NCBI RefSeq assembly: GCF_005144475.1
Contig: NZ_SWJZ01000026.1
Location: forward strand, 1-64,000
Direction of reading: 5' to 3'
Source of the DNA: Rhodobacter capsulatus
GTDB taxonomy: Bacteria > Pseudomonadota > Alphaproteobacteria > Rhodobacterales > Rhodobacteraceae
Length of the DNA: 64,000 nt
The notes beneath the pieces are model-generated. The model was not told the DNA's origin. It made no database searches and worked only from the letters and a program-made list of their open reading frames with translations. Below are positions 1 to 64,000 of the stretch, piece after piece (positions within the stretch are counted from its first letter, which is position 1; the number at the start of each line of letters is the position of its first letter). A program made the translations under genes and the position numbers.

Positions 1-200
1 GCAAAGTCCTTTTCCACCACCGCAATCGACAGCCCGGGCTGCGCCTGCTTCAGGTAATAGGCGGTCCAAAGCCCGGTGAAGCCCGCGCCGACGATGCAAA
101 CGTCAACGTCGATATCCCCGGGCAGGGGCGCGCGGCAGGGCGGAAGACCGCCCATATCCGCGAACCAGAAGGAAACATCGCCGTTCTTCGTCACCGTCAT
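1..200 (-). CDS. FAD-dependent oxidoreductase (DAO family), N-terminal part
   Basis: This gene starts at 200 on the minus strand and runs off the left edge, so only about 66 residues are visible. They contain the Rossmann dinucleotide-binding motif VGAGFTGLWTAYYL at about residues 38-51, followed by the acidic end of the second strand (VVEKDF). This arrangement, with a short N-terminal extension before the motif, is typical of DAO-family amine or amino-acid oxidases such as gamma-glutamylputrescine oxidase. The substrate cannot be determined from this piece. The neighbouring DUF393 gene is on the same strand about 110 bp upstream of its start. Confidence 0.75.
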   Translation of the reverse strand, partial: MTVTKNGDVSFWFADMGGLPPCRAPLPGDIDVDVCIVGAGFTGLWTAYYLKQAQPGLSIAVVEKDF

Positions 201-310
201 GGCTGTTTTCCCATCCTTGCCGGATCGTCGCGCCAGCATCCATCGGCAAGCCCCGGCCGGCAAGGAAGAACGGCAGCTCCGCCGCGGCATGGCCCGCGGG
301 CAAGCGGGCG

Positions 311-658
311 TTACCGGAACAGCCGTTGCAGGCGGGGGCGCAGGCGCAGGAAGCGGCGATAGGCCGCCTCGAAGGCCGGGGCGAGGGGCGGCCAACCGGC
401 CAGAAATCCGAGCGGGCGCAACAGCGGAATCGCCCGCCACATCGCCGCGAAAGCCGCCGCGCCCGAGAGCAGCCGGCCGTTTTCTTCCGCATGAAAGCGG
501 GCGAGCAGCTCGGCGCGGTCGATCGGGCAGGCGGTTTCGGGGGCGCGCAGATCGACGAAGCGGATCGCCCCGCGCCGGTCAAGCCGTCGCATCAGCGCGA
601 TCTCGCGTTGGCAGAGCGGGCAGCCGCTGTCGAACCAGACCGTCAGGGGGGCTGTCAT
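311..658 (-). CDS. DUF393 (DCC family) thiol-disulfide oxidoreductase-like protein
   Basis: The product is 115 residues. It opens with a thioredoxin-like strand and the CxxC pair in FDSGCPLCQRE (Cys13 and Cys16), followed by a conserved helix and VDLRAP, the hallmark of the DCC/DUF393 family. Members are predicted redox proteins, but their substrates are mostly unknown. The ATG at 658 was chosen because GAGG lies about 8 nt upstream and the family normally begins just before the CxxC. It is transcribed in the same direction as the FAD oxidoreductase and the monooxygenase on either side, so the three may be co-transcribed. Confidence 0.8.
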   Translation of the reverse strand: MTAPLTVWFDSGCPLCQREIALMRRLDRRGAIRFVDLRAPETACPIDRAELLARFHAEENGRLLSGAAAFAAMWRAIPLLRPLGFLAGWPPLAPAFEAAYRRFLRLRPRLQRLFR

Positions 659-737
659 GCCGGACCTCGCTTTGCCGCAGGGGACAAGCTGCGATATGGG
701 CCGGACCTTGCGGCGGTCAAGCCCTGTGTCCCGGCCC

Positions 738-1061
738 TCAGCCCTGCCGGGTCTTGACCTGGATCGCGGTGAACCCCTCGAACCGCGGTGCGCCCGCATG
801 CAGCTTGCGGCTGTCGCCCGCGCGGGCATGGGCCTCGCGGAACTGCTGCGACGTCGTCCAAGCGCGGAAATCGGCCTCGCTCTCCCAGACCGTATGCGAG
901 GCGTAAAGCCGGGTGCCATCCTCGGCCTCGGGACCGCGCAGCATGCTGAACTCGACAAAGCCCGGCAGCTCGTGCAGCCGCGAGTCGCGTCCAAGCCAGA
1001 GCGCCTCGAATTCGGCGGCATTTTCAAGCGGGACGGTGAAGCGGTTCATCGCAAGGAACAT
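738..1061 (-). CDS. ABM-domain monooxygenase, heme-degrading type
   Basis: The product is 107 residues, the size of a single antibiotic-biosynthesis-monooxygenase (ABM) ferredoxin-like domain. It begins MFLAMNRFTVP and contains the HELPGFVEF and YASHTVWESEADFRAWT blocks seen in IsdG/HmoB-like heme monooxygenases. The start at 1061 has an AAAGGA ribosome site about 6 nt upstream. It is divergent from hutW, a radical SAM heme-degrading enzyme, and this supports a role in heme breakdown, here by an oxygen-dependent route. The residues that would fix substrate specificity were not verified, so heme is an inference from family and context. Confidence 0.7.
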   Translation of the reverse strand: MFLAMNRFTVPLENAAEFEALWLGRDSRLHELPGFVEFSMLRGPEAEDGTRLYASHTVWESEADFRAWTTSQQFREAHARAGDSRKLHAGAPRFEGFTAIQVKTRQG

Positions 1062-1441
1062 CGAACATCCTTTCAGGTCGCAGCGGAAACGGCTGGCCGG
1101 GAGGGCTGGCTGCGCGGATCTTAGGGGCGGCGGCGGGCCGGGCAAGCAAAAATACATTCCCGGCACACAAATCGGAACCGGCTGGCGGCCTTTCCGGCGG
1201 CGCCACCGCGCCTTGCCCGATGGCCGAGGCGCCCGGTCCCTTGCCGCGCCTCTTGCCGCCGCGATCCGCAAACTCCGTGCGGGGGCAAGGTGGGGGGGCA
1301 AGGCGGGGGGCAGGGCGGGGGGGCACGGCATGTGAAATCTTGACAATAATACTCTGATACGTATGTCTGGACCGGGTCCGCTCTTGCGGAGCCCCGCCCA
1401 GCATCGCGCCAGGTCGTCAGTCTTCACAGGAAGGACCGATC
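1062..1441. other. Divergent intergenic region ahead of hutW
   Basis: This 380-bp space separates the divergent ABM monooxygenase and hutW genes. It holds a run of G-tracts at 1281-1327 and an AT-rich promoter-like stretch at 1338-1370. No credible gene lies in it; open frames here are unsupported by any recognisable protein. Both flanking genes concern heme, so it is the likely site of iron or heme control, but I could not recognise a defined Irr, RirA or Fur/Mur box. Confidence 0.5.
1340..1368 (+). promoter_or_regulatory. Candidate promoter of hutWX
   Basis: A perfect TTGACA at 1340-1345 is followed after 16-17 bp by TATGTC/ATGTCT at 1362-1368, about 75 bp before the hutW start. The stretch is AT-rich against very GC-rich surroundings. 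The -35 match is strong and the -10 match is poor, which would suit an activated promoter. Confidence 0.4.
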
Positions 1442-2836
1442 ATGCGTGATGCCCTGATCTCGCAAGCGCCTGCCGTTGCCGAACCCGCCCCCGTGGCGCA
1501 GTATTTCGCCACGCTCGGCCCCGATCCGCTTGCCTGCGCCTTTCCGCGCAAGGGCGGCGCCCATCCCGGCGCGGCGATGCAGCCGGTGCCGCCCGAGCAG
1601 GTGGAGACCGAATGGCAAAGCCTGCTCGGCCGCCCGCGCCACCGGCGCGCGGTCGCCTATGTCCATATCCCGTTTTGCGAAAATCACTGTCTTTTCTGCG
1701 GCTTCTATCAGAACCCCTGGCGGGCTGACGCGGCCGGATCCTATGTCGATGCGCTGATCGCGCAGATGGCGGCCTTTGCCCGCACCCCGGCCCATGACGG
1801 CCCGCCGCTGCAGGCGGTCTATCTGGGCGGCGGCACGCCCACCGCGCTTTCGGCCGCCGATATCGTCCGGCTCGTGCGGGCGATCCGCCGCCACCTGCCG
1901 CTGACGCCGGATTGCGAGATCACCCTCGAAGGGCGCATCCATTCCTTTGGCGCGGACAAGGCCCGGGCTGCCCTTGATGCGGGGGTGACGCGGATTTCCC
2001 TTGGCGTGCAAAGCTTTGCCGATGCGATCCGCAAGCCGCTCGGGCGCAAGGCGGGGCGGCAGGAGATCGTCGCCGCGCTGAGCGATCTTGTCGCGCTCGA
2101 TCGCGGCGCGGTGATCGTCGATCTGATCTACGGCTTGCCCGGCCAGACCCCCGAGGCCGTCGCGGCCGATGTCCGGCTGTGCGGCGAGATCGGCCTTGAC
2201 GGGCTGGATCTTTACGCGCTGACCCTGATCCCCGGCACGCCGCTTCTGACCGCGCTTGGCAAGGGCAAGACCCAGGTGGCCGGGCCCGACCGGCTGGGGC
2301 ATTTCTTCGCGGCGGGCGAGGCGGCGGCCGCGGAAATCGGCTGGACCCCGATTTCCACGTCGCATTGGCAGGGCAGCCTGCGCGAGCGCTCGGTCTACAA
2401 TCTGGCCGTCAAGGCCGGGGCCGATTGTCTGGCCTTCGGGGCCGGGGCAGGGGGGGGCCTGGGCGATCTCAGCTTCCGGCTGACCCCGGATCTGGCGCGG
2501 TATGCCCGTCAGGCGGGGGCGGGCGTCGGCCTTGTGGCGGGGATGATGCGGCAGGCGCCCTCGGCCCCGGTCGCCCATGCGATCAAGGCGGGGATGGAGC
2601 GCGGCCTGCTGGATCTTGCCCGCGCCGAGGCCGCCTTTGCCGCGCTGGTGCCCCGGCCCAAGCGCGGCTTGTCCGAGCATTTCGCCCCGCTTCTGGCGCA
2701 ATGGCGCACGGCGGGGCTTTGGGCGCCGCATCACCGCTTTCACCGCCTGACCCTTGCCGGGCGGTTCTGGCAAGTGCCGATGACCACCCGGCTTTTGGGC
2801 TGGATGGCCGAACACCCCGATCTTTCCCACAGCTGA
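1442..2836 (+). CDS. hutW: Anaerobic heme-degrading radical SAM enzyme HutW/ChuW
   Basis: The product is 464 residues. It belongs to the HemN-like radical SAM family: after VAYVHIPFCE comes the CX3CX2C cluster motif at Cys79, Cys83 and Cys86, then YLGGGTPT and GVQSF, both HemN-type signatures. ChuW/HutW enzymes use S-adenosylmethionine to open and methylate the heme ring without oxygen, releasing iron. The length fits the family. The ATG at 1442 follows AGGAAGGACC. The next gene, hutX, starts 11 bp downstream and encodes the heme carrier that partners HutW. Plain coproporphyrinogen dehydrogenase (HemN) is the main alternative, but hutX next door makes HutW much likelier. Confidence 0.9.
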   Translation: MRDALISQAPAVAEPAPVAQYFATLGPDPLACAFPRKGGAHPGAAMQPVPPEQVETEWQSLLGRPRHRRAVAYVHIPFCENHCLFCGFYQNPWRADAAGSYVDALIAQMAAFARTPAHDGPPLQAVYLGGGTPTALSAADIVRLVRAIRRHLPLTPDCEITLEGRIHSFGADKARAALDAGVTRISLGVQSFADAIRKPLGRKAGRQEIVAALSDLVALDRGAVIVDLIYGLPGQTPEAVAADVRLCGEIGLDGLDLYALTLIPGTPLLTALGKGKTQVAGPDRLGHFFAAGEAAAAEIGWTPISTSHWQGSLRERSVYNLAVKAGADCLAFGAGAGGGLGDLSFRLTPDLARYARQAGAGVGLVAGMMRQAPSAPVAHAIKAGMERGLLDLARAEAAFAALVPRPKRGLSEHFAPLLAQWRTAGLWAPHHRFHRLTLAGRFWQVPMTTRLLGWMAEHPDLSHS

Positions 2837-2847
2837 CGGAGACGCAG

Positions 2848-3345
2848 ATGACCCCCACCCTTGCCGAGGCCCTTGCCGCCACGCCCCATGCGGCGCTTGA
2901 AGACATCGCGAAGGCCGCGGGCACGACCCCGCTTGACGTGCTTCAGGCCCTGCCCGCGGGCGAGGTGCGCAGCTTTCCGGGCCGTCTCATGGTCGAGGTG
3001 CTCGACGCGATGGCGGGCTGGGGCGAAGTCACGCTGGTCGTGAACACCGGCCCGGTGATCCTTGAGGCCAAGGCGCCGCTGCAGGGCGGCTCGGTGGCGC
3101 AGGGGATGTACAATTTCAAGGGCAAGCCGATCGGCGGCCATCTGGAGATCGCGGCCTGCGCCCGTGTCGCCTTTGTCCGGCGCAAGCTTTTCGGCACCGA
3201 AACCCGCTCGGTGCAGTTTTACGACACGACGGGCGGCTGCCTGTTCAAGGTCTATCTGGGTCGCGACGCCGCGCGGCGGATGCTGCCCGCGCAGATCGCC
3301 GCGTTCGACGCGCTGGAGGCCCGGCTGATCGGCACCGCCACATGA
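2848..3345 (+). CDS. hutX: Heme utilisation cytosolic carrier HutX
   Basis: The product is 165 residues, the usual size for HutX/HuvX. Recognisable blocks are FPGRLMVEVLDAMAGWGEV, NFKGKPIGGHLEI and VQFYDTTGGCLFKVYLGRD, all typical of the family. HutX binds heme in the cytoplasm and passes it to the degrading enzyme. The gene begins 11 bp after the hutW stop with GGAG just upstream (tgacGGAGacgcag), so the two are almost certainly one operon. The ATG at 2848 gives a protein that aligns from its first residues with the expected family length. No heme-uptake receptor or ABC transporter gene is visible nearby. Confidence 0.9.
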   Translation: MTPTLAEALAATPHAALEDIAKAAGTTPLDVLQALPAGEVRSFPGRLMVEVLDAMAGWGEVTLVVNTGPVILEAKAPLQGGSVAQGMYNFKGKPIGGHLEIAACARVAFVRRKLFGTETRSVQFYDTTGGCLFKVYLGRDAARRMLPAQIAAFDALEARLIGTAT

Positions 3346-3465
3346 GCGCGTCGCCCGGATCGGGCGGCAGTCCCCTTTTGCCGCCCCGCCCTCGCGACCG
3401 GCACCGTGCCGGAAACGGCGTTGCAAGCGATTGACATTCCTTGCCGATTGTGGCCCATCAGGGGC

Positions 3466-3662
3466 GTCATCGGTCCCCCGCAGGCTGCGTCACGCAGAAA
3501 GGGGGGGAAAGAGGGAATACGGTGCGGTGTAGCCATCAGGCGCCAAATCCGTGGCTGCCCCCGCAACTGTGAGCGGAGAGCGATGCCGAAAATGCCACTG
3601 GGCCGCCGCGGTCCGGGAAGGCCGGCAGAGCCAAGACCCGCGAGCCAGGAGACCTGCCTGTG
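3466..3662 (+). ncRNA. Cobalamin riboswitch
   Basis: The RNA carries the classic AdoCbl riboswitch elements in order: a G-rich segment GGGAATACGGTGCGG near 3510-3525, AAATCCGTGGCTGCCCCCGC and AACTGTGAGCGG around 3545-3580, GCCACTGGG near 3595, and the B12 box AGCCAGGAGACCTGCC at 3643-3658. Such RNAs shut off downstream genes when cobalamin is abundant. It lies upstream of an opp/nik-type ABC transporter operon beginning at 3992, with about 330 bp between. Outer limits are approximate because the P1 helix was not folded. Confidence 0.93.
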
Positions 3663-3800
3663 ATGCGTGCGGAGCGATCCGCGCGCCAGTCCGGACGCCG
3701 GGGTGCGCGTCTGGCTCGGGGCAGGCCTGCGGTCTGCCGCGTGCCTCATCCCGTCCGTCCTTTCGGAACGCCGCCCGGCGCGGCCCAGAGAGGAACGACA

Positions 3801-3863
3801 CATGATCTTGCAGGACCCTTGCCGCCAGACAGGCCGTGTGCGGTTGCCGCCGCCGCCCGGCTG
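3801..3863 (+). CDS. Possible 20-codon leader peptide after the riboswitch
   Basis: This frame encodes MILQDPCRQTGRVRLPPPPG and is preceded by a good ribosome site (AGAGGAAC, 6 nt before the ATG). It lies between the cobalamin riboswitch and the transporter operon. I do not recognise it. It could be a translated leader, or the ribosome site of a gene since lost. Its proline run at the C-terminus is notable, but the evidence is only the ribosome site and position. Confidence 0.25.
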
Positions 3864-3947
3864 ACCGGCCCTTCCCGACCGTCATCGCCCGGCGCTGACC
3901 GGCCCGCCTCCGGGCGGCGCAAGCCGCCCCTCCCTTGCAGGCTGCAG

Positions 3948-3980
3948 GGCTGGCAAATATTACGTAATTACATAACGATC
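3948..3980 (+). promoter_or_regulatory. AT-rich palindrome ahead of the transporter operon
   Basis: The perfect 10-bp palindrome ATTACGTAAT, continuing into TACATAAC, lies about 20-35 bp before the start of the binding-protein gene. It stands out in a region that is otherwise over 70% GC. Its position and symmetry suit a metal-responsive repressor (Zur- or NikR-like) or the promoter itself; the regulator cannot be named from sequence alone. Confidence 0.4.
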
Positions 3981-3991
3981 CGGAGACCCCC

Positions 3992-5494
3992 ATGCTTCCC
4001 CGCCTTTCGCTTGCCGCGCTGCTCGCGGCGCTGTCCCCCGTGCCGGTCCTGGCCGATCCCGCGACGCTCGACATCGCCGCGCCCTTCGAGATCAAGGCCG
4101 CCGATCCGCTGCTGTCGGGGGACATTTTCCTCAAGCTCGACGTGATGGAAACGCTGGTGAACAGCGATGCGACGGGGGCGCTTTCGCCCGGGCTTGCGGA
4201 CCGCTGGTCGGTGTCGGAAGACAAGCTGCGCTGGCGGTTCCATATCCGTCCGGGGGTGCAGTTCCATGACGGCAGCGCGCTGACCGCCGAGGCTGCCGCG
4301 CGGGCGTTGACCTGGTCGCTGAAAAAGGAAGGCATCCTCGCCAAGGCCCCGGTCACCGCGATTACCGCCGAGGGCGAGGAGGTTGCGATCACGCTGGCAA
4401 GCCCCTTCGCCGCCTTGCCCGCGTTTCTGGCCGAATATCGCACCGGGATTCTGGCGCCTTCGGCCTATGCCGCCGATGGCACGGTGACCGCGCTGATCGG
4501 CACCGGGGCGTTCCGGGTGACGAAACTTGAACCGCCGCTGACGTTGGAAGCCGTGCGTTTTGACGGCTATTGGGGCTCGCCTGCCAAGCTTGACGCGATC
4601 CATTACGCGGGCGTCAGCCGGTCCGAAACGCGGGCCCTGATGGCGGAATCGGGCGATGCGGGCCTGGTGGTGAGCCTGGATCCCGCCTCGGTCACGCGGC
4701 TGGCTTCGGTCGGGACCGTCACCGTGCACTCCGTCTCGCTGCCGCGGGTGCTGCTTTTGAAACTCAACGCCGGATCGCCCTTCTTCGACACGGTCGCGGA
4801 ACGCCGGGCGCTGTCGCTGGCGATCGACCGGGCCGGGCTGGCGCAGGCGGTGCTGCGCTATCCGGCGGCGGCGACGCAGATGTTTCCGCCCGCGATGGGC
4901 GCCTGGCATGACCCGGCCTTGCCGCCGCTGGATTACGACCCCGAGGCCGCGAAGGCCGCCTTTGCCGCGGCGGGATGGCGGCCGGGGCCGGATGGCATCT
5001 TGCAACAGGACGGCCAGCCCTTTGCGGTGGAGCTTCTGACCTATCCCGACCGGCCGGAACTGCCGCTGACGGCGGCGGTGCTGGAACAGATGCTGCGCGA
5101 GGTGGGGATCGCGGTGACGATCAATTCCACGAACTCCTCGGAGATCCCGGCGAAACATGCGGCGGGAACGCTGCAGATGGCGCTCTTTGCGCGCAATTTC
5201 GCGCTGGTGCCCGATCCGGTCGGCACATTGATGCAGGATTACGCGCCGACGGGCGATTGGGGGGCGATGGGCTGGGCCGATCCGGCCTTCACCGCCGCCG
5301 TGCGCAAGATCGCCGCCGAGGGCGGCACGCCCGCCGAAAAAGCCGCGCTCTCCGCGACGCTTCAGGCCGAGCTGCCGGTGCTGCCGATCGCCTGGTATCA
5401 GCAGACGGCGGCGGTTTCGACCCGGCTCAAGGGCATCGTCATCGATCCCTATGAGCGGACCTTCGGGCTCAAATCGGCGGAGATCGTGCAATGA
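3992..5494 (+). CDS. Nickel/peptide-type ABC transporter substrate-binding protein
   Basis: The product is 500 residues with a Sec signal peptide (MLPRLSLAALLAALSPVPVLA, cleavage after about residue 21). It is a family 5 extracellular solute-binding protein (SBP_bac_5): LSPGLADRWSVSEDKLRWRFHI, then PGVQFHDGSALTAEA, the characteristic start of the ligand-binding fold. Family members bind peptides, nickel chelates or heme. It is the first gene of a four-gene operon, ending in a 4-bp overlap with the permease gene. The upstream cobalamin riboswitch argues for a cobalt complex or corrinoid-related ligand rather than peptides. That assignment is inferred from regulation and was not read from the binding site. 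Confidence 0.85.
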   Translation: MLPRLSLAALLAALSPVPVLADPATLDIAAPFEIKAADPLLSGDIFLKLDVMETLVNSDATGALSPGLADRWSVSEDKLRWRFHIRPGVQFHDGSALTAEAAARALTWSLKKEGILAKAPVTAITAEGEEVAITLASPFAALPAFLAEYRTGILAPSAYAADGTVTALIGTGAFRVTKLEPPLTLEAVRFDGYWGSPAKLDAIHYAGVSRSETRALMAESGDAGLVVSLDPASVTRLASVGTVTVHSVSLPRVLLLKLNAGSPFFDTVAERRALSLAIDRAGLAQAVLRYPAAATQMFPPAMGAWHDPALPPLDYDPEAAKAAFAAAGWRPGPDGILQQDGQPFAVELLTYPDRPELPLTAAVLEQMLREVGIAVTINSTNSSEIPAKHAAGTLQMALFARNFALVPDPVGTLMQDYAPTGDWGAMGWADPAFTAAVRKIAAEGGTPAEKAALSATLQAELPVLPIAWYQQTAAVSTRLKGIVIDPYERTFGLKSAEIVQ

Positions 5495-6450
5495 CCGTCG
5501 TGCTGCACAGCCTTGCGCTGCGTCTGGCGCAGGCGGCGGGCGTGGCCCTTGTCGTCGGCATCCTGTCGTTTCTGATGATGCAGGCGATGCCCGGGGACAT
5601 GGCCTTCCGCATCGCCGCGGCGCGCTATGGATATGATCTCGCCTCGGCCGATCTGGCCGAGACGGTGCGGCAGGAACTGACCCTCGACGCCGGGCCGCTG
5701 GTGCTGTTCGGGCAGTGGATGGCGGATCTGGCGCGGCTTGATCTGGGGCGCTCGCTGGTGTCGGGCCTGCCGGTCTGGCAGGAGATCACGCATCAGCTGG
5801 GCGCAAGCCTGCACCTGGCGGTGGCGGCGCTGGCGCTGTCGCTGCTGATCGGGCCGCCGCTGGGCATTCTGGCCGGGCTGCGGGCCGGGGGCCGGTTCGA
5901 CCGGGGGCTGCTGGTCGTGGCCGCGGCGCTGCGCGCGGTGCCGCAGTTCCTGCTCGGCCTGGTGCTGATCGTGGTCTTTGCGGTGCAGCTGGGGCTTTTG
6001 CCCGCCGCGGGCCATGGCGATCCGGCGCAATTCGTGCTGCCCGCCGCCACCCTGGCGCTTGGGCTGGCCGCAGCTTCGGCGCGGATTGCCCGCGATGCGA
6101 TGGCGGCCTTTGCCGCCAGCCCCGCGCAGGCCTTTGCCCGCACCAAGGGGCTGAGCGAGCGGCAGGCGTTGCGCCGTCACGGGCTGCGCAACATCGCGGC
6201 GCCCCTGCTGACCTATCTGGGCCTGCAATTCGTCACCCTGGCCGAGGGCGTCGTGGTCGTCGAGACCATTTTCGGCTGGCCCGGCATCGGCCATGCGCTG
6301 ATCCATGCGGTGTTTCACCGCGACGTGCCGATGGTGCAGGGAACGGCGTTGGTGATGGGGCTTGGCTTCGTCTGCGTCAATGCGGTGATCGACATGGCCC
6401 TGCGCCGGATCGACCCGCGCCAGATCGCGCAACCGGAGGGCCGGGCATGA
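5491..6450 (+). CDS. ABC transporter permease, DppB/NikB type
   Basis: The product is 319 residues with six predicted membrane spans. The N-terminus has the family block FLMMQAMPGDMAFR, and the C-terminal half has the EAA-type loop RTKGLSERQALRRHGLRN followed by EGVVVVETIFGWPGIG, both diagnostic of DppB/NikB inner-membrane subunits. It pairs with the NikC-type permease that follows. The start overlaps the stop of the binding-protein gene (ATGA), which indicates translational coupling. Confidence 0.88.
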   Translation: MTVVLHSLALRLAQAAGVALVVGILSFLMMQAMPGDMAFRIAAARYGYDLASADLAETVRQELTLDAGPLVLFGQWMADLARLDLGRSLVSGLPVWQEITHQLGASLHLAVAALALSLLIGPPLGILAGLRAGGRFDRGLLVVAAALRAVPQFLLGLVLIVVFAVQLGLLPAAGHGDPAQFVLPAATLALGLAAASARIARDAMAAFAASPAQAFARTKGLSERQALRRHGLRNIAAPLLTYLGLQFVTLAEGVVVVETIFGWPGIGHALIHAVFHRDVPMVQGTALVMGLGFVCVNAVIDMALRRIDPRQIAQPEGRA

Positions 6451-7220
6451 CGGCAAGACATCTTGGCTTCGGCCTTCTGGCCGCGATCCTGGCGCTGGCG
6501 CTGCTCGGCCCGCTCGTCGATCCGGCAGGGCCGTTCAAACAGGCGCTGACCAAGACGCTCGCCGGTCCCGATGCCGGGGCGTGGCTGGGCTATGATCATC
6601 TGGGGCGCTCGATGCTGGCGCGGCTTGCCCATGCGCTGCGGCTGTCGCTGCTGATCGCGCTGGCCGCCACGGCGACGGCGGCGGCGATCGGCATCGGCCT
6701 TGGCGCGCTGGCCAGCTGGCGCGGCGGCTGGCTGGACCGGGGGCTGTCGCTTCTGGCCGACAGCCTGCTGGCGCTGCCCGCGCTTTTGCTGGTGCTGATG
6801 ATGGGGGTGATCCTGCCCTCGACGCCGCTGGCCTTCTGGGCGGGCCTTGCCGCGGTGCAATGGATCGAGTTCTTCCGGCTGACCCGGTCGGTCGCGCGCA
6901 GCACTCTGGCCAGCCCCGCGGTCGAGGCGGCGCGGCTGCAGGGCTTCGGCCCGGTCTGGGTGTTTCGCCGCATCCTCTGGCCCGAGATCGGCCCGATGCT
7001 GCGCACCGCCGCGGCCTTTGGCGTGGCCAATGCCGTTGCCGCCATCGCCGCGCTGGGCTTTGTCAGCGTCGGCATGCGCGCGCCCACGCCCGAACTGGGG
7101 CTGATGATGGTCGAGTTGTTGCCCAGCTGGCGCGAGGCGCCGCTGGCCCTGCTGCAACCCGTCGCGGCCTGTTTTGCCCTTCTTCTGTCCCTGAACCTGA
7201 TTGCCGGAGACCGCGAATGA
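6447..7220 (+). CDS. ABC transporter permease, DppC/NikC type
   Basis: The product is 257 residues, slightly shorter than most DppC proteins. It shows the expected LGYDHLGRSMLARLAHALRLS block near residue 50 and the C-terminal EAA loop ARLQGFGPVWVFRRILWPEI. The last part, SVGMRAPTPELGLMMVE, matches the end of NikC-type permeases. It overlaps the preceding permease gene and the following ATPase gene by 4 bp each, so all four genes are coupled. It should form the heterodimeric channel with the 5491-6450 product. Confidence 0.87.
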   Translation: MTARHLGFGLLAAILALALLGPLVDPAGPFKQALTKTLAGPDAGAWLGYDHLGRSMLARLAHALRLSLLIALAATATAAAIGIGLGALASWRGGWLDRGLSLLADSLLALPALLLVLMMGVILPSTPLAFWAGLAAVQWIEFFRLTRSVARSTLASPAVEAARLQGFGPVWVFRRILWPEIGPMLRTAAAFGVANAVAAIAALGFVSVGMRAPTPELGLMMVELLPSWREAPLALLQPVAACFALLLSLNLIAGDRE

Positions 7221-8608
7221 CCCTGTTGCAGGCCAAGGATATCACCGTCATGGCGGGGGGCGAGCGGCTTCTCGACCCGGTGTCGCTGACGCTGCCCGCC
7301 GGGCGGGCGGTGACGGTGCTGGGCGAAAGCGGCTCGGGCAAGAGCCTGCTCGCGCAGGCGATCCTCGGCACCTTGCCGCGCGGATTGGCGGCGGCGGGCG
7401 CGCTGACTTTGGGGGAAACCCGGCTGGATCCGGCGCGGCCGCAGGGCAGCCGGGCGCTCTGGGGGCGGCAGATCGCGGTCTTGCCGCAAGAACCCTGGCT
7501 GGCGCTGGATCCGCTGATGCGGGCCGCGCCGCAGGTGGCCGAAGTGCATGGCCTTGTGGCGGGGGCCGCGGCGCCGGACCGGCTGGCGCACCAGGATCTG
7601 GCCGCGCTTGGCCTGGCGGGGGCGGGGCAGAAATACCCCTGGCAGCTTTCGGGGGGCATGGCGCAGCGGCTCGCCTTTGCCGCCGCCCGGGCCGGGGGGG
7701 CGCCGATCACCGTGGCGGACGAGCCGACGAAGGGGCTCGACAGCGACCGGCGCGATGACGTGCTGGCGCTGTTGCGGCGCGGGCTGGAGCAGGGCGGGGG
7801 GCTTTTGACCATCACCCATGATCTTGCGTTGGCGGCGGGTCTGGGCGGCGAGATCCTGGTGATGCAGGGCGGCACCGTCGTTGAACGCGGCCCGGCGGCG
7901 CAGCTGCTGGCGGCGCCGCAACATCCCTACACGCGGGCGCTGATCGCCGCCGATCCGGCGCGATGGCCGCGTCCGGCCCCGTCCGGCACCGGGGCGACGA
8001 CGCCGGTTCTGTGCGCGGAAGGTTTCAGCGTGGAACGCGACGGGCGCAGGTTGTTTGCGCCGCTCGATTTCACCCTGGCGCCGGGCCGGATCCTTGGCGT
8101 GGCGGGGCCGTCGGGCTGTGGCAAGTCCAGCCTGGGCAATGCGCTTTTGGGGCTCGTGCCACATCGGGGCTGGCTTTGGCGCGATCCTGAGGTGCCGAAA
8201 CTGGGGCTGCAAAAGCTGTGGCAGGATCCGCCCGCCGCCTTTCCGGCGCGGCTCACGCTGGGGCAGGGGCTGGACGATCTGCTGAGGCTGCACCGGATCG
8301 ACCGGGACCGCGTGGCGCCGCTGCTCGACCGGCTGAACCTGGCGCCCGATCTGCTGGCGCGGCGGCCTGCGGCGGTTTCAGGCGGCGAATTGCAGCGCAT
8401 CGCGCTGCTGCGGGCGCTGCTGCTGGAGCCGCGGTTCCTGTTTGCCGACGAGCCCACTTCGCGGCTTGATCCGGTGACGCAGGCGCTGACGATCCGGCTG
8501 ATGGTCGAGGTCGCCCGAGAACGCGGCATGGCGATGGTGATCGTCAGCCATGACCGCGCGCTGCTTGACGCGATCAGCGACCGGGTGATCCGGCTCGAGC
8601 CTGCCTGA
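7217..8608 (+). CDS. Fused double ATPase of a nickel/peptide-type ABC transporter
   Basis: The product is 463 residues and carries two complete ABC domains in one chain. Domain 1 has Walker A GESGSGKS (about residues 35-42) and signature LSGGMAQRL; domain 2 has Walker A GPSGCGKS (near residue 297) and signature VSGGELQRI. In most Opp/Nik systems these are two genes (NikD and NikE). Here they are fused, with shortened linker regions. It is the last gene of the riboswitch-controlled operon and energises the 5491 and 6447 permeases. The ATG at 7217 overlaps the permease stop. Confidence 0.88.
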   Translation: MTLLQAKDITVMAGGERLLDPVSLTLPAGRAVTVLGESGSGKSLLAQAILGTLPRGLAAAGALTLGETRLDPARPQGSRALWGRQIAVLPQEPWLALDPLMRAAPQVAEVHGLVAGAAAPDRLAHQDLAALGLAGAGQKYPWQLSGGMAQRLAFAAARAGGAPITVADEPTKGLDSDRRDDVLALLRRGLEQGGGLLTITHDLALAAGLGGEILVMQGGTVVERGPAAQLLAAPQHPYTRALIAADPARWPRPAPSGTGATTPVLCAEGFSVERDGRRLFAPLDFTLAPGRILGVAGPSGCGKSSLGNALLGLVPHRGWLWRDPEVPKLGLQKLWQDPPAAFPARLTLGQGLDDLLRLHRIDRDRVAPLLDRLNLAPDLLARRPAAVSGGELQRIALLRALLLEPRFLFADEPTSRLDPVTQALTIRLMVEVARERGMAMVIVSHDRALLDAISDRVIRLEPA

Positions 8609-8639
8609 CACCGCCGCCCGCAAGGGCTCGCGCCGCGCG

Positions 8640-9143
8640 ACCGCCGCCGGAAAGACCCGCTGCCGCAGCCCCGACAGGATCGCTGCGGCGCGATCGAGCG
8701 CGAGAAGATCGGCAAGACCCGGGGGCGCGGCTTCGATCTGGGGGCGAAGACCGAGCTGACCTCGGCGTTGACGCTGATCGGCTCCTGTTCCTGCACGGCC
8801 ACCGACGTGGTGACGGGCACCCTGCGCAAGCACGCCTCGATTGCGGGCAAGGCGCCGCGCTTTGGGGCAAGTCCACGCTGGCGGGCAGCGGCGCGCGCGG
8901 GGATGTGACGCCGGGTCTGGGCCGCGCCATCTCGGCAGCTATTCTTTCGACGCGCAAAACAGCCGCAAAAGCAAGGCGGCGACGCGGCTTGATGCCGCGC
9001 TCGGCCATGGGCTGTCGGAAACGGCGGCGCTGGAGCTGCATGTCCGCAACCTGCTGGACGGCCAGCATGTGGTGGGGTCCGGCACGGCCGACGACGACAC
9101 CCCGGGCCGCGCGCTTGCGCTGCCGCTGCGCAAGACCTGGTGA
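8640..9143 (+). pseudogene. Remnant of a TonB-dependent siderophore receptor (C-terminal part)
   Basis: Three frames read in sequence reconstruct the end of an outer-membrane siderophore receptor: GRGFDLGAKTELTSALTLIG (about 8720-8780), then after frame changes HLGSYSFDAQNSRKSKAATR, and finally ALELHVRNLLDGQHV ending in ALALPLRKTW with a stop at 9143. NLLDG and the terminal aromatic residue are typical of TonB-dependent beta-barrels. Only about 150 of some 700 residues survive, with at least two frameshifts and no start, so it cannot make a receptor. The broken AraC gene downstream suggests that a whole siderophore-uptake locus has decayed here. Confidence 0.75.
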
Positions 9144-9149
9144 TCCGAA

Positions 9150-9179
9150 GGCCCCGGCCGTCGGGCGGTGGCCGGGGTC
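9150..9179. terminator. Terminator-like hairpin
   Basis: GGCCCCGGCC at 9150-9159 pairs with GGCCGGGGTC at 9170-9179 (one mismatch), with a 10-nt loop. It lies between the convergent receptor remnant and AraC remnant. There is no T-run, so it may be a leftover or a factor-dependent end. Confidence 0.4.
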
Positions 9180-9831
9180 AGCGGCTGCACCGGGCGCGCA
9201 GCCAGGCCGAAGGCGTCGTGCCCTCGTGGCGGCGCCCCCCCGCGTCAGATGCGCCTGATCGGCGAAGCCGACCTGCATCGAGACATCGGCGATCATCATC
9301 TTTGACGACAGAAGCGCCCGTTTCACCGGATCGATCCGCCGTTCCTGCTGCCATTGCAGCGGCGTCTTGCCGGTGGTCTTCTTGAAGGCCTGCGAAAACC
9401 GGCTGGGCGAAAGACCCACCGCTTCGGCCAGCCTGTGCAACCGCCGCATCTGCTCGGGGGGCAGGCCGTGGGCATGGCTGGTCTCGGGTCTCGGGTCTCG
9501 GGTCCTGGGGTCTGCGGCAGGTCGAGCCCCCCGGCCGCTGCGCAAGCCGCGCCGTCAACCAGGACCGGCGCAGGGGCAGGTCAAGATGGGAAAACCGGTG
9601 TTCGGCCACGAAAGTCGCCCAGATCGGCATTCCGGCGGGGATGTGAAGCGCCCGCACCAGCGGGCGGGCGTTCTGCGGGTCTGTCTCCATCCGCTCCGAC
9701 AGCCGGATCTGGTCCGACACGTCGTTGCAAAACCGCATGCCCCGCGGATCGTGCGCGGTGGAAACCCTGTCGCGCAGGCTTTGCCCCCGGCTTCCCGGAA
9801 CACGCCGCAGATCTCTGCGAAGGACCGCCAT
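9178..9831 (-). pseudogene. Broken AraC-family regulator
   Basis: The minus strand encodes AraC-type sequence split over two frames. One frame holds the upstream part (MRFCNDVSDQIRLSE...HIPAGMPIWATFVAEH). A second holds the helix-turn-helix region (LAEAVGLSPSRFSQAFKKTT, then PLQWQQERRIDPVKRALL and DVSMQVGFADQAHLTR). The last residues HEGTTPSAWLRAR are back in the first frame. At least two frameshifts are therefore present. A heptamer repeat (TCTCGGG three times) at 9482-9503 sits at the upstream break. AraC regulators of this kind commonly control the siderophore receptor beside them, here also degraded. Confidence 0.75.
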
Positions 9832-10064
9832 CTGACCGGCGCCGGCGGCTGATCCCCCGTGTCCGGCTTGTCATCGCGGGCAGGAATCCCGTCCCCGTTT
9901 CTCCAGATGTCCCGGCAGATCTGAAAGACGCTTGCCTGTGGCGCTTCCGGGGTCACGAAACCCATCCGTGCCGGGGGCCCGGGCAATGCGCGGGCCCGCA
10001 GATCATGACCGATGGGGGCGCGCAAGTCGGCCCGCGGCGGCATTGGCTGGCCCCGCATGGCCCT
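9832..10064. other. Non-coding stretch between broken AraC gene and kdpE
   Basis: About 230 bp without a recognisable gene. It probably includes the eroded 5' end of the AraC gene and the space downstream of kdpE. No clear terminator was seen after kdpE. Confidence 0.4.
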
Positions 10065-10757
10065 TCAGACCGGGCCTTCCGCGAGCCGGTAGCCGACGCC
10101 CGGCTCGGTCAGGATCAGCGCGGGCGCGGCGGGGTCGGGTTCGATCTTGGCGCGCAGCTGGCCGATGAAGACGCGCAGATATTGCGTGTCGTCGTGATGC
10201 GCGGGGCCCCAGACGGCGGTCAGGATCTGCCGATGCGTGACGACGCGGCCCAGATTGCGGACCAGAACCGAGAGCAGGTCGAATTCCTTCGGCGTCAATC
10301 GCACCGGCTGGCCCTCCTTTTGCACCAGCCGCTTGTCGAGATCGACGCGCAGCGCGCCCAGCACAAGCTGCGTCGTCTCGCCCCGCGCGTGCGTCGCATG
10401 CCGGGCGGCGGCGCGCAATCGGGCCTGCAACTCCCCGATGCCGAAGGGTTTTTCCAGATAGTCATCGGCGCCCAGATCCAGCGCCTCGACCTTTTCCGCC
10501 TCGCGGTCGCGGGCCGAAAGCACGATCACCGGCACCGCGCTGAAGGCCCGCACCGCCCGCAAGACCTCTTTGCCGTCGCGGTCGGGCAGGCCCAGATCGA
10601 GCAAGATCGCCTCGGGCGCGATGCTGGCGGCCAGCCGGATCGCCTCCTGTCCGGTCATCGCGGCGACGATCTCGTAGCCCGCCGATTCCAGCGCGATCCG
10701 CAGCATGGTCTGGATCTGGTCATCGTCATCGACGACAAGCAAACGGCGCATCCTCAT
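10065..10757 (-). CDS. kdpE: Response regulator KdpE
   Basis: The product is 230 residues: a receiver domain (RLLVVDDDDQIQTML; phosphoacceptor Asp in ILLDLGLPD near residue 53; conserved Lys in DDYLEKPFG) followed by an OmpR-type winged helix ending in PGVGYRLAE. KdpE is the cytoplasmic regulator that activates the kdp operon under potassium limitation or osmotic stress. It is the last gene of the operon and overlaps the kdpD stop by 4 bp. A second ATG six bases downstream is also possible. Confidence 0.93.
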   Translation of the reverse strand: MRMRRLLVVDDDDQIQTMLRIALESAGYEIVAAMTGQEAIRLAASIAPEAILLDLGLPDRDGKEVLRAVRAFSAVPVIVLSARDREAEKVEALDLGADDYLEKPFGIGELQARLRAAARHATHARGETTQLVLGALRVDLDKRLVQKEGQPVRLTPKEFDLLSVLVRNLGRVVTHRQILTAVWGPAHHDDTQYLRVFIGQLRAKIEPDPAAPALILTEPGVGYRLAEGPV

Positions 10758-13468
10758 CGGGCCTCCTCGTCTCTGGTCAGGTCTGCGGGCAATTCGGCCA
10801 GCGGCAGCCGCACGATCAGCCGGGTGCCGCGGCGGCGGATCGCGGGGCTTTCGGCCTTGATCGTGCCGCCCATCGCCCGCACGAGCCCGCGGCAGATCGC
10901 CAGCCCGAGCCCGGTGCCGGGTTTCCTTCGATCCGTGCCGCCCGCGCGGAAGAACTTTTCAAAGATCCGCTCCAGATCGGCCGGTTTCACCCCGGCGCCG
11001 TCGTCGGTCACGCTGATCACCACCGCATCGCCCTCGTTGCGCGCATGCACGCTGACCTCGCTCTCGCCGTATTTATGCGCGTTATCCAGCAGGTTGAACA
11101 CCACCTGCGCCAGCAATTCCTGATCGCCGCGCACGAAGCCCAGATCGGGGGCCAGGCTGACCCGGGTCTGCCGCCCCGGATGGGTCTTGCGCGCCCGATC
11201 AACCGCCAGCCGGATCGCATCGCCGACATCGACCCAGTCGCGGCGGACCTTGACCACGCCCTGATCGATCCGGCTCATCTCCAGCAGATTGGCCACGAAG
11301 CGGTTCAGCCGCGCGGCTTCCTGCCCGATCGTGTCGAGCAGATCGTCGCGCTGATCGTCGCGCAGGTCGGTTTCGTCCCGTTGCAGCGTCGTCACCGCGC
11401 CGGTGATCGCGGCGAGCGGCGTGCGCAGATCATGGCCGAGCGAGGCCAGAAGCGCATCGCGGATGTTTTCGTTTTCCTGCATCGCCGCCGCCTTCACCGC
11501 CTCGCGCACCAAAAGCGCGCGGTCCAGCGCCACCGCCGCCTGTTCCACCGCCGCCGCCAGCTTCGCCTCGTCGGCGGCCAGAAGCGGCTGGTCGCGGTCG
11601 GGCGGCTCGTAGCCGAGCACCGCCACCACATGGCGCGGCGTGGCGAGCGGGTGAAAGCGCAGCCGCAGGTTCGGCAGCGTCGCGGTGCGCCAGCCCGCCG
11701 TCTCGCCTTTTTCAAACGCCCAGCGCGCGGCGGTCATCTCGACCGGATCGGCGATCTCCTCGGGGGGCCAGGCGGCGCAGGGCAGGAGTTCGGTGCCCTC
11801 GACCAGCAGCACGATCGCCTTGCCGCCCATCACCCCATGCACCTGCGTCACCATCGCCCAGGCGACATCCTCGGCCGAAGAGGCGGCCGACAGCTGGCGC
11901 GAAAACGCCGCCTGCGCCTCGACCCCCCGGGTCTGCGCCAGCGCCGCCCGGGCCTGGGCGCGGATCCGCCCGGTCCACGATCCGGTCAGGCTGGCGACGA
12001 CCAGAAAGATCACCAGCGCCAGGAATTCGTGCGGCCGGGCGATGCTGAACGTGTGCAAAGGCTCGATGAAGAAGAAGTTATAGGCCAGACAGGACAGAAG
12101 CGCCGCCAGAACCGCCGCCCGCGTGCCGCGAAACGTGCCGCAGATCAGCACGCCCGCCAGAAAGATCATCGACAGGTTCGGCAGTTCCATCACCGCGGCC
12201 AGGGCATGGCCGATCGCGATGACCCCGGTCGTGGCCAGCACCGCAAGGCCCAGATCGGCAGGCAGTCCCGGCCCCGCCAGGCCCCGCCGCAGGGCGTCAA
12301 GGCGCCTGCGCGCCGCCGCGGGCTGCGGGCCGGACAGCGGCAGCAGATGCACCGCGATCCCCCCGGCCCGCGCGGACAGAGCCTCGGGCAGGCTTTGGCG
12401 CAGCAGCCGCGCGATCGGGCCGCGCGGCCGAGGCGCCAGCAGGATCTGGGTGACGTTTTCGCGCCGCGCCACGCGCAGGATGTCCTCGGCGAAATCGGCG
12501 CTCGTCAGCCGCAAGACCTCACCGCCCAGCGTCTCGACCAGCCGCATCGCCTCGGTCGCGCGCCGGTCCGCCGCGGTGGCCTGCTCCGGATCGCCGGGCC
12601 GCGCCAGAACCAGTGCGATCCAGCCCGCATTGAGCGCCGAGGCCAGCCGTGCCGTCTGCCGGATCAGCGCATCGCCGCTGCCATCGGGAAACAGGCACAG
12701 CAACAGCCGCTCGGCCGAGGCCCAGGGCCCCTCGATCGCCTTTTGCCGCAAGATCTCGGTCATCTGGTCATCGACCCGCTCGGCGGTGCGGCGCAAAGCC
12801 AGCTCGCGCAGCGCCGTCAGATTGCCGGGGGTGAAGAATTTCTCCACCGCCCGGCGCGCGGTCTGCGGCAGATAGACCTTGCCCGCCTTCAGCCGCGCGA
12901 TCAGCTCGTCGGGCGGGATGTCGACCAGCACCACATCCTGCGCCTCTTGCAGCATGACATCGGGCACGGTCTCGCGCACGGTGACGCCGGTGATCCGCGC
13001 CACCACATCGGCAAGGCTTTCCAGATGCTGGATGTTCAGCGCCGTCCAGACGTCGATCCCGGCATCCAGCAGTTCGCGGATGTCCTGCCAGCGCTTCGGA
13101 TGCCGGCTTTGCGGCGCGTTCGTATGCGCCAGCTCGTCCACCACCAGCAGCGCCGGACGACGGGCCAGCGCGGCGTCGATGTCGAATTCCTCCAGCACCT
13201 GACCGCGATAGTCCACCTGCCGCCGCGGCAGGGTTTCAAGCCCCGCCGCCAGCGCCTCGGTTTCGGCCCGGCCATGCGTCTCGATCAGGCCCAGAACCAC
13301 GTCGCCCCCCTCGGCGCGCAGCCGGTGGGCTTCCTGCAGCATCGCACAGGTCTTGCCCACCCCCGGCGCCGCGCCAAGGAAGATCTTCAGACGGCCGGAC
13401 CTCTCGCGCTGGCTCAGCGCCAGCAACGCATCGGGATCGGGGCGTTTTTCCGGCTCACCGGCGGGCAT
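10754..13468 (-). CDS. kdpD: Sensor histidine kinase KdpD
   Basis: The product is 904 residues, the full KdpD length. Order of domains: N-terminal KdpD domain with Walker A GAAPGVGKT (about residues 31-39) and GLIETHGRAET, a universal-stress-protein-like domain, four membrane spans around residues 400-500 (including YNFFFIEPLHTFSI), a GAF-like region, then HisKA with the phosphoacceptor in SLGHDLRTPLAAITG and a HATPase domain (FNLLDNAHKYGE, GTGLGLAICRGLV). It senses potassium and turgor and phosphorylates KdpE. It begins 13 bp after kdpC and overlaps kdpE. Confidence 0.95.
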   Translation of the reverse strand: MPAGEPEKRPDPDALLALSQRERSGRLKIFLGAAPGVGKTCAMLQEAHRLRAEGGDVVLGLIETHGRAETEALAAGLETLPRRQVDYRGQVLEEFDIDAALARRPALLVVDELAHTNAPQSRHPKRWQDIRELLDAGIDVWTALNIQHLESLADVVARITGVTVRETVPDVMLQEAQDVVLVDIPPDELIARLKAGKVYLPQTARRAVEKFFTPGNLTALRELALRRTAERVDDQMTEILRQKAIEGPWASAERLLLCLFPDGSGDALIRQTARLASALNAGWIALVLARPGDPEQATAADRRATEAMRLVETLGGEVLRLTSADFAEDILRVARRENVTQILLAPRPRGPIARLLRQSLPEALSARAGGIAVHLLPLSGPQPAAARRRLDALRRGLAGPGLPADLGLAVLATTGVIAIGHALAAVMELPNLSMIFLAGVLICGTFRGTRAAVLAALLSCLAYNFFFIEPLHTFSIARPHEFLALVIFLVVASLTGSWTGRIRAQARAALAQTRGVEAQAAFSRQLSAASSAEDVAWAMVTQVHGVMGGKAIVLLVEGTELLPCAAWPPEEIADPVEMTAARWAFEKGETAGWRTATLPNLRLRFHPLATPRHVVAVLGYEPPDRDQPLLAADEAKLAAAVEQAAVALDRALLVREAVKAAAMQENENIRDALLASLGHDLRTPLAAITGAVTTLQRDETDLRDDQRDDLLDTIGQEAARLNRFVANLLEMSRIDQGVVKVRRDWVDVGDAIRLAVDRARKTHPGRQTRVSLAPDLGFVRGDQELLAQVVFNLLDNAHKYGESEVSVHARNEGDAVVISVTDDGAGVKPADLERIFEKFFRAGGTDRRKPGTGLGLAICRGLVRAMGGTIKAESPAIRRRGTRLIVRLPLAELPADLTRDEEAR

Positions 13469-13480
13469 CGTGTCCTCGGG

Positions 13481-14041
13481 TCATTGCGCGGCCAGTGTGT
13501 CAAGCGCACGGTTCAGCGCAAGCACATTCACGCGCGGCTCGCCAAAGACGCCCAGGATCGGCTGCCGCGTCTGCCGCTCCACCAGCTCTGCCACCCGCGC
13601 GGGGGGGATGCCCCGCGCCGCCGCCACCCGCGCCACCTGCGCCTGCGCGTTTTGCGGCGAGATGTCGGGATCAAGCCCCGAGGCCGAGGTGGTCACCGCA
13701 TCGGCGGGCACCGGCGCCGCCAGCCCCGCGGCGGCGACATCGGCCCGGATCCGGTCGATCAGCTTTTGCGACAACGGCCCGAGGTTCGAGCCACCCGAGG
13801 CCGCGGCATCATAGGGCGTCGCCGTGGCCGAGGGGCGGGGGTGGAAATACCCCGGCGCGGTGAAGTTCTGGCCCACCAGCTCCGAGCCCAGAACGCGCTC
13901 GCCGTCCCGGATCAGGCTGCCCTGCGCCTGATGCGGCAACAGCGTGGTGGCAATCGCCGTCAGCGACAGCGGATAGGCGAGCCCGAGCAGCAGGGTGAAG
14001 CCGCCGACAAAGACGAGTGCGGGGCGAAGATGAGAGATCAT
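13481..14041 (-). CDS. kdpC: Potassium-transporting ATPase subunit KdpC
   Basis: The product is 186 residues with one N-terminal membrane span (LVFVGGFTLLLGLAYPLSL) and a periplasmic domain containing GSELVGQNFTAPGYFHPRPSA, the family hallmark. KdpC stabilises the KdpFABC complex and raises potassium affinity. The ATG at 14041 was chosen because a strong GAGGAGG lies about 6 nt upstream; an upstream in-frame start would overlap that site. It follows kdpB by 10 bp. Confidence 0.93.
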   Translation of the reverse strand: MISHLRPALVFVGGFTLLLGLAYPLSLTAIATTLLPHQAQGSLIRDGERVLGSELVGQNFTAPGYFHPRPSATATPYDAAASGGSNLGPLSQKLIDRIRADVAAAGLAAPVPADAVTTSASGLDPDISPQNAQAQVARVAAARGIPPARVAELVERQTRQPILGVFGEPRVNVLALNRALDTLAAQ

Positions 14042-14051
14042 GCAAGCCTCC

Positions 14052-16100
14052 TCAGGCAAGGTTCAGATGGGTCAGCGCAAGGTCGATCAGCTTGATGCCC
14101 GCGAAAGGCATTACCAGCCCGCCAAGCCCGTAAAGCGCCAGGTTGCGCCGCAACAGCACCGCCGCCGCGACGGGGCGATAGCGCACGCCGCGCAGGGCAA
14201 GCGGGATCAGCGCGACGATGATCAGCGCGTTGAAGATCACCGCCGAAAGGATCGCCGATTGCGGCGAGCCCAGATGCATCAGGTTCAGCGCCTGCATCTG
14301 CGGATAGGTCGCCACGAACAGCGCGGGCAGGATGGCGAAATATTTCGCCACGTCGTTCGAGATCGAAAAGGTCGTCAGCGCGCCGCGCGTCATCAACAGT
14401 TGCTTGCCGATGCCGACGATCTCGATCAGCTTCGTCGGGTTGCTGTCCAGATCGACCATGTTGCCCGCTTCGCGCGCGGCCTGGGTGCCGGTCTGCATCG
14501 CCACGCCCACATCGGCCTGTGCCAGCGCGGGCGCGTCGTTGGTGCCGTCGCCGCACATCGCAATCAGCCGCCCGCCCGCCTGTTCGCGGCGGATATAGCC
14601 CAGCTTGTCCTCGGGCGTGGCCTCGGCCAGGAAATCGTCCACCCCGGCTTCCGAAGCGATGGCAGCGGCGGTCACCGGGTTGTCGCCCGTCACCATCACC
14701 GTGCGGATGCCCATGGCGCGCAATTCGGCAAACCGCGCCCGGATGCCGGGTTTGATCACGTCCTTGAGGTGGATCACCCCCAGAAGCTGGCCATCATCGG
14801 CGACGGCGAGCGGCGTGCCGCCCGAGCGCGCGATGCGGTCCACCGCGGCGCGGAATTCGGCGGGCGCGGTGTCGGGCGTCCGGTCGAGATGGCGCAGCAC
14901 CGCATCGACCGCGCCCTTGCGCAGCCGCCGGGCCCCCAGATCCAGCCCCGAAAGCCGGGTCTGCGCGGCAAAGGGCACCAGCACCGCGGCTTCGGGCAGA
15001 TCGGGCTCGCTCAGGCCGAAATCGGCGCGGGCAAGCGCCACGACGGACCGCCCCTCGGGGGTTTCGTCGCCGCGGCTGGCCAGCAGCGCTGCCTCGGCCA
15101 ATGCGCGTTCGGACACCCCGGGCATCGGCACGAATTCCGACGCCATCCGGTTGCCGAAGGTGATCGTGCCGGTCTTGTCGAGCAGAAGCGTGTCGACATC
15201 GCCCGCCGCCTCGACCGCGCGGCCCGAGGTGGCGATGACGTTGAAGCGGATCAGCCGATCCATCCCGGCGATGCCGATGGCCGACAGAAGACCGCCGATC
15301 GTGGTGGGGATCAGCGTCACCAGAAGCGCCACCAGCACCACCACCGAAACGGCCGTGCCCGAATAGCCCGCAAGCCCCCAGAGCGTCACCACCGCAATCA
15401 GGAAAATCAAGGTCATGCCCGAGAGCAGCACCGAGAGCGCCAGTTCGTTCGGCGTGCGTTGCCGCTCGGCCCCCTCGACGAGCGCAATCATCCGGTCGAT
15501 GAAGGTCTCGCCCGGGGCGGCGGTGATGCGGATGCGGATTTCGTCAGACAGCACCGTGGTGCCGCCGGTGACGGCGGAACGGTCGCCCCCCGCCTCGCGG
15601 ATCACCGGGGCGCTTTCGCCGGTGATCGCCGCCTCGTTGATCGCGGCCACCCCGGCCACGATCTCGCCGTCAAGCGGGATGATCTCGCCCGCGGCGACAA
15701 GAACGACATCGCCCGGCTCCAGATCGAGCGCGGAGACGTTTTCCCAGATCGGCTCCGGGCTGTCGGGCATCACCAACCGCCTTGCGCGGACATCGCAGCG
15801 GGTCTGCCGCAGGCTCGCCGCCTGCGCCTTGCCGCGGCCCTCGGCGATGGCCTCGGCGAAGGTGGCAAACAGCACGGTAAACCAGAGCCAGGCCGCGATC
15901 TGGCCGGAAAACCACGGCTCGCCGCTGCCCAGCCAGAGGTCGCGCAGCCAGAGCGCGGTGACCAGAAACGCGCCGATTTCGGTGACGAAGATCACGGGGT
16001 TGCGCATCAGCTTGCGCGGATCGAGCTTGCGGAAAGCCTCGATCAGGGCCTCGACGAGAGCTGCGCGGTCAAAGGCGGCGGGTTTGGAGGAGTGCAGCAT
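14052..16100 (-). CDS. kdpB: Potassium-transporting P-type ATPase subunit KdpB
   Basis: The product is 682 residues, the normal KdpB size. It has the phosphorylation motif [12 protein letters not shown] (aspartyl-phosphate), the TGES actuator motif in [11 protein letters not shown] and the hinge [16 protein letters not shown]. It is the catalytic subunit of the high-affinity potassium pump in the inner membrane. It lies between kdpA and kdpC with gaps of about 10 bp, as in standard kdp operons. Confidence 0.96.
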
Positions 16101-16110
16101 GATAAGCCTC

Positions 16111-17820
16111 TCAGAAGGTCACGAGATCGTGCATCAGCACTTGCTCGACGATCGGGCCAAGCGCGAGCGCGGGGAAGAATTGCAGCCCGCCGAGGATCAC
16201 GATCACCCCCACCAGCAGCCCGACGAACAGGGCCGAGGTGGTGGGAAACGTGCCCGCGGAAGCCGCGATACGGGGTTTGGTCACCAGCGCCCCGGCCATC
16301 GCCAGTACCGGCAGCACATAGGCGAAACGGCCCAGCATCATCGCGATGCCAAGGGTGGTGTTGAACCAGGGCGTGTTGGCATTGAGCCCGGCGAAAGCCG
16401 AACCGTTGTTGCCCGCCGCCGAGGAATAGGCGTAAAGCAGCTCGCTCAGCCCGTGCGGGCCGGCATTGTTCAGGCTGGCCAGCGCCGAGGGCAGCAGCGC
16501 CGAGGCCGAGGTGAAGCCAAGGATCACCAGCGGCAGGATCAGCACCGCCAGAACCGCCAGCCGGATTTCCCGCGCCTCGATCTTCTTGCCCAGAAACTCG
16601 GGGCTGCGCCCGACCATCAGACCGGCGACAAAGACCGAGAGCACGCAAAACACCACCATGCCGTAAAGCCCGGATCCGACGCCGCCCGGCAGCACCTCGC
16701 CCAGCTGCATCAGCACCATCGGCACCAGACCGCCCAGCGGCGTCAGGCTGTCGTGCATCGTGTTCACCGCGCCGCAGGAAAGCCCGGTGGTCACCGCGAT
16801 GAACAGGGCCGACATCGCCTGTCCGAAGCGGACCTCCTTGCCCTCCATGTTGCCCGCGAGCGGATCAAGCCCCAGCGCGGTCATATGCGGGGTGCCGGTG
16901 GTCTCGGCCCAATAGACAACCGCCGTCGCCGCGATCAGCAACAGCCCCATCGCGGCAAGGATCGCCCAGCCCTGCCGCTCTGACCCGACCATCCGGCCGA
17001 AGGTGATCGGCAGCGCCGCCGAGATCGCCAGCATCGCCCAGATCACCAGCCCGTTCGAGAGCCCCGAGGGGTTTTCCAGCGGATGCGCCGAATTGGCGTT
17101 GAAGAAGCCGCCGCCATTGGTGCCGAGCTGCTTGATCGCTTCCTGACTGGCCATCGGCCCCATCGAGATGCTCTGCGACGCGCCTTCGAGCGTCGTCGCC
17201 CCGACCGCGTCGGTCAGCGTCTGCGGCACACCGAGCGCCACCAGCGCCAGCGCCACAAGGATCGCCAGCGGCAAAAGCACGTAAAGCGTCGCCCGGGTCA
17301 TGTCGACCCAGAAATTGCCCAGCGCTTCGGTGCCCGCCCGCGCGAAAGCCCGCGTCACCGCCATGGCCAGCGCGATCCCGGTGGCGGCCGAGAGGAAATT
17401 CTGCACCGCAAGCCCGGCCATCTGGCTGAACGGGCTCATCGTGGTTTCGCCCGCATAGGACTGCCAGTTGGTGTTGGTCAGAAAGCTGGCGGCGGTGTTG
17501 AAGGCCAGATCCGCGGGCAGGCCGGGCAGCTGGCCGGGGTTGAAGGGCATCAGCCCCTGCGCCCGCAAGATCAGGTAGAGCGCGGCAAACCCCGCCGCGC
17601 TGAAGGCCAGCATCGCAAAGGCATAGCCCAGCCAGCCCTGTTCGCGTTCGGGCGTGACGCCTGCGAGACGGTAAAGCCCGCGCTCGACCGGGTGCAGCAG
17701 CGGATGCAGAAAAGTGCGTTCACCGCTGAACAGGCGCGCCATGTAGCGGCCGAGTGGCACCGCCGTCGCCAGCGTGCACAGCAATACGGCCGCGATCTGC
17801 AGCCATCCGAAAAGTGTCAT
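16111..17820 (-). CDS. kdpA: Potassium-transporting ATPase channel subunit KdpA
   Basis: The product is 569 residues with about ten membrane spans and the selectivity-filter-like loops of the Trk/KdpA superfamily, including [29 protein letters not shown] and [13 protein letters not shown]. It is the potassium-binding channel of the Kdp pump. It starts 20 bp after kdpF with GGAGATCCCC upstream of the ATG, and is followed by kdpB. Confidence 0.96.
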
Positions 17821-17839
17821 GGGGATCTCCTGTGCCCGC

Positions 17840-17926
17840 TCAGAATTTCTCGGGCGCGATCAGGGTGAGGATCAGATAGGCGCCGACCAGAAGCGCCACG
17901 ACAAGGCCAAGACCGGCTTCAAGCAT
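17840..17926 (-). CDS. kdpF: Small Kdp subunit KdpF
   Basis: The product is 28 residues, [20 protein letters not shown] followed by TLIAPEKF: a single membrane helix ending in the PEKF tail typical of KdpF. KdpF is a lipid-like stabiliser of the KdpABC complex. It lies directly ahead of kdpA, in its usual place, and starts 2 bp after the stop of a second tiny gene. Confidence 0.88.
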
Positions 17927-17928
17927 GA

Positions 17929-18012
17929 TCAGGCCCGCGCCAGCAGCACGGCATAAAGCGCGAACAGCGCGATCAGCCCGAGGCCAAGGCCGGCAAAAAG
18001 GATATCGGACAT
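17929..18012 (-). CDS. 27-residue membrane peptide ahead of kdpF
   Basis: The frame encodes MSDILFAGLGLGLIALFALY followed by AVLLARA, a single hydrophobic helix. It has a good ribosome site (GGAGACC about 5 nt before the ATG at 18012), and its stop is 2 bp from the kdpF start, so kdpF is probably translated by coupling from it. Similar small frames occur ahead of kdpF in other proteobacteria, but I cannot assign a function. An accessory or second KdpF-like stabiliser of the pump is the obvious guess. Confidence 0.6.
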   Translation of the reverse strand: MSDILFAGLGLGLIALFALYAVLLARA

Positions 18013-18168
18013 CGAGGGTCTCCCTGGTGCATCGAAAAGGTGCCCGGAAGATCGCGCCGGAGCGCATCAGGGATCGATAGCGAAAGCACCCGCGCGGCAT
18101 AAGGAAGGTGCAAGGAAACCGGGGGGCTTCGCCTTGCCGCCGGGGTCGGCGCGCCCTATGCCTGTCCG

Positions 18169-18516
18169 ATGCGTATCCTGGACAACATCATCAGCGACCG
18201 CGGCTCGAAATATGCGGTGTCGGGCGGGCCCTGCGCGACCGAGGCGGAGGCGAAAGCCTTCGTCAAGGCGCTGTGCCGGGACAAGAAATTCGCCAGGGCG
18301 ACGCACAACAGCTGGGCCGTCCTGACCGCCGGGGGGGCGCTGAAGACCGACGATGGCGAGACGGGGGCGGGTCTGGTGATCCTGCGCATGCTGGAACGCG
18401 CGGGGCTGCGCGATCACATCATCGTCGTGACGCGCTGGTATGGCGGCAAGCCTCTCGGCGGAGACCGCTTCCGCCATGTGCAGGAGGCGGTGCGGATCTA
18501 TCTTGAGGCGCCCTGA
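18169..18516 (+). CDS. YigZ/IMPACT-family protein
   Basis: The product is 115 residues and consists of the UPF0029/IMPACT N-terminal domain: KKFARATHNSWAV, DDGETGAGLVILRMLER and VVTRWYGGKPLGGDRF are the family signatures. It lacks the C-terminal domain found in full-length YigZ (about 200 residues), so it is a short version. Its biochemical role is not established. It is divergent from the kdp operon; the ATG at 18169 has no strong ribosome site, so the start is uncertain. Confidence 0.8.
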   Translation: MRILDNIISDRGSKYAVSGGPCATEAEAKAFVKALCRDKKFARATHNSWAVLTAGGALKTDDGETGAGLVILRMLERAGLRDHIIVVTRWYGGKPLGGDRFRHVQEAVRIYLEAP

Positions 18517-18557
18517 GGCCGCCATCGTCCGCCCGGGACGGCGCGGCGCTGCGGGGG

Positions 18558-19475
18558 TCAGGGCGTCTGCGGCACCAGCCCCTTGCGGATCGCGACCGCA
18601 TCGCGGCCGGGGGGCGCGCCGAACATGCGCCGATAGTCGCGGCTGAACTGCGAGGGGCTTTCATAGCCGATCGCATAGCCGACCCGGGCGACATCGGCGC
18701 CGTCGGACAAAAGCAGCCGCCGCGCCTCCTGCAGGCGCAGCTGCTTTTGGTATTGCACCGGGGTCATGGCCGTCACCGCCTTGAAATGGCGATGAAAGGT
18801 GGCGGGGCTCATGCCCGCGACCTCGGCCAGCGCGGCGATGGTGAGCGGTTCGGCGAACCGCGCCCGGATCTGCGCGATGCTGCGGCCGAGCCGCGCCGCA
18901 GGACTGCCCGCAAGCCCGATCTGGCGCAGCCCCGGCGCCATCGGGCCGTTCAGAAGCCGCCAGGTGATTTCCCGCCGGATCAGCGGTGACAGGATCGCAA
19001 GGTCGTGCGGCCGCGCGCACAGGCCCAGCAGCCGGCACAGCGGCTCGAGAAGCTCCGCCCCGAGGTCATGAACCGCCAGCGCCGGGCTGGTCGGCGGGGC
19101 GGCGGTCTCGCCCGTTTCCAAAAGCAGTTCCGCAATCGTCGCGGGATCGAGCCCAAGGCTGAGGGCGAGATAGGGGCGTTCCGGGCTGGCCTCGGTGATC
19201 TCGGCGCGGATCGGCACCTCCATCGAGGCGATCAGGCATTTTCCCGCGTCATAGCAAAAGGCGCGGTCCCCCAGCATGCTGATCTTCGCGCCCTGCACCA
19301 CGACGCACAGCGAGGGGCGGTAAACCGCATGAATCGGCCCGGTCGGGGCCGAAACCGAGGTCAGATACAGCCCCTCAAGGGGCGTTTCGCGGCCATGCGC
19401 CTGCCACAGGCGGGTGATCGCGTCTCTCAGGGGGGCAAGGCGGTCTGTGTCCATGATCTGCAGGCTATCCGTCAT
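18558..19475 (-). CDS. AraC-family transcriptional regulator (AraC_N type)
   Basis: The product is 305 residues. The N-terminal AraC_N domain includes GLYLTSVSAPTGPIHAVYRP and SLCVVVQGAK; the C-terminal pair of helix-turn-helices includes LAEVAGMSPATFHRHFKAVT and VGYAIGYESPSQFSRDYRR, followed by FGAPPGRD. Regulators of this subfamily usually control a neighbouring oxidoreductase. It is divergent from the aldo/keto reductase at 19628, with about 150 bp between, so that gene is the likely target. The ATG at 19475 was preferred over a TTG 48 bp upstream. Confidence 0.85.
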   Translation of the reverse strand: MTDSLQIMDTDRLAPLRDAITRLWQAHGRETPLEGLYLTSVSAPTGPIHAVYRPSLCVVVQGAKISMLGDRAFCYDAGKCLIASMEVPIRAEITEASPERPYLALSLGLDPATIAELLLETGETAAPPTSPALAVHDLGAELLEPLCRLLGLCARPHDLAILSPLIRREITWRLLNGPMAPGLRQIGLAGSPAARLGRSIAQIRARFAEPLTIAALAEVAGMSPATFHRHFKAVTAMTPVQYQKQLRLQEARRLLLSDGADVARVGYAIGYESPSQFSRDYRRMFGAPPGRDAVAIRKGLVPQTP

Positions 19476-19627
19476 CGCGGCGCGGCGCAGCCCGCAATCG
19501 TGCCGAATGAGAGGATCGTGCAAGACTTCGCGAGGATCGGCGTCGCGCCCCGCGGCCTTGCGGGCCTATCTTTGCGGCGACCGGGCAGCCCATCGCGCCC
19601 CGGCTTTTCCGATCGAAAGGACAGATC

Positions 19628-20662
19628 ATGCGCTATCGCCCCCTTGGCCCGAGCGGCCTTCTGGTGTCCGAGCTTTGCCTTGGCACGATGACCTTTGGCG
19701 GCTCGGAGGGGATCTGGGGCCAGATCGGCCAGCTGCGCCAGCCCGAGGCCGATGCGCTGGTGCAGACCGCCTTTGACGCCGGGATCAATTTCATCGACAC
19801 GGCGAATGTCTATGCCGGCGGCGAGAGCGAGCGGATCCTGGGCCAGTCGATCCGCAACCTCGGCCTTGCCCGCGACGATCTGGTGATCGCGACCAAGGTG
19901 ATGGGGCCGATGGGGGCGGGGCCGAACGGCTGCGGCGCGTCGCGGGCGCATATCCTGGCGCAGGCGAAGGCCAGCCTTGCCCGGCTGCAGATGGAGCACA
20001 TCGACCTTTACCAGATCCACGGCTTCGACCCGGTGACGCCGATCGCGGAAACGCTTGAAGCGCTGGATACGCTGGTGCGGCAGGGGCATGTGCGCCATAT
20101 CGGGCTGTCGAACTGGGCGGCCTGGCAGATCGTCAAGGCGGTGGGCATTGCCGAGGCGCGGCAGCTGGCGCCGATCCTGTCGTTGCAGGCCTATTACACG
20201 CTCGTCGGCCGCGATCTGGAACGCGAGATCGTGCCGATGCTGCAAAGCGAGGGCCTCGGGCTGCTGGTCTGGAGCCCGCTGGCGGGCGGGTTCCTGTCGG
20301 GCAAATACAGCGGCGGCACGGCAACCGAGGGGCGGCGGGCGGCCTTCAACTTCCCGCCCGTCGATCTGGCGCGGGGGGATGCGGTGGTTGCCGCGGCGCG
20401 CGAGATCGCCGCGGCCAAGGGCTGCAGCGTGGCGCAGGTGGCGCTGGCCTGGCTTCTGCATCAGCCGGTGGTGACCTCGGTGATCGTGGGGGCGAAGCGG
20501 GTCGATCAGCTGGCCGACAACATCAACGCGACCGGGGTGCAGCTTTCGGCCGAGGATCTGGCGGCGCTTGAGGCGGTGACGGCGCTTGCCGCGGAATATC
20601 CGGGCTGGATGCTGGAGCGCCAGGCGCAATACCGCGCCCCCTTCGCCGCGCCGAAGCGCTGA
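19628..20662 (+). CDS. Aldo/keto reductase
   Basis: The product is 344 residues, a (beta/alpha)8 NADPH-dependent aldo/keto reductase. The catalytic tetrad is visible: Asp and Tyr in INFIDTANVYAGGESE, Lys in VIATKVMG and His in YQIHGFDP; GHVRHIGLSNWAAWQ follows. It belongs to the YajO/Tas-like subgroup often annotated as oxidoreductase of unknown substrate. GAAAGGACAGATC precedes the ATG. It is divergent from an AraC regulator, which probably controls it. Confidence 0.9.
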   Translation: MRYRPLGPSGLLVSELCLGTMTFGGSEGIWGQIGQLRQPEADALVQTAFDAGINFIDTANVYAGGESERILGQSIRNLGLARDDLVIATKVMGPMGAGPNGCGASRAHILAQAKASLARLQMEHIDLYQIHGFDPVTPIAETLEALDTLVRQGHVRHIGLSNWAAWQIVKAVGIAEARQLAPILSLQAYYTLVGRDLEREIVPMLQSEGLGLLVWSPLAGGFLSGKYSGGTATEGRRAAFNFPPVDLARGDAVVAAAREIAAAKGCSVAQVALAWLLHQPVVTSVIVGAKRVDQLADNINATGVQLSAEDLAALEAVTALAAEYPGWMLERQAQYRAPFAAPKR

Positions 20663-20668
20663 GCGCCC

Positions 20669-20698
20669 GGCCCGCCCGCCGCTGGCGCGCAGGCCGGG
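20669..20698. terminator. Bidirectional terminator-like hairpin
   Basis: CCCGGCC at 20669-20675 pairs with GGCCGGG at 20692-20698 between the convergent aldo/keto reductase and siderophore-interacting protein genes. No T-run is present. Confidence 0.35.
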
Positions 20699-20705
20699 AC
20701 GTCGG

Positions 20706-21467
20706 TCAGTCCGCGAGGGATTTGACCGAGGTGTCGGCCTGCCCCTGCACCCAATAGCCCGCCGCCTTGATCCAGGCGGGGGACATGCCGCGGGCCAGCA
20801 GCGCCGCGCGCAGGGCTTTTGCCACCCCCGCCTCGGCCGCGATCCAGGCGAACAGGCCCGCGCCCGGGGCGATCCCGGCCAGTGCCGCCAGCAGCGGCGC
20901 CGGGTCTGCGGCCTGCGCGGCCGGGCGGGTGACCCAAAGCGCCTGATGCCGGGCCGCGGTTTCAAATTCTTGCCGGTCCGCTTCCGAGGGCACCGCGACA
21001 AGGCTTGTGACGGGCGTTCCCGCCGCCAGTTCCTCGATCCGGCGGCCGATCGCGGGCAGCGCGGTCTCGTCGCCGATCAGGAGCCAATGCGTGATCGGGC
21101 CGGTGATCACGGCAGAACCGCGCGGGCCGCCGATGCCGACGCTGTCGCCCGGCTGCGCCGCGCGCGCCCAGTCGGCGGCCGGTCCGCCGGGGTGGTCGAC
21201 GAAATCCAGCGTCAGTTCCCGGCGCAGGGCGTCGAAGCGGCGGGGGGTGTAGTCGCGCATCTGCGGCTGCGCCCCGTCGGTTTCGGGGCCAAGCAGGAGC
21301 TTGACGTGATCATCGGGCGCAAGGCTTTGAAAATCCGCCAGATCCTCGCCGCCCAGCACCACCCGGATCATCGCGGGGGTCAGGTGGCGGACGCTGCGGA
21401 CGGTCAGGATGCGCCGCTTCGGCTCTTGCCGGAAACGCTGCAGCTGCGGGGCAGGGGTGTCGGTCAT
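20706..21467 (-). CDS. Siderophore-interacting protein (FAD-linked ferric reductase, SIP type)
   Basis: The product is 253 residues. It has the FAD-binding domain with MRDYTPRRFDALRRELTLDF and GGPRGS, then the SIP NADPH domain (THWLLIGDETALPAIGRRIE) and the C-terminal KALRAALLARGMSPAWIKAAGYW typical of ViuB/YqjH ferric-siderophore reductases. These proteins release iron from imported siderophores in the cytoplasm. No transporter or receptor gene is adjacent; the receptor remnant at 8.6-9.1 kb is 12 kb away. Confidence 0.9.
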   Translation of the reverse strand: MTDTPAPQLQRFRQEPKRRILTVRSVRHLTPAMIRVVLGGEDLADFQSLAPDDHVKLLLGPETDGAQPQMRDYTPRRFDALRRELTLDFVDHPGGPAADWARAAQPGDSVGIGGPRGSAVITGPITHWLLIGDETALPAIGRRIEELAAGTPVTSLVAVPSEADRQEFETAARHQALWVTRPAAQAADPAPLLAALAGIAPGAGLFAWIAAEAGVAKALRAALLARGMSPAWIKAAGYWVQGQADTSVKSLAD

Positions 21468-21772
21468 CTTCGGTCTCTCTGTCCGGCCCGGCCTCGGATG
21501 CGCCGATCCAAACGCACCAAGACACGGGCCCGTTGGCGGCCTGTGTCGGTGCGTTGAGTGACGTTAACGCTTACGATGGATCTTGCGCAGGATGATCCGG
21601 CCAGAGCGCCCCCGGCAAGGGCCGTCGCGCAAGATCACGGCAATGTCAGCGCCGCCGAACAGGGGGCATTCCCCCGGGCAGAGAATTTCCTTCTGAAAAA
21701 CCCCCGTCTTTGGAATTCAATTTGGCTGCTGAATGTGCAAAAAATCCACTAATTAAGTCGTGATAATGGACC
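21468..21772. promoter_or_regulatory. Divergent control region ahead of the Soe-type operon
   Basis: This 305-bp region holds a perfect 10-bp inverted repeat (GATCTTGCGC at 21579-21588 and GCGCAAGATC at 21627-21636), a GGGGG-CATT-CCCCC hairpin at about 21662-21675, and an AT-rich segment at 21735-21770 abutting the start at 21773. A 64-codon open frame crosses it but resembles nothing known and has no ribosome site. The AT-rich segment contains a copy of the 18-bp motif shared with other sulfur genes, on the minus strand at 21749-21766. Confidence 0.5.
21749..21766 (-). promoter_or_regulatory. Copy of the shared sulfur-gene motif ahead of soeA
   Basis: TTATCACGACTTAATTAG on the minus strand matches 13 of 18 positions of the copy at 50364-50381. 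It ends 6 bp before the soeA start, a position suited to repression or to overlap with the ribosome site. It is the weakest of four copies. Confidence 0.4.
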
Positions 21773-24535
21773 ATGACCGCGCAACCGCCTTCCGACACCG
21801 ACGAGATTCGCAAGACCACCTGTTACATGTGTGCCTGCCGCTGCGGCATCGACGTGCATCTGCGCGCGGGCAAGCTGCGCACCATCGAGGGCAACCGGGA
21901 TCATCCGGTCAACCGCGGCGTGATCTGCGCCAAGGGGGCGGCGGGGATCCAGCAGGTGACCGCGCCCGCCCGGCTGCGCGCGCCGCTCAAGCGGGTGGGG
22001 CCGCGGGGCCTTGGCACCTTCGAGGAAATCAGCTGGGACGAGGCGCTTGACATCGCCACCGGCTGGCTGGCGCCGATCCGGGCCAAGGCGCCGGAAAAGC
22101 TGGCCTTTTTCACCGGCCGCGATCAGTCGCAAAGCTTCACCGGCTGGTGGGCGCAGGCCTTCGGCACGCCGAATTTCGCGGCGCATGGCGGGTTTTGCTC
22201 GGTCAATGTCGCGGCGGCGGGGATCATGTCGATCGGCGGCGCGTTTTGGGAATTCGGCGAACCGGACTGGGAACGGGCGAAGATCCTGGTGCTCTTCGGC
22301 GTCGCCGAGGATCACGACAGCAATCCGATCAAGCGCGGTCTGGGGGCGATGAAGGCGCGCGGCGCCCGCATCGTTTCGGTCAATCCGATCCGCACCGGCT
22401 ACAACGCCGTCGCCGATGACTGGCTGGGCCTCACGCCCGGCACCGACGGGCTGTTGATCCTGGCGCTGGTGCACGAACTGCTGGTCGCGGGGCGGATCGA
22501 TCTGGATTATCTGGCCCGCTTCACCGATGCGCCCTGCCTTCTGATCCCGGGCGAGGGGCCGGAAAGCGGGCTTTACCTGCGCGACGATACCGGCCGGGCG
22601 CTGGTGATCGACCGCCGCAGCGGGGCGCTTGCGCCCTTTGACGACGAGGGCGTCGAGCCCGATCTGCGCGGGCGTTGGCCCGGCCATCGCACCGTCTTCG
22701 AGACCCTGGCCGAGCGCTATCTGCATCCGCGTCATGCCGCCGCGGCGGTGGCCGGGCAGGTCGGCATCCCCGCCGAGCGGATCCGGGCGCTGGCGGCGGA
22801 ACTGGCCCGCGTGGCCTTTGACGAAGCGATCACGCTTGACCGGCCCTGGGTGGATTTCCGCGGCCATCGCCATGACCGGATGATCGGCCGCCCGGTCGGT
22901 TTTCACGCCATGCGCGGGATCGCCGCGCATGCGAACGGCTTTCAGACCGCCCGCGCGCTGCATCTTTTGCAGATGCTTCTGGGCGCGATCGAGACCCCGG
23001 GGGGCCTGCGCTTCAAGCCGCCCTATCCGAAGCCGCTGGCCGCCCATCCGGTGCCGCATTTTGCGGCCGAACCGGGCCAGCCGCTCAAGGGCCCGCATCT
23101 GGGCTTTCCGCGTTCCCCCGCCGATCTGGCGCTTTTGCCCGATGGCAGCCCGGCCCGGATCGACGCAGCCTTCAGCTGGGAAAATCCCTTTTCCGCCCAT
23201 GGCCTGATGCAACGGGTGATCGGCAATGCCCATGCCGGGCGGCCCTACCGGATCGACACGCTCTTTCTTTACATGGCCAACATGGCGTGGAACTCCTCGA
23301 TGAACCCGGCCGAGGTGGCGCGGATGCTGACGGATTGCGACGCGGCGGGCGATTACGTCATTCCGCACATCATCCTGTCGGACGCCTATGCCAGCGAGAC
23401 CGTGGCCTACGCCGATCTGGTGCTGCCCGACACGACTTACCTGGAACGCCATGACGCGATCAGCCTGCTGGATCGGCCGATCGGACGCGGCGACCGGCTG
23501 GCGGATTCGATCCGCTGGCCGGTGATGGCGCCCGACCGCGACGTGCGGCCGTTTCAATCGGTGCTGTGCGATCTGGGCGCGCGGCTGGGCCTGCCCGGCT
23601 TTGTCACCGCCGAGGGTCAGCCCGCCTTTCGCGATTATGCCGATTACCTGATCCACCACCAGCGCCGCCCCGGCATCGGCCCCCTGGCGGGCTGGCGCGG
23701 CGATGGCACCTGCCACGGCCGCGGCGCGCCGAACCCGGCGCAGCTGGACCGGTACATCGAAAACGGCGGCGTGTTTCAGGCGGAAATCCCGCCCGAGGCG
23801 CAGTTCTTCAAGCCCTGGAACCGGGCCTGGCAGGAGTGGGCGATGACGATGGGGCTGCAGGACAAGCCGCAGCCCTATCTGTTCAGCCTCTGGTGCGAGC
23901 CGCTGCGGCGCTTTCAGCTGGCGGCCGAGGGGCACGGGACGCCGCAACCGCCCGATCATCTGCGCCTGCCGCTTCTGGCCGCGATGGACCCGCTGCCGCA
24001 TTGGACGGCGGTGCAAAACACCGACACCGCGGCCGACTATCCGCTGCATGCGCTGACGCAGCGCCCGCCCGCGATGTATCATTCCTGGGGCTCGATGAAC
24101 GCCTGGCTGCGGCAGATCCTGGGGCAGAACCTGCTTTACATCCCGAAATCGGTCTGGCGCGACAAGGGCTTTCGCACCGGCGACTGGGCGCGGGTGATCT
24201 CGCCGCATGGGGCGATCGAGGTGCCCGTCGCGCCGATGGCGGCGCTGAACCCGCAGACGGTCTGGACCTGGAATGCGATCGGCAAGCGGCGGGGCGCCTG
24301 GGGGCTGTCGAACGCCGCGCCCGAGGCCGAAAAGGGCTTTCTGCTCAATCACCTGATGGATGATCTGCTGCCGCCCGACGGCGCGGGCGCGCGGGCGTGG
24401 AACGCCGATCCGGTGACCGGGCAGGCGGCCTGGTTCGACCTGCGGGTGCGGATCGAGCGGATCGGGCGGCGCCGCTTCAGCCTGCCGCAATTCCCCGGCC
24501 TGTCGCTGAAGATCCTGCGCCGGAGACCCGCATGA
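21773..24535 (+). CDS. soeA: Molybdopterin oxidoreductase catalytic subunit, SoeA-like sulfite dehydrogenase
   Basis: The product is 920 residues of the DMSO-reductase family. The N-terminal iron-sulfur motif is CX2CX3CX27C (Cys17, 20, 24 and 52). The likely molybdenum ligand is Cys142 in HGGFCSVNVAA. There is no twin-arginine signal, so the enzyme should face the cytoplasm, as the SoeABC sulfite dehydrogenase of purple sulfur bacteria does. The operon order (catalytic subunit, four-cluster ferredoxin, DmsC-type anchor) is that of SoeABC. The surroundings (taurine degradation releasing sulfite, sulfur assimilation) support sulfite as substrate. Thiosulfate/polysulfide reductase is the main alternative. 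Confidence 0.78.
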   Translation: MTAQPPSDTDEIRKTTCYMCACRCGIDVHLRAGKLRTIEGNRDHPVNRGVICAKGAAGIQQVTAPARLRAPLKRVGPRGLGTFEEISWDEALDIATGWLAPIRAKAPEKLAFFTGRDQSQSFTGWWAQAFGTPNFAAHGGFCSVNVAAAGIMSIGGAFWEFGEPDWERAKILVLFGVAEDHDSNPIKRGLGAMKARGARIVSVNPIRTGYNAVADDWLGLTPGTDGLLILALVHELLVAGRIDLDYLARFTDAPCLLIPGEGPESGLYLRDDTGRALVIDRRSGALAPFDDEGVEPDLRGRWPGHRTVFETLAERYLHPRHAAAAVAGQVGIPAERIRALAAELARVAFDEAITLDRPWVDFRGHRHDRMIGRPVGFHAMRGIAAHANGFQTARALHLLQMLLGAIETPGGLRFKPPYPKPLAAHPVPHFAAEPGQPLKGPHLGFPRSPADLALLPDGSPARIDAAFSWENPFSAHGLMQRVIGNAHAGRPYRIDTLFLYMANMAWNSSMNPAEVARMLTDCDAAGDYVIPHIILSDAYASETVAYADLVLPDTTYLERHDAISLLDRPIGRGDRLADSIRWPVMAPDRDVRPFQSVLCDLGARLGLPGFVTAEGQPAFRDYADYLIHHQRRPGIGPLAGWRGDGTCHGRGAPNPAQLDRYIENGGVFQAEIPPEAQFFKPWNRAWQEWAMTMGLQDKPQPYLFSLWCEPLRRFQLAAEGHGTPQPPDHLRLPLLAAMDPLPHWTAVQNTDTAADYPLHALTQRPPAMYHSWGSMNAWLRQILGQNLLYIPKSVWRDKGFRTGDWARVISPHGAIEVPVAPMAALNPQTVWTWNAIGKRRGAWGLSNAAPEAEKGFLLNHLMDDLLPPDGAGARAWNADPVTGQAAWFDLRVRIERIGRRRFSLPQFPGLSLKILRRRPA

Positions 24536-25248
24536 GCCGAACCGCCCCCAAACGCACCCTTGTCATCGATCTTGACAGCTGCACCGGTTGTCACGCCTGC
24601 ACCATCGCCTGCAAGGGCTGGCAGAATGCGAACGAGGACACCCGGCTGCCCGATGCGGAAGCCTACGGCAAGGCCCCCTTCGGCGCCTTTCTCAACCGCG
24701 TCCATTCCTACGAGGTGATCGCGGACGGTGCCCCGGCGCAGCTGATCCATTACCCGCGCACCTGCGTGCACTGCGAAAATCCGCCCTGCGTGCCGGTCTG
24801 CCCGACCGGGGCCAGCCACCAGACCGCCGATGGTCTGGTGCAGATCGACGCCCGCCGCTGTCTGGGCTGCGGGCTTTGCGCCTGGGCCTGCCCCTATGGC
24901 GCGCGGGAACTTGACCCGGTGGCGGGGGTGATGCGCAAATGCACCCTGTGCGCCAATCGCATCGACGATCCCGCAAGGCCCGAGGAGGAGCGCATCCCCG
25001 CCTGTGTCCGCGCCTGCCCGACCGGCGCGCGGCATTTCGGCGATCCCTCCGACGCCGAAAGCCCGCTCGGCCGGTTGGTCGCCGAACGCGGCGGGTTCGC
25101 GCCGATGCCCGAGTTCGGCACGCAGCCGACGAGCCGCTATCTGCCGCCGCGGCCCAAGGATCGGCTGGGGGCGGGGGCCGGTCTGGAACCGCTCGTGCCC
25201 GGGGGCGGTCTGCAGGACTGGCTCGACAAACTGCTGGGGAGGGGCTGA
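24532..25248 (+). CDS. soeB: Iron-sulfur electron-transfer subunit, SoeB-like
   Basis: The product is 238 residues with four [4Fe-4S] motifs of the DmsB/PhsB type: CTGCHACTIACKGW, CVHCENPPCVPVCPTGA, CLGCGLCAWACPYGA and CTLC...CVRACPTGA. It would pass electrons between the molybdenum subunit and the membrane anchor. The ATG at 24532 overlaps the soeA stop (ATGA), and soeC overlaps its own stop, so the three are coupled. Lack of a signal peptide again places the complex on the cytoplasmic side. Confidence 0.85.
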   Translation: MSRTAPKRTLVIDLDSCTGCHACTIACKGWQNANEDTRLPDAEAYGKAPFGAFLNRVHSYEVIADGAPAQLIHYPRTCVHCENPPCVPVCPTGASHQTADGLVQIDARRCLGCGLCAWACPYGARELDPVAGVMRKCTLCANRIDDPARPEEERIPACVRACPTGARHFGDPSDAESPLGRLVAERGGFAPMPEFGTQPTSRYLPPRPKDRLGAGAGLEPLVPGGGLQDWLDKLLGRG

Positions 25249-26159
25249 TGCGCGCGGTGCCCTCGGTCATCCTGTTCACCACGCTTTCGGGCGCGGGCTT
25301 CGGTCTGCTTGCTGCGGTGGGGCTGGGCCTGGCGCATGGGGCGGGCCCCTGGCTTGCGGGCTACGGCCTTGTCGTGACAGGGCTTTTCGCCTCGGCCTTC
25401 CATCTGGCGCATCCCTGGCGCGCCCGCTTCGCCTTTCGGCAATGGCGCACAAGCTGGCTTGCGCGCGAGGCCTGGGGGGCCATCGCGGCGTTGATCGTGC
25501 TGGCGCCGCCCGCGGTCTCGGCGCTGATCGGCGGGCCGGAGCTGCGGCTTTTCGGGGCGCTTGGCGCGCTGCTCTGCCTTGCCACGGTGGTCTTTACCGC
25601 GATGATCTATGCCAGCCTGCGCGCGGTGCCGCGCTGGCATCACTGGTCGGTGCCGGTGACCTATCTGGCCTGCGCCGCGACGGCGGGCTGCTTTCTGGCG
25701 GCCCCGCCCGCGGCGGCGGCGCTGGCCGGTCTGGCGCTGGCGCTTTGGCTGGGGGTCTCCTTTCCCCTTGCGGATCGGCGCATCGCGGCCCTGGGGCTGA
25801 CGCGGGCCTGGGCGACCGGTCTTGGCACGGCGGGTCTTGGCACGGGGGGTCGTGGTGCGGGGGGGCGTGGTGCGGGGGCCGAGGTCCGCAGTTTCGAGCT
25901 GCCCCGCACCGGCCCGAGTTTCGTCACCCGCGAGCTGGTCGACCGGGCGGCCGGGGCCGGATCGCCCCTTTTGCGCGGGAGTTCGGTCGCGCTTGCGGGC
26001 CTGCTTCCGGCGGCGCTTTTGCTGGCGGGCGCGGCCCCCGGCGCGGCGCTGGCCGTGCATCTTGCGGGCATCCTGCTGTCGCGCTGGCTTTTCTTCACCG
26101 AAGCGACGCATGTCGCCGCGCTTTATTACCGCGGCGAGCTGAGCCCCGGGCGACGCTGA
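25248..26159 (+). CDS. soeC: Membrane anchor subunit, DmsC/SoeC-like
   Basis: The product is 303 residues with about eight hydrophobic spans (for example LFTTLSGAGFGLLAAVGLGL) and the DmsC-type pieces HLAHPWRARFAF and AYRRW-like turns. It should anchor the enzyme and exchange electrons with the quinone pool. Between predicted spans 6 and 7, residues about 192-213 form a Gly-rich repeat encoded by four near-identical 15-bp units. The start overlaps the stop of the ferredoxin gene. About 225 bp separate it from the next operon. Confidence 0.8.
   Translation: MRAVPSVILFTTLSGAGFGLLAAVGLGLAHGAGPWLAGYGLVVTGLFASAFHLAHPWRARFAFRQWRTSWLAREAWGAIAALIVLAPPAVSALIGGPELRLFGALGALLCLATVVFTAMIYASLRAVPRWHHWSVPVTYLACAATAGCFLAAPPAAAALAGLALALWLGVSFPLADRRIAALGLTRAWATGLGTAGLGTGGRGAGGRGAGAEVRSFELPRTGPSFVTRELVDRAAGAGSPLLRGSSVALAGLLPAALLLAGAAPGAALAVHLAGILLSRWLFFTEATHVAALYYRGELSPGRR
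25822..25881 (+). repeat. soeC: Four 15-bp tandem repeats inside soeC
   Basis: Units of the form GGTCTTGGCACGGCG and GGTCGTGGTGCGGGG follow each other four times and encode GLGTA, GLGTG, GRGAG, GRGAG. The unit length is a multiple of three, so copy-number change would lengthen or shorten a loop without breaking the frame. Confidence 0.7.
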
Positions 26160-26256
26160 GTCGCCCCGGGAAAGCGCGGAGCGGCGAAAGCGCAGAAGAA
26201 ACCTTCTGTCCGAACGCCGCCCCGCTGCGGATTTTCTCCAAAAATGCCGCCAAAAC

Positions 26257-26281
26257 AGAAGATCATTAATATCTATCTTCT
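26257..26281 (+). promoter_or_regulatory. LysR-type palindrome ahead of the encapsulin operon
   Basis: AGAAGAT at 26257-26263 and ATCTTCT at 26275-26281 form a perfect 7-bp inverted repeat with an 11-bp AT-rich spacer, the exact T-N11-A layout of LysR-family sites. A smaller CAGAAG-AAAC-CTTCTG repeat lies upstream at 26193-26208. The site is about 100 bp before the rhodanese start. A CysB/Cbl-like sulfur regulator is a reasonable candidate. Confidence 0.55.
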
Positions 26282-26383
26282 CAATCGTGAATTCTCGTGG
26301 TCCGGTTCCCTCAGCCAAGAGACGCGGGATGACCGGACCGGCCGCACCGCCCTTGCGGCATCCGTCTTGCCAGGGGAGTTGCC

Positions 26384-26851
26384 ATGACTGCCGTTTCCGC
26401 CCCGCTTGCGCCGCCCGATGCGCTTGCGCAGATCCACGCCGCCGCGCGCGCGGCCGGTCTGAGCTATGCGGGCGATGTGCCGCCCGATCTGGCCCATGCG
26501 CTGCTCGAGGCCGGGCAGGCGCTGTTGATCGATGTCCGCTCGCCCGAGGAAATCCGCTTCGTCGGCCATGTGCCGGGGGCGGTGAACGTGCCCTGGGCCA
26601 GCGGGCTGGCGCTGACGCGCAACCCGCGGTTTTTGCGCGCGCTGGAAACCGCCGCCCCGCGCGAGGCGGTGATCTTGCTGCTCTGCCGCTCCGGGCAGCG
26701 CTCGGTTCTGGCGGCGCAGGCGGCGACGGCGGCGGGTTTTGCTCAGGTCTTCAACGTCCTTGAGGGCTTCGAGGGCGATCTGGACGCGGCGGGCCAGCGG
26801 GGCCGGGTGTCGGGCTGGCGGCGGCGCGATCTGCCCTGGCGGCAGGACTGA
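26384..26851 (+). CDS. Rhodanese-domain sulfurtransferase
   Basis: The product is 155 residues with one rhodanese domain. The catalytic Cys101 sits in the loop LLCRSGQRS, and VDVRSPEEIRFVGHVPGAVN is the usual preceding block. Rhodaneses carry persulfide sulfur. It has no signal peptide, so it is cytoplasmic. GGGAGTTGCC precedes the ATG. It is the first gene of a four-gene run with serine acetyltransferase, an encapsulin shell and a cysteine desulfurase, which makes it a plausible acceptor or donor of the persulfide produced inside the shell. Confidence 0.88.
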   Translation: MTAVSAPLAPPDALAQIHAAARAAGLSYAGDVPPDLAHALLEAGQALLIDVRSPEEIRFVGHVPGAVNVPWASGLALTRNPRFLRALETAAPREAVILLLCRSGQRSVLAAQAATAAGFAQVFNVLEGFEGDLDAAGQRGRVSGWRRRDLPWRQD

Positions 26852-26905
26852 GCACGGCCCGGACGCAACAGATTGAACGCAAGAGATTTCAGCCGAGGAG
26901 GCAGC

Positions 26906-27865
26906 ATGACGCTTGACACACAACGAACGGACGTCCTTGAGGACAACGGGTTTTCCCTGGTTCCGGTGCTGGCGGCGCTGACCCGGGCGCGGGCCGACTG
27001 GCGGGCGGCGCATCATCGCGCCGTCACGCCGGGCGGGCGCGAATTGCCCGCGCCCGAGGCGGTGGAACGGATCGTCGCCGGGCTGCGCGGCGCGCTGTTT
27101 CCGATGCGGCTCGGGCCGTCGGATCTGCGGCAGGAAAGCGAACAGCTTTACGTCGGCCATACGCTTGATGTCGTGCTGCGCGATCTGGTGGAACAGGTGG
27201 TTCTGGAACTGGGCGGGCGGCCGAGCGACGCCGATCCGGCGCTGCGGGCGGAAATCCGGGCGCGGGCGCATGATCTTGTGCGCGACTTCGCGCAATATCT
27301 GCCGACGATCCGCACCCAGCTTGACAGCGATGTTCTGGCCGCCCACGGCGCCGATCCGGCGGCGCGCAGCGTCGACGAGGTGCTGTTGTGCTACCCGGGT
27401 CTGGCCGCGATGATCCACCACCGCATCGCCCACCAGCTTTACCGTCTTGGCGCGCCGCTGATCGCGCGGATGATCTCGGAGGCGGCGCATCGGGCGACGG
27501 GGATCGACATCCACCCCGGCGCGACGATCGGTACCGGGTTTTTCATCGATCACGGCACCGGCGTCGTGATCGGCGAAACCGCGGTGATCGGCAACGGCGT
27601 GCGGCTGTTTCAGGCGGTCACGCTGGGGGCGAAGAGCTTTCCCACCGATGCGCTGGGCCGCGCGCTCAAGGGGCAACCGCGCCATCCGATCGTCGAGGAT
27701 GACGTGGTGATCTATGCCGGCGCCACCGTGCTGGGCCGGGTCACGCTGGGCAAGGGCGCCGTCATTGGCGGCAATGTCTGGCTGACCGAAAGCGTGTCGC
27801 CGGGGGCGCATGTGACCCAGGCGCATCTGACGCAAGGAACCCGGCCGGGCCCCGCAACCGACTGA
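26906..27865 (+). CDS. Serine O-acetyltransferase (SrpH/EpsC type)
   Basis: The product is 319 residues. The C-terminal half is a left-handed beta-helix of hexapeptide repeats: GIDIHPGATIGTGFFIDHGT, GVVIGETAVIGNGVRLFQ, VTLGKGAVIGGNVWL. The enzyme makes O-acetylserine, the precursor of cysteine. It resembles SrpH, the acetyltransferase found with the encapsulin SrpI in Synechococcus. A strong GAGGAGG lies 5 nt before the ATG at 26906. It sits between the rhodanese and encapsulin genes in the same operon. Confidence 0.9.
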   Translation: MTLDTQRTDVLEDNGFSLVPVLAALTRARADWRAAHHRAVTPGGRELPAPEAVERIVAGLRGALFPMRLGPSDLRQESEQLYVGHTLDVVLRDLVEQVVLELGGRPSDADPALRAEIRARAHDLVRDFAQYLPTIRTQLDSDVLAAHGADPAARSVDEVLLCYPGLAAMIHHRIAHQLYRLGAPLIARMISEAAHRATGIDIHPGATIGTGFFIDHGTGVVIGETAVIGNGVRLFQAVTLGAKSFPTDALGRALKGQPRHPIVEDDVVIYAGATVLGRVTLGKGAVIGGNVWLTESVSPGAHVTQAHLTQGTRPGPATD

Positions 27866-27945
27866 CAAAGCGACACATTTCAAACCTGCCCTCCCCGCGG
27901 TCCTGCCGCGGGACGGCCTTCCGCACCCAAGCAAGGAGAGACTGA

Positions 27946-28869
27946 ATGACCGAACCCCTTCAACTGGCGCTCGGCGACAATGCCGCCCGCCAGCTTGCCA
28001 ATGCCACGAAGACGGCGCCGATCCTGCCCACGATCACGCCGCGCTGGCTGGTGCATTTCCTGCAATGGCTGCCGGTCGAGGCCGGGATCTACCGGCTCAA
28101 CACGGTGAAGAACGCCGAGGCCGTGCGCGTCGCCTGCACCAGCCGCGACGAGGCCGTGCTGCCCACGACCTTCGTCGATTACGAGGAAAAGCCGCGCGAA
28201 TATTTCCTCAATGCGGTCTCGACCGTGCTTGATGTCCACACGCGGGTTTCCGACCTTTATTCCTCGCCCTTCGATCAGGTCAAGGAACAGCTGCGCCTGA
28301 CCGTCGAGACGGTGAAGGAGCGCCAGGAAAGCGAGCTGATCAACAACCCCGATTACGGGCTTCTGGCCAATGCCGCCGAGAGCCAGATCCTGTCCACGCT
28401 GACCGGCGCGCCGACACCCGACGATCTGGACGAGCTGATCACCAAGGTCTGGAAGGAACCCGCCTTCTTCCTCGCCCATCCGCTCGCCATCGCCGCCTTT
28501 GGCCGCGAATGCACGCGCCGCGGCGTGCCGCCCGCGACCGTCAGCCTGTTCGGGGCGCAGTTCCTCACCTGGCGCGGCCTGCCGATCATCCCGTCCGACA
28601 AGATCCCCGTCACCGGCGGCAAGACCTCGATCCTGCTTCTGCGGGTGGGCGAGAAGCGGCAGGGCGTGGTGGGGTTGTTCCAGCCCGGCCTTGACGGCGA
28701 GCAGAGCCCGGGCCTGTCGGTGCGCTTCATGGGCATCGACCGCAATGCGATCGCGTCTTACCTGATCTCGCTCTACTGCTCGCTCGTCGTGCAATCGCCC
28801 GATGCGCTGGCCGTTCTGACCGATGTCGAAGTGGGGAAATATCATGACTATCCCGACACTTACCGCTGA
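27946..28869 (+). CDS. Family 2A encapsulin nanocompartment shell protein
   Basis: The product is 307 residues and matches SrpI-type family 2A encapsulins: LQLALGDNAARQLANATKT near the start, TPRWLVHFLQWLPVEAGIYR, and a C-terminal half with PSDKIPVTGGKTSILLLRVG and QGVVGLFQPGLDGE. These HK97-fold proteins assemble into icosahedral shells around a cysteine desulfurase. There is no cyclic-nucleotide-binding insert, which excludes family 2B. AAGGAGAG precedes the ATG. The desulfurase gene overlaps its 3' end by 26 bp, so shell and cargo are coupled. No phage genes are nearby, so a prophage capsid is not the explanation. Confidence 0.92.
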   Translation: MTEPLQLALGDNAARQLANATKTAPILPTITPRWLVHFLQWLPVEAGIYRLNTVKNAEAVRVACTSRDEAVLPTTFVDYEEKPREYFLNAVSTVLDVHTRVSDLYSSPFDQVKEQLRLTVETVKERQESELINNPDYGLLANAAESQILSTLTGAPTPDDLDELITKVWKEPAFFLAHPLAIAAFGRECTRRGVPPATVSLFGAQFLTWRGLPIIPSDKIPVTGGKTSILLLRVGEKRQGVVGLFQPGLDGEQSPGLSVRFMGIDRNAIASYLISLYCSLVVQSPDALAVLTDVEVGKYHDYPDTYR

Positions 28870-30625
28870 GGGCGCGGCCCCCGCGGGCCTGCCCGACATC
28901 GCGCAACTGACGGCGCTGGCGCGGGACTTCTTCGCCACGCCGCCGGGAGAGGGGGGCGCAAGCCCCTCTTACCTGGCCGAGCCCGATGTCGCCACCGCGG
29001 GCGCGCTTGCGCGGCGCGCGACGGGCGGCCATCCCGGCGCCACGGGTCCGGCGGCGGATCTGGCCCCCGGGGCGGGGCTTGCCCCCGGCGCGCTTGGCAC
29101 GGCGCCCTTGGGCGCGGGGCATGCCGACAGTCTCGACAGCCTTGCCCGGCAGGCCTTCGGGCTGCTGACCGGCAAATCGGCGGCCCATGCGCCGGATCGG
29201 TCCGGGGCCCCGACGCTTGCCCCGCAGGACGCCGCGCCCGCGGTCTTGCAGGCGCCCCCGGCCCATGCCCGACCGGCGGCCGTCCCGGCTTCGCCGCGGA
29301 TCGGGGCGCCCCCCCATGCCCCGGCGCAAGCCGCCCCGCCCGGGCGGTTCTACTTCCTGCCCGAGACGGCGGCGGAGCCCCCCCCGGCGCCGCCCGCCGC
29401 GACGCCTGCGTTCGACGTCCATGCCGTGCGGCGCGATTTCCCGATCCTGCAGGAACGGGTGAACGGGCGGCAACTGATCTGGTTCGACAATGCCGCGACG
29501 ACGCAGAAACCCGCTTGCGTGATCGACCGGCTGTCCGAGTTCTATCGGCACGAGAATTCGAACATCCACCGCGCCGCGCATACCTTGGCGGCGCGGGCGA
29601 CGGATGCCTATGAGCACGCCCGCGATGCGGTGCGGGATTTTCTCGGCGCGGCCTCGTCGGAGGAAATCACCTTCGTCCGCGGTGCGACCGAGGGGATCAA
29701 CCTTGTCGCTCGGACCTGGGGCGTGGCGAACATTCGCGCGGGCGACGAGATCATCGTCTCGCATCTGGAACATCACGCGAATATCGTGCCCTGGCAACAG
29801 CTTGCGGCCGAAAAGGGGGCGCGGATCCGGGTCATTCCGGTCGATGACACGGGGCAGCTGCAGCTTGACGAATATCTGAAGCTGCTCTGCCCGCGCACGA
29901 AGATCGTGGCGGTGACGCAGGTCTCGAACGCGCTCGGCACCGTCGTTCCGGTGCGCGAGATCGTGGCGGCGGCGCATGGGGTCGGCGCGGTGGCGCTGGT
30001 CGATGGCGCGCAATCGGTCAGCCACATGCCGGTGAACGTGCAGGAGATCGGCGCCGATTTCTTCGTCTTTTCCGGGCACAAGGTCTTCGGGCCCACCGGC
30101 ATCGGCGCGGTCTACATCCGCCGCGCCCTGGCCGAGACCCTGCCGCCCTGGCAGGGCGGCGGCAACATGATCGCCGATGTTCGCTTCGAGCACACGGTCT
30201 ATCAGCCGCCGCCCGCGCGGTTCGAGGCGGGCACCGGCAATATCGCCGATGCCGCCGGGCTGGCGGCGGCGCTGGCCTATGTGCAAAGGATCGGGCTTGC
30301 GGCGATCGGCGCCTATGAACACGCGCTTCTGGACTATGCGACCGCGCAACTGGCGCAGGTGCCCGGGGTGCGGCTGATCGGCACCGCGGCGCACAAGGCT
30401 TCGGTGCTCTCCTTCGTGCTGGAGGGGGTCGCGCCGCTCGAGGTCGGACGCGCGCTGGATCGCGAGGGCATCGCGGTGCGGGCGGGGCATCACTGCGCGC
30501 AACCGATCCTGCGCCGCTTCGGGCTGGAAGCCACGGTGCGGCCCTCGCTCGCCTTTTACAACACAAGCGACGAGGTCGATCTTTTCGTCGCGGCGGTGGC
30601 CAGGCTTGCCAGCCGCCGCCGCTGA
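28844..30625 (+). CDS. Cysteine desulfurase with long N-terminal encapsulin-cargo region
   Basis: The product is 593 residues. Residues 1 to about 188 are low-complexity, rich in Ala, Pro and Gly, with a short helix-like DSLDSLARQAFGLLTG segment and GRFYFLPE near the end; this is the disordered cargo region of encapsulin-targeted desulfurases. Residues from about 189 (FDVHAVRRDFPILQERVNG) are a SufS-type enzyme, with the PLP lysine in FSGHKVFGPTG (about 413) and the catalytic cysteine in AGHHCAQP (about 551). It removes sulfur from cysteine as persulfide. The ATG at 28844 has GGGGAAAT upstream; an ATG at 28823 is also possible. Confidence 0.92.
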   Translation: MTIPTLTAEGAAPAGLPDIAQLTALARDFFATPPGEGGASPSYLAEPDVATAGALARRATGGHPGATGPAADLAPGAGLAPGALGTAPLGAGHADSLDSLARQAFGLLTGKSAAHAPDRSGAPTLAPQDAAPAVLQAPPAHARPAAVPASPRIGAPPHAPAQAAPPGRFYFLPETAAEPPPAPPAATPAFDVHAVRRDFPILQERVNGRQLIWFDNAATTQKPACVIDRLSEFYRHENSNIHRAAHTLAARATDAYEHARDAVRDFLGAASSEEITFVRGATEGINLVARTWGVANIRAGDEIIVSHLEHHANIVPWQQLAAEKGARIRVIPVDDTGQLQLDEYLKLLCPRTKIVAVTQVSNALGTVVPVREIVAAAHGVGAVALVDGAQSVSHMPVNVQEIGADFFVFSGHKVFGPTGIGAVYIRRALAETLPPWQGGGNMIADVRFEHTVYQPPPARFEAGTGNIADAAGLAAALAYVQRIGLAAIGAYEHALLDYATAQLAQVPGVRLIGTAAHKASVLSFVLEGVAPLEVGRALDREGIAVRAGHHCAQPILRRFGLEATVRPSLAFYNTSDEVDLFVAAVARLASRRR

Positions 30626-30639
30626 GATCGCAAAAGACG

Positions 30640-30668
30640 AAAGGCCCCGGATCGCTCCGGGGCCTTTT
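30640..30668. terminator. Rho-independent terminator between convergent operons
   Basis: AAAGGCCCCGGA at 30640-30651 pairs with TCCGGGGCCTTT at 30656-30667 around a TCGC loop, and flanking A and T runs suit termination from both sides. It ends the encapsulin operon and the tauABC operon. Confidence 0.85.
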
Positions 30669-30689
30669 GCTTTCGGGGCGGCCGCGCGA

Positions 30690-31943
30690 TCAGCCGCCGG
30701 TCTTGCCGCGCCAGGGCACGACGCGGCGTTCGGCCGCGCGCAGGGCGACATCGATGCCATAGCCGATGAAACCGATGAGCAGGATCCCCATCACCACGAT
30801 GTCGGTCAGCTGGAATTTCGAGGCGACAAGGATCATCATCCCCGCGCCCTTTTCCGCCGCGACCAGTTCCGCCGCGACCACGGTGCCCCAGCACACCCCC
30901 ATCGCCACCCGCGCGCCGATGAAAAGATCGGGCAGCGAATTCGGGATGATCACATGCGTCAGCACCTGCCATTTCGAGGCGCCGAGGCTGTAGGCGGCAT
31001 GGACCTTCGAGAGCCGCACCCCCGCCACGCCCGAGCGCGCCGCGATCACCATGATCCAGAGCGCGGCGAGGAACAGCAGCACGATCTTGCCGGTTTCCCA
31101 GATCCCCCACCAGATGATGATCAGCGGAATGAGCGCCAGCGGCGGCACCGGCCGCATGAATTCGACGATCGGATCGAACCAGCCCCGCACCCAGCCCGAC
31201 AGCCCCATCGCATAGCCAAGCGGAATGCCGATCAGCGCGCCGAAAAAGAACCCGGCCAGCACGCGAAACAGCGAAAAGCCCAGATGTTCCCACAGCGGCT
31301 TGTTCTGATAGCCCTCCCGCGCGATCTGCCAGAACCGGGCGGCGACGCTTTCGGGCGCGGGCAGCCAGATCGGCTCCATCTGCCAGCCCTTGTCGGGCGC
31401 AAACGAGAGCGAGCCTTTCGGCGTCAGCGTCACCTGCCCATGGGCGACAGGCAGCGGCTGGCCCACCGTCACGGGCTGCCCGTCGATCGCCGTCAGGGTC
31501 ACCCCCGGCGCGTCATTCGCCGTCGGGCGCACCAGCGCATAGCGCCAGGCCGCGACCGAGGCGGCGTCATCCTGCGCCAGCCCGCTGCGCGGCGCGGGCA
31601 AAACCGGCTTCTGCGGCGTCTTGTCGGCGGGGGAAAGCACGTTGACCCGCACCGTGGCGGTCTCTGTCGCCCCGTCCGGCGCGGTCACGGTATAGCGAAA
31701 CGCGGTCTCGCCGATGAAGGGGCCGGGCACATGGATCGGCACCAGTTTCGAGCCGGTGAAGGCCCCCCAGATCAGGAAGATCGTCAGCACCGAGAGCACC
31801 GAGGCGATGCGATCGGGCTGCACGGCGCCCGCGTCGCCAAAGGTGACGGTGCGGCGGGCGCCGTCGATGCGGCCGCGGCGGATCAGGCGCAGGCTCAGCC
31901 CCGCGCCCAGGAAGATCGCCAGATAGGCAAGGGCAAGGATCAT
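30690..31943 (-). CDS. tauC: Taurine ABC transporter permease TauC with extra periplasmic domain
   Basis: The product is 417 residues, about 140 longer than usual. Two membrane segments at the N-terminus (LALAYLAIFLGAGLSLRLI; SVLSVLTIFLIWGAF) are separated from the ABC permease core by roughly 100 residues including FRYTVTAPDGATETATVRVN, which resembles an Ig/cadherin-like strand pattern and should lie in the periplasm. The core has the EAA loop AAYSLGASKWQVLTHVIIPN. It overlaps tauB by 4 bp. The extra domain might contact TauA or substrate; no function is established here. Confidence 0.85.
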   Translation of the reverse strand: MILALAYLAIFLGAGLSLRLIRRGRIDGARRTVTFGDAGAVQPDRIASVLSVLTIFLIWGAFTGSKLVPIHVPGPFIGETAFRYTVTAPDGATETATVRVNVLSPADKTPQKPVLPAPRSGLAQDDAASVAAWRYALVRPTANDAPGVTLTAIDGQPVTVGQPLPVAHGQVTLTPKGSLSFAPDKGWQMEPIWLPAPESVAARFWQIAREGYQNKPLWEHLGFSLFRVLAGFFFGALIGIPLGYAMGLSGWVRGWFDPIVEFMRPVPPLALIPLIIIWWGIWETGKIVLLFLAALWIMVIAARSGVAGVRLSKVHAAYSLGASKWQVLTHVIIPNSLPDLFIGARVAMGVCWGTVVAAELVAAEKGAGMMILVASKFQLTDIVVMGILLIGFIGYGIDVALRAAERRVVPWRGKTGG

Positions 31944-32755
31944 TGCGCCGCCTCCAAGGGCGCGGCACGGCCCATGATCTCTTCCTCCATGTCCCAGATC
32001 AGCGCCAGGATTTCGTCGCGGGTTTGAATGAAGTCCGGGCGGCGGCGGATCTCGCGCAGATCGGCGCCGACGGCGGCTTCGGCGAAAGGCAGCGCATAGT
32101 CGCGCAGGATCCGCCCCGGGCGCGGCGCCATCACGATCAGCCGCTGGCCCAGAAGCAGCGCCTCCTCGACCGAATGGGTGATCAGGATCACCGTCTTGTC
32201 GGTGTCCCGCCAGAGCTTCAGGATCAGCCCCTGCATCTTTTCGCGCGTCAGCGCATCCAGCGCGCCGAGCGGCTCGTCCATCAGGATCAGCGCGGGGTCA
32301 TTGGCCAGACAGCGCGCCAGCGCCACGCGTTGCTGCATCCCGCCCGAAAGCGCATAGACCGGCTTGTCGCCAAAGCCCTGCAGGCCCACGGCGTCAAGCA
32401 GATGGTCGGTCAGGCTGGCCCGCTCGGCGCGCGGCACGCCGCGCATCCGGGGCCCGAAGTCGATGTTCTTGCGCACGCTCATCCATTCGAACAGCGCGCC
32501 CTGCTGGAACACCATGCCGCGTTCGGGGCCGGGGCCGATGACGGGCGCCTCTCCCAGACGCAGGCTGCCGCCGGTGGGCGCCAGAAATCCGGCAATGATG
32601 TTCAAAAGCGTGGTCTTGCCGCAGCCCGAGGGGCCGAGGATCGCGACGAGTTCCCCCCTGCGGACCGTCAGCGAGACATCGCGCAACGCCTCGGTCGGCG
32701 GGCTTGCGGCTTGGGTGAAACGCATCGACAGGCGGTCGATGACAAGGTCGGACAT
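31940..32755 (-). CDS. tauB: Taurine ABC transporter ATP-binding protein TauB
   Basis: The product is 271 residues with Walker A GPSGCGKTT, Q-loop GMVFQQGALFEW, signature ALSGGMQQRVALARCL and Walker [14 protein letters not shown], all in the spacing of the TauB/SsuB/NrtD group. The ATG at 32755 was chosen because the sequence MSDLVIDRLSMRF starts the ABC domain; the longer frame upstream has no family similarity. It sits between tauA and tauC on the minus strand and powers taurine uptake across the inner membrane. Confidence 0.92.
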   Translation of the reverse strand: MSDLVIDRLSMRFTQAASPPTEALRDVSLTVRRGELVAILGPSGCGKTTLLNIIAGFLAPTGGSLRLGEAPVIGPGPERGMVFQQGALFEWMSVRKNIDFGPRMRGVPRAERASLTDHLLDAVGLQGFGDKPVYALSGGMQQRVALARCLANDPALILMDEPLGALDALTREKMQGLILKLWRDTDKTVILITHSVEEALLLGQRLIVMAPRPGRILRDYALPFAEAAVGADLREIRRRPDFIQTRDEILALIWDMEEEIMGRAAPLEAAQ

Positions 32756-32828
32756 GGAAACACCGGGGTTCGAAACGGGGAAAGGCGCGGGGAAGGCCCC
32801 GCGCCGCAGGAGGTCTGGCCGCGCCGCG

Positions 32829-33824
32829 TCAGAGTTTCGCGGCGGCTTCAAGATAGCTTGCGTCGACCACGCCCTCGTAGCTTTCCAGCGCCGAGGGGAT
32901 GTTCTTCGTGGTGACGAAGAAATCGGCCACCGATTTCAGATAGGCCTGCAGCCCGCCGCCAAGCCATTGCCCGGACAGCTTTTCCTCGATCGTGGGCAGG
33001 GTGAAACCCGCCAGCTGCGCCCGGGTGCCCGCCTCGTCCAGCCCCGAATCCTTCGCCAGCACCGGGATGAAACGGTCGGGATCGGCCCGATAGGCGGCGT
33101 TTTCGTCATTCACCACCTTGAGGAATTTCGTCACCAGATCCGGGTTTTCCGCCGCAAAGGCGCCCGGCGTCGAGATCACGTCGAAGACGCGGATGCCGGC
33201 CGCTTCCTTCTCGGCCCCGGTCAGCAGCACGTTGCCATAATCCTTGGCGCGGGCCAGCGCGCCGCCCCAGCCGCAGAAGACATCGATATTGCCCTGGGCG
33301 ATCGCCGCGGCGGCATCGGGGGGCGTCAGATCGACCACCTGCAGCTGGCCGGCATCAAGCCCGAAATGTTCGAGCTGCTTCAGAAACCCGTAATGCGCCG
33401 CGGTGCCCAGCGGCACGCCGACCTTCCGGCCGACCAGCTCACTCGCATTTTCCTTCGTGATTTCAAGATCTTTGCGCACGACGCAATTGTCGTTTTCGGA
33501 ATAGCTTACGGCGATGTCGACGGCCTTCAGATCCTGCCCGGCCGAGGTGGCGGTGACAAAGGGCGGCACGCCCTGCGAGATCAGGAACTGCACATCGCCC
33601 GCGGCGGCGGCGGCCGACATCGCGACGCCGGTGTCGAAGGCGCGCCAGTTCACCTTGACGCCCAGTTCCTTTTCGAAGGTGGCATCGACCTTGGCCTGTT
33701 CGAACGGCAGCGGCCATTCAAGAAACCAGGCCACGGTGATCTCGTCGGGGGCCGCGGTGGCGGCGCCGCTTGCGGCCAGAAGCGCAAGCGCCGAGAGGGC
33801 GGCAAGGGTCGGGGCTTTGGTCAT
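32829..33824 (-). CDS. tauA: Taurine-binding periplasmic protein TauA
   Basis: The product is 331 residues with a Sec signal peptide (LAALSALALLAASGAATAA). The mature part begins DEITVAWFLEWPLPFEQAK and contains NWRAFDTGVAMSAAAAAGDV and ISQGVPPFVTAT, typical of TauA. AAAGGACCGACC precedes the ATG at 33824. It is the first gene of tauABC, divergent from tpa. A copy of the shared 18-bp motif lies 32 bp upstream of the start, in the same orientation. Confidence 0.92.
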   Translation of the reverse strand: MTKAPTLAALSALALLAASGAATAAPDEITVAWFLEWPLPFEQAKVDATFEKELGVKVNWRAFDTGVAMSAAAAAGDVQFLISQGVPPFVTATSAGQDLKAVDIAVSYSENDNCVVRKDLEITKENASELVGRKVGVPLGTAAHYGFLKQLEHFGLDAGQLQVVDLTPPDAAAAIAQGNIDVFCGWGGALARAKDYGNVLLTGAEKEAAGIRVFDVISTPGAFAAENPDLVTKFLKVVNDENAAYRADPDRFIPVLAKDSGLDEAGTRAQLAGFTLPTIEEKLSGQWLGGGLQAYLKSVADFFVTTKNIPSALESYEGVVDASYLEAAAKL

Positions 33825-33855
33825 GGTCGGTCCTTTCAGGGATGCGGAATATACA

Positions 33856-33873
33856 TTAGATCCATCGTCATTT
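33856..33873 (-). promoter_or_regulatory. Copy of the shared sulfur-gene motif ahead of tauABC
   Basis: AAATGACGATGGATCTAA on the minus strand matches the copy ahead of the radical SAM gene (41918-41935) at 14 of 18 positions and points toward tauA, 32 bp away. Confidence 0.5.
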
Positions 33874-34057
33874 TTGAAATGACCTGATCCGCGGCCCGGA
33901 CGCCATTCCAAAGGCGCGCGCCGGACGGCAGGAAAAATCTCTCTCCGGGCTGCGGCAGAGAGGAATTCTTCTTCGGGCCAGCAAAACAAGGCGCGGCGCG
34001 GGGCCTTGGCGGGGCTGCGGGGGAAGAAAATCCCGCCACGGCGGCGAAATCCGCGCT

Positions 34058-34090
34058 CTGGACTCAAGGCTTCGGCGAAACTGGACCTAA
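34058..34090 (+). promoter_or_regulatory. TauR binding site ahead of tpa
   Basis: CTGGACTCAA at 34058-34067 and CTGGACCTAA at 34081-34090 are direct repeats 23 bp apart. They match the CTGGACYTAA direct-repeat element known to bind the MocR-type activator TauR in R. capsulatus. They lie 60-90 bp before the tpa start. Confidence 0.8.
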
Positions 34091-34148
34091 TCGGGCCGGG
34101 CTGCCGCTGGCATGGTCGGGCCAATCCCACGTTCAGCCAGAGGCCCAA

Positions 34149-35528
34149 ATGCACGCCGCCCCGCTTCCGCAAGATGCCGCCCCGATCATCGCCGCTGATC
34201 GCGCCCATGTCTGGCATCACCTGAGCCAGCACAAAGCCTATGAAACCACCGACCCGCGCGTCTTTGTCGAAGGGAAGGGGATGCGGCTGTGGGATGCGAC
34301 CGGGCGCGAGTTTCTGGACGCCACCTCGGGCGGGGTCTGGACGGTGAACCTCGGCTATGGCCGCGCCGACATCGCGCGCGCGGTGCAGGAGCAGCTGATG
34401 CGTCTGCCCTATTACGCGGGGGCGGCGGGCACCGTGCCCGGGGCGCGCTATGCCGAGGCGCTGATCGCGAAGATGCCGGGGCTGTCGCGCGTCTATTATT
34501 CGAACTCGGGCTCCGAGGCGAACGAGAAGGTCTACAAGATGGTGCGGCAGATCTCGCATCGCCATCACGGCGGTCGGAAGGGGAAAATCCTTTTCCGGGA
34601 AAGGGATTACCACGGCACCACCATTGCCGCGCTCGCCACTTCGGGGCAGGCGCAGCGGGCCGCGCACTACGGGCCGTTCCCGGATGGTTTCGTCATGGTC
34701 CCGCATTGCCTGGAATACCGGGCGCAATGGGATGTCGCCAATTACGGCGAGCGCGCCGCCGATGCGATCGAGGAGGTGATCCTGCGCGAGGGGCCCGACA
34801 GCATCGGTTGCCTTGTGCTCGAGCCGATCACCGCGGGCGGGGGCGTGATCGTGCCGCCCGCGGGCTACTGGGAAAAGGTGAGCCACATCTGCCGCAAATA
34901 CAACATCTTGCTGCATCTTGACGAAGTCGTCTGCGGCCTTGGCCGCACCGGCGCCTGGTTCGGCTATCAGCACTACGGCATTCAGCCCGATTTCGTCACC
35001 ATGGCGAAGGGCGTGGCGGCCGGTTACGCGGCGATTTCCTGCACCGTCACGACCGAGGCTGTCTTTGATCTGTTCAAGGACGCGCCCGCCGATCCGCTGT
35101 GCCATTTCCGCGACATCTCCACCTTTGGCGGCTGCACCGCCGGTCCTGCGGCGGCGCTCGAAACCTTGCGGATCATCGAGGAGGAGGGGCTTTTGGAGAA
35201 CACCACCCGGATGGGCGACCGGCTGCTGTCGAACCTGCAAGATCTTGCCGAACGGCATGCGGTGATTGGCGACGTGCGCGGCAAGGGCTTGTTTTGCGGG
35301 GCGGAACTGGTGGCCGACCGGCGCACGAAAGAGCCGCTTTCCGAGGCGAAGGTGCAGGCCGTCGTGGCCGATTGCGCGGCGCAGGGCGTGCTGATCGGCG
35401 CCACCAACCGCTCGATCCCCGGGCTCAACACGACGCTCTGTCTTGCCCCCGCGCTGATCGCCTCGGAACCCGAGATCGACCGCATCACCGAGGTGATCGA
35501 CGCCGCCCTGAGCCGTCTCGCGGCTTGA
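34149..35528 (+). CDS. tpa: Taurine-pyruvate aminotransferase Tpa
   Basis: The product is 459 residues, a class III PLP aminotransferase. Visible motifs are YYSNSGSEANEKVYKMVRQI, the cofactor-binding LHLDEVVCGLGRTG and the Schiff-base lysine in VTMAKGVAAGYA. Tpa converts taurine and pyruvate to sulfoacetaldehyde and alanine; sulfoacetaldehyde is then split by Xsc, encoded two genes downstream. The gene order tpa-tauR-xsc is that described for R. capsulatus taurine use. AGAGG lies before the ATG. Confidence 0.93.
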   Translation: MHAAPLPQDAAPIIAADRAHVWHHLSQHKAYETTDPRVFVEGKGMRLWDATGREFLDATSGGVWTVNLGYGRADIARAVQEQLMRLPYYAGAAGTVPGARYAEALIAKMPGLSRVYYSNSGSEANEKVYKMVRQISHRHHGGRKGKILFRERDYHGTTIAALATSGQAQRAAHYGPFPDGFVMVPHCLEYRAQWDVANYGERAADAIEEVILREGPDSIGCLVLEPITAGGGVIVPPAGYWEKVSHICRKYNILLHLDEVVCGLGRTGAWFGYQHYGIQPDFVTMAKGVAAGYAAISCTVTTEAVFDLFKDAPADPLCHFRDISTFGGCTAGPAAALETLRIIEEEGLLENTTRMGDRLLSNLQDLAERHAVIGDVRGKGLFCGAELVADRRTKEPLSEAKVQAVVADCAAQGVLIGATNRSIPGLNTTLCLAPALIASEPEIDRITEVIDAALSRLAA

Positions 35529-35536
35529 CAGCGGCG

Positions 35537-35561
35537 CTGGACCTATCCCTGATGGGTCCAG
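35537..35561 (+). promoter_or_regulatory. Inverted TauR half-sites ahead of tauR
   Basis: CTGGACC at 35537-35543 and GGTCCAG at 35555-35561 form a perfect inverted repeat with an 11-bp spacer in the 51-bp gap between tpa and tauR. The half-site is the TauR box, but the arrangement is inverted, unlike the direct repeats at tpa and xsc, so it may serve autoregulation. Confidence 0.6.
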
Positions 35562-35579
35562 AACAGCGGTGGGGCGAAG

Positions 35580-37034
35580 ATGGCCATTGCGGTCGAAAGC
35601 TTCTTTCTGGCGCCGGGCGGGCAGGGATCGCTGCAACACCGCCTGCGCCAGATGGTGACGGAAGGGATCCTCTCCGGCCGGTTTCGCCCGGGCGACCGGA
35701 TGCCCTCGACGCGGGCGCTGGCGGCGCATCTGGGTGTCGCGCGGATCACCGTGACGCTGGCCTATGCCGATCTTGTGGCCTCGGATTACCTGCTGGCGCG
35801 GGGGCGGTCCGGCACCTTCGTTTCGGCCGCCGCCCCCGATGCGCGCAACGCCCAGCCCCTGCCCCGGGATGGGGCCCACGCCGATTGGGCCCGGCTTCTG
35901 CATCCCCGCGCGCAGGGCCTGCCGCGCCCGGACCGGCCGCGCGACTGGTCGCTCTATCGCTATCCCTTCATCTACGGGCAGGCCGATCCAGAGCTTTTCG
36001 ACCATCAGAACTGGCGGGCCTGTGCGCTTCAAGCCCTTGGTCGACGTGAGTTTCACAGGCTTTCGGCGGATTGCTACGACGAAGACGATCCGCTGCTCGT
36101 CGAATACATCCTGCGCCACATCCTGCCCCGTCGCGGCATCGCGGCCGTGCCCTCCGAGGTGCTGATCACCATGGGGGCGCAGAACGGGCTCTGGCTGGCG
36201 GCGCAGGTCTTGCTCGGGCCGGGCGAGCGCGCGGTGATGGAAAACCCGGGCTATCCGGGCACGCGCGCGGTGCTGGGCACGACCGGGGCCGAGGTGCTTT
36301 CGGTCGATGTCGACGATCGCGGGCTGCCGCCCGAGCATCTGCCCGCGCGGCTCAAGCTGGTGGTCACCACCGCAAGCCATCATTGCCCGACCAATGCCAC
36401 CCTGCCGGTCGAGCGGCGGCTGGCGCTGCTGGCGGCGGCCGAGACGGGGGATTTCCTGATCCTCGAGGATGATTACGAATTCGAGATGTCCTTCCTGCAA
36501 TCGGCTGCGCCCTCGCTGAAATCGCTCGATGCGGGCGGGCGCGTCGTGCATCTGGGCTCGTTCTCGAAATCGCTGTTTCCGGGGCTGCGGCTGGGCTATC
36601 TCGTCGCGCCCGCGCCCTTTGTTGCGGCGGTGCGGGCGCTGCGCGCCACCGTGCTGCGCCATCCGCCGGGGCAGCTGCAACGCACGCTGGCGCTTTTCCT
36701 GTCGCTTGGCCATTACGATGCGCTGGTGGCGCGGATGAAAGCGTCGTTCCGCACCCGCCGCGAGGTGATGGCGAAAGCGATCGAAGACAACGGGTTGCAG
36801 GTGGCTGGGCAGGGCGGTTTCGGCGGCTCGTCGTTCTGGATGCAGGCCCCCGGGACGGTCGATACCGAAGATCTGGCGCTGGGCCTGCGCGCCGAGGGGG
36901 TGCTGATCGAACCCGGCCGGGTGTTCTTCGATCCGGCGCGCGCGCAGCGCAATTTCTACCGTCTCGCCTATTCCTCGATCGGTCCCGCCGCGATCCCCGA
37001 GGGCATCGCCCGCATCGCAAGGGCGCTGCGCTGA
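35580..37034 (+). CDS. tauR: MocR-type (GntR/aminotransferase) regulator TauR
   Basis: The product is 484 residues. An N-terminal GntR winged helix (ILSGRFRPGDRMPSTRALAA, then HLGVARITVTLAYADL) is linked to a class I aminotransferase-like domain with the PLP lysine in LGSFSKSLFPGLRLGYL. MocR proteins use PLP-bound amine as the signal; TauR activates taurine genes when taurine is present. It lies between tpa and xsc, its target genes, and TauR boxes occur ahead of tpa, tauR itself and xsc. Confidence 0.93.
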   Translation: MAIAVESFFLAPGGQGSLQHRLRQMVTEGILSGRFRPGDRMPSTRALAAHLGVARITVTLAYADLVASDYLLARGRSGTFVSAAAPDARNAQPLPRDGAHADWARLLHPRAQGLPRPDRPRDWSLYRYPFIYGQADPELFDHQNWRACALQALGRREFHRLSADCYDEDDPLLVEYILRHILPRRGIAAVPSEVLITMGAQNGLWLAAQVLLGPGERAVMENPGYPGTRAVLGTTGAEVLSVDVDDRGLPPEHLPARLKLVVTTASHHCPTNATLPVERRLALLAAAETGDFLILEDDYEFEMSFLQSAAPSLKSLDAGGRVVHLGSFSKSLFPGLRLGYLVAPAPFVAAVRALRATVLRHPPGQLQRTLALFLSLGHYDALVARMKASFRTRREVMAKAIEDNGLQVAGQGGFGGSSFWMQAPGTVDTEDLALGLRAEGVLIEPGRVFFDPARAQRNFYRLAYSSIGPAAIPEGIARIARALR

Positions 37035-37035
37035 T

Positions 37036-37068
37036 CTGGCCCTATCCGATTTCGCGCTCTGGACCTAA
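37036..37068 (+). promoter_or_regulatory. TauR binding site ahead of xsc
   Basis: CTGGCCCTAT at 37036-37045 and CTGGACCTAA at 37059-37068 are direct repeats 23 bp apart, the same spacing as at tpa. They begin 1 bp after the tauR stop and end 50 bp before xsc, so xsc has its own TauR-controlled promoter. Confidence 0.7.
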
Positions 37069-37118
37069 GATTTCGCGCCGCTCCGGGGTTCATTGGCCGA
37101 AAAGCTCAGGAGAGACCG

Positions 37119-38891
37119 ATGCGGATGACCACCGAAGAAGCCTTCGTCAAAGTTTTGCAGCGCCACGGGATCGACACTGCCTTTGGCATCATCGGCTCGG
37201 CCTTCATGCCGATTTCCGATCTGTTTCCGCGCGCGGGCATCCGGTTTTTCGACTGCGCGCATGAGGGCTCGGGCGGGATGATGGCCGATGGTTTCACCCG
37301 CGCCTCGGGGCGGATGGCGATGATCATCGCGCAAAACGGCCCCGGGGTGACGAATTTCGTCACCGCCGTGAAGACCGCCTACTGGAACCATACGCCGATG
37401 CTGGTGGTGACGCCGCAGGCGGCGAACCGGACGATCGGGCAGGGCGGCTTTCAGGAAGTCGAGCAGATGGCGCTGTTCAAGGACATGGTCTGCTGGCAGG
37501 AGGAGGTCCGCGACCCCGCCCGCATCGCCGAGGTGCTCGACCGGGTGATCCGCAAGGCGCGCCGCGCCTCGGCGCCCGCGCAGATCAACCTGCCGCGCGA
37601 CCTGTTCACCAAGATCATCGACATCGAGCTGCCGCAGGGCGCCGATCTGCCCCGGCCCGCGCCCGATCCGCAGGCGCTCGACCGCGCGGCGGCGCTGCTT
37701 TCGGGCGCGCGGTTTCCGGTGATCCTGAACGGCGCAGGGGTGGTGCTCTCGGACGCGATCCCCGACACGGTGGCGCTGGCCGAGCGGCTCTCCGCCCCGG
37801 TCTGCGTCGGCTATCAGCACAATGACGCTTTCCCGGGCGCCCATCCGCTTTATGCGGGGCCTTTGGGCTACAACGGCTCGAAAGCCGCCATGCAGTTGAT
37901 TTCAAAAGCCGATGTGGTGCTGTGTCTGGGCACCCGGCTCAACCCGTTCTCGACGCTGCCGGGCTATGGCATCGACTATTGGCCGAAGGCGGCAGCGATC
38001 ATCCAGGTGGACATCAACCCCGACCGGATCGGCCTGACGCGGCTGGTCAGCCTTGGCATCGCCGCCGATGCCGGGGCGGTGGCGCGGGGGATCCTGGCGC
38101 GGCTGGCCCCCGAGGCGGGCGAGGCCGACCGGGGCGCGCGCGGCGCGCTGATCGCCACGACGAAAAGCCGCTGGGCGCAGGAACTCGCCGCGATGGACCA
38201 CGAAGACGACGACCCGGGCACCAGCTGGAACGAACGGGCCCGCGCCGCGAAACCCGGTTGGATGAGCCCGCGCATGGCCTGGCGCGCGATCACGGCAGCC
38301 CTGCCGCCCGAGGCGATCCTGTCCTCGGACATCGGCAACAATTGCGCCATCGGCAACGCTTATCCAAGCTTCGCGGCGGGGCGGAAATATCTGGCGCCGG
38401 GGCTGTTTGGCCCCTGCGGCTATGGGCTGCCCGCGATCGTCGGCGCGAAGATCGCCTGTCCCGGGGTGCCGGTGGTCGGTTTCGCGGGCGACGGCGCCTT
38501 CGGCATTTCGGTCACGGAACTGACGGCGATCGGCCGCGCCGACTGGCCCGCGATCACCATGGTGGTGTTCCGCAACTACCAGTGGGGCGCGGAAAAGCGC
38601 AATTCCACGCTTTGGTATGACGACAATTTCGTCGGCACGGAACTTGATCCGCAGGTCAGCTATGCCGGGATCGCGCAGGCCTGCGGCTTGCAGGGCGTCG
38701 TGGCCCGCACGATGGAAGAGCTGACCGAGGCGCTGCGGCGGGCGCTTGACGCTCAGGCGGCGGGCCGGACGGTGCTGATCGAGGCCCTGATCAATCAGGA
38801 ACTGGGCGAGCCGTTCCGCCGCGATGCGATGACGAAGCCGGTCGTGGTGGCGGGCATCGATCCCGCCGACATGCGGGGGCAGCCGCTGTAA
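37119..38891 (+). CDS. xsc: Sulfoacetaldehyde acetyltransferase Xsc
   Basis: The product is 590 residues, a thiamine-diphosphate enzyme. The cofactor-activating glutamate is in FFDCAHEGSGGMMADGF and the ThDP/Mg motif is GFAGDGAFGISVTE...FRNYQW. Xsc cleaves sulfoacetaldehyde with phosphate into sulfite and acetyl phosphate. Sulfite could then be oxidised by the Soe-type enzyme at 21.8 kb or reduced for assimilation, and acetyl phosphate used by acetate kinase, encoded at 59.8-61 kb. AGGAGAG precedes the ATG. Confidence 0.95.
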   Translation: MRMTTEEAFVKVLQRHGIDTAFGIIGSAFMPISDLFPRAGIRFFDCAHEGSGGMMADGFTRASGRMAMIIAQNGPGVTNFVTAVKTAYWNHTPMLVVTPQAANRTIGQGGFQEVEQMALFKDMVCWQEEVRDPARIAEVLDRVIRKARRASAPAQINLPRDLFTKIIDIELPQGADLPRPAPDPQALDRAAALLSGARFPVILNGAGVVLSDAIPDTVALAERLSAPVCVGYQHNDAFPGAHPLYAGPLGYNGSKAAMQLISKADVVLCLGTRLNPFSTLPGYGIDYWPKAAAIIQVDINPDRIGLTRLVSLGIAADAGAVARGILARLAPEAGEADRGARGALIATTKSRWAQELAAMDHEDDDPGTSWNERARAAKPGWMSPRMAWRAITAALPPEAILSSDIGNNCAIGNAYPSFAAGRKYLAPGLFGPCGYGLPAIVGAKIACPGVPVVGFAGDGAFGISVTELTAIGRADWPAITMVVFRNYQWGAEKRNSTLWYDDNFVGTELDPQVSYAGIAQACGLQGVVARTMEELTEALRRALDAQAAGRTVLIEALINQELGEPFRRDAMTKPVVVAGIDPADMRGQPL

Positions 38892-38926
38892 GCCGGGCGC
38901 AGGCGGTGCGGTGTCTGCGCCGGGCT
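38891..38926. terminator. Hairpin between xsc and the convergent transporter operon
   Basis: AGCCGGGCGCAG at 38891-38902 pairs with CTGCGCCGGGCT at 38915-38926 with one mismatch. It fills the 41-bp gap between the xsc stop and the end of the minus-strand transporter operon. There is no strong T-run. Confidence 0.55.
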
Positions 38927-38932
38927 GAGGGA

Positions 38933-39682
38933 TCAGGCCGCCGCGCCGAACAGCACATCGAGCAGGCGCTGTTCCAGCGCCGCCACGGCGGCCGCCCCGT
39001 GACGCCGGGGGCGGGGCAGGTCGATCGACAGATCCAGCGCGATCCGCCCCGCATCCAGCACGATCACCCGATCCGCCAGCACCACCGCCTCGGCGACATC
39101 ATGCGTCACAAGGACCGCGGTAAAGCGCTTTTCGCGCCAGACCCGTTCCAGAAGCCCCTGCATCTCGATCCGGGTCAGCGCATCCAGCGCGCCCAGGGGC
39201 TCGTCCAGCGCCAGCACATGCGGCGCGCCGACCAGCGCCCGGGCCAGCGCCACCCGCTGTTTCTGCCCGCCCGAAAGCGCCGCGGGCCAGTCCCCCGCAC
39301 GCTCGCCCAGACCGACCTCGGCCAGGATCGCCCGGGTGCGGGCCGTGGCGTCGGCCCCCTCGGCGAGCCCGGTCAGACCGACCGCGACATTCTCGCCGAT
39401 CCGGGCCCAGGGCAGCAGCCGCGGTTCCTGAAACATGATCCGCGGGCCCGCCGCGTCCCGCCCGGACCCGTCGCGCAGGATCGTGCCGCCGTCCGGGCGG
39501 TCAAGCCCGGTGAGCAGGCGCAGGAAGGTCGATTTCCCGCAGCCGGACTTGCCGATCACCGCCAGAAACTGCCCCCGCGGCACGCTCAGATCGAGCCCGC
39601 AAAGCACCCGCTTGTCGCCAAAGCGCCGCTCGACCGCGCGAAAGCTGAAAGCCGCGGCAGAAGATTGCGATGCAGAGGTCAT
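38933..39682 (-). CDS. Sulfonate-type ABC transporter ATP-binding protein (SsuB-like)
   Basis: The product is 249 residues with Walker [18 protein letters not shown]-loop [11 protein letters not shown] (the QEPRLLPW form is typical of SsuB/NrtD), signature [16 protein letters not shown] and Walker [14 protein letters not shown]. It powers the importer whose permease and binding protein are encoded upstream on the minus strand; its start overlaps the permease stop. Substrate is likely an organosulfonate or related sulfur compound, inferred from family and location. Confidence 0.87.
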
Positions 39683-40521
39683 GTCGAACCCTTTCCCGAA
39701 AAGGCCGGGTGCCATTGCAGGCAGGCCCGTTCCAATGCGCGGGCAAGGCTGTCGGCCAGCTTGCCCAAAAGCGCATAGATCAGGATCGACAGCACCACGA
39801 CGTCGATCTGCAGGAATTCCCGCGCCTGCATCGCCATGTAGCCCAGCCCCGCCTGCGCCGAGATCGTCTCGGCGACGATCAGCGTCAGCCACATGATGCC
39901 CAGCCCGTAACGCAGCCCGGTGAAGATCGCGGGCAGCGCCCCGGGCAGGATGACGCGGGCAAACAGCCGCGCGCGCCCCATGCCGTAGATCCGCCCCATC
40001 TCGATCAGCTGCGGGTCGGTGCTTTGAATGCCCAGAAGCGTGTTGACATAGATCGGAAAGAACACCCCCAGCGCGACAAGGAAGATCTTCGCCTCCTCGC
40101 CGATGCCGAACCACAGGATGACCAGCGGGATCAGCGCCAGATGCGGAATGTTGCGGATCATCTGCAGCGTGGTGTCTGTGAGCGCCCGGCTTTGCGCCGA
40201 AAGACCATTGGCAAGGCCCAGCGCGAAGCCGATGCCGCCGCCAAGCAGGAAGCCGGTCAGCGCGCGGGCGGCGCTGACGGCGATGTTGCGGGCCAGATCG
40301 CCCGAGAGCGTCAGCGCCCAGCCCGCCGCCAGCACGGCGGACGGCGCAGGCAGCACATTGGCGCGGATCACCCCCGCCCGCGCCAGCCCCTCCCACAGCG
40401 CCAGCGCCAGCACCGGCAGCGCCCAGCCGACCAGCGCCCGCCCGGCCGGCCGCAGGCGCCGCAGCCGAGCCGGCGACAGGGCGCGGGCCAGCCGGTCCGG
40501 CTCGGTGGTCATCACGGTCAT
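39679..40521 (-). CDS. Sulfonate-type ABC transporter permease (SsuC-like)
   Basis: The product is 280 residues with six membrane spans. It has the SsuC family blocks [20 protein letters not shown] (after the third span) and the EAA loop [20 protein letters not shown]. It overlaps the ATPase gene by 4 bp and follows the binding-protein gene closely. The set is separate from tauABC and from the third set at 51-54 kb. Confidence 0.87.
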
Positions 40522-40532
40522 CGTCTTGTCCT

Positions 40533-41492
40533 TCAGCCCTTCGCCGGGGTCCAGAGCGCGTCGGAGACGGTGATCGCGGTGGGGATCAGGCCGAGCCGGA
40601 AGAACCGGTCCGCGGTGTCCTGCTGCGCGGCAAGGATCTCGGGGGTGATCTCGAAAATGCCGAACTGCGCCCGGTCGGCGGCCAGTGTCTGCGCCGCGAT
40701 CGGCACGCCGGTGACCTCGTGCAGGGCCTGGGCCACCTCGGCGCGGTGGCTGTCGGCCCAGCTTGCCGCCGCTTTCAGCGCCGCCAGCACCGCCTCGATC
40801 ACCGGGGTGTTCGTCGCCTCCGCGGCAAAGTCGCGGTTGGCGAGGAACCAGGTGTTGACCCTCAGCACCTCGGGGGCGCGGATCAGCACGACGGGCTTGT
40901 GCGTCACCTCGGCGATGGCGAGGAACGGATCCCAGATCGACCAGGCATCGACCGCGCCCGAACCGAAGGCGGCGGCGGCATCGGCGGGGCCCAGGAAGAC
41001 CGGCTCGACATCGCGGAAGGCGAGGCCATGCGCCTCGAGCGCCGCGATCAGCAGGTTCTGCGCGCTGGTGCCCTTGCCCACGGCGACCTTGCGCCCCCTG
41101 AGATCGGCAAGCGTCGCAATGCCGCTGTCGGGCCGCGCGATGATCGCCTCGCCCGCGCCATTCGGGGGCAGGGCGGCGACATAGGAAATCGCCGCCCCCG
41201 AGGATTGCCCGAAGATCGGCGGCGCGTCGCCGGTCCAGCCCAGCTGGATCGCGCCGACGTTCAGCGCCTCGACCAGCGGCGGCCCGGCGGCGAACTGCAC
41301 CCAGTCCACCGTGACGCCAAGCGGCGCGAGCGCGGTTTCAAGGCTGCGCTGGCGCTGCGCGATCACCGGCAGGTTGGTCTTCTGATAGCCGATCTTCAAG
41401 GTCGAGACCGTCTCGGCCCGCAACGGCGCCCCCGCAAGGGCGGCCAGCGCCAGGGCCGAAAGCCCGAAGCTGCGGCGTGTCAGTCGTGTCAT
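40533..41492 (-). CDS. Sulfonate-type substrate-binding protein (SsuA-like)
   Basis: The product is 319 residues. The signal [20 protein letters not shown] contains a twin-arginine-like RRSFGL, so export may be by Tat. The mature domain has [18 protein letters not shown] and [16 protein letters not shown], typical of SsuA/alkanesulfonate-binding proteins. It is the first gene of its operon and is divergent, across 570 bp, from the radical SAM and nitrogenase-like genes. This makes it the best candidate importer for that system's substrate. Confidence 0.87.
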
Positions 41493-42062
41493 CTGTCTGT
41501 CTCCCGGGGCGTTTGCCCGTCTGCGGATGGTGCTCTGGGGCGGACCTTCGCAGGTTTCATACACGAGTCAACGTGTCGAGTATTTCCCGGCGCCGGTGCG
41601 GAGGGGTGCCCCGCGCCGCGACCGCGCCGCTGTGCTCATCTGAAAAAAGACATTTAAAACATTGTTTTGCGAGGCGATCCTGAGGGGCGCCCCTTCGGCC
41701 GGGCGGAACGGGCGCTCTGTGGCCTGCGCGTCGCCGGGAAGAATTCCGCTGTTCTTGCCGCAACAAGACAAGATCCGTTCTCCCGCCGTGCCGAAGCCTC
41801 TGGCGCCGTTTCCGGGGCGGCGGAAAAACCTTGCTTCGACAGCGGTTTCGCGCAGGGCGATCCTTCCCCCGCGGCGCGGCAACTTGGAATGGAACCGGGC
41901 CGGGTTCCGTGGCATCAAAATAACGACGGATTTAGCCGTGTATCGGCCCCCGCCGTTGCCCGCGAGACCAGTTGATCCCGATCCCGCCCCTTCCGACCGC
42001 GCCCAAGGCCGGCCGGCCGGTGGCTGGCCCCCCTTTTGCAATGCTTTCCCAAGGATGACCCG
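41493..42062. promoter_or_regulatory. Divergent control region of the transporter and nitrogenase-like operons
   Basis: This 570-bp space has no convincing gene. It holds an AT-rich block at 41640-41670 (GAAAAAAGACATTTAAAACATTG) nearer the transporter and the shared 18-bp motif at 41918-41935 nearer the radical SAM gene. Short open frames across it resemble no protein I know. Its length suggests elaborate control of both operons. Confidence 0.5.
41918..41935 (+). promoter_or_regulatory. Copy of the shared sulfur-gene motif ahead of the nitrogenase-like operon
   Basis: AAATAACGACGGATTTAG lies 127 bp before the radical SAM start, same orientation. It matches the copy at 50364-50381 at 16 of 18 positions and that at tauA at 14 of 18. 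A TAA-N8-TTA dyad sits at its core. Confidence 0.55.
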
Positions 42063-43289
42063 ATGAATGCTCCCGTGCTTCCCCGTCCGATCGGCCTCAA
42101 GGACCGGCTCTGGGCCGAACTCGCGCTGAAGGCGCGGCTTTACACCGATGGCGTGTCGATCAGCCCCGAGGCGCTGGCCCACATCGCCCCGGGCATCAGG
42201 ACGCAAGAACAGGTCCACACGCTCTTCGAGATGGATTTCGTCGTGCATGAGGACGAACAACCCAGCCACTTCCGGCTGGATCACGGCCTTGTCGTGCCGT
42301 TCCGGCTGAACCCCGAGGCGCGCGACCGGATCGTGCTCGACGGCAACCGCACCATCGTCGTGCGCGGCGACGAGGCGCTGGCCGAGGCCTTCTTCCCGGA
42401 CCGTCCGGCGTTTTACGGCAAGCAGACCTCGGACGGGGTGGCGATGTCCACCATCGCCACGCTGGGCTCGGAACGGCAGTTCTTCGTCGCCTATTCGAAC
42501 GAGTGTTCCTACAAGGCGAAGGGCGAGGACTGCCTGTTTTGCAACATCAATTTCACCAAGGACACCTATGGCGAAAAGACCGGGATCTTCTGGAAGACCG
42601 CGCGTCAGATCGGTGAAACCTATGCCGAGGCGCATCGGGCGGGGCTGGTCGATCACGTCAACATCACCGGCGGTGTGATCCCGGAACGGCGCGAGCTGGA
42701 ATATTACCTCGATGTCGCCGATGCGCTGCGCAAATATGCGGGGGTCGAGGATTTCAACGGCACCGCCGTCGTCGCAGCGCCGATCGATCTGCGCAATCTC
42801 GACCGCTTCAAGGAGGCGGGCTACCGCACCGTGGGCCTCAACCTCGAATTCTGGGACAAGGGCATCTACAACGCGATCTGCCCCGGCAAGGCGCGGGATT
42901 CGGGCGGCTGGGATCACTGGCTGAAGGCGATCGAATATTCGGTGGGCGTCTTCGGGCATGGCAACGTGCGCTCGAATTTCGTCGGCGGCATCGAGCCGAA
43001 GAAAAGCCTTTTGGCGGGGATTCAATACCTTGCCGACAAGGGCGCGGTCGGCACCGCCTCGATCTGGTGCCCCAATCCGGGCTCGGATCTTGAAGGCCAC
43101 CGCGCCCCCGAACCGGACTGGTATCTCGATCTTGGCCACCGCATCGCGGCGATCTGGCAGAAGGCCGGCTTCACCTGGGCGAACCTTTACGACAGCAACG
43201 CCGATGTGACGAGCCTGCAGCATGACATCTGGCGGATCGAGGCGGAAACGCTGCCGATCTTCACCGGCACCGCCGTCGCCGCCGAATGA
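42063..43289 (+). CDS. Radical SAM protein associated with the nitrogenase-like reductase
   Basis: The product is 408 residues. It has a radical SAM-like core, but the cluster cysteines are spaced CX8CX2C (Cys148, Cys157, Cys160, in ECSYKAKGEDCLFCN) where the family norm is CX3CX2C. HVNITGGVIPERRELEYYLD and GLNLEFWDKGIYNAICPGKA follow. About 145 residues precede the motif and do not look like NifB. It is the first gene of a four-gene run with NifH-, NifK- and NifD-like genes. It may build or modify a cofactor, or act on the substrate; I cannot tell which. AAGGATG precedes the ATG. Confidence 0.8.
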   Translation: MNAPVLPRPIGLKDRLWAELALKARLYTDGVSISPEALAHIAPGIRTQEQVHTLFEMDFVVHEDEQPSHFRLDHGLVVPFRLNPEARDRIVLDGNRTIVVRGDEALAEAFFPDRPAFYGKQTSDGVAMSTIATLGSERQFFVAYSNECSYKAKGEDCLFCNINFTKDTYGEKTGIFWKTARQIGETYAEAHRAGLVDHVNITGGVIPERRELEYYLDVADALRKYAGVEDFNGTAVVAAPIDLRNLDRFKEAGYRTVGLNLEFWDKGIYNAICPGKARDSGGWDHWLKAIEYSVGVFGHGNVRSNFVGGIEPKKSLLAGIQYLADKGAVGTASIWCPNPGSDLEGHRAPEPDWYLDLGHRIAAIWQKAGFTWANLYDSNADVTSLQHDIWRIEAETLPIFTGTAVAAE

Positions 43290-43337
43290 CCTCGGGGGCG
43301 GCAACGCCCCCCTTTCCGCACCTGAAAGGACATCCCC

Positions 43338-44210
43338 TTGAGCCTTGATCATCCCCGCCACATCGCCATTTACGGCAAGGGTGGCATCGGCAAATCCACC
43401 ACCACCTCGAACATCGCGGCCGCTTTGGCCGAAGCGGGCCATCGCGTCATTCAGGTCGGCTGCGATCCGAAATCCGACTCGACCACGATCCTGCGCGGCG
43501 GGGCGGAGCTGCCCACCGTGCTGGACAGCCTGCGCGACCGGTCGCGCAAGCCGAAGTTGGAAGACATCTCGGCCGTGGGCTTTGGCGGCGTGCTCTGCAT
43601 CGAGGCGGGCGGGCCGGTGCCCGGCGTGGGCTGCGCCGGGCGCGGCATCTCGGCCGCGGTCGATCTGCTGGAGGAATTGCGCGTTTTTGAGACCTTCGCC
43701 CCCGATTACGTGCTTTACGACGTCCTGGGCGATGTCGTCTGCGGCGGGTTCGCCGTGCCGATCCGCGACGGCATCGCGGATCGCGCCTTCGTCGTCACCA
43801 GTTCCGATTTCATGGCGATCTTTGCCGCCAACAACCTGTTCAAGGCGATCGACAAATATGCGCCCTCGGGCGGCGCGCGGCTGGGCGGCATCATCGCCAA
43901 CAACCTGCAGCTGGACCATGCCCGCGGGCTGATCGACGATTTCGCCCATCGCACCGGCACCGAGGTGGTGGGCTATGTGCCGCGCTCGGTCGAGGTGGCG
44001 CAGGCCGAGCTTTATGGGCAAACGGTGATCGAGGCCGCGCCCTATTCCGACCAGGCCGAGGTCTACCGCAAGCTGGCGCGCCGGGTGACGGGCGATCTGG
44101 AAACGCGGTTGCCGAAGCCGCTCAACGGCCCGGATCTGAAGGACTGGGCGCGGGACTGGGGCGACCGGATCTTTGGCGCCGAACGCGCCGCCGCCGTGCG
44201 GAGCGCGTAA
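43338..44210 (+). CDS. NifH-like ATP-dependent reductase (iron protein)
   Basis: The product is 290 residues and full-length for a NifH/BchL/BchX-type iron protein. The P-loop is GKGGIGKST (residues 13-21), the two cysteines that bridge the [4Fe-4S] cluster across the dimer are Cys99 (GVGCAGRG) and Cys135 (DVVCGGFA), and switch II is DVLGD. It would deliver electrons with ATP hydrolysis to the KD complex encoded next. The start is TTG with AAAGGA 8 nt upstream. It ends 1 bp before the next gene. Confidence 0.9.
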   Translation: MSLDHPRHIAIYGKGGIGKSTTTSNIAAALAEAGHRVIQVGCDPKSDSTTILRGGAELPTVLDSLRDRSRKPKLEDISAVGFGGVLCIEAGGPVPGVGCAGRGISAAVDLLEELRVFETFAPDYVLYDVLGDVVCGGFAVPIRDGIADRAFVVTSSDFMAIFAANNLFKAIDKYAPSGGARLGGIIANNLQLDHARGLIDDFAHRTGTEVVGYVPRSVEVAQAELYGQTVIEAAPYSDQAEVYRKLARRVTGDLETRLPKPLNGPDLKDWARDWGDRIFGAERAAAVRSA

Positions 44211-44211
44211 G

Positions 44212-45567
44212 ATGGCCCGCCGCCCGAGACTGGAGCCGCGCGAGACGCGGCTTGACGCGACGCAGGCCTTGCTGGGCCGTGCCGCCGATCTGGCCGCCGA
44301 ATTCGCCGCGGGCACGCCGCCGCGGCGGATCCGCACCTTCAGCGAAGCCGCCCCCGATGATCTGCGCCCGGCGCTGGCTTTGCTGTCGGACATCCCCGAT
44401 CTGGGTCTTGTCGTGCATGGGCCGCGCGGCTGTGCCGTCCGCGCGCCCGGGGCCGCGCCGCTCGCCGTGACCGATCTTGATCAGCGCGACACCGTGCTCG
44501 GCTCGGGCGAGGTGCTGGCCGAGACGGTGCGGGCGCTGGACGCCGCGCATCCTCTGGCGGCGATCGCGGTTCTGGGCAGCCCGGTCGTCGCGATCAATTC
44601 CGATGACATCCGGGCGACCGTCGCGGCGCTTGGCCTCGAGCTGGACAAGCCGGTGGTCTGGGTCCGCACCGAGGGGGTCCGTTCGGCCGTGCCCGCGACC
44701 GGCGGCGATGCGGCGGCAGAGGCGCTGTTGCAGCTGGTCGATGCCGAGGAGACCGAGCGCGAACCGGGGCTTTTGAACCTGCTCACCAGCACCCGCAGCC
44801 CCGAACTTGCGGCGCTGGCGGGCCAGATCGAGGCGCTGGGCTGGCGGGTCAACATCCTGCCCGCGGGGGCCGGGGTGGCCGACATTGCCCGGGCGGGCCG
44901 GGCCGAGGCGAGCCTTGTTCTGGCGCCGGATCTGCTCGGGCTCTTGGCCGAGGGGCTGGAAACCCGGTTCGGCGTGACCCGGCTGGATGTCGCGCTGCCC
45001 TTGGGCGCGCAGGCGACGGTGGCGGTCTTGCGCCGGGTGGCGGCGCTGGGCGGCGCGGCGGCCCCGGCGGCCCCGCCGCGCAACCTGTCGCAGCCGCTTG
45101 CGGGGCGGCGCCTCGCGCTGGCCTTGCCCACCGCCTGGGGGCTGGCCGCGGCAGAGCTGATCGGCGATCTGGGCGGCGCGGTGACGGTGCTTTCGGTGCC
45201 GCATCTGGACCGCAGCCATGCCGCGGCGCTGGGCGCGCTGGCCGAGCGCTGGCCGGATCTGCAGATCCATGTGGGCGAGGGGCAGGGCTTTGAACTGGCG
45301 GGCCTGCTGCGCCGCAATGCGCCGGATCTGCTGCTGGGCGCCAGCGATGCGGTGGCGGTGGCGTTGCGGCAGGGCCTGCCCGCCGCGGTGCTTGATCCGG
45401 CGCGGCTGATCGGGGCGGGCGCGGCCGAGGCCTTGACCGGGGCGGTCGAGACCGCCCTTGCCCGCCGGGCCCTGGCGCGCACCGCGGCGCAAAGCGCGCG
45501 GCCGGGCTATACGCCGGGCTGGCTGAAGCGCAGCCCCGACTGGCATATCAAACAGGAGGTGCGCTGA
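44212..45567 (+). CDS. Nitrogenase-like catalytic subunit, K-type, with a single cysteine
   Basis: The product is 451 residues of the nitrogenase component 1 fold. The region VVHGPRGCAVRAPG...TDLDQRDTVLGSGEVLAETV aligns with the NifK segment around its second P-cluster cysteine. Cys74 is the only cysteine in the whole protein. The place of the third P-cluster cysteine reads AVLGSPVVAINSDD. It therefore cannot bind a P-cluster or a FeMo-type cofactor by itself, and should donate one ligand to a [4Fe-4S] cluster shared with the partner subunit, as in chlorophyllide reductase. It overlaps the partner's start. Confidence 0.82.
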   Translation: MARRPRLEPRETRLDATQALLGRAADLAAEFAAGTPPRRIRTFSEAAPDDLRPALALLSDIPDLGLVVHGPRGCAVRAPGAAPLAVTDLDQRDTVLGSGEVLAETVRALDAAHPLAAIAVLGSPVVAINSDDIRATVAALGLELDKPVVWVRTEGVRSAVPATGGDAAAEALLQLVDAEETEREPGLLNLLTSTRSPELAALAGQIEALGWRVNILPAGAGVADIARAGRAEASLVLAPDLLGLLAEGLETRFGVTRLDVALPLGAQATVAVLRRVAALGGAAAPAAPPRNLSQPLAGRRLALALPTAWGLAAAELIGDLGGAVTVLSVPHLDRSHAAALGALAERWPDLQIHVGEGQGFELAGLLRRNAPDLLLGASDAVAVALRQGLPAAVLDPARLIGAGAAEALTGAVETALARRALARTAAQSARPGYTPGWLKRSPDWHIKQEVR

Positions 45568-46889
45568 TGGGCCGCCCGACGCTTTTTCCCTTTGGTGGCT
45601 GTGCCTTGCACGGCGCAATTCAGGCGGCCGCGGCGATCCCGGGGGTCACGCCCGTCGTCCATTCCACCCCCGGCTGCGCGCTGCGGGCGGGGCTTTTTGC
45701 CGGGGGCGGGCGCTACGGGGCACCGCCCGGGCTGCCGCGGATCGCCGCGACCAACATGGCCGACAAGCATGTGGTTTTCGGCGGCACCTCGCGGCTGCGC
45801 GAGGAGATGAAGAACGCCCTTGCGGTGCTCGAGGGCGGGATGCTGGCGGTGCTGACCGGCTGCCCGGCCGAGATGATCGGCGATGATGTGGGCGCGATGG
45901 TGAAGGAACTGACCGCACAGGGCGAGCGGGTGGTGGCGGTGCAGACGGCCGGATTTCACGGCCCCGCGCATGACGGCCATGCCCGGCTGCTGGCCGGTCT
46001 TCTGGCCCATGTCGCGCCCGTGCCGACGCGCGCCGACCGGCCGCTGGTGAACCTTTTCGGCATCGCCCCCGGGCTGGATCCGGGCTGGCTGGCCGAGATC
46101 GAGACGCTGTCGCGGCTGCTGGAGGGGGTCGGCCTTGCGGCCAATCCGATCTTCGGCCCCGAGGGCGGGCTTGCGTCGCTGGACGCTTCGGCCGGGGCGG
46201 CGCTCAGCCTTGTGCTGTCGCCCTGGGGCGCGGCGCCCGCCGAGGTGCTGGCGGCGCGGCATGGGATCCCGGTGCTCGTGGCGGACGGGTTGCCGGTGGG
46301 GGCCGAGGCGGCGGAAGCTCTGGTGCGGAGGCTCTCCGACCGTCTCGGCCATCCGCTTGACGCCGCGGCAGAGGGTTATCTGGCGCGCGAACGGGCGCAT
46401 CAGGGCTGGCGTTTCGATGCGGTGCTGGAGCGGCTGGCGGCGCTGGCGCCGCGCCGGGTCGTGGTGGCCGATGGCAGCCTGCGCGCCGGGCCGCTGGCGC
46501 GGTTCCTGGGCGAGACGCTGGGCTGGCCGGTGCGGGTGATCCTGACCGACAGCCCGCCCGAGGCGTTCCGCGCGCCCCTGGCCCGGACCGGCGTGGCCTG
46601 CGCCGGGGACGGCGCCGATCTGGCGCGGGCGCTGAGCGAAAGCGGCGCCGATCTGCTGCTGGGGGGCGCATCCGCGGCGGCGGTCGCGGCGGCGCGGGGG
46701 CTGGACGTTGTCGATCTGGGCGCGGCCCCGGGGCTCGAGGGTCTGGGCGGCGGTCTGAGCGGACGGGGCGGGGCGGAGCGGGTCTTCGCGGCGCTTTTGT
46801 CCGCGCTGGAGCCCGCGCCGCGGGCGGCATCCGTCTTTCCGATCCCCGCCGCGGTGCCGTCGGCGCCTTTTGCGCGCGTGGCGGAATAA
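45567..46889 (+). CDS. Nitrogenase-like catalytic subunit, D-type, with three ligand cysteines
   Basis: The product is 440 residues of the nitrogenase component 1 fold. Three cysteines fall where NifD has its P-cluster ligands: Cys12 (FGGCALHG), Cys37 (STPGCALRAG) and Cys99 (TGCPAEMIGDD), with VVFGGTSRLREEMKNAL between. No cysteine corresponds to the NifD cofactor ligand in the C-terminal half; the remaining one (about 350, GVACAGDG) is not in that context. With the partner's Cys74 this gives a 3+1 set for one [4Fe-4S] cluster. CAGGAGGTG precedes the ATG; the start overlaps the partner's stop. Confidence 0.82.
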   Translation: MGRPTLFPFGGCALHGAIQAAAAIPGVTPVVHSTPGCALRAGLFAGGGRYGAPPGLPRIAATNMADKHVVFGGTSRLREEMKNALAVLEGGMLAVLTGCPAEMIGDDVGAMVKELTAQGERVVAVQTAGFHGPAHDGHARLLAGLLAHVAPVPTRADRPLVNLFGIAPGLDPGWLAEIETLSRLLEGVGLAANPIFGPEGGLASLDASAGAALSLVLSPWGAAPAEVLAARHGIPVLVADGLPVGAEAAEALVRRLSDRLGHPLDAAAEGYLARERAHQGWRFDAVLERLAALAPRRVVVADGSLRAGPLARFLGETLGWPVRVILTDSPPEAFRAPLARTGVACAGDGADLARALSESGADLLLGGASAAAVAAARGLDVVDLGAAPGLEGLGGGLSGRGGAERVFAALLSALEPAPRAASVFPIPAAVPSAPFARVAE

Positions 46890-46916
46890 GCCCTTGCCGC
46901 CGATTGAAGAAAAAGC

Positions 46917-46953
46917 ACCCCCCGGCCCGGTTTCGGGACGGGGGGTTCGGTGT
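46917..46953 (+). terminator. Hairpin after the nitrogenase-like operon
   Basis: A C-rich arm beginning ACCCCCCGGCCC pairs with GGGACGGGGGGT about 28 bp after the last stop. It is GC-rich but lacks a clear T-run. Confidence 0.4.
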
Positions 46954-47081
46954 TGCGGGGCCACCGCGCCGCGCGCGCCGTGCCCCGTTTTCCGGCACCT
47001 CCGTCTTGGGGGGCCATGATCAGGGGGAGAGGTTGCCCGGCGCGGAGCGCGAAACCAGCGCCGGCGCCGGTGACGGCCGGA

Positions 47082-47633
47082 TCAATGCAGCCGGGTCCGG
47101 CCCGGGGCCGTGCGGGCGCTGACGGATCTGGCGGCGGTGTGCAGGTCCGCCAGGGTCCGGGTCTGGCTGGCGACGGCGCCGATCTGCTCGGCCAGTTCGC
47201 CGATCCCCTCGGGGCTCCAGCCGCCGGTGGTCAGCGCCAGCAGGCTCTCGCGGCGCAGATCGCCCGGATGCATCACCACCAGATAGGCGAATTCGAGCGC
47301 CACCGAGAGCCGCTCGCCCACCCGCGCGCAGAGCGCGGGCGGGATCCGCCAGGGCGGGCCATCGAGATCCTCGGCGCGCGGCGGGCCCGGCGGGAACCGG
47401 CCGTAGGGGCCGGGCCGCGCCGCCGAGGCCGCCTCGGCGCCGATCTGCGCCGCCAGCGCGGCATCGGTCTGGCGCAGCAGGGTGAAGAAGGGGGCGGGCT
47501 GGCCCTCGGCGGTCAGCAGCCGCTCGACGAAGGCCAGCACCGTGCGACGTTCCAGTTTCGACAGCGCGGGCGGCGCGTCGAGGCGCAGATCGGGCAGATG
47601 CAGCTCGGGGGGCAGGATTTCCGGACGGGACAT
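47082..47633 (-). CDS. CMD/AhpD-like protein with degenerate motif
   Basis: The product is 183 residues. The pattern ERLSVALEFAYLVVMHPGD followed by LLALTTGGWSPEGIGELAEQIGAVAS resembles carboxymuconolactone-decarboxylase (CMD) domain proteins of the small uncharacterised kind that accompany flavin monooxygenase clusters. The usual catalytic Cys-x-x-Cys is absent. Function is unknown and the assignment is tentative. It lies downstream of a minus-strand operon (FAD protein and small membrane genes), separated by a strong hairpin, so it may have its own promoter within 47634-47805. Confidence 0.5.
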   Translation of the reverse strand: MSRPEILPPELHLPDLRLDAPPALSKLERRTVLAFVERLLTAEGQPAPFFTLLRQTDAALAAQIGAEAASAARPGPYGRFPPGPPRAEDLDGPPWRIPPALCARVGERLSVALEFAYLVVMHPGDLRRESLLALTTGGWSPEGIGELAEQIGAVASQTRTLADLHTAARSVSARTAPGRTRLH

Positions 47634-47805
47634 GGCGGGCCTTTCCTCGGATGTCGAAGCACTGTGTCGGCCCAGAGTGGCAGAGTGTCGCGTAAAAGAC
47701 GATAAAATCGAGCGTGTTTTTTAACCCGATCGGCAGGCAGGAAATTCCCTTTTGTGGCAAGGCAGGAGAAGCGCGTTTCGCCCGCGTCGAATCGCCGGAA
47801 GGAAA

Positions 47806-47834
47806 CCGCCGCCCCGGAGGGATCGGGGCGGCGG
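47806..47834. terminator. Strong hairpin after the FAD/NAD(P)-binding gene
   Basis: CCGCCGCCCCG at 47806-47816 and CGGGGCGGCGG at 47824-47834 form a perfect 11-bp stem with a 7-nt loop, 52 bp after the minus-strand stop at 47886. On the minus strand it is followed by GGTTTCCTTCC, only weakly T-rich. Confidence 0.6.
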
Positions 47835-47885
47835 CAACCGGACGGCGGGCGGGCGCGGGGGCGCTGTGGTGCTGGCCCGTCCGTC

Positions 47886-49223
47886 TCAGCTTGGGGCGGG
47901 GACCTGCGACAGTTCGGCGGCGATCCGGGCGGTCTGGGTGCGGATGTCGGGGATGGCGGTGATTTCCCACAGCGCCGCGCGGGCGGCGGGGCCGATCGCC
48001 TGCAGCACCTGGCTGGTCTTGCCCGCAAGCGTGACCAGCCGGCCGCTGCGGTCGGTGACAAGGCCGAGCCGGAGCGGGTCGATCTGCGCCAGCCCGTCGT
48101 CCAGCAGGTGCCGCAGCAGCGGGCCCGCGCCGATTTCCGGATCGCGCCGCACGCCGCGGCAGTCGATCACCGCGGCGACATTCAGCGCGGCGGTGCCGGT
48201 GTGCCGACAGGGGCGGTATTGCAGCCAGACGCCGCATTTGTGCGGCGTGACCCTGTCGAAGGCGCCGCGCAGGATCTGCAACTGGCCGCTGGCCCGTGCC
48301 TCGGCGATGCGGCTTGCGGTTTCGGGCGGCATGCGGTGGCGATGCACTTCCCACCAGGCGGCGGCGTGGCGCAGGGCGCGGGCGCGTTCGGGGCCGGGCA
48401 GGGCGGTCCAGATCCCTTGCACATGCGGCCGCAGCCCGTCGATCGCATCGCGCCAGCTGCCCCCCGCGATCTCGGCGCGGCGCACCTGTCGGCGCAGCCA
48501 GTGCAGCAGCACCGAGGCGGGGGCGCCCAGCGGCACCTCGCCCAGCGAGGTGGCGAGCGGCGTTCCCGGCGCATGCACGCGCGGCAGCAAGCCCCGGCGC
48601 GACAGCGCGATGATCGGGCCGTGATGGCCGGATTTCAGCAGCGTCGTCACCTGATCGACCATGCTCAGCCCGGTGCCGAGGATCGCCACGGGAACATCGG
48701 GATCAAGGCGCAGCTGCGTCACATCGGCCTGCAGCCCCCGCACCGCCCTGGGTTGCGGGTGGCCCGTGGCCAGGATCGCGTGATCGGCGATCAGCGTCTG
48801 TCGGTCGTCCAGCGTCAGCGTCACCCGGCCCGGCGGCGCCTCGGTCAGCCGCACCGCCTCGGCCTGCACCAGCCGCAGCCGCGGCCCGGCCGCCCAGGGC
48901 GCCAGCAGGCTTTCCAGATAGCGCCCATAGGTCGCCCGCGACACGAAAGAGGCGCCCGAGACGGTCCGGTTCGCCTGCCAGAGCCAGCGCAGGAAATGCT
49001 CGGGATCCTCGGGCAGGGCGCTCATGTTGATCACCCGCGTGTTCAGCAGATGATCCGGGTCGTCGGTCGCATAGGCGAGGCCAAGGCCGATGCGCGGGCT
49101 GCGCTCGATCAGGGTGACGCGGGTTTCGGGGGCGGCGCGCAGCAGGTGATAGGCCATCAGCACGCCCGAGGCGCCGCCGCCGATCACCAGCACATGCCGA
49201 CGGCTGGGGGGCTGCGCGGTCAT
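47886..49223 (-). CDS. FAD/NAD(P)-binding protein (COG4529 type)
   Basis: The product is 445 residues. The Rossmann motif is HVLVIGGGASGVLMAYHLL near the N-terminus, followed by GLGLAYATDDPDHLLNTRV and a second nucleotide region LATGHPQP and VPVAILGTGLSMVDQVTTLL. This matches the NAD_binding_9 family of predicted flavoprotein oxidoreductases related to N-hydroxylases; substrates are mostly unknown. It is the last gene of a coupled run with two tiny membrane-associated genes and a hydrolase. Its start overlaps the stop of the 38-codon gene. Confidence 0.8.
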   Translation of the reverse strand: MTAQPPSRRHVLVIGGGASGVLMAYHLLRAAPETRVTLIERSPRIGLGLAYATDDPDHLLNTRVINMSALPEDPEHFLRWLWQANRTVSGASFVSRATYGRYLESLLAPWAAGPRLRLVQAEAVRLTEAPPGRVTLTLDDRQTLIADHAILATGHPQPRAVRGLQADVTQLRLDPDVPVAILGTGLSMVDQVTTLLKSGHHGPIIALSRRGLLPRVHAPGTPLATSLGEVPLGAPASVLLHWLRRQVRRAEIAGGSWRDAIDGLRPHVQGIWTALPGPERARALRHAAAWWEVHRHRMPPETASRIAEARASGQLQILRGAFDRVTPHKCGVWLQYRPCRHTGTAALNVAAVIDCRGVRRDPEIGAGPLLRHLLDDGLAQIDPLRLGLVTDRSGRLVTLAGKTSQVLQAIGPAARAALWEITAIPDIRTQTARIAAELSQVPAPS

Positions 49224-49336
49224 CCCTGCCCCCGGCCGCTCAGCAGACGGGCCAGCCAGCGCGGCAGCGGGCGCAGATCGTCGGCGCGCGGCGCCAGAAG
49301 ACGGATCAGGTCGGGGTCGAGGCGTCCATCGAGCAT
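49220..49336 (-). CDS. 38-residue protein, coupled to the FAD gene
   Basis: The frame encodes a short basic peptide beginning MLDGRLDPDLIRLLAPRADD and ending with LARLLSGRGQG. It has a strong ribosome site (AAGGAGACC, 7 nt before the ATG) and its stop overlaps the start of the 445-residue FAD protein (ATGA). I do not recognise it. The ribosome site and overlap argue that it is translated. Confidence 0.6.
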   Translation of the reverse strand: MLDGRLDPDLIRLLAPRADDLRPLPRWLARLLSGRGQG

Positions 49337-49354
49337 GTCGGTCTCCTTCGGGGC

Positions 49355-49459
49355 TCACTGCAGGAAGATGGCGACGATCAGCCCCGCCCAGCCTGCCAGA
49401 AGCAGGCCAAGCAGCAGCCGGTCGCGCAGGGTGGGCGGGCGCCAGAACAGCTGTCTCAT
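49355..49459 (-). CDS. 34-residue single-span membrane peptide
   Basis: The frame encodes MRQLFWRPPTLRDRLLLGLL followed by a hydrophobic stretch (LAGWAGLIVAIFLQ): a basic N-terminus and one membrane helix. Its start overlaps the stop of the upstream hydrolase gene (ATGA) and it is followed 18 bp later by the next tiny gene. I do not recognise it; coupling and composition suggest a real small membrane protein. Confidence 0.6.
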   Translation of the reverse strand: MRQLFWRPPTLRDRLLLGLLLAGWAGLIVAIFLQ

Positions 49460-50004
49460 GCGCTTTTCTCCACGACTTGGGGCAGGCGGCTCAGCAGCCG
49501 GTCGCGCAGCGCCTTGCCCGCGGGCCAGGGGCCGAAACCGGCGGCGACGTTGATGTGACCGGCCGCGCCCAGATCGATCAGCTCCGAGCCCCAGGCCGAG
49601 GCCAGGTCGGTGGCGCGGGCAAAGCTCATCCAGGGATCATTGCGCGAGGCGACGAGCAGGCTTGGCACCGGCAGCGCCCGGCGCGAGGGGGTGCCGAAAT
49701 GGCCGATCCGGCGCGCGCCGCGGGTGTCGGCGGGGGCGACGAACATCGCCGCCCGGACCTCGATCTGCGGCCATTTCGCCAAAAGACGCGCCACCAGCAC
49801 CGCGCCAAGGCTGTGGCCGACCAGCACGGCGCCGGGGTGCTGCAGCACCATCCCCGCCAGTTCCGCCTCCCACAGATCGGGCATCGGCCGGTCGGGGCAG
49901 GGCAGATCGACCATCAGCGCGGTCGGATCGGTGGCGGCCCACCAGTCCTGCCAGTGCGGCGCGGGCGAGCCGTCAAGGCCCGGAACGAGCAGCGTCTTGA
50001 TCAT
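49456..50004 (-). CDS. RBBP9/YdeN-family serine hydrolase
   Basis: The product is 182 residues, a small alpha/beta hydrolase. The nucleophile elbow is VLVGHSLGAVL, the catalytic His is probably in GAAGHINVAAGFGPWP, and the N-terminal block TLLVPGLDGSPAPHWQDWW is diagnostic of RBBP9/YdeN proteins. Substrates are unknown. AGAGGTTCCC precedes the ATG at 50004. It is the first gene of the minus-strand run 50004 to 47886 and is divergent from three small plus-strand genes. Confidence 0.88.
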   Translation of the reverse strand: MIKTLLVPGLDGSPAPHWQDWWAATDPTALMVDLPCPDRPMPDLWEAELAGMVLQHPGAVLVGHSLGAVLVARLLAKWPQIEVRAAMFVAPADTRGARRIGHFGTPSRRALPVPSLLVASRNDPWMSFARATDLASAWGSELIDLGAAGHINVAAGFGPWPAGKALRDRLLSRLPQVVEKSA

Positions 50005-50462
50005 GGGAACCTCTGCGGTCGGGTTGCGTTCCGGAATATCTACCATGAATGTCGTGATTGCGGGTTCCAAAGACCGGCGCGGAAAGAGAAGATCCTGCCC
50101 TTTTGGGCTCCCCGGGCAGGACGCTGTTCCCGGCCGCGCCGGTGCCGCTTGTGGCGGACCGGGGAGCCGCGGCAGGTTCGTCTTGCCGCCGGATCTGCCG
50201 GGGCTGCCCGCGTCTTGGCGCCCGCGGTCGCGGATCCGGTCGCGGCCGCGGGCCGGGGCGCTGCGGGAGGAATTCTTAAAGATTAGAAATAAAACAAAGG
50301 TTTGCGGGACGATCTTTGCCGGATCGAACAAGGCGTTCCGGCCGTCCCGGGGAACAAACTGCTAAATAACGACAGAATTAGACGAGATTATTTTCTTGTA
50401 AAGACGACTTGTCCGGTAGAGTATTGGCCATGTTCCAACGCCTGATCAAGAAAGGATCCGTC
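50005..50462. promoter_or_regulatory. Divergent control region of the unknown 47-51 kb cluster
   Basis: This 458-bp region has no recognisable gene. Its right end (50360-50430) is strongly AT-rich and includes the shared 18-bp motif at 50364-50381, then GAGATTATTTTCTTGTAAAG. It probably contains promoters for both the hydrolase operon and the small plus-strand genes. Confidence 0.5.
50364..50381 (+). promoter_or_regulatory. Copy of the shared sulfur-gene motif ahead of the unknown cluster
   Basis: AAATAACGACAGAATTAG matches the copy before the radical SAM gene at 16 of 18 positions and lies 82 bp before the 80-residue gene. Confidence 0.55.
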
Positions 50463-50705
50463 ATGACACATGCCCTGCCGATCCCCTCCGGTCCGCGGCC
50501 GGTCAGGTTGCTGCCGATGCAGTTCGCCGCGCCGCTGCGCACCGCCGAATCCTACGGGATCGAGCCCCTCGAAGAGGCCGGTCCGATCGGCCGGGCCGCG
50601 CGCTCGGACCGGGTGTCCGGCCTCGCCGCTCCGGTCGTCTGGGGTCTGGCGGTTGCGGGCGCGATCCTGGCCTGGGGCGGCCTTGTGCTGTGGTCCGTCG
50701 CATGA
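50463..50705 (+). CDS. 80-residue protein with C-terminal membrane span
   Basis: The product has a Pro/Arg-rich soluble part (PIPSGPRPVRLLPMQFAAPL) and ends in a hydrophobic helix (VVWGLAVAGAILAWGGLVLW), suggesting a tail-anchored membrane protein. GAAAGGATCCGTC precedes the ATG. It overlaps the next gene by 4 bp. I do not recognise it. Its upstream copy of the shared motif suggests regulation by sulfur supply. Confidence 0.65.
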   Translation: MTHALPIPSGPRPVRLLPMQFAAPLRTAESYGIEPLEEAGPIGRAARSDRVSGLAAPVVWGLAVAGAILAWGGLVLWSVA

Positions 50706-50890
50706 ACGCCGCCGCCCCGATTTACGCGGTGACGATGGTGGACACCCGCACCGATCAGCCGCATCGCGTCGGCGGCCGGGTGCAGACCCGGTTCACCCAT
50801 GATCCCGAGGAAGCCCGCCGACATTTCCTGCAAAACCGCGATCCGCGGCTGTGGCGGATCGTGGTGAAGCCGCTGACCCGGCAAAGCTGA
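50702..50890 (+). CDS. 62-residue hypothetical protein
   Basis: The product begins MNAAAPIYAVTMVDTRTDQP and contains RTRF-like charged segments (VQTRFTHDPEEARRHFLQNR). It is soluble and shows no motif that I know. Its start overlaps the stop of the 80-residue membrane protein gene, so the two are coupled. Confidence 0.6.
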   Translation: MNAAAPIYAVTMVDTRTDQPHRVGGRVQTRFTHDPEEARRHFLQNRDPRLWRIVVKPLTRQS

Positions 50891-50962
50891 GCGGTCGCAG
50901 GGGCGACCGTTTCGGCCCGGCATGCCGGGTGCGACATCACCCTGATCATCCTGGGGGAGCCC

Positions 50963-51286
50963 ATGATTGCCAAAGTGTTGTTGTATCTGACAACCCGCCG
51001 CCCACGGTATTGGGAACTGGCCGAGACCGGTCTTGACGGTCTGGCCGCCGATCTGGCCCGCGAGGGCTGGCGCGTCCGCTTTGCCGGGCCGCGATGGGAT
51101 CTGGTCTGGACGCGGGAATGGCTGGTGCCGCATGCCTGCAATGTTCTGGTCCTGCCCGATCCGGGGCAGGGCGGCTGGGGTCACAGCCGCTGGGCGGACC
51201 ATTGCCTGCCGCCGCTGCGCGCCGGATGGCAATGGCGCACGCTGGTCGCGCAGCGGCTGCGGCATCGGTCCTTTGCCGCGATCTGA
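50963..51286 (+). CDS. 107-residue hypothetical protein
   Basis: The product is rich in Trp and Arg (GLAADLAREGWRVRFAGPRW; EWLVPHACNVLVLPDPGQGG) and has no recognised domain. GGGGGAGCCC precedes the ATG. It follows the 62-residue gene by 72 bp on the same strand and precedes the convergent end of a sulfonate-type transporter operon. Confidence 0.6.
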   Translation: MIAKVLLYLTTRRPRYWELAETGLDGLAADLAREGWRVRFAGPRWDLVWTREWLVPHACNVLVLPDPGQGGWGHSRWADHCLPPLRAGWQWRTLVAQRLRHRSFAAI

Positions 51287-51362
51287 CCCCGGAATTTTCG
51301 CCCCCGGATCTTCGCCGCCGATCTTCGCCCCCGCAGGGTTCGCCCGCGGGGGCTTTTCTGAC

Positions 51363-52175
51363 TCATTGCAGCCCGAAGCTGCGCATCAGATCGCGCCGCA
51401 GCGCGACGAAATCCGGCGCGCCCCGATCGCGCGGCCGCGGCAGGGGCACCGCGATCAGCCGCGGCGGCGTTTCGGTCTCGCGCGACAGCACCAGCACCCG
51501 GTCGGCCAGATAGATTGCCTCTTCCAGATCATGGGTGACCAGGATCATCGTCACCTTTTCCTCGGCCCAGATCCGCGCCAGCTCTTCCTGCAGGGTCAGT
51601 TTCGTCATCGCATCCAGCGCCGCAAGCGGTTCATCCAGAAGCAGGATTTCCGGTTGCACCGTCAGCGCCCGGGCAATGCCCACGCGCTGCGCCATGCCGC
51701 CCGAGAGCTGCCGCGGCAGCGCGGTCTCGAAGCGCTCCAGCCCGACAAGGCGCAGCGCATGCCGGGCCTTCGCGCGGGCCTCGGCGCGGGGCGTGCCGCG
51801 GACCTCGAGGCCGAAGGCCGCATTGTCGAGCACGCTTGCCCAGGGCAGCAGCCGCGGTTCCTGATAGATGATCGCGCGCTCGCGCCCGACGCCCGCGACC
51901 GGGCGCCCGTCGATCAGCACGCGGCCGCGGTCGGGGGTTTCAAGCCCCGCCAGCACCCGCAGAAGCGTGGTCTTGCCGCAGCCCGAGGGGCCGACGATGG
52001 CAAGGCTTTCGCCGCCGGCCACGGTCAGGTTCAGCCCGCGCAGCACCGCCAGCGCCGCGCGGTTGAGGGTGAAGGATTTGTGCAGATCCTGCACCGAAAC
52101 CTCGCCGCGGGTCGCGGCGAGGGTCCGGGGCGGGACGGTCCCCGACGGGGAGGCAGGAGCGTTCGGGGCCATCAT
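51363..52175 (-). CDS. Sulfonate-type ABC transporter ATP-binding protein (SsuB-like), third set
   Basis: The product is 270 residues with Walker A GPSGCGKTTLLRVLAG, Q-loop [11 protein letters not shown], signature QLSGGMAQRVGIARAL and Walker B ILLLDEPLAALDA. About 30 N-terminal residues precede the ABC domain. It is the last gene of the four-gene minus-strand run 55415 to 51363 that includes a flavin monooxygenase. Either of two adjacent ATG codons could be the start. Confidence 0.85.
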   Translation of the reverse strand: MMAPNAPASPSGTVPPRTLAATRGEVSVQDLHKSFTLNRAALAVLRGLNLTVAGGESLAIVGPSGCGKTTLLRVLAGLETPDRGRVLIDGRPVAGVGRERAIIYQEPRLLPWASVLDNAAFGLEVRGTPRAEARAKARHALRLVGLERFETALPRQLSGGMAQRVGIARALTVQPEILLLDEPLAALDAMTKLTLQEELARIWAEEKVTMILVTHDLEEAIYLADRVLVLSRETETPPRLIAVPLPRPRDRGAPDFVALRRDLMRSFGLQ

Positions 52176-52179
52176 CGCC

Positions 52180-53160
52180 TCAGTTCGTGGCCGGGGCCGG
52201 GGCTTCGGCCGATTGGTAAAGGATGTCGGCCGCCGCGATCTTGCCCGGGGCGATCTTGCCCTCGCGCGTCAGGATGTCGATCCAGAATTGCAGATCGCGG
52301 GTCGTGGCAAGGCCGCCCTCGCGCACGCCATAGCCCGCAAAGTATTGCGCCACCTCGGGATTTTCGTCACGTTCCTGCAGCACCCGGGCAAAGATCGCCT
52401 TCGTCTCCTCGGGATGGCTGCGGGCGTAATCCAGCGCCTTCGTCGCGCCATCGACAAAGGCGCGGGCCTCGGCCGGATGGGCGTCGATCCAGTCGCGGCG
52501 CAGCACGGCAAAGCCGCCCGCGATCTCGCCCAGCACGTCGGTATCGTCAAAGACCGCGCGCAGCCCGCCCTTTTGCCGCGCGGCGCCCTCGAAGGTGGTC
52601 TGCCAGTAGCCGAAAGCCGACACATCGACCTGACCCGCGCGCAGCACCTGTTCCAGCTGCGGCCCGGGCACGACGACCAGGTTCGCGGCATCTTCGGGCA
52701 GGCCCTTTTGATGCAAAGCCTCGCGCACGACATAATCCAGATGCGCGCCGAGCGTGTTCACCGCGATCGTATGGCCGGGCAGATCGGCGATGGTCCTGAT
52801 CGGGCTGTCGTCGCGCACGTAAAAGATCGATTGCGAGGCGTCGTTGATGCCGTTCGTCGGGAAAACCGCCACGAAATCATTGCCGCCCGCGATCGCGTTC
52901 AGCACCGCGGGCGTCGCGGCCGAGCCGATATCGGCGCTGCCGCCCGCCAGCGCGATCAGCGTTTCCGGCCCGCCCGTGGCATAGCCGAGGTTTTCCAGCG
53001 TGATCCCGGCGGCGTCGTAATAGCCCAGTTCCGCGGCCAGCTCGAAGGCGGCCAGCCCGCCGTGATTGGGCAGATAGCGCAGCGTCACCGGATCGGCGGC
53101 GGCGGAAAGCGCGGTGCCGGAGAGCAGCGCGGCAAGGGCGAGAGAGCGAAGGTGGGTCAT
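52180..53160 (-). CDS. Sulfonate-type substrate-binding protein (SsuA-like), third set
   Basis: The product is 326 residues with a Sec signal peptide (MTHLRSLALAALLSGTALSA). The mature part has VTLRYLPNHGGLAAFELAAE and GYYDAAGITLENLGYATGGP, then GSADIGSAATPAVLNAIAGG, the usual NMT1/SsuA-type binding domain. It precedes the ATPase gene by 4 bp and follows the permease gene by about 30 bp. The ligand is unknown; the neighbouring monooxygenase suggests an organosulfur compound. Confidence 0.85.
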   Translation of the reverse strand: MTHLRSLALAALLSGTALSAAADPVTLRYLPNHGGLAAFELAAELGYYDAAGITLENLGYATGGPETLIALAGGSADIGSAATPAVLNAIAGGNDFVAVFPTNGINDASQSIFYVRDDSPIRTIADLPGHTIAVNTLGAHLDYVVREALHQKGLPEDAANLVVVPGPQLEQVLRAGQVDVSAFGYWQTTFEGAARQKGGLRAVFDDTDVLGEIAGGFAVLRRDWIDAHPAEARAFVDGATKALDYARSHPEETKAIFARVLQERDENPEVAQYFAGYGVREGGLATTRDLQFWIDILTREGKIAPGKIAAADILYQSAEAPAPATN

Positions 53161-53192
53161 CTGTCTGTCTTTCGGTTGCAAAGGGGGAAGGG

Positions 53193-54044
53193 TCAGCGCG
53201 GCTCGGACCAGCGGCAGAACCGGGCCTGGGCGGCCACAAGCGCGGCGTTCAGCGCGAGGCCAAGGAAGGCGAGAAGAAAGATCGCGGCGAACATCAGATC
53301 GGTGCGGAAGTTGAACTGCGCGTTCATCACCTGAAAGCCGAGACCCTTGTTCGCGCCGATCATCTCGGCCGCGATCAAGAGCAAAAGCGCCGTGGTGCCC
53401 GAGAGCCTGAGCCCGACAAAGATCGCGGGCACCGCCGCGGGCAGGATCACCCGGGCGAAAAGCGTCAACCGCCCGGCGCCGAAACTGCGTGCCATTTCAA
53501 GCAGTTTGCCATCGACCTGCTGCACCCCGCCGATGGTGGCGAGCAGGATCGGAAAGAGGCTTGCCCAGAAGATCACGAAGACCTTCGAGGTCTCGCCCAA
53601 GCCCAGCAGCAGGATGAAGACCGGATAAAGCGCCAGCGCCGAGGTTTGGCGAAAGAGTTGCAAGATCGGGTCAAGCGCGCGCTCCACCCCCGGCATCTGC
53701 CCCATCGCGAGGCCGAGCGGCACCCCCACCGCGACCGAGGCGGCAAAGGCGATCCCCGCCCGTTGCAGGCTGATCGCGATGTCATCGAGCAGCGCCCCCG
53801 ACACGATCCCCTGCCACAGCGTCGCCGCGATCCGGTCGAGCGGCGGGAAGACCGAGGGGTTCAGCCATCCCGCGGTGGATGCGATCTGCCAGAGCGCCAG
53901 AAAGCCCACCAGCAGCCCGTAGCGGGTAAAGACCCGCGCGGCGGCCTCAAGCCCCCGGCGCAGATTGGCGCCAGAGAGCGGGGGCAGCGGGCGTTCCGGG
54001 GTTTCGATCGGCGGAACCGAGATTTCAAGCCCTTGAAATGCCAT
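53193..54044 (-). CDS. Sulfonate-type ABC transporter permease (SsuC-like), third set
   Basis: The product is 283 residues with a 40-residue cytoplasmic N-terminus and six membrane spans. Family blocks are FRQTSALALYPVFILLLGLG and the EAA loop [20 protein letters not shown]. It directly abuts the monooxygenase gene upstream and precedes the binding-protein gene, a gene order (monooxygenase, permease, binding protein, ATPase) that favours one uptake-and-cleavage pathway. Confidence 0.86.
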   Translation of the reverse strand: MAFQGLEISVPPIETPERPLPPLSGANLRRGLEAAARVFTRYGLLVGFLALWQIASTAGWLNPSVFPPLDRIAATLWQGIVSGALLDDIAISLQRAGIAFAASVAVGVPLGLAMGQMPGVERALDPILQLFRQTSALALYPVFILLLGLGETSKVFVIFWASLFPILLATIGGVQQVDGKLLEMARSFGAGRLTLFARVILPAAVPAIFVGLRLSGTTALLLLIAAEMIGANKGLGFQVMNAQFNFRTDLMFAAIFLLAFLGLALNAALVAAQARFCRWSEPR

Positions 54045-55415
54045 CTATTCCGCCGCCTGTGTGCTGCGCCGGGCCTGCGCCCAGCGGGTTTCGGGGAAGG
54101 GCAGGCCAAGGTTCTCGCGCAGGGTGCGGCCCTCGTATTCGGTGCGGAACAGGCCGCGGCGCTGCAGCTCGGGGATCACCAGATCGACGAAATCGGTCAG
54201 TCCCGTCGGCAGCCACGGCGGCAGGATGTTGAAGCCGTCGGCGCCTTCGTTTTCCAGCCAGTCCTGCAGCGTGTCGGCGATGGTCTCGGCCGTGCCGACC
54301 AGTGTCAGATGCCCGCGCGCCGAGGCAACCCATTGGTAAAGCTGGCGGATCGTGAAGCCATGTTCATCGGCGATGGCGCGGATCAGGGCCTGGCGCGATT
54401 TCATCCCCTCGGTCGGCGGCGCGGGCGGCAGCGGCCCGTCCAGATCGTAACCGCGCAGATCGAGCGTGCCGCCAGTGAGCCCGTTCAAAAGCGCGACGCC
54501 ATCTTCGGGCAGGATGAGCGCCGTCAGCCGGTCGTATTTCTCCTGCGCTTCGTCAAGCGTGCGCCCGACAAAGGGCGAGACCCCGGGCATGATCAGCAGA
54601 TGATCGGGGCTGCGCCCCAGCCCGCGCGCCCGCGCCTTGATGTCGCGATAAAATTCCTGCGCCGTTTCAAGGTGTTGATGCGCGGTGAAAATCACCTCGG
54701 CATGGGCGGCGGCAAAGCCGCGGCCGTCCTCGGACTGGCCCGCCTGCACGATCACCGGATGGCCCTGCGGGCTGCGCGAGACGTTGAGCGGCCCCTTGAC
54801 CTGAAAATGCGCGCCCTTGTGATTGGCCGCGTGCAGCTTGTCCGCGTCGAAGAACTGCCCCGTCGCCTTGTCGCGCACGAAGGCGTCATCCTCGAAACTG
54901 TCCCAAAGCGCCTTCACCACCGCGACATGTTCATGCGCGCGGGCATAGCGCTCGGCATGGGGCAGCTGGGTGTCGCGGTTGAAATTCTGCGCCGTGGCGT
55001 CGCCCGTGGTGGTGACGACGTTCCAGCCGGTCCGGCCCGCGGTGATCAGGTCAAGCGAGGCGAATTTGCGGGCAAGCGTATAGGGTTCCTCGTAGGTGGT
55101 CGAGGCGGTGGCGATGAAGCCGAGCTGTTTCGTGTGCTGCGAGAGCGCGGCGAACAGCGTCACCGGCTCGAAGCCCGCGACCTTGGCGTTGCCGCCCTCG
55201 ATGCCGCCGCCGAAGCTGACCGAGAGGCCGTCGGCGAGGAAATAGGCGTCGAACAGCCCGCGTTCGGCCTCCTTGGCGAGCTGGATGTGAAAGGCGAGAC
55301 TGGTCGCGCCATCCGAGGGCTGGTCGGGCTGGCGCCAGGCGGCGATGTGCTGACCGCCACCGGGCAGGAAGGCGCCAAGGCGCAGTTTGCGTTTCGGGTG
55401 GATATTCGTGGTCAC
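54045..55415 (-). CDS. Flavin-dependent monooxygenase, NtaA/SnaA/DszA family
   Basis: The product is 456 residues, a luciferase-like FMN monooxygenase of the two-component group that includes DszA (dibenzothiophene sulfone) and NtaA. Motifs include LRLGAFLPGGGQHIAAWRQP, EAERGLFDAYFLADG, and GRTGWNVVTTTGDATAQNFN. It would open a C-S or C-N bond using reduced flavin from a separate reductase, not seen nearby. The start is GTG at 55415, chosen because AGGAGA lies 6 nt upstream. It heads the operon with the third sulfonate-type transporter. Confidence 0.88.
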   Translation of the reverse strand: MTTNIHPKRKLRLGAFLPGGGQHIAAWRQPDQPSDGATSLAFHIQLAKEAERGLFDAYFLADGLSVSFGGGIEGGNAKVAGFEPVTLFAALSQHTKQLGFIATASTTYEEPYTLARKFASLDLITAGRTGWNVVTTTGDATAQNFNRDTQLPHAERYARAHEHVAVVKALWDSFEDDAFVRDKATGQFFDADKLHAANHKGAHFQVKGPLNVSRSPQGHPVIVQAGQSEDGRGFAAAHAEVIFTAHQHLETAQEFYRDIKARARGLGRSPDHLLIMPGVSPFVGRTLDEAQEKYDRLTALILPEDGVALLNGLTGGTLDLRGYDLDGPLPPAPPTEGMKSRQALIRAIADEHGFTIRQLYQWVASARGHLTLVGTAETIADTLQDWLENEGADGFNILPPWLPTGLTDFVDLVIPELQRRGLFRTEYEGRTLRENLGLPFPETRWAQARRSTQAAE

Positions 55416-55773
55416 GGGGGATCTCCTGAGGGGCAAGAAAGGGGCCCGTCGCGGGCGGCGACGAGGGGGGCGGGTCCGGAAGGGGGGATCGGGGGGCTTT
55501 GCTGGCGGCTTGCGCCGCGGCGGCGTCAGGCCCTGCGGTCAGCGCCGCAGCGGCAGAGCCCGGCCGCGCAACCGACGCGGCACAGGGGGAACGAAAGCGC
55601 GGGCATGGGGGCTCCAAAACACGATTTGTCTTGTCGTGTAATCTGGCATCTCTTGCGGTTTGGAGCCATTCCAAATTTGCGGGCCGGGACGACTGCGGGC
55701 TTCTTCGTCAGGGCGTCGGGGCGGAAGTTCCTTCCTGACCGCGGTTCGCGGCCGCGCCCGAAACCGGCAGGCG
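55416..55773. promoter_or_regulatory. Region upstream of the monooxygenase operon
   Basis: This 358-bp region contains a 9-bp inverted repeat (GGCTCCAAA at 55610-55618 and TTTGGAGCC at 55659-55667), inside which lies an imperfect palindrome AACACGATTTGTCTTGTCGTGT at about 55618-55639. No gene was recognised. It is the likely control region of the minus-strand operon starting at 55415. Confidence 0.45.
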
Positions 55774-56490
55774 TCAGCCCGCCATCGCCGCCGCAAGGGC
55801 GGCGTTCATCTGCGCGGCCGTGGCGCGGAAGGCGCCCAGATGCGGCGCGACCTCGGCCGCAAGCCCCGCCGCGCGGGTGTCGCCCAAGGCGCGGCGCAGG
55901 CTTTCGGCATAGGCGGGGATCTCCTGCCAGTCGGCCACCGTGGTTTCGGTGATCTCGATGTGGAACTGCATCCCCCAGGCGTGGCGCCCCCAGCGGATCG
56001 CCTGCGCGCCGCAGGCGTCGTTTTCCGCCAGCACCACCGCGCCCTCGGGCAGGGTCACGATCTCGGCGCCATGCCATTGAAAGCTTTGCAACCGCGCGGG
56101 CAAGTGCCCGAAGATCGGGTCCGCCGCCCCGGCCGCGGTGCGGCGGACCTCGCCCAGGCCGACCTCGGGCGCGGCCATCGGCCCGACCGTGCCGCCCAGC
56201 GCCTCGGCCAGCAGCTGATGCCCCAGGCAGATGCCCAGATAGGGCCGCCCGAGATCCACGACCCAGGTCCGGATCGCGGCCAGTTCGGCGCGCATCCAGG
56301 CCAGCTCGTGCTTTTGCCACAGATCCTGCGGCCCGCCCATCGCCACCAGAAGATCGAACTCCGCAAGCGGCGGGATCGGGTCGCCCGCGTCAAGCTCGAC
56401 GGTGGTCAGCAGATGCCCCGCCGCCGCCCAAAGATCGCGCAGGGTTCCGGGGTGTTCGACGGCAAGGTGCTGGAAAACAAGGATATTCAT
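55774..56490 (-). CDS. Class I glutamine amidotransferase
   Basis: The product is 238 residues, a GATase1 domain of the GuaA-like kind. The nucleophilic cysteine is in YLGICLGHQLLAEALGG and the His-Glu pair in WGMQFHIEIT. No second catalytic domain is attached. Such free-standing amidotransferases may hydrolyse gamma-glutamyl compounds or serve unknown partners. No partner gene is adjacent; the next gene on the right is on the opposite strand. Confidence 0.85.
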   Translation of the reverse strand: MNILVFQHLAVEHPGTLRDLWAAAGHLLTTVELDAGDPIPPLAEFDLLVAMGGPQDLWQKHELAWMRAELAAIRTWVVDLGRPYLGICLGHQLLAEALGGTVGPMAAPEVGLGEVRRTAAGAADPIFGHLPARLQSFQWHGAEIVTLPEGAVVLAENDACGAQAIRWGRHAWGMQFHIEITETTVADWQEIPAYAESLRRALGDTRAAGLAAEVAPHLGAFRATAAQMNAALAAAMAG

Positions 56491-56989
56491 CGGGTCTCCG
56501 GGGGCGCAGGCACGCGTGAGGCGCAGGGATGGGGGGCGCAGGGATGGGGGGCGTCAGCCGCCGCGCGCGGTTGGCCAAAGACCTGGTCTTCTCCGCCCCG
56601 AAGGCCCCGTCCGCAGCAGAAAGTCCCCCGTCGCCGCTTCGGCCCGATATCGCGCGTGAACGGACCCTCGGGCCCCGAAAGCCGGGTTGCAGGCGTGACG
56701 GCGAGGGGGGCGGCAAGAGGGGCGGCACGTGGCACGGTGTCTGTCCTGCATTGGCGCGGGCGCGGGGATCTGTTCGCTATGGGGTTGGACTACACAGCGA
56801 TCGGCGGCGCTTGTCCAGCCCGCAAAACCGACCGGCGGTTGTCGCGCGCAAAAGCCTTGCCATCTTGGCCGTTCTCGTCCTGTCCGCCGCTGCGACGCGG
56901 GCCGAAGCTCTTGTGATCGGCGCGGGCGGCGGCGTCGGGTCTTGCCGGTCCGCCGGGGCGGATCATGCCGCGCCGACCTGTCCGCGCGC
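56491..56989. other. Intergenic region with tandem 15-bp repeat
   Basis: About 500 bp between divergent genes. GCGCAGGGATGGGGG occurs twice in tandem at 56521-56550. A frame at 56811-56993 encodes a signal-peptide-like segment (see that entry). Nothing else was recognised. Confidence 0.4.
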
Positions 56990-56993
56990 ATGA
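56811..56993 (+). CDS. Possible short exported peptide ahead of the glycosyltransferase
   Basis: From a TTG at 56811 this frame gives about 60 residues including SLAILAVLVLSAAATRAEA, a convincing Sec signal and cleavage site, then a short Gly/Cys-containing tail. Its stop overlaps the ATG of the glycosyltransferase gene (ATGA). There is no good ribosome site and the mature part is tiny, so it may equally be the remnant of a larger exported protein. Confidence 0.3.
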   Translation: MSSPQNRPAVVARKSLAILAVLVLSAAATRAEALVIGAGGGVGSCRSAGADHAAPTCPRA

Positions 56994-57988
56994 TTGACGC
57001 CGCCCGCAGTCCATGCGACGAACTCAGGGATCTGCCCGTCCGGCTTGCAGATCCGGGGGGGCGCCTCTTGCCGCTAAATGTTCTTTTCCACCGCGATTAC
57101 AAGACGTTCTCGGGTGGGCATCTGAAGGTCTGGGACTACTACCAGCACACGCGCGCCTGCGATCGCTATCGCGCGCAGGTCTATCTTGCCCCGAACGCGG
57201 CGCCCGGGGCGCCCTGGGAGGGCGATCCCGGCCTTGTCGATCACTACGATCCCACGCGCGCCGACATCCTTTTCCTTGCGGGACTGGACTGGACGGCGCT
57301 GGCCGCGCATCCGGGCATCGAGGACCGGATCCCGGTGGTCAATCTGGTGCAGGGGCTGCGCCATGCCATGCCGCATATGCCGCATTTCGGCTTTCTGTCG
57401 CGCCGGGCCACCAGGATTTGCGTCAGCCAGGCCGTGGCAGAGGCGCTGCAGGCCACCGGGATCTGCAACGGTCCGATCCATGTCATCCCGAACGGGATCG
57501 ACTTCGGTGTGCTGCCCGACAGCGCGACGGCCAGCGCTTGCGACATCTTCATCAGCGGCGCGAAGCGGCCGAAGCTGGCCGCGGCGCTGGCGGCGCGGCT
57601 GCAGGCCGAGGGCTACCGGGTCCATCTGCAGATCCCGCCGCTGCCGCGGCCCGAGTTTCTGGCCCGGATGGCCCGCGCGCCGATTGCCGTGCTGCTGCCG
57701 CAGCCGCAGGAGGGGTTCTATCTTCCCGCGCTGGAAGCCATGGCGCTGGGCCGGGTGGTGATCTGCCCCGATTGCGGCGGCAACCGGTCGTTCTGCATCG
57801 ACCGGGTGACGGCGCTGATGCCGCCCGCCGCGCTTGCGCCGCTGGCGCAGGCGGTGGCAGAGGCCAGCCGCAGTCCGGGGCTTGCGCAAGCCCTGCGTCA
57901 GAGGGCAAAAGAGATCAGCAAGATACATGATATCCGCGCCGAACGGGCGGCCTTCCTCGACCTTCTTCGACATATCGGACCACAATGA
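56990..57988 (+). CDS. Group 1-type glycosyltransferase
   Basis: The product is 332 residues from the ATG at 56990. The fold is suggested by NVLFHRDYKTFSGGHLKVWDYY, VNLVQGLRHAMPH, HVIPNGIDFGVLP and the C-terminal donor-site motif PQEGFYLPALEAMALGRVVICPD, in which the conserved Glu of retaining GT-B enzymes is seen. It probably transfers a sugar to a surface polymer or lipid. It overlaps a sulfotransferase-like gene, which hints at a sulfated glycan. The start has no good ribosome site; a TTG at 57067 is also possible. Confidence 0.8.
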   Translation: MIDAARSPCDELRDLPVRLADPGGRLLPLNVLFHRDYKTFSGGHLKVWDYYQHTRACDRYRAQVYLAPNAAPGAPWEGDPGLVDHYDPTRADILFLAGLDWTALAAHPGIEDRIPVVNLVQGLRHAMPHMPHFGFLSRRATRICVSQAVAEALQATGICNGPIHVIPNGIDFGVLPDSATASACDIFISGAKRPKLAAALAARLQAEGYRVHLQIPPLPRPEFLARMARAPIAVLLPQPQEGFYLPALEAMALGRVVICPDCGGNRSFCIDRVTALMPPAALAPLAQAVAEASRSPGLAQALRQRAKEISKIHDIRAERAAFLDLLRHIGPQ

Positions 57989-58845
57989 CGACCGACCCCA
58001 CAAGGGATATCCTGATCACCGGGCTGCCGCGCGCGGGCACGACCCTGACCTGCCATCTGCTGAACAAGCTTGCGAACTGCGTGGCGCTGCACGAGCCGAT
58101 CGACCCCGGGATGCTTGCCGGGCTGGAGCCCGAGGCGCTGCGGAGGGCGTTGCGGCAATTCTGCACCGCGCAGCGCGGGCAGATCCTGACCACCGGCACC
58201 GCGACCAGCAAGGCCTGGCGGGGATCGGTGCCCAGCAATCCGCTGGCCGATCTGGATGAGCAGGGCCGCCGCAAGCGCGTGCTGGACGGCCGGGAAATCG
58301 TGGTCTCCAACGTCGATCGCGCCGATTTCCGTCTTTTCGTCAAGCAAAACGCCTTTTTCACCGCCGCGCTGCCGGTGCTGACGCCGCAGTTCCGCTGCTG
58401 GGCCATCCTGCGCAATCCGTTGGCGGTGCTTCTGTCGTGGCGCACGGCGCAGATGCCGGTGACCGAGGGGCGCCTGCCCGCCGCCGAACAGCTCGATGCG
58501 GGGCTGGCGGCGGCGATCGCGGCCGAACCGGACCGGCTGGAACGACAGTTCATTCTGCTCGATTTCTGCTTCGCGCAGTATCGCCGGCTCCTGCCCGGGC
58601 AGACGATCCGCTACGAGGATATCATCCGCTCCGGCGGCGCCGCCCTGTCGGTGCTGGCGCCTGCGGCGGCGGCGCTGTGCGAGCCGCTGCAATCGCGCAA
58701 CCGGCTGGGCCTGCGCAGCGATCCCGCGGCGCAAGATATCACCGCACGGCTGCTGGAACGGGACTCGCCCTGCTGGTCCTTTTATGACCGCGCCGAGGTC
58801 GAGGTGCTGGCGCGGGCCGATCAGCCGGCCATCGGCTCGGCGTAA
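57985..58845 (+). CDS. Sulfotransferase-family protein
   Basis: The product is 286 residues. The N-terminal loop ILITGLPRAGTTLTCHLLN is the PAPS 5'-phosphosulfate-binding motif of sulfotransferases, and WAILRNPLAVLLSWR fits the 3'-phosphate-binding segment. Its acceptor is unknown. It overlaps the glycosyltransferase stop by 4 bp and runs tail-to-tail, with a 25-bp overlap, into a second sulfotransferase gene on the other strand. Confidence 0.82.
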   Translation: MTTDPTRDILITGLPRAGTTLTCHLLNKLANCVALHEPIDPGMLAGLEPEALRRALRQFCTAQRGQILTTGTATSKAWRGSVPSNPLADLDEQGRRKRVLDGREIVVSNVDRADFRLFVKQNAFFTAALPVLTPQFRCWAILRNPLAVLLSWRTAQMPVTEGRLPAAEQLDAGLAAAIAAEPDRLERQFILLDFCFAQYRRLLPGQTIRYEDIIRSGGAALSVLAPAAAALCEPLQSRNRLGLRSDPAAQDITARLLERDSPCWSFYDRAEVEVLARADQPAIGSA

Positions 58846-59648
58846 CCGGGGTCTAGCCAATCCCCGAGGTCAAGCCCGGTGATCTGGCTGGTCGCCCGGA
58901 TATCGCTGTCGTAAAGGCCGCAGAGATAGGCGTGATCCGCCGCCGCCATCGGCGTCGTTTCGGTCGAGACGATGGGGACGATGTAGTCCCGCAGGGCGAT
59001 CTGCGCGGGCGGAAGCTGCAGGAAGTCAAGCAGCCGCGCCAGTTCGGTTTCGGGCTGCGCCCAAAGCCGGTCGGTGCGCAGGAACAGCAGCTGCCGACGG
59101 GGAAAATGCGTCAGCAGCCGGGCGATCTGCGCCGCGTAGAAGCCGCGTTCGACATAGGAAAAGACCCGGTGCACGCCATCCGGCGCCAAGGCGACACGAT
59201 CGCGGCCCGCGCGGATCGCCCGGGAAAAGGGCAGGGTGTCGTGCTGCTGCGCGGTCTCCATCCGCCAGTGCGAATAGGCGCGAAAGGCCGGATGGCGCAG
59301 GCAGATCACCAGCCGCGCGCGCGGATTGTAGGCGGCCAGCCGTTCGATCGCCTGCGGCCAGTAGATGTAGATCGGCGTCGCCTCGCCGCGCAGGACCGTG
59401 TCGGACGACCAGTCGAACAGATCATGCAGGCCCGCGGGATCCGGACGGGTCCAGTCAAGGTCCTCGTCGTCGAAGAAATGCACCTCCTTGCGATGTGCCA
59501 TCTGGATGGCGGGATGGCGGCGCAACATGGCGTCAAGCGCCGTCGTGCCGCCCTTTTGCACGCCCAGGATGAAGAAATCGACCCGGCGCTCCGGGCGCGG
59601 GGAGGGCAGGGGGGGCGGGCGATCTTGCAGCGTTTCGCGGTCAGTCAC
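58821..59648 (-). CDS. Sulfotransferase (PAPS-dependent)
   Basis: The product is 275 residues from a GTG at 59648. The PAPS-binding loop is FFILGVQKGGTTALDAMLRR, and ARLVICLRHPAFRAYSHWRM is the second signature, with KEVHFFDDEDLDW typical of heparan/chondroitin-like sulfotransferases. It probably sulfates a sugar. Start choice is uncertain: the frame is open further upstream but without similarity. A terminator for the ackA gene lies just upstream of its start. Confidence 0.85.
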   Translation of the reverse strand: MTDRETLQDRPPPLPSPRPERRVDFFILGVQKGGTTALDAMLRRHPAIQMAHRKEVHFFDDEDLDWTRPDPAGLHDLFDWSSDTVLRGEATPIYIYWPQAIERLAAYNPRARLVICLRHPAFRAYSHWRMETAQQHDTLPFSRAIRAGRDRVALAPDGVHRVFSYVERGFYAAQIARLLTHFPRRQLLFLRTDRLWAQPETELARLLDFLQLPPAQIALRDYIVPIVSTETTPMAAADHAYLCGLYDSDIRATSQITGLDLGDWLDPGYAEPMAG

Positions 59649-59689
59649 TCCGAGAGGGCCTTTCCGGATCGGTCGGGGGATCGGGCACG

Positions 59690-59719
59690 AAAAACGGGGC
59701 CGCCCGGCAAGCGGCCCCG
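59690..59719 (-). terminator. Rho-independent terminator after ackA
   Basis: On the minus strand CGGGGCCGC, loop TTGCCGG, GCGGCCCCG is followed by TTTTT. The stem is perfect over 9 bp. It separates ackA from the sulfotransferase gene downstream. Confidence 0.75.
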
Positions 59720-59779
59720 GCGAGATTGGCGGAGGCCCGCGCAAAACTCAAGCTTTCCGATCCGCCCCGATCCGTTCCG

Positions 59780-59839
59780 CCCCCGTGAACGGGGGGTGGC
59801 CGGGGCGAGAGGGGCGCCGCGGCGCCCCGTCCACGGGGG
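59780..59839. repeat. Nested palindromes after ackA
   Basis: GGGGCGCCGCGGCGCCCC at 59811-59828 is a perfect 18-bp palindrome, flanked by CCCCCGTG (59780-59787) and CACGGGGG (59832-59839). The 60 bp could fold into one long cruciform-like hairpin immediately after the ackA stop. Confidence 0.6.
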
Positions 59840-61072
59840 TCACTGGGCGGCCAGCGCGAAGGGCAGGCTGTGCCCCGGCTCGACCTTGGTCAGCGCCCGC
59901 GTGTCGAGCGCGATCATCCGTTCCTCGTCCGTCGGCACGACCAGCGTCGCCACCCGTGCCCCCGCCGCGCTGATGTTCGGATGGCCGTCGCGGGCAATCG
60001 CATTCGCCCGCGCGTCGATCGAGACGCCGAGAAACCCCAGATCCTCGCAGATCATCGCGCGCACCCGGGCGCTGTTCTCGCCGATCCCCGCGGTGAAGAC
60101 GAGCGCGTCGATCCCGCCCATCGCCGCCGCATAGGCGCCGATCATCTTGCGGATCTGATAGACGAAAACCTCGATCGCCAGCTGGCAGCGCGCATTGCCC
60201 GCATCGGCCGCCGCCATCACCTCGCGCATGTCGTTCGACAGCCCCGACAGGCCCAGAAGCCCGCTTTTGGTGTAGCAGATGTCCTCGACCTCGGTCAGGC
60301 TCAGCCCGGCCTCGCGCAGCAGATGGAAGATGATCGCCGGGTCGAAATCGCCGCTGCGGGTGCCCATCGGCACGCCGCCGAAAGTGCCGAACCCGATCGA
60401 GGTGTCGATCGACTGCCCGCCCTTGACCGCATCGAGCGTGACGCCGTTGCCCAGATGGCAGACCACCATCGACAGGCTGTCCAGCGGGCGGTTCAGCAGC
60501 TCGGCCGCGCTGCGCGAGACGTAGCGGCAGGAGGTGCCGTGAAAGCCGTAGCGGCGGATGCCGTGCTTTTGCGTCAGCTCATAGGGCAGGGCGTAAAGAT
60601 GGGCGCGTTCGGGAATGGTCTGGTGAAAGGCGGTGTCGAAAACGACGACATTCGGCACGCCGGGGAACATCCGCTGCGCTTCCTCGATGCCGATGATGTT
60701 GCAGGGATTGTGCAGCGGCGCAAAGCTGGCGCAGGCGCGCAGCGCCGCCATCACCGCGTCATCGACCAGCACCGAGCCGAAGAAGATGGCCCCGCCATGC
60801 ACGGCGCGGTGCCCGATGGCGGTGATCGCGCCGGGGCATTCGATCACGTCATATTCGGGGTTCGTGAGGTTTTCCATCATCAGCGCGAAGGCGGCGCGGT
60901 GATCGGGGATGACGACGCGGTGATGCTCGCCGCGGTGGCCGACCCAGTGATCGGTGGTGCCCTCGGGCTCGCCGATGCGGGCGATCAGCCCCGAGGCGAT
61001 CACATGGCTCAGATCGGGGGCATGCAGTTGATATTTCAGGCTGGAGCTGCCGCAGTTGATGGTCAGGATCAT
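59840..61072 (-). CDS. ackA: Acetate kinase
   Basis: The product is 410 residues. Signatures are ILTINCGSSSLKYQLH at the N-terminus, FDTAFHQTIPERAHLYALP, RRYGFHGTSCRYVS and VVCHLGNGVTLDAVKGGQSI. It interconverts acetyl phosphate and acetate with ATP formation. AAGGACAACC precedes the ATG at 61072. It is downstream of a membrane-protein gene on the same strand. Acetyl phosphate could come from Xsc (taurine) or from the propionyl/acyl-phosphate branch of diol fermentation suggested by the adjacent glycyl-radical enzyme. Confidence 0.93.
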   Translation of the reverse strand: MILTINCGSSSLKYQLHAPDLSHVIASGLIARIGEPEGTTDHWVGHRGEHHRVVIPDHRAAFALMMENLTNPEYDVIECPGAITAIGHRAVHGGAIFFGSVLVDDAVMAALRACASFAPLHNPCNIIGIEEAQRMFPGVPNVVVFDTAFHQTIPERAHLYALPYELTQKHGIRRYGFHGTSCRYVSRSAAELLNRPLDSLSMVVCHLGNGVTLDAVKGGQSIDTSIGFGTFGGVPMGTRSGDFDPAIIFHLLREAGLSLTEVEDICYTKSGLLGLSGLSNDMREVMAAADAGNARCQLAIEVFVYQIRKMIGAYAAAMGGIDALVFTAGIGENSARVRAMICEDLGFLGVSIDARANAIARDGHPNISAAGARVATLVVPTDEERMIALDTRALTKVEPGHSLPFALAAQ

Positions 61073-61182
61073 GGTCGGTTGTCCTTGGGTGCAGGGCAGC
61101 CCCGGGGGGCCGCCGGGAAATCGGCGACGCGACGGGGGGCGTCGCGCCGCCGGACAGGGCGGGGGAAGGGGCCGCCCCCGGA

Positions 61183-62094
61183 TCAGACCGGCAGGGGCGC
61201 AAGCGTCCAGAAGCCCACCGCGGTCAGAAGGTTGATCGCAAAGGTCATCACGGCGATGGCGCAGGCGGGCGGGTCGACATGGGTGTCGCCGTGGCACAGG
61301 AAGGCGCGGGCACAGAACTCGCCGAGGAAGGCCGAGAGGATGCCGATCACCGCGCCCCAGATCACCGAGCCCGAGGCCACGCCCGCAAGGGCGGCGGGCA
61401 GCATGATGTGGTGGGTGACCGGGATCAGCACGCCAAGCGTCAGGAAAAACAGCGACGAGGCCGCGATGCCGAAGGCCAGCAGCGCGCCCGGCACGCCATG
61501 GGTGACGCCCAGCCAGGCGCCCAGCAAGCCGCCGCCCAGACCGATCACCGCGATCTGCGCCGGGCTTGACTGGAACACCAGCCATTTCGTCGCGTCGGTC
61601 GGCTGGAAGAAACCGCGGCCCGGATCGGCCTTGCCGCAAAAGCCGCAAGTCCCCCACAGAAACCGCGCCAGGAAGGCCGAGATCACCACGCCGACGGCGG
61701 GCAGGTCGGAAAAGGCAAGGCCGGGGCCGAAGCTTGGCACGAATTGCAGCGCCCAGAAGATCACATAGCCGATCAGCCCGAAGAGGCCGCCCACCAGAAG
61801 CACGTCGGGCGCGTTCAGCCCCATGCCCGCGGTGACGATGTTGCGCCCGCTATCAAGCTTGCCCTTTTTCGCCGCATAGGCCGCCGCCGCGACGCCTGCC
61901 GCAAAGCCGCCGGTATGCGGGCCGAAGGCGCCAAAGGGGATGCCGAAGAAATCGGTCGTGCCCGCGCCGATGGCGAGCTGGATCGCGACGCCGATCATCG
62001 TCAGGAAGCCGACGAAGGCGAAGGCGGGCAGCGCGCCGATCGCGGCGCCGAATATTCCGCCGCCGAAAGCGACGAGCAAACCAAGCAGTGTCAT
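61183..62094 (-). CDS. Unassigned polytopic membrane protein
   Basis: The product is 303 residues with about eight membrane spans. It begins MTLLGLLVAFGGGIFGAAIG and contains FGAFGPHTGGFAAGVAAAAYA, a cysteine-containing loop LWGTCGFCGKADPGRGFF, PVTHHIMLPAALAGVASGS and a His/Cys-rich CARAFLCHGDTHVDPPACA. The Gly-rich pattern suggests a channel or permease. I cannot name the family. AAGGAGACCAG precedes the ATG at 62094. It is followed by ackA after 110 bp, so transport of a substrate or product of that pathway is plausible. Confidence 0.6.
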   Translation of the reverse strand: MTLLGLLVAFGGGIFGAAIGALPAFAFVGFLTMIGVAIQLAIGAGTTDFFGIPFGAFGPHTGGFAAGVAAAAYAAKKGKLDSGRNIVTAGMGLNAPDVLLVGGLFGLIGYVIFWALQFVPSFGPGLAFSDLPAVGVVISAFLARFLWGTCGFCGKADPGRGFFQPTDATKWLVFQSSPAQIAVIGLGGGLLGAWLGVTHGVPGALLAFGIAASSLFFLTLGVLIPVTHHIMLPAALAGVASGSVIWGAVIGILSAFLGEFCARAFLCHGDTHVDPPACAIAVMTFAINLLTAVGFWTLAPLPV

Positions 62095-62735
62095 TCTGGT
62101 CTCCTTGTATATTCCGGGCGGATCCGACTGGAGTATGTCCGGGGTCTTGATGCGGTTTGAAAGGGCGCGGCCGGAGGACCGCGAAAACGACCGGGCACGG
62201 AAAAGATGCGCGCGAAAACAGGGCATCGGAAAATCACTTTCCGATGCGCGAATTCCTTTCGGAGTGGCGCGAGTTTCTTTCCGACGCGGGCGGTCGATTG
62301 GCGCTGAAATTACCGCCGCGGGCGCTTGCGGGTCAACGCGAGCGGCTTGGCCTTCGCGGGTAGTTTCTTGCAATTTCCGCTTTGCCCGAGTCGCTTCGAT
62401 ATTCAGGTCATTGTAATATATGGGAAAGTTCTCGAAGGCCTTGGCGGGTTCTGCGATTTTCCGCGGTTCCCGCCTGTCAGGGCCGCGCCGACAGCGGTCG
62501 GGACTTGTCCGGGGCAGGACAAGAAAACACCCGGCACCTGTCTTTTCTTGTCCCGGGCTCGATCCGCGCGATCCGGCCGGGGTGACAAAACCCCCGTATT
62601 TTCAGGGGAAAACCGCGGCGCAAAAGGGCAGGGCAAGTTATTCCCCTTTGTGGTCAAGGCGCTCGCGTTGACCCTTTTGGCTTTCCGGGCCTATTCCTTT
62701 GCCAGACGCCGAAAGCGGCAGCCCAGGAAAAACAG
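62095..62735. promoter_or_regulatory. Large divergent control region rich in dyads
   Basis: This 641-bp region has no recognised gene. It holds a hairpin GCATCGGAAA/TTTCCGATGC (62223-62247), a dyad GGACAAGAAAA/TTTTCTTGTCC (62517-62553), a dyad GGTCAA/TTGACC (62652-62673), and a 15-bp inverted pair at 62330-62344 and 62660-62674. Such density suggests several regulators controlling the membrane protein/ackA genes and the glycyl-radical-enzyme genes. Confidence 0.55.
62517..62553. promoter_or_regulatory. 11-bp perfect inverted repeat ahead of the glycyl-radical operon
   Basis: GGACAAGAAAA at 62517-62527 and TTTTCTTGTCC at 62543-62553 are separated by 15 bp. Arm length and AT-rich inner ends suit a dimeric activator or repressor. 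It lies about 185 bp before the DJ-1/PfpI gene. Confidence 0.55.
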
Positions 62736-63326
62736 ATGAAACGCCCCCGCCAACATAAAATCCTGATGATCGTCGGAGATTACTCTGAAGATTATGAAGT
62801 GATGGTGCCGTTTCAGGCGTTCACCCTGCTGGGCTTCACCGTCGAGGCCGTCTGCCCCGGCAAACGCAAGGGCGAGACGATCCGCACCGCGATCCATGAG
62901 TTCGAGGGCGATCAGACCTATTCGGAAAAACCCGGCCATCGTTTCGCGCTGACGGCAAGCTTCGCCCATGTCAGCCCCGAGGACCATGCCGGTCTCTATC
63001 TCGCCGGTGGCCGTGCCTGCGAATACCTGCGCCTGCAGGCGCCGGTGCTGGCCATCGTGCGGGCCTTCATGACGGAGAACCGGCCGGTGGCCGCGATCTG
63101 CCATGGCGCGCAGCTCCTGACCGCCGCCGACGTGGTGCGCGGACGTCGGTTGACGGCCTGTCCGGCTGTCGAACCGGAAGTGACGGCGGCAGGGGCCCAC
63201 TTCGTCGCAACCGCGCCGGAGCAAACCGTGATCGACGGCAATCTTGCGACCGCACCGGCCTGGCCCGGGCATCCGACACTGATGCGCGCGTTCGTTTCGC
63301 TCATCGACCCCGACATCCTGAACTGA
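62736..63326 (+). CDS. DJ-1/PfpI-family protein
   Basis: The product is 196 residues. The nucleophile elbow is PVAAICHGAQLLTAAD (Cys in AICHG), with the conserved Glu in GDYSEDYEVMVPFQAFTLLG and LYLAGGRACEYLR before the elbow. Family members are amidases, glyoxalases or chaperones; Hsp31-like glyoxalase or deglycase activity would suit a pathway generating reactive aldehydes. It lies 57 bp ahead of the glycyl-radical enzyme gene on the same strand. Confidence 0.87.
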   Translation: MKRPRQHKILMIVGDYSEDYEVMVPFQAFTLLGFTVEAVCPGKRKGETIRTAIHEFEGDQTYSEKPGHRFALTASFAHVSPEDHAGLYLAGGRACEYLRLQAPVLAIVRAFMTENRPVAAICHGAQLLTAADVVRGRRLTACPAVEPEVTAAGAHFVATAPEQTVIDGNLATAPAWPGHPTLMRAFVSLIDPDILN

Positions 63327-63383
63327 CCGGCTTTCCGGCGGGACCAGACCCCGCCGGGACGCCTCCACCGCCTGGAGGATAGA

Positions 63384-64000
63384 ATGATTGAGAAGGGCTT
63401 CACCAAACCGACCGACCGCATCACGCGGCTGAAGAACCAGATCCTGAATGCCCGGCCCCATGTCGAGGCCGAGCGCGCCGTGCTGGCCACCGAAGCCTAC
63501 AAGGCGACCGAGGGCCTGTCGCCGATCCTGCGCCGCGCCAAGGTGGTGGAAAAGATCTTCGCCGAACTGCCGATCACCATCCGCGACGATGAACTGGTCG
63601 TGGGCTCGATCACCGTCAACCCGCGCTCGACCGAGATCTGCCCCGAATTCAGCTTCGACTGGGTGGAAAAGGAATTCGACACCATGGCGACCCGGGTCGC
63701 CGACCCGTTCGAAATCCCCAAGGAAACCGCCGCCGCCCTGCATGAGGCGTTCAAATACTGGCCGGGCCGCACCACCGCCGATCTCGCCGCCTCCTACATG
63801 TCGAAAAAGGCGAAGGACTGCATCGCCAACGGCGTCTTCACCGTCGGCAATTATTTCTACGGCGGCGTCGGCCATGTCTGCGTCGATTACGGCAAGATCC
63901 TGAAAACCGGCTTCCGCGGCGTCATCATCGAGGCGATCAAACGCCGCGAAGTGCTGGATGAACGCGACCCCGACACGATCAAGAAACAGCAGTTCTACAC
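63384..64000 (+). CDS. Glycyl-radical glycerol/1,2-propanediol dehydratase, N-terminal part
   Basis: About 205 residues are visible before the right edge. The beginning, MIEKGFTKPTDRITRLKNQI, then SPILRRAKVVEKIF, ITIRDDELVVGSITVNPRS and VFTVGNYFYGGVGHVCVDYG, closely resembles the B12-independent glycerol dehydratase of Clostridium butyricum and propanediol dehydratases of glycyl-radical microcompartments. Choline trimethylamine-lyase and isethionate lyase differ in these segments. The enzyme needs an activating radical SAM partner and, usually, a microcompartment, presumably encoded beyond the window. GGAGGAT precedes the ATG. Confidence 0.85.
   Translation, partial: MIEKGFTKPTDRITRLKNQILNARPHVEAERAVLATEAYKATEGLSPILRRAKVVEKIFAELPITIRDDELVVGSITVNPRSTEICPEFSFDWVEKEFDTMATRVADPFEIPKETAAALHEAFKYWPGRTTADLAASYMSKKAKDCIANGVFTVGNYFYGGVGHVCVDYGKILKTGFRGVIIEAIKRREVLDERDPDTIKKQQFY

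Follow-up and report, generated by a model that had tools for sequence, protein, structure and literature searches.

A nitrogenase-like four-gene locus of Rhodobacter as an orthologue of the isethionate reductase operon isrBHDK

Introduction

In a stretch of 64,000 nucleotides of Rhodobacter DNA (the window), four consecutive genes at 42063-46889 raise the question of which nitrogenase-like enzyme they encode and whether this enzyme is already known. The original prediction had read them as four plus-strand genes, namely a radical SAM gene, a NifH-like gene and two component-1 genes, the last two overlapping, and this reading was confirmed (Table 1); the overlap of isrD and isrK comprises one base (TGA/ATG). 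It had also regarded the enzyme as probably uncharacterised, which did not hold, since isrBHDK was already published in 2024 (PMC11423573). The locus is almost certainly the isethionate reductase operon isrBHDK of a Rhodobacter species near R. capsulatus SB1003, in which isrBHDK, formerly nflBHDK, corresponds to rcc02237-rcc02234 (PMC11423573).

R. capsulatus uses isethionate as a sulfur source in the absence of oxygen via the nitrogenase-like IsrBHDK, and deletion of isrB, isrH or isrDK in each case abolishes anaerobic growth on isethionate. The isrDK mutant is rescued by islAB from Bilophila, and R. sphaeroides gains the isethionate trait from isrBHDK together with ssuCAB. IsrDK co-purifies and shows a dithionite-sensitive band at 410 nm, the spectrum of a redox-active Fe-S protein. 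Isr has been reported from several phyla (all PMC11423573), and IsrBHDK models have been used for annotation (PMC12330013). The organosulfur substrate anticipated for the present locus is, for R. capsulatus, the sulfonate isethionate (PMC11423573).

Table 1. Features of the isr locus and its surroundings in the window. The rcc tags of the isethionate importer come from PMC11423573 and were assigned by gene order; G003 is another genome of the genus.
Feature	Position	Strand	Evidence
xsc, sulfoacetaldehyde acetyltransferase (taurine route)	37119..38891	+	TIGR03457 890.2 bits, cut-off 676.4; 94% in G003
Extra SsuABC-type importer, three genes	38933..41495	-	ATPase 38933-39700, permease 39679-40521, binding protein 40533-41495
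Conserved non-coding block 5' of isrB, candidate regulatory region	41842..41947	+	Three-species alignment (window, G003, G016), about 105 bases
isrB, radical SAM protein, 408 aa	42063..43289	+	PF04055 3.2e-8; NF045502 above cut-off
isrH, NifH-like ATP-driven iron protein, 290 aa	43338..44210	+	PF00142 4.4e-96
isrD, NifD-type component-1 subunit, 451 aa	44212..45567	+	PF00148 1.5e-41; structure matches and tree
isrK, NifK-type component-1 subunit, 440 aa	45567..46889	+	PF00148 3.6e-60; structure matches and tree
ssuB-type ATPase, isethionate importer, rcc02225 by order	51363..52175	-	PF00005; 91% in G003, syntenic
ssuA-type binding protein, isethionate importer, rcc02224 by order	52180..53160	-	PF09084; 98% in G003
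ssuC-type permease, isethionate importer, rcc02223 by order	53193..54044	-	PF00528; 96% in G003

Identification and distribution of the locus

IsrH, IsrD and IsrK all scored below the cut-off of every NCBIfam model for the named nitrogenase and nitrogenase-like enzymes. Across the whole genome, which probably belongs to a phototrophic, nitrogen-fixing Rhodobacter, PF00148 has 12 matches, among them nifEN, anfDK, bchNB and bchYZ as well as nifDK, the latter recognized by position and tree. Since the genome encodes all of these besides, the isr locus represents a separate system.

Two same-genus genomes, G003 and G016, carry close orthologues. The identities of B, H, D and K to the window proteins are 95, 97, 90 and 88% for G003 and 95, 97, 87 and 84% for G016. 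The collinear part of the window spans roughly 26.3-62 kb for G003, whose compared stretch ends there, and roughly 28.7-55.4 kb for G016. Among the genes shared in this way are xsc, the importer at 51363-54044, the tau genes and an aminotransferase that is tpa by position. IsrB and full-length IsrK occur in the same three of 18 genomes of the genus, while the other IsrK matches in these genomes reach at most 32% identity and cover only part of the query. It is the same gene order and the same cysteine numbers as published, together with the identity to G003, the collinear locus and this co-occurrence, that identify the window locus as isrBHDK.

Beyond the genus, a scan of contigs confirmed at least two loci, both with 24% identity and both nif-type in the tree. 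In samples of 385 genomes of the class, 398 of the phylum and 394 of the family, in which up to four candidates per genome were scored and from which G003 and G016 were evidently absent, nothing but the window's own genome matched at E 1e-20; the reported occurrence of Isr in several phyla (PMC11423573) is compatible with this outcome. Plasmid records contained two IsrK matches, both Mar-like in the tree, and at least 500 IsrB matches, each below 60% identity. The 30 listed among the latter show 26-31% identity and are mostly annotated as MSMEG_0568 family.

Subunit assignment and cluster ligands

Compared with solved structures, the component-1 protein with one cysteine matched best to chain A of 9d9u/9fmg (9.3e-23; chain C, 1.6e-9), and the protein with three ligand-position cysteines to chain C (6.4e-42; chain A, 5.3e-12). 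9FMG is the structure of MarDK2H2 (PMC12552129), and we take chain A to be MarD and chain C to be MarK. In the tree, the chain A fragment was found on the NifD side and the chain C fragment on the NifK side. By structure matches and tree, the 1-Cys subunit is D-type and the 3-Cys subunit K-type, so that the D and K labels first given to the two proteins were reversed. The naming of IsrD and IsrK in PMC11423573 is thus supported.

IsrD has a single cysteine in 451 residues, Cys74, and IsrK has four in 440, namely Cys12, Cys37, Cys99 and Cys345, the last of which is not conserved (Leu in G016). The IsrD of G003 contains one additional cysteine that is absent from the other IsrD rows. We could reproduce the predicted counts and numbers of the lone Cys74 and of Cys12/37/99, and all four residues are conserved in the three Isr rows. 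They are also the residues named in PMC11423573, next to Cys99/135 of IsrH.

For the ligand positions, one alignment of 13 D-type rows and one of 13 K-type rows were used, both of them with the three Isr rows and one Mar fragment. IsrD Cys74 aligns with the middle P-cluster ligand of NifD, whereas the remaining two NifD ligand columns hold residues other than cysteine in all three IsrD rows; all three D-side cysteines are present in the nine other full-length D-type rows. On the K side, Cys12/37/99 align with the three P-cluster ligands of NifK in every IsrK row. The alignment hence bears out four cysteines at P-cluster positions with a 3+1 split. The column of the FeMo-cofactor cysteine of NifD is Ala in 3/3 IsrD rows, in agreement with the earlier claim that a cofactor cysteine is lacking, and PMC11423573 describes the cofactor histidine as absent from Isr and the cofactor ligands as missing. 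IsrH retains both cluster cysteines, as expected from the original prediction, the columns of Cys99 and Cys135 being Cys in all 10 NifH-type rows aligned; its P-loop is evident in the translation.

The radical SAM partner and the proposed working of Isr

IsrB scored 425.2 bits against the variant radical SAM model NF045502 (cut-off 125) and 97.9 bits against the MSMEG_0568 model, below the cut-off of 303.7 bits. It carries the motif CX8CX2C at Cys148/157/160, with identical spacing in the window, G003 and G016. A relationship to NifB was rejected, as the nifB models gave no match to IsrB at E 0.001 and the comparison with the NifB-like protein of L024 gave no meaningful alignment. The sole match of IsrB among the solved structures had an E of 0.61 and was taken as chance. 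Its nearest relative in Swiss-Prot is BciD, a tetrapyrrole enzyme (PMC11423573).

We propose that isethionate would be imported by SsuCAB and that its sulfonate group would be released as sulfite, which could then be assimilated. IsrH, the ATP-driven iron protein, would deliver electrons to the IsrDK heteromer, whose Fe-S cluster would occupy the position of the P-cluster, with IsrD Cys74 and IsrK Cys12/37/99 as its probable ligands; we infer both its type and this ligation. Reductive cleavage would then presumably yield ethanol, and IsrB, which belongs to a radical SAM family other than that of NifB, would contribute an essential step. The copy in the window presumably acts as the Isr of R. 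capsulatus does. In PMC11423573 it is cautiously proposed that a cluster, for example of the [4Fe-4S] type, may be bound by the four IsrDK cysteines, with a non-cysteine ligand left possible by the authors. The same work also suggests, with caution, that the substrate may be reduced directly at such a [4Fe-4S] cluster, as the original prediction had it.

A different division of labour might be considered, in which IsrB is not a maturase: it would either cleave the C-S bond through radical chemistry of its own or use a radical to activate IsrDK, and IsrHDK would supply the electrons. The essentiality of IsrB (PMC11423573), its distance from NifB in the family models and its co-occurrence with IsrK in the genus would fit such a role; the known lyase IslAB also works by a radical mechanism, and direct cleavage or activation by IsrB is entertained in PMC11423573. 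However, in the characterised nitrogenase-like enzymes named there, the D/K component is the site of substrate reduction, and we regard the radical role of IsrB as an unlikely alternative. Somewhat more speculative still is a combination of both ideas. A single [4Fe-4S] cluster would occupy the P-cluster site, bound by one cysteine of the D side and three of the K side, in mirror image to NifEN and chlorophyllide reductase, and the non-NifB radical SAM partner would take part directly in C-S cleavage and not in cofactor building. Such an enzyme would be a hybrid in which nitrogenase-like chemistry is joined to that of radical SAM proteins.

Neighbouring genes

Between xsc and isrB, the window contains a three-gene importer, whereas the same interval measures about 248 bases in G003 and about 422 in G016. 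Its binding protein scored above the cut-off of the SsuA_fam model, while for the permease and the ATPase the best models were SsuC and SsuB, both below cut-off. We found no orthologue of this importer at this place in G003 or G016; the best matches of the binding protein are at most 32% identical in G003 and at most 34% in G016. This locus variant with a second, sulfonate-type importer is new but minor. For two cores of the conserved block upstream of isrB, the window contained no more occurrences than expected by chance. Next to the isethionate importer, a monooxygenase is encoded at 54045-55436.

Overall, the observation that drew attention to this locus is confirmed, and the enzyme is an orthologue of a known system described in a close relative. 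Isr connects nitrogenase evolution with the scavenging of sulfur under anaerobic conditions. With the window, the genus gains one more isr copy, which supports the view that the four cysteines are constant within it.

Comparison with known systems

The isethionate reductase of the window shares gene order, locus, cysteine numbers and the importer with the published IsrBHDK (PMC11423573), from which its locus differs by the extra SsuABC-type importer. The nearest solved relatives are those of MarBHDK (PDB 9FMG, PMC12552129), which likewise acts on a C-S bond and has a radical SAM partner. In the main D/K tree, from which four long Bch rows were left out, IsrK joins the Mar-like K proteins (99/96) and IsrD the Mar-like D proteins (81/84, not starred). 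Both lie outside the four Mar-like rows with moderate support (85/76, 87/82), so that Isr branches separately from both the Mar-like and the nitrogenase rows, as had been predicted; the tree was the check proposed for placement within the Mar clade. With the Bch rows included, IsrK remains with the Mar-like K rows (98/98), and IsrD falls beside BchN/BchY with a support of no more than 57/50, too low to fix its place. In a NifH tree of 10 rows, IsrH groups with the Mar-like locus of Chlorohelix (97/99), a position made unsafe by the very long BchX branch.

That Isr is a Mar-type enzyme (methylthio-alkane reductase) which has lost ligands and kept its reaction could be argued from the adjoining position in the tree and from the comparison with solved structures, in which both subunits match Mar chains best. 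We nevertheless reject membership and consider this reading highly improbable, given the placement outside the Mar-like clade, the incomplete P-cluster and cofactor ligands, with the cofactor cysteine missing and a single one left of the three P-cluster cysteines on the D side, and a partner that is not NifB-like. Mar has a P-cluster, an [Fe8S9C] cluster and, in MarB, a protein with NifB motifs (PMC12552129), whereas Isr is without those ligands. NifB-like genes, scoring below the nifB cut-off, are present at both Mar-like plasmid loci.

An enzyme of the chlorophyllide reductase type with a tetrapyrrole substrate, for which the 3+1 split of BchXYZ and the relationship of IsrB to BciD (PMC11423573) might speak, is just as remote: the models for BchX (196.9 of 331.2 bits) and BchZ (36.2 of 529) stayed below cut-off and that for BchY gave no match at E 0.001, true bchYZ genes lie elsewhere in the same genome, and sulfonate genes surround the isr locus. 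Bch membership was rejected on the family models and on the ligand distribution, the very long Bch branches making the trees an unsafe test of Isr against BchXYZ. Isr resembles BchXYZ and the scaffold NifEN in its four cysteines at P-cluster positions, divided three to one. In BchY and NifE, however, the D side provides three of them and in BchZ and NifN the K side one, while Isr shows the opposite arrangement, with one in IsrD and three in IsrK, a mirrored distribution of ligands that is made explicit here.

Genes and conserved sequence around the isethionate reductase operon
Features flanking isrBHDK, the isethionate reductase operon (positions in the window)
Feature	Position	Strand	Remark
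SsuABC-type importer, three genes	38933-41495	-	lies between xsc and isrB
Conserved non-coding block	41842-41947		upstream of isrB; kept in three Rhodobacter genomes
Luciferase-family monooxygenase	54045-55436	-	PF00296

The SsuABC-type importer is probably an acquired insertion. It was not found between xsc and isrB in the two genomes of the genus with a collinear isr locus (G003 and G016), and none of the 7 genus genomes searched gave a match above 36%. The non-coding block is a candidate site of sulfur-source control, and a search of the window found no second copy above chance.

By gene order, the monooxygenase gene corresponds to rcc02222. PMC11423573 describes rcc02222 as strongly induced by isethionate, yet anaerobically dispensable. 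According to the same paper, isethionate is also used aerobically by an unknown route, for which we infer this monooxygenase gene as a candidate.

Gene sets resembling methylthio-alkane reductase (Mar-like) were also observed on plasmids. Treponema saccharophilum pTS2 (L023 2114-18775) has two pairs of Mar-like D and K genes together with nifH, one NifB-like gene and three NifX-like genes; cysteine-synthesis genes adjoin them. On the Candidatus Chlorohelix allophototropha plasmid (L024 3333-18444), a set of Mar-like H, D and K genes is accompanied by a NifB-like gene and ABC transporter genes, and another gene annotated nifB lies nearby.
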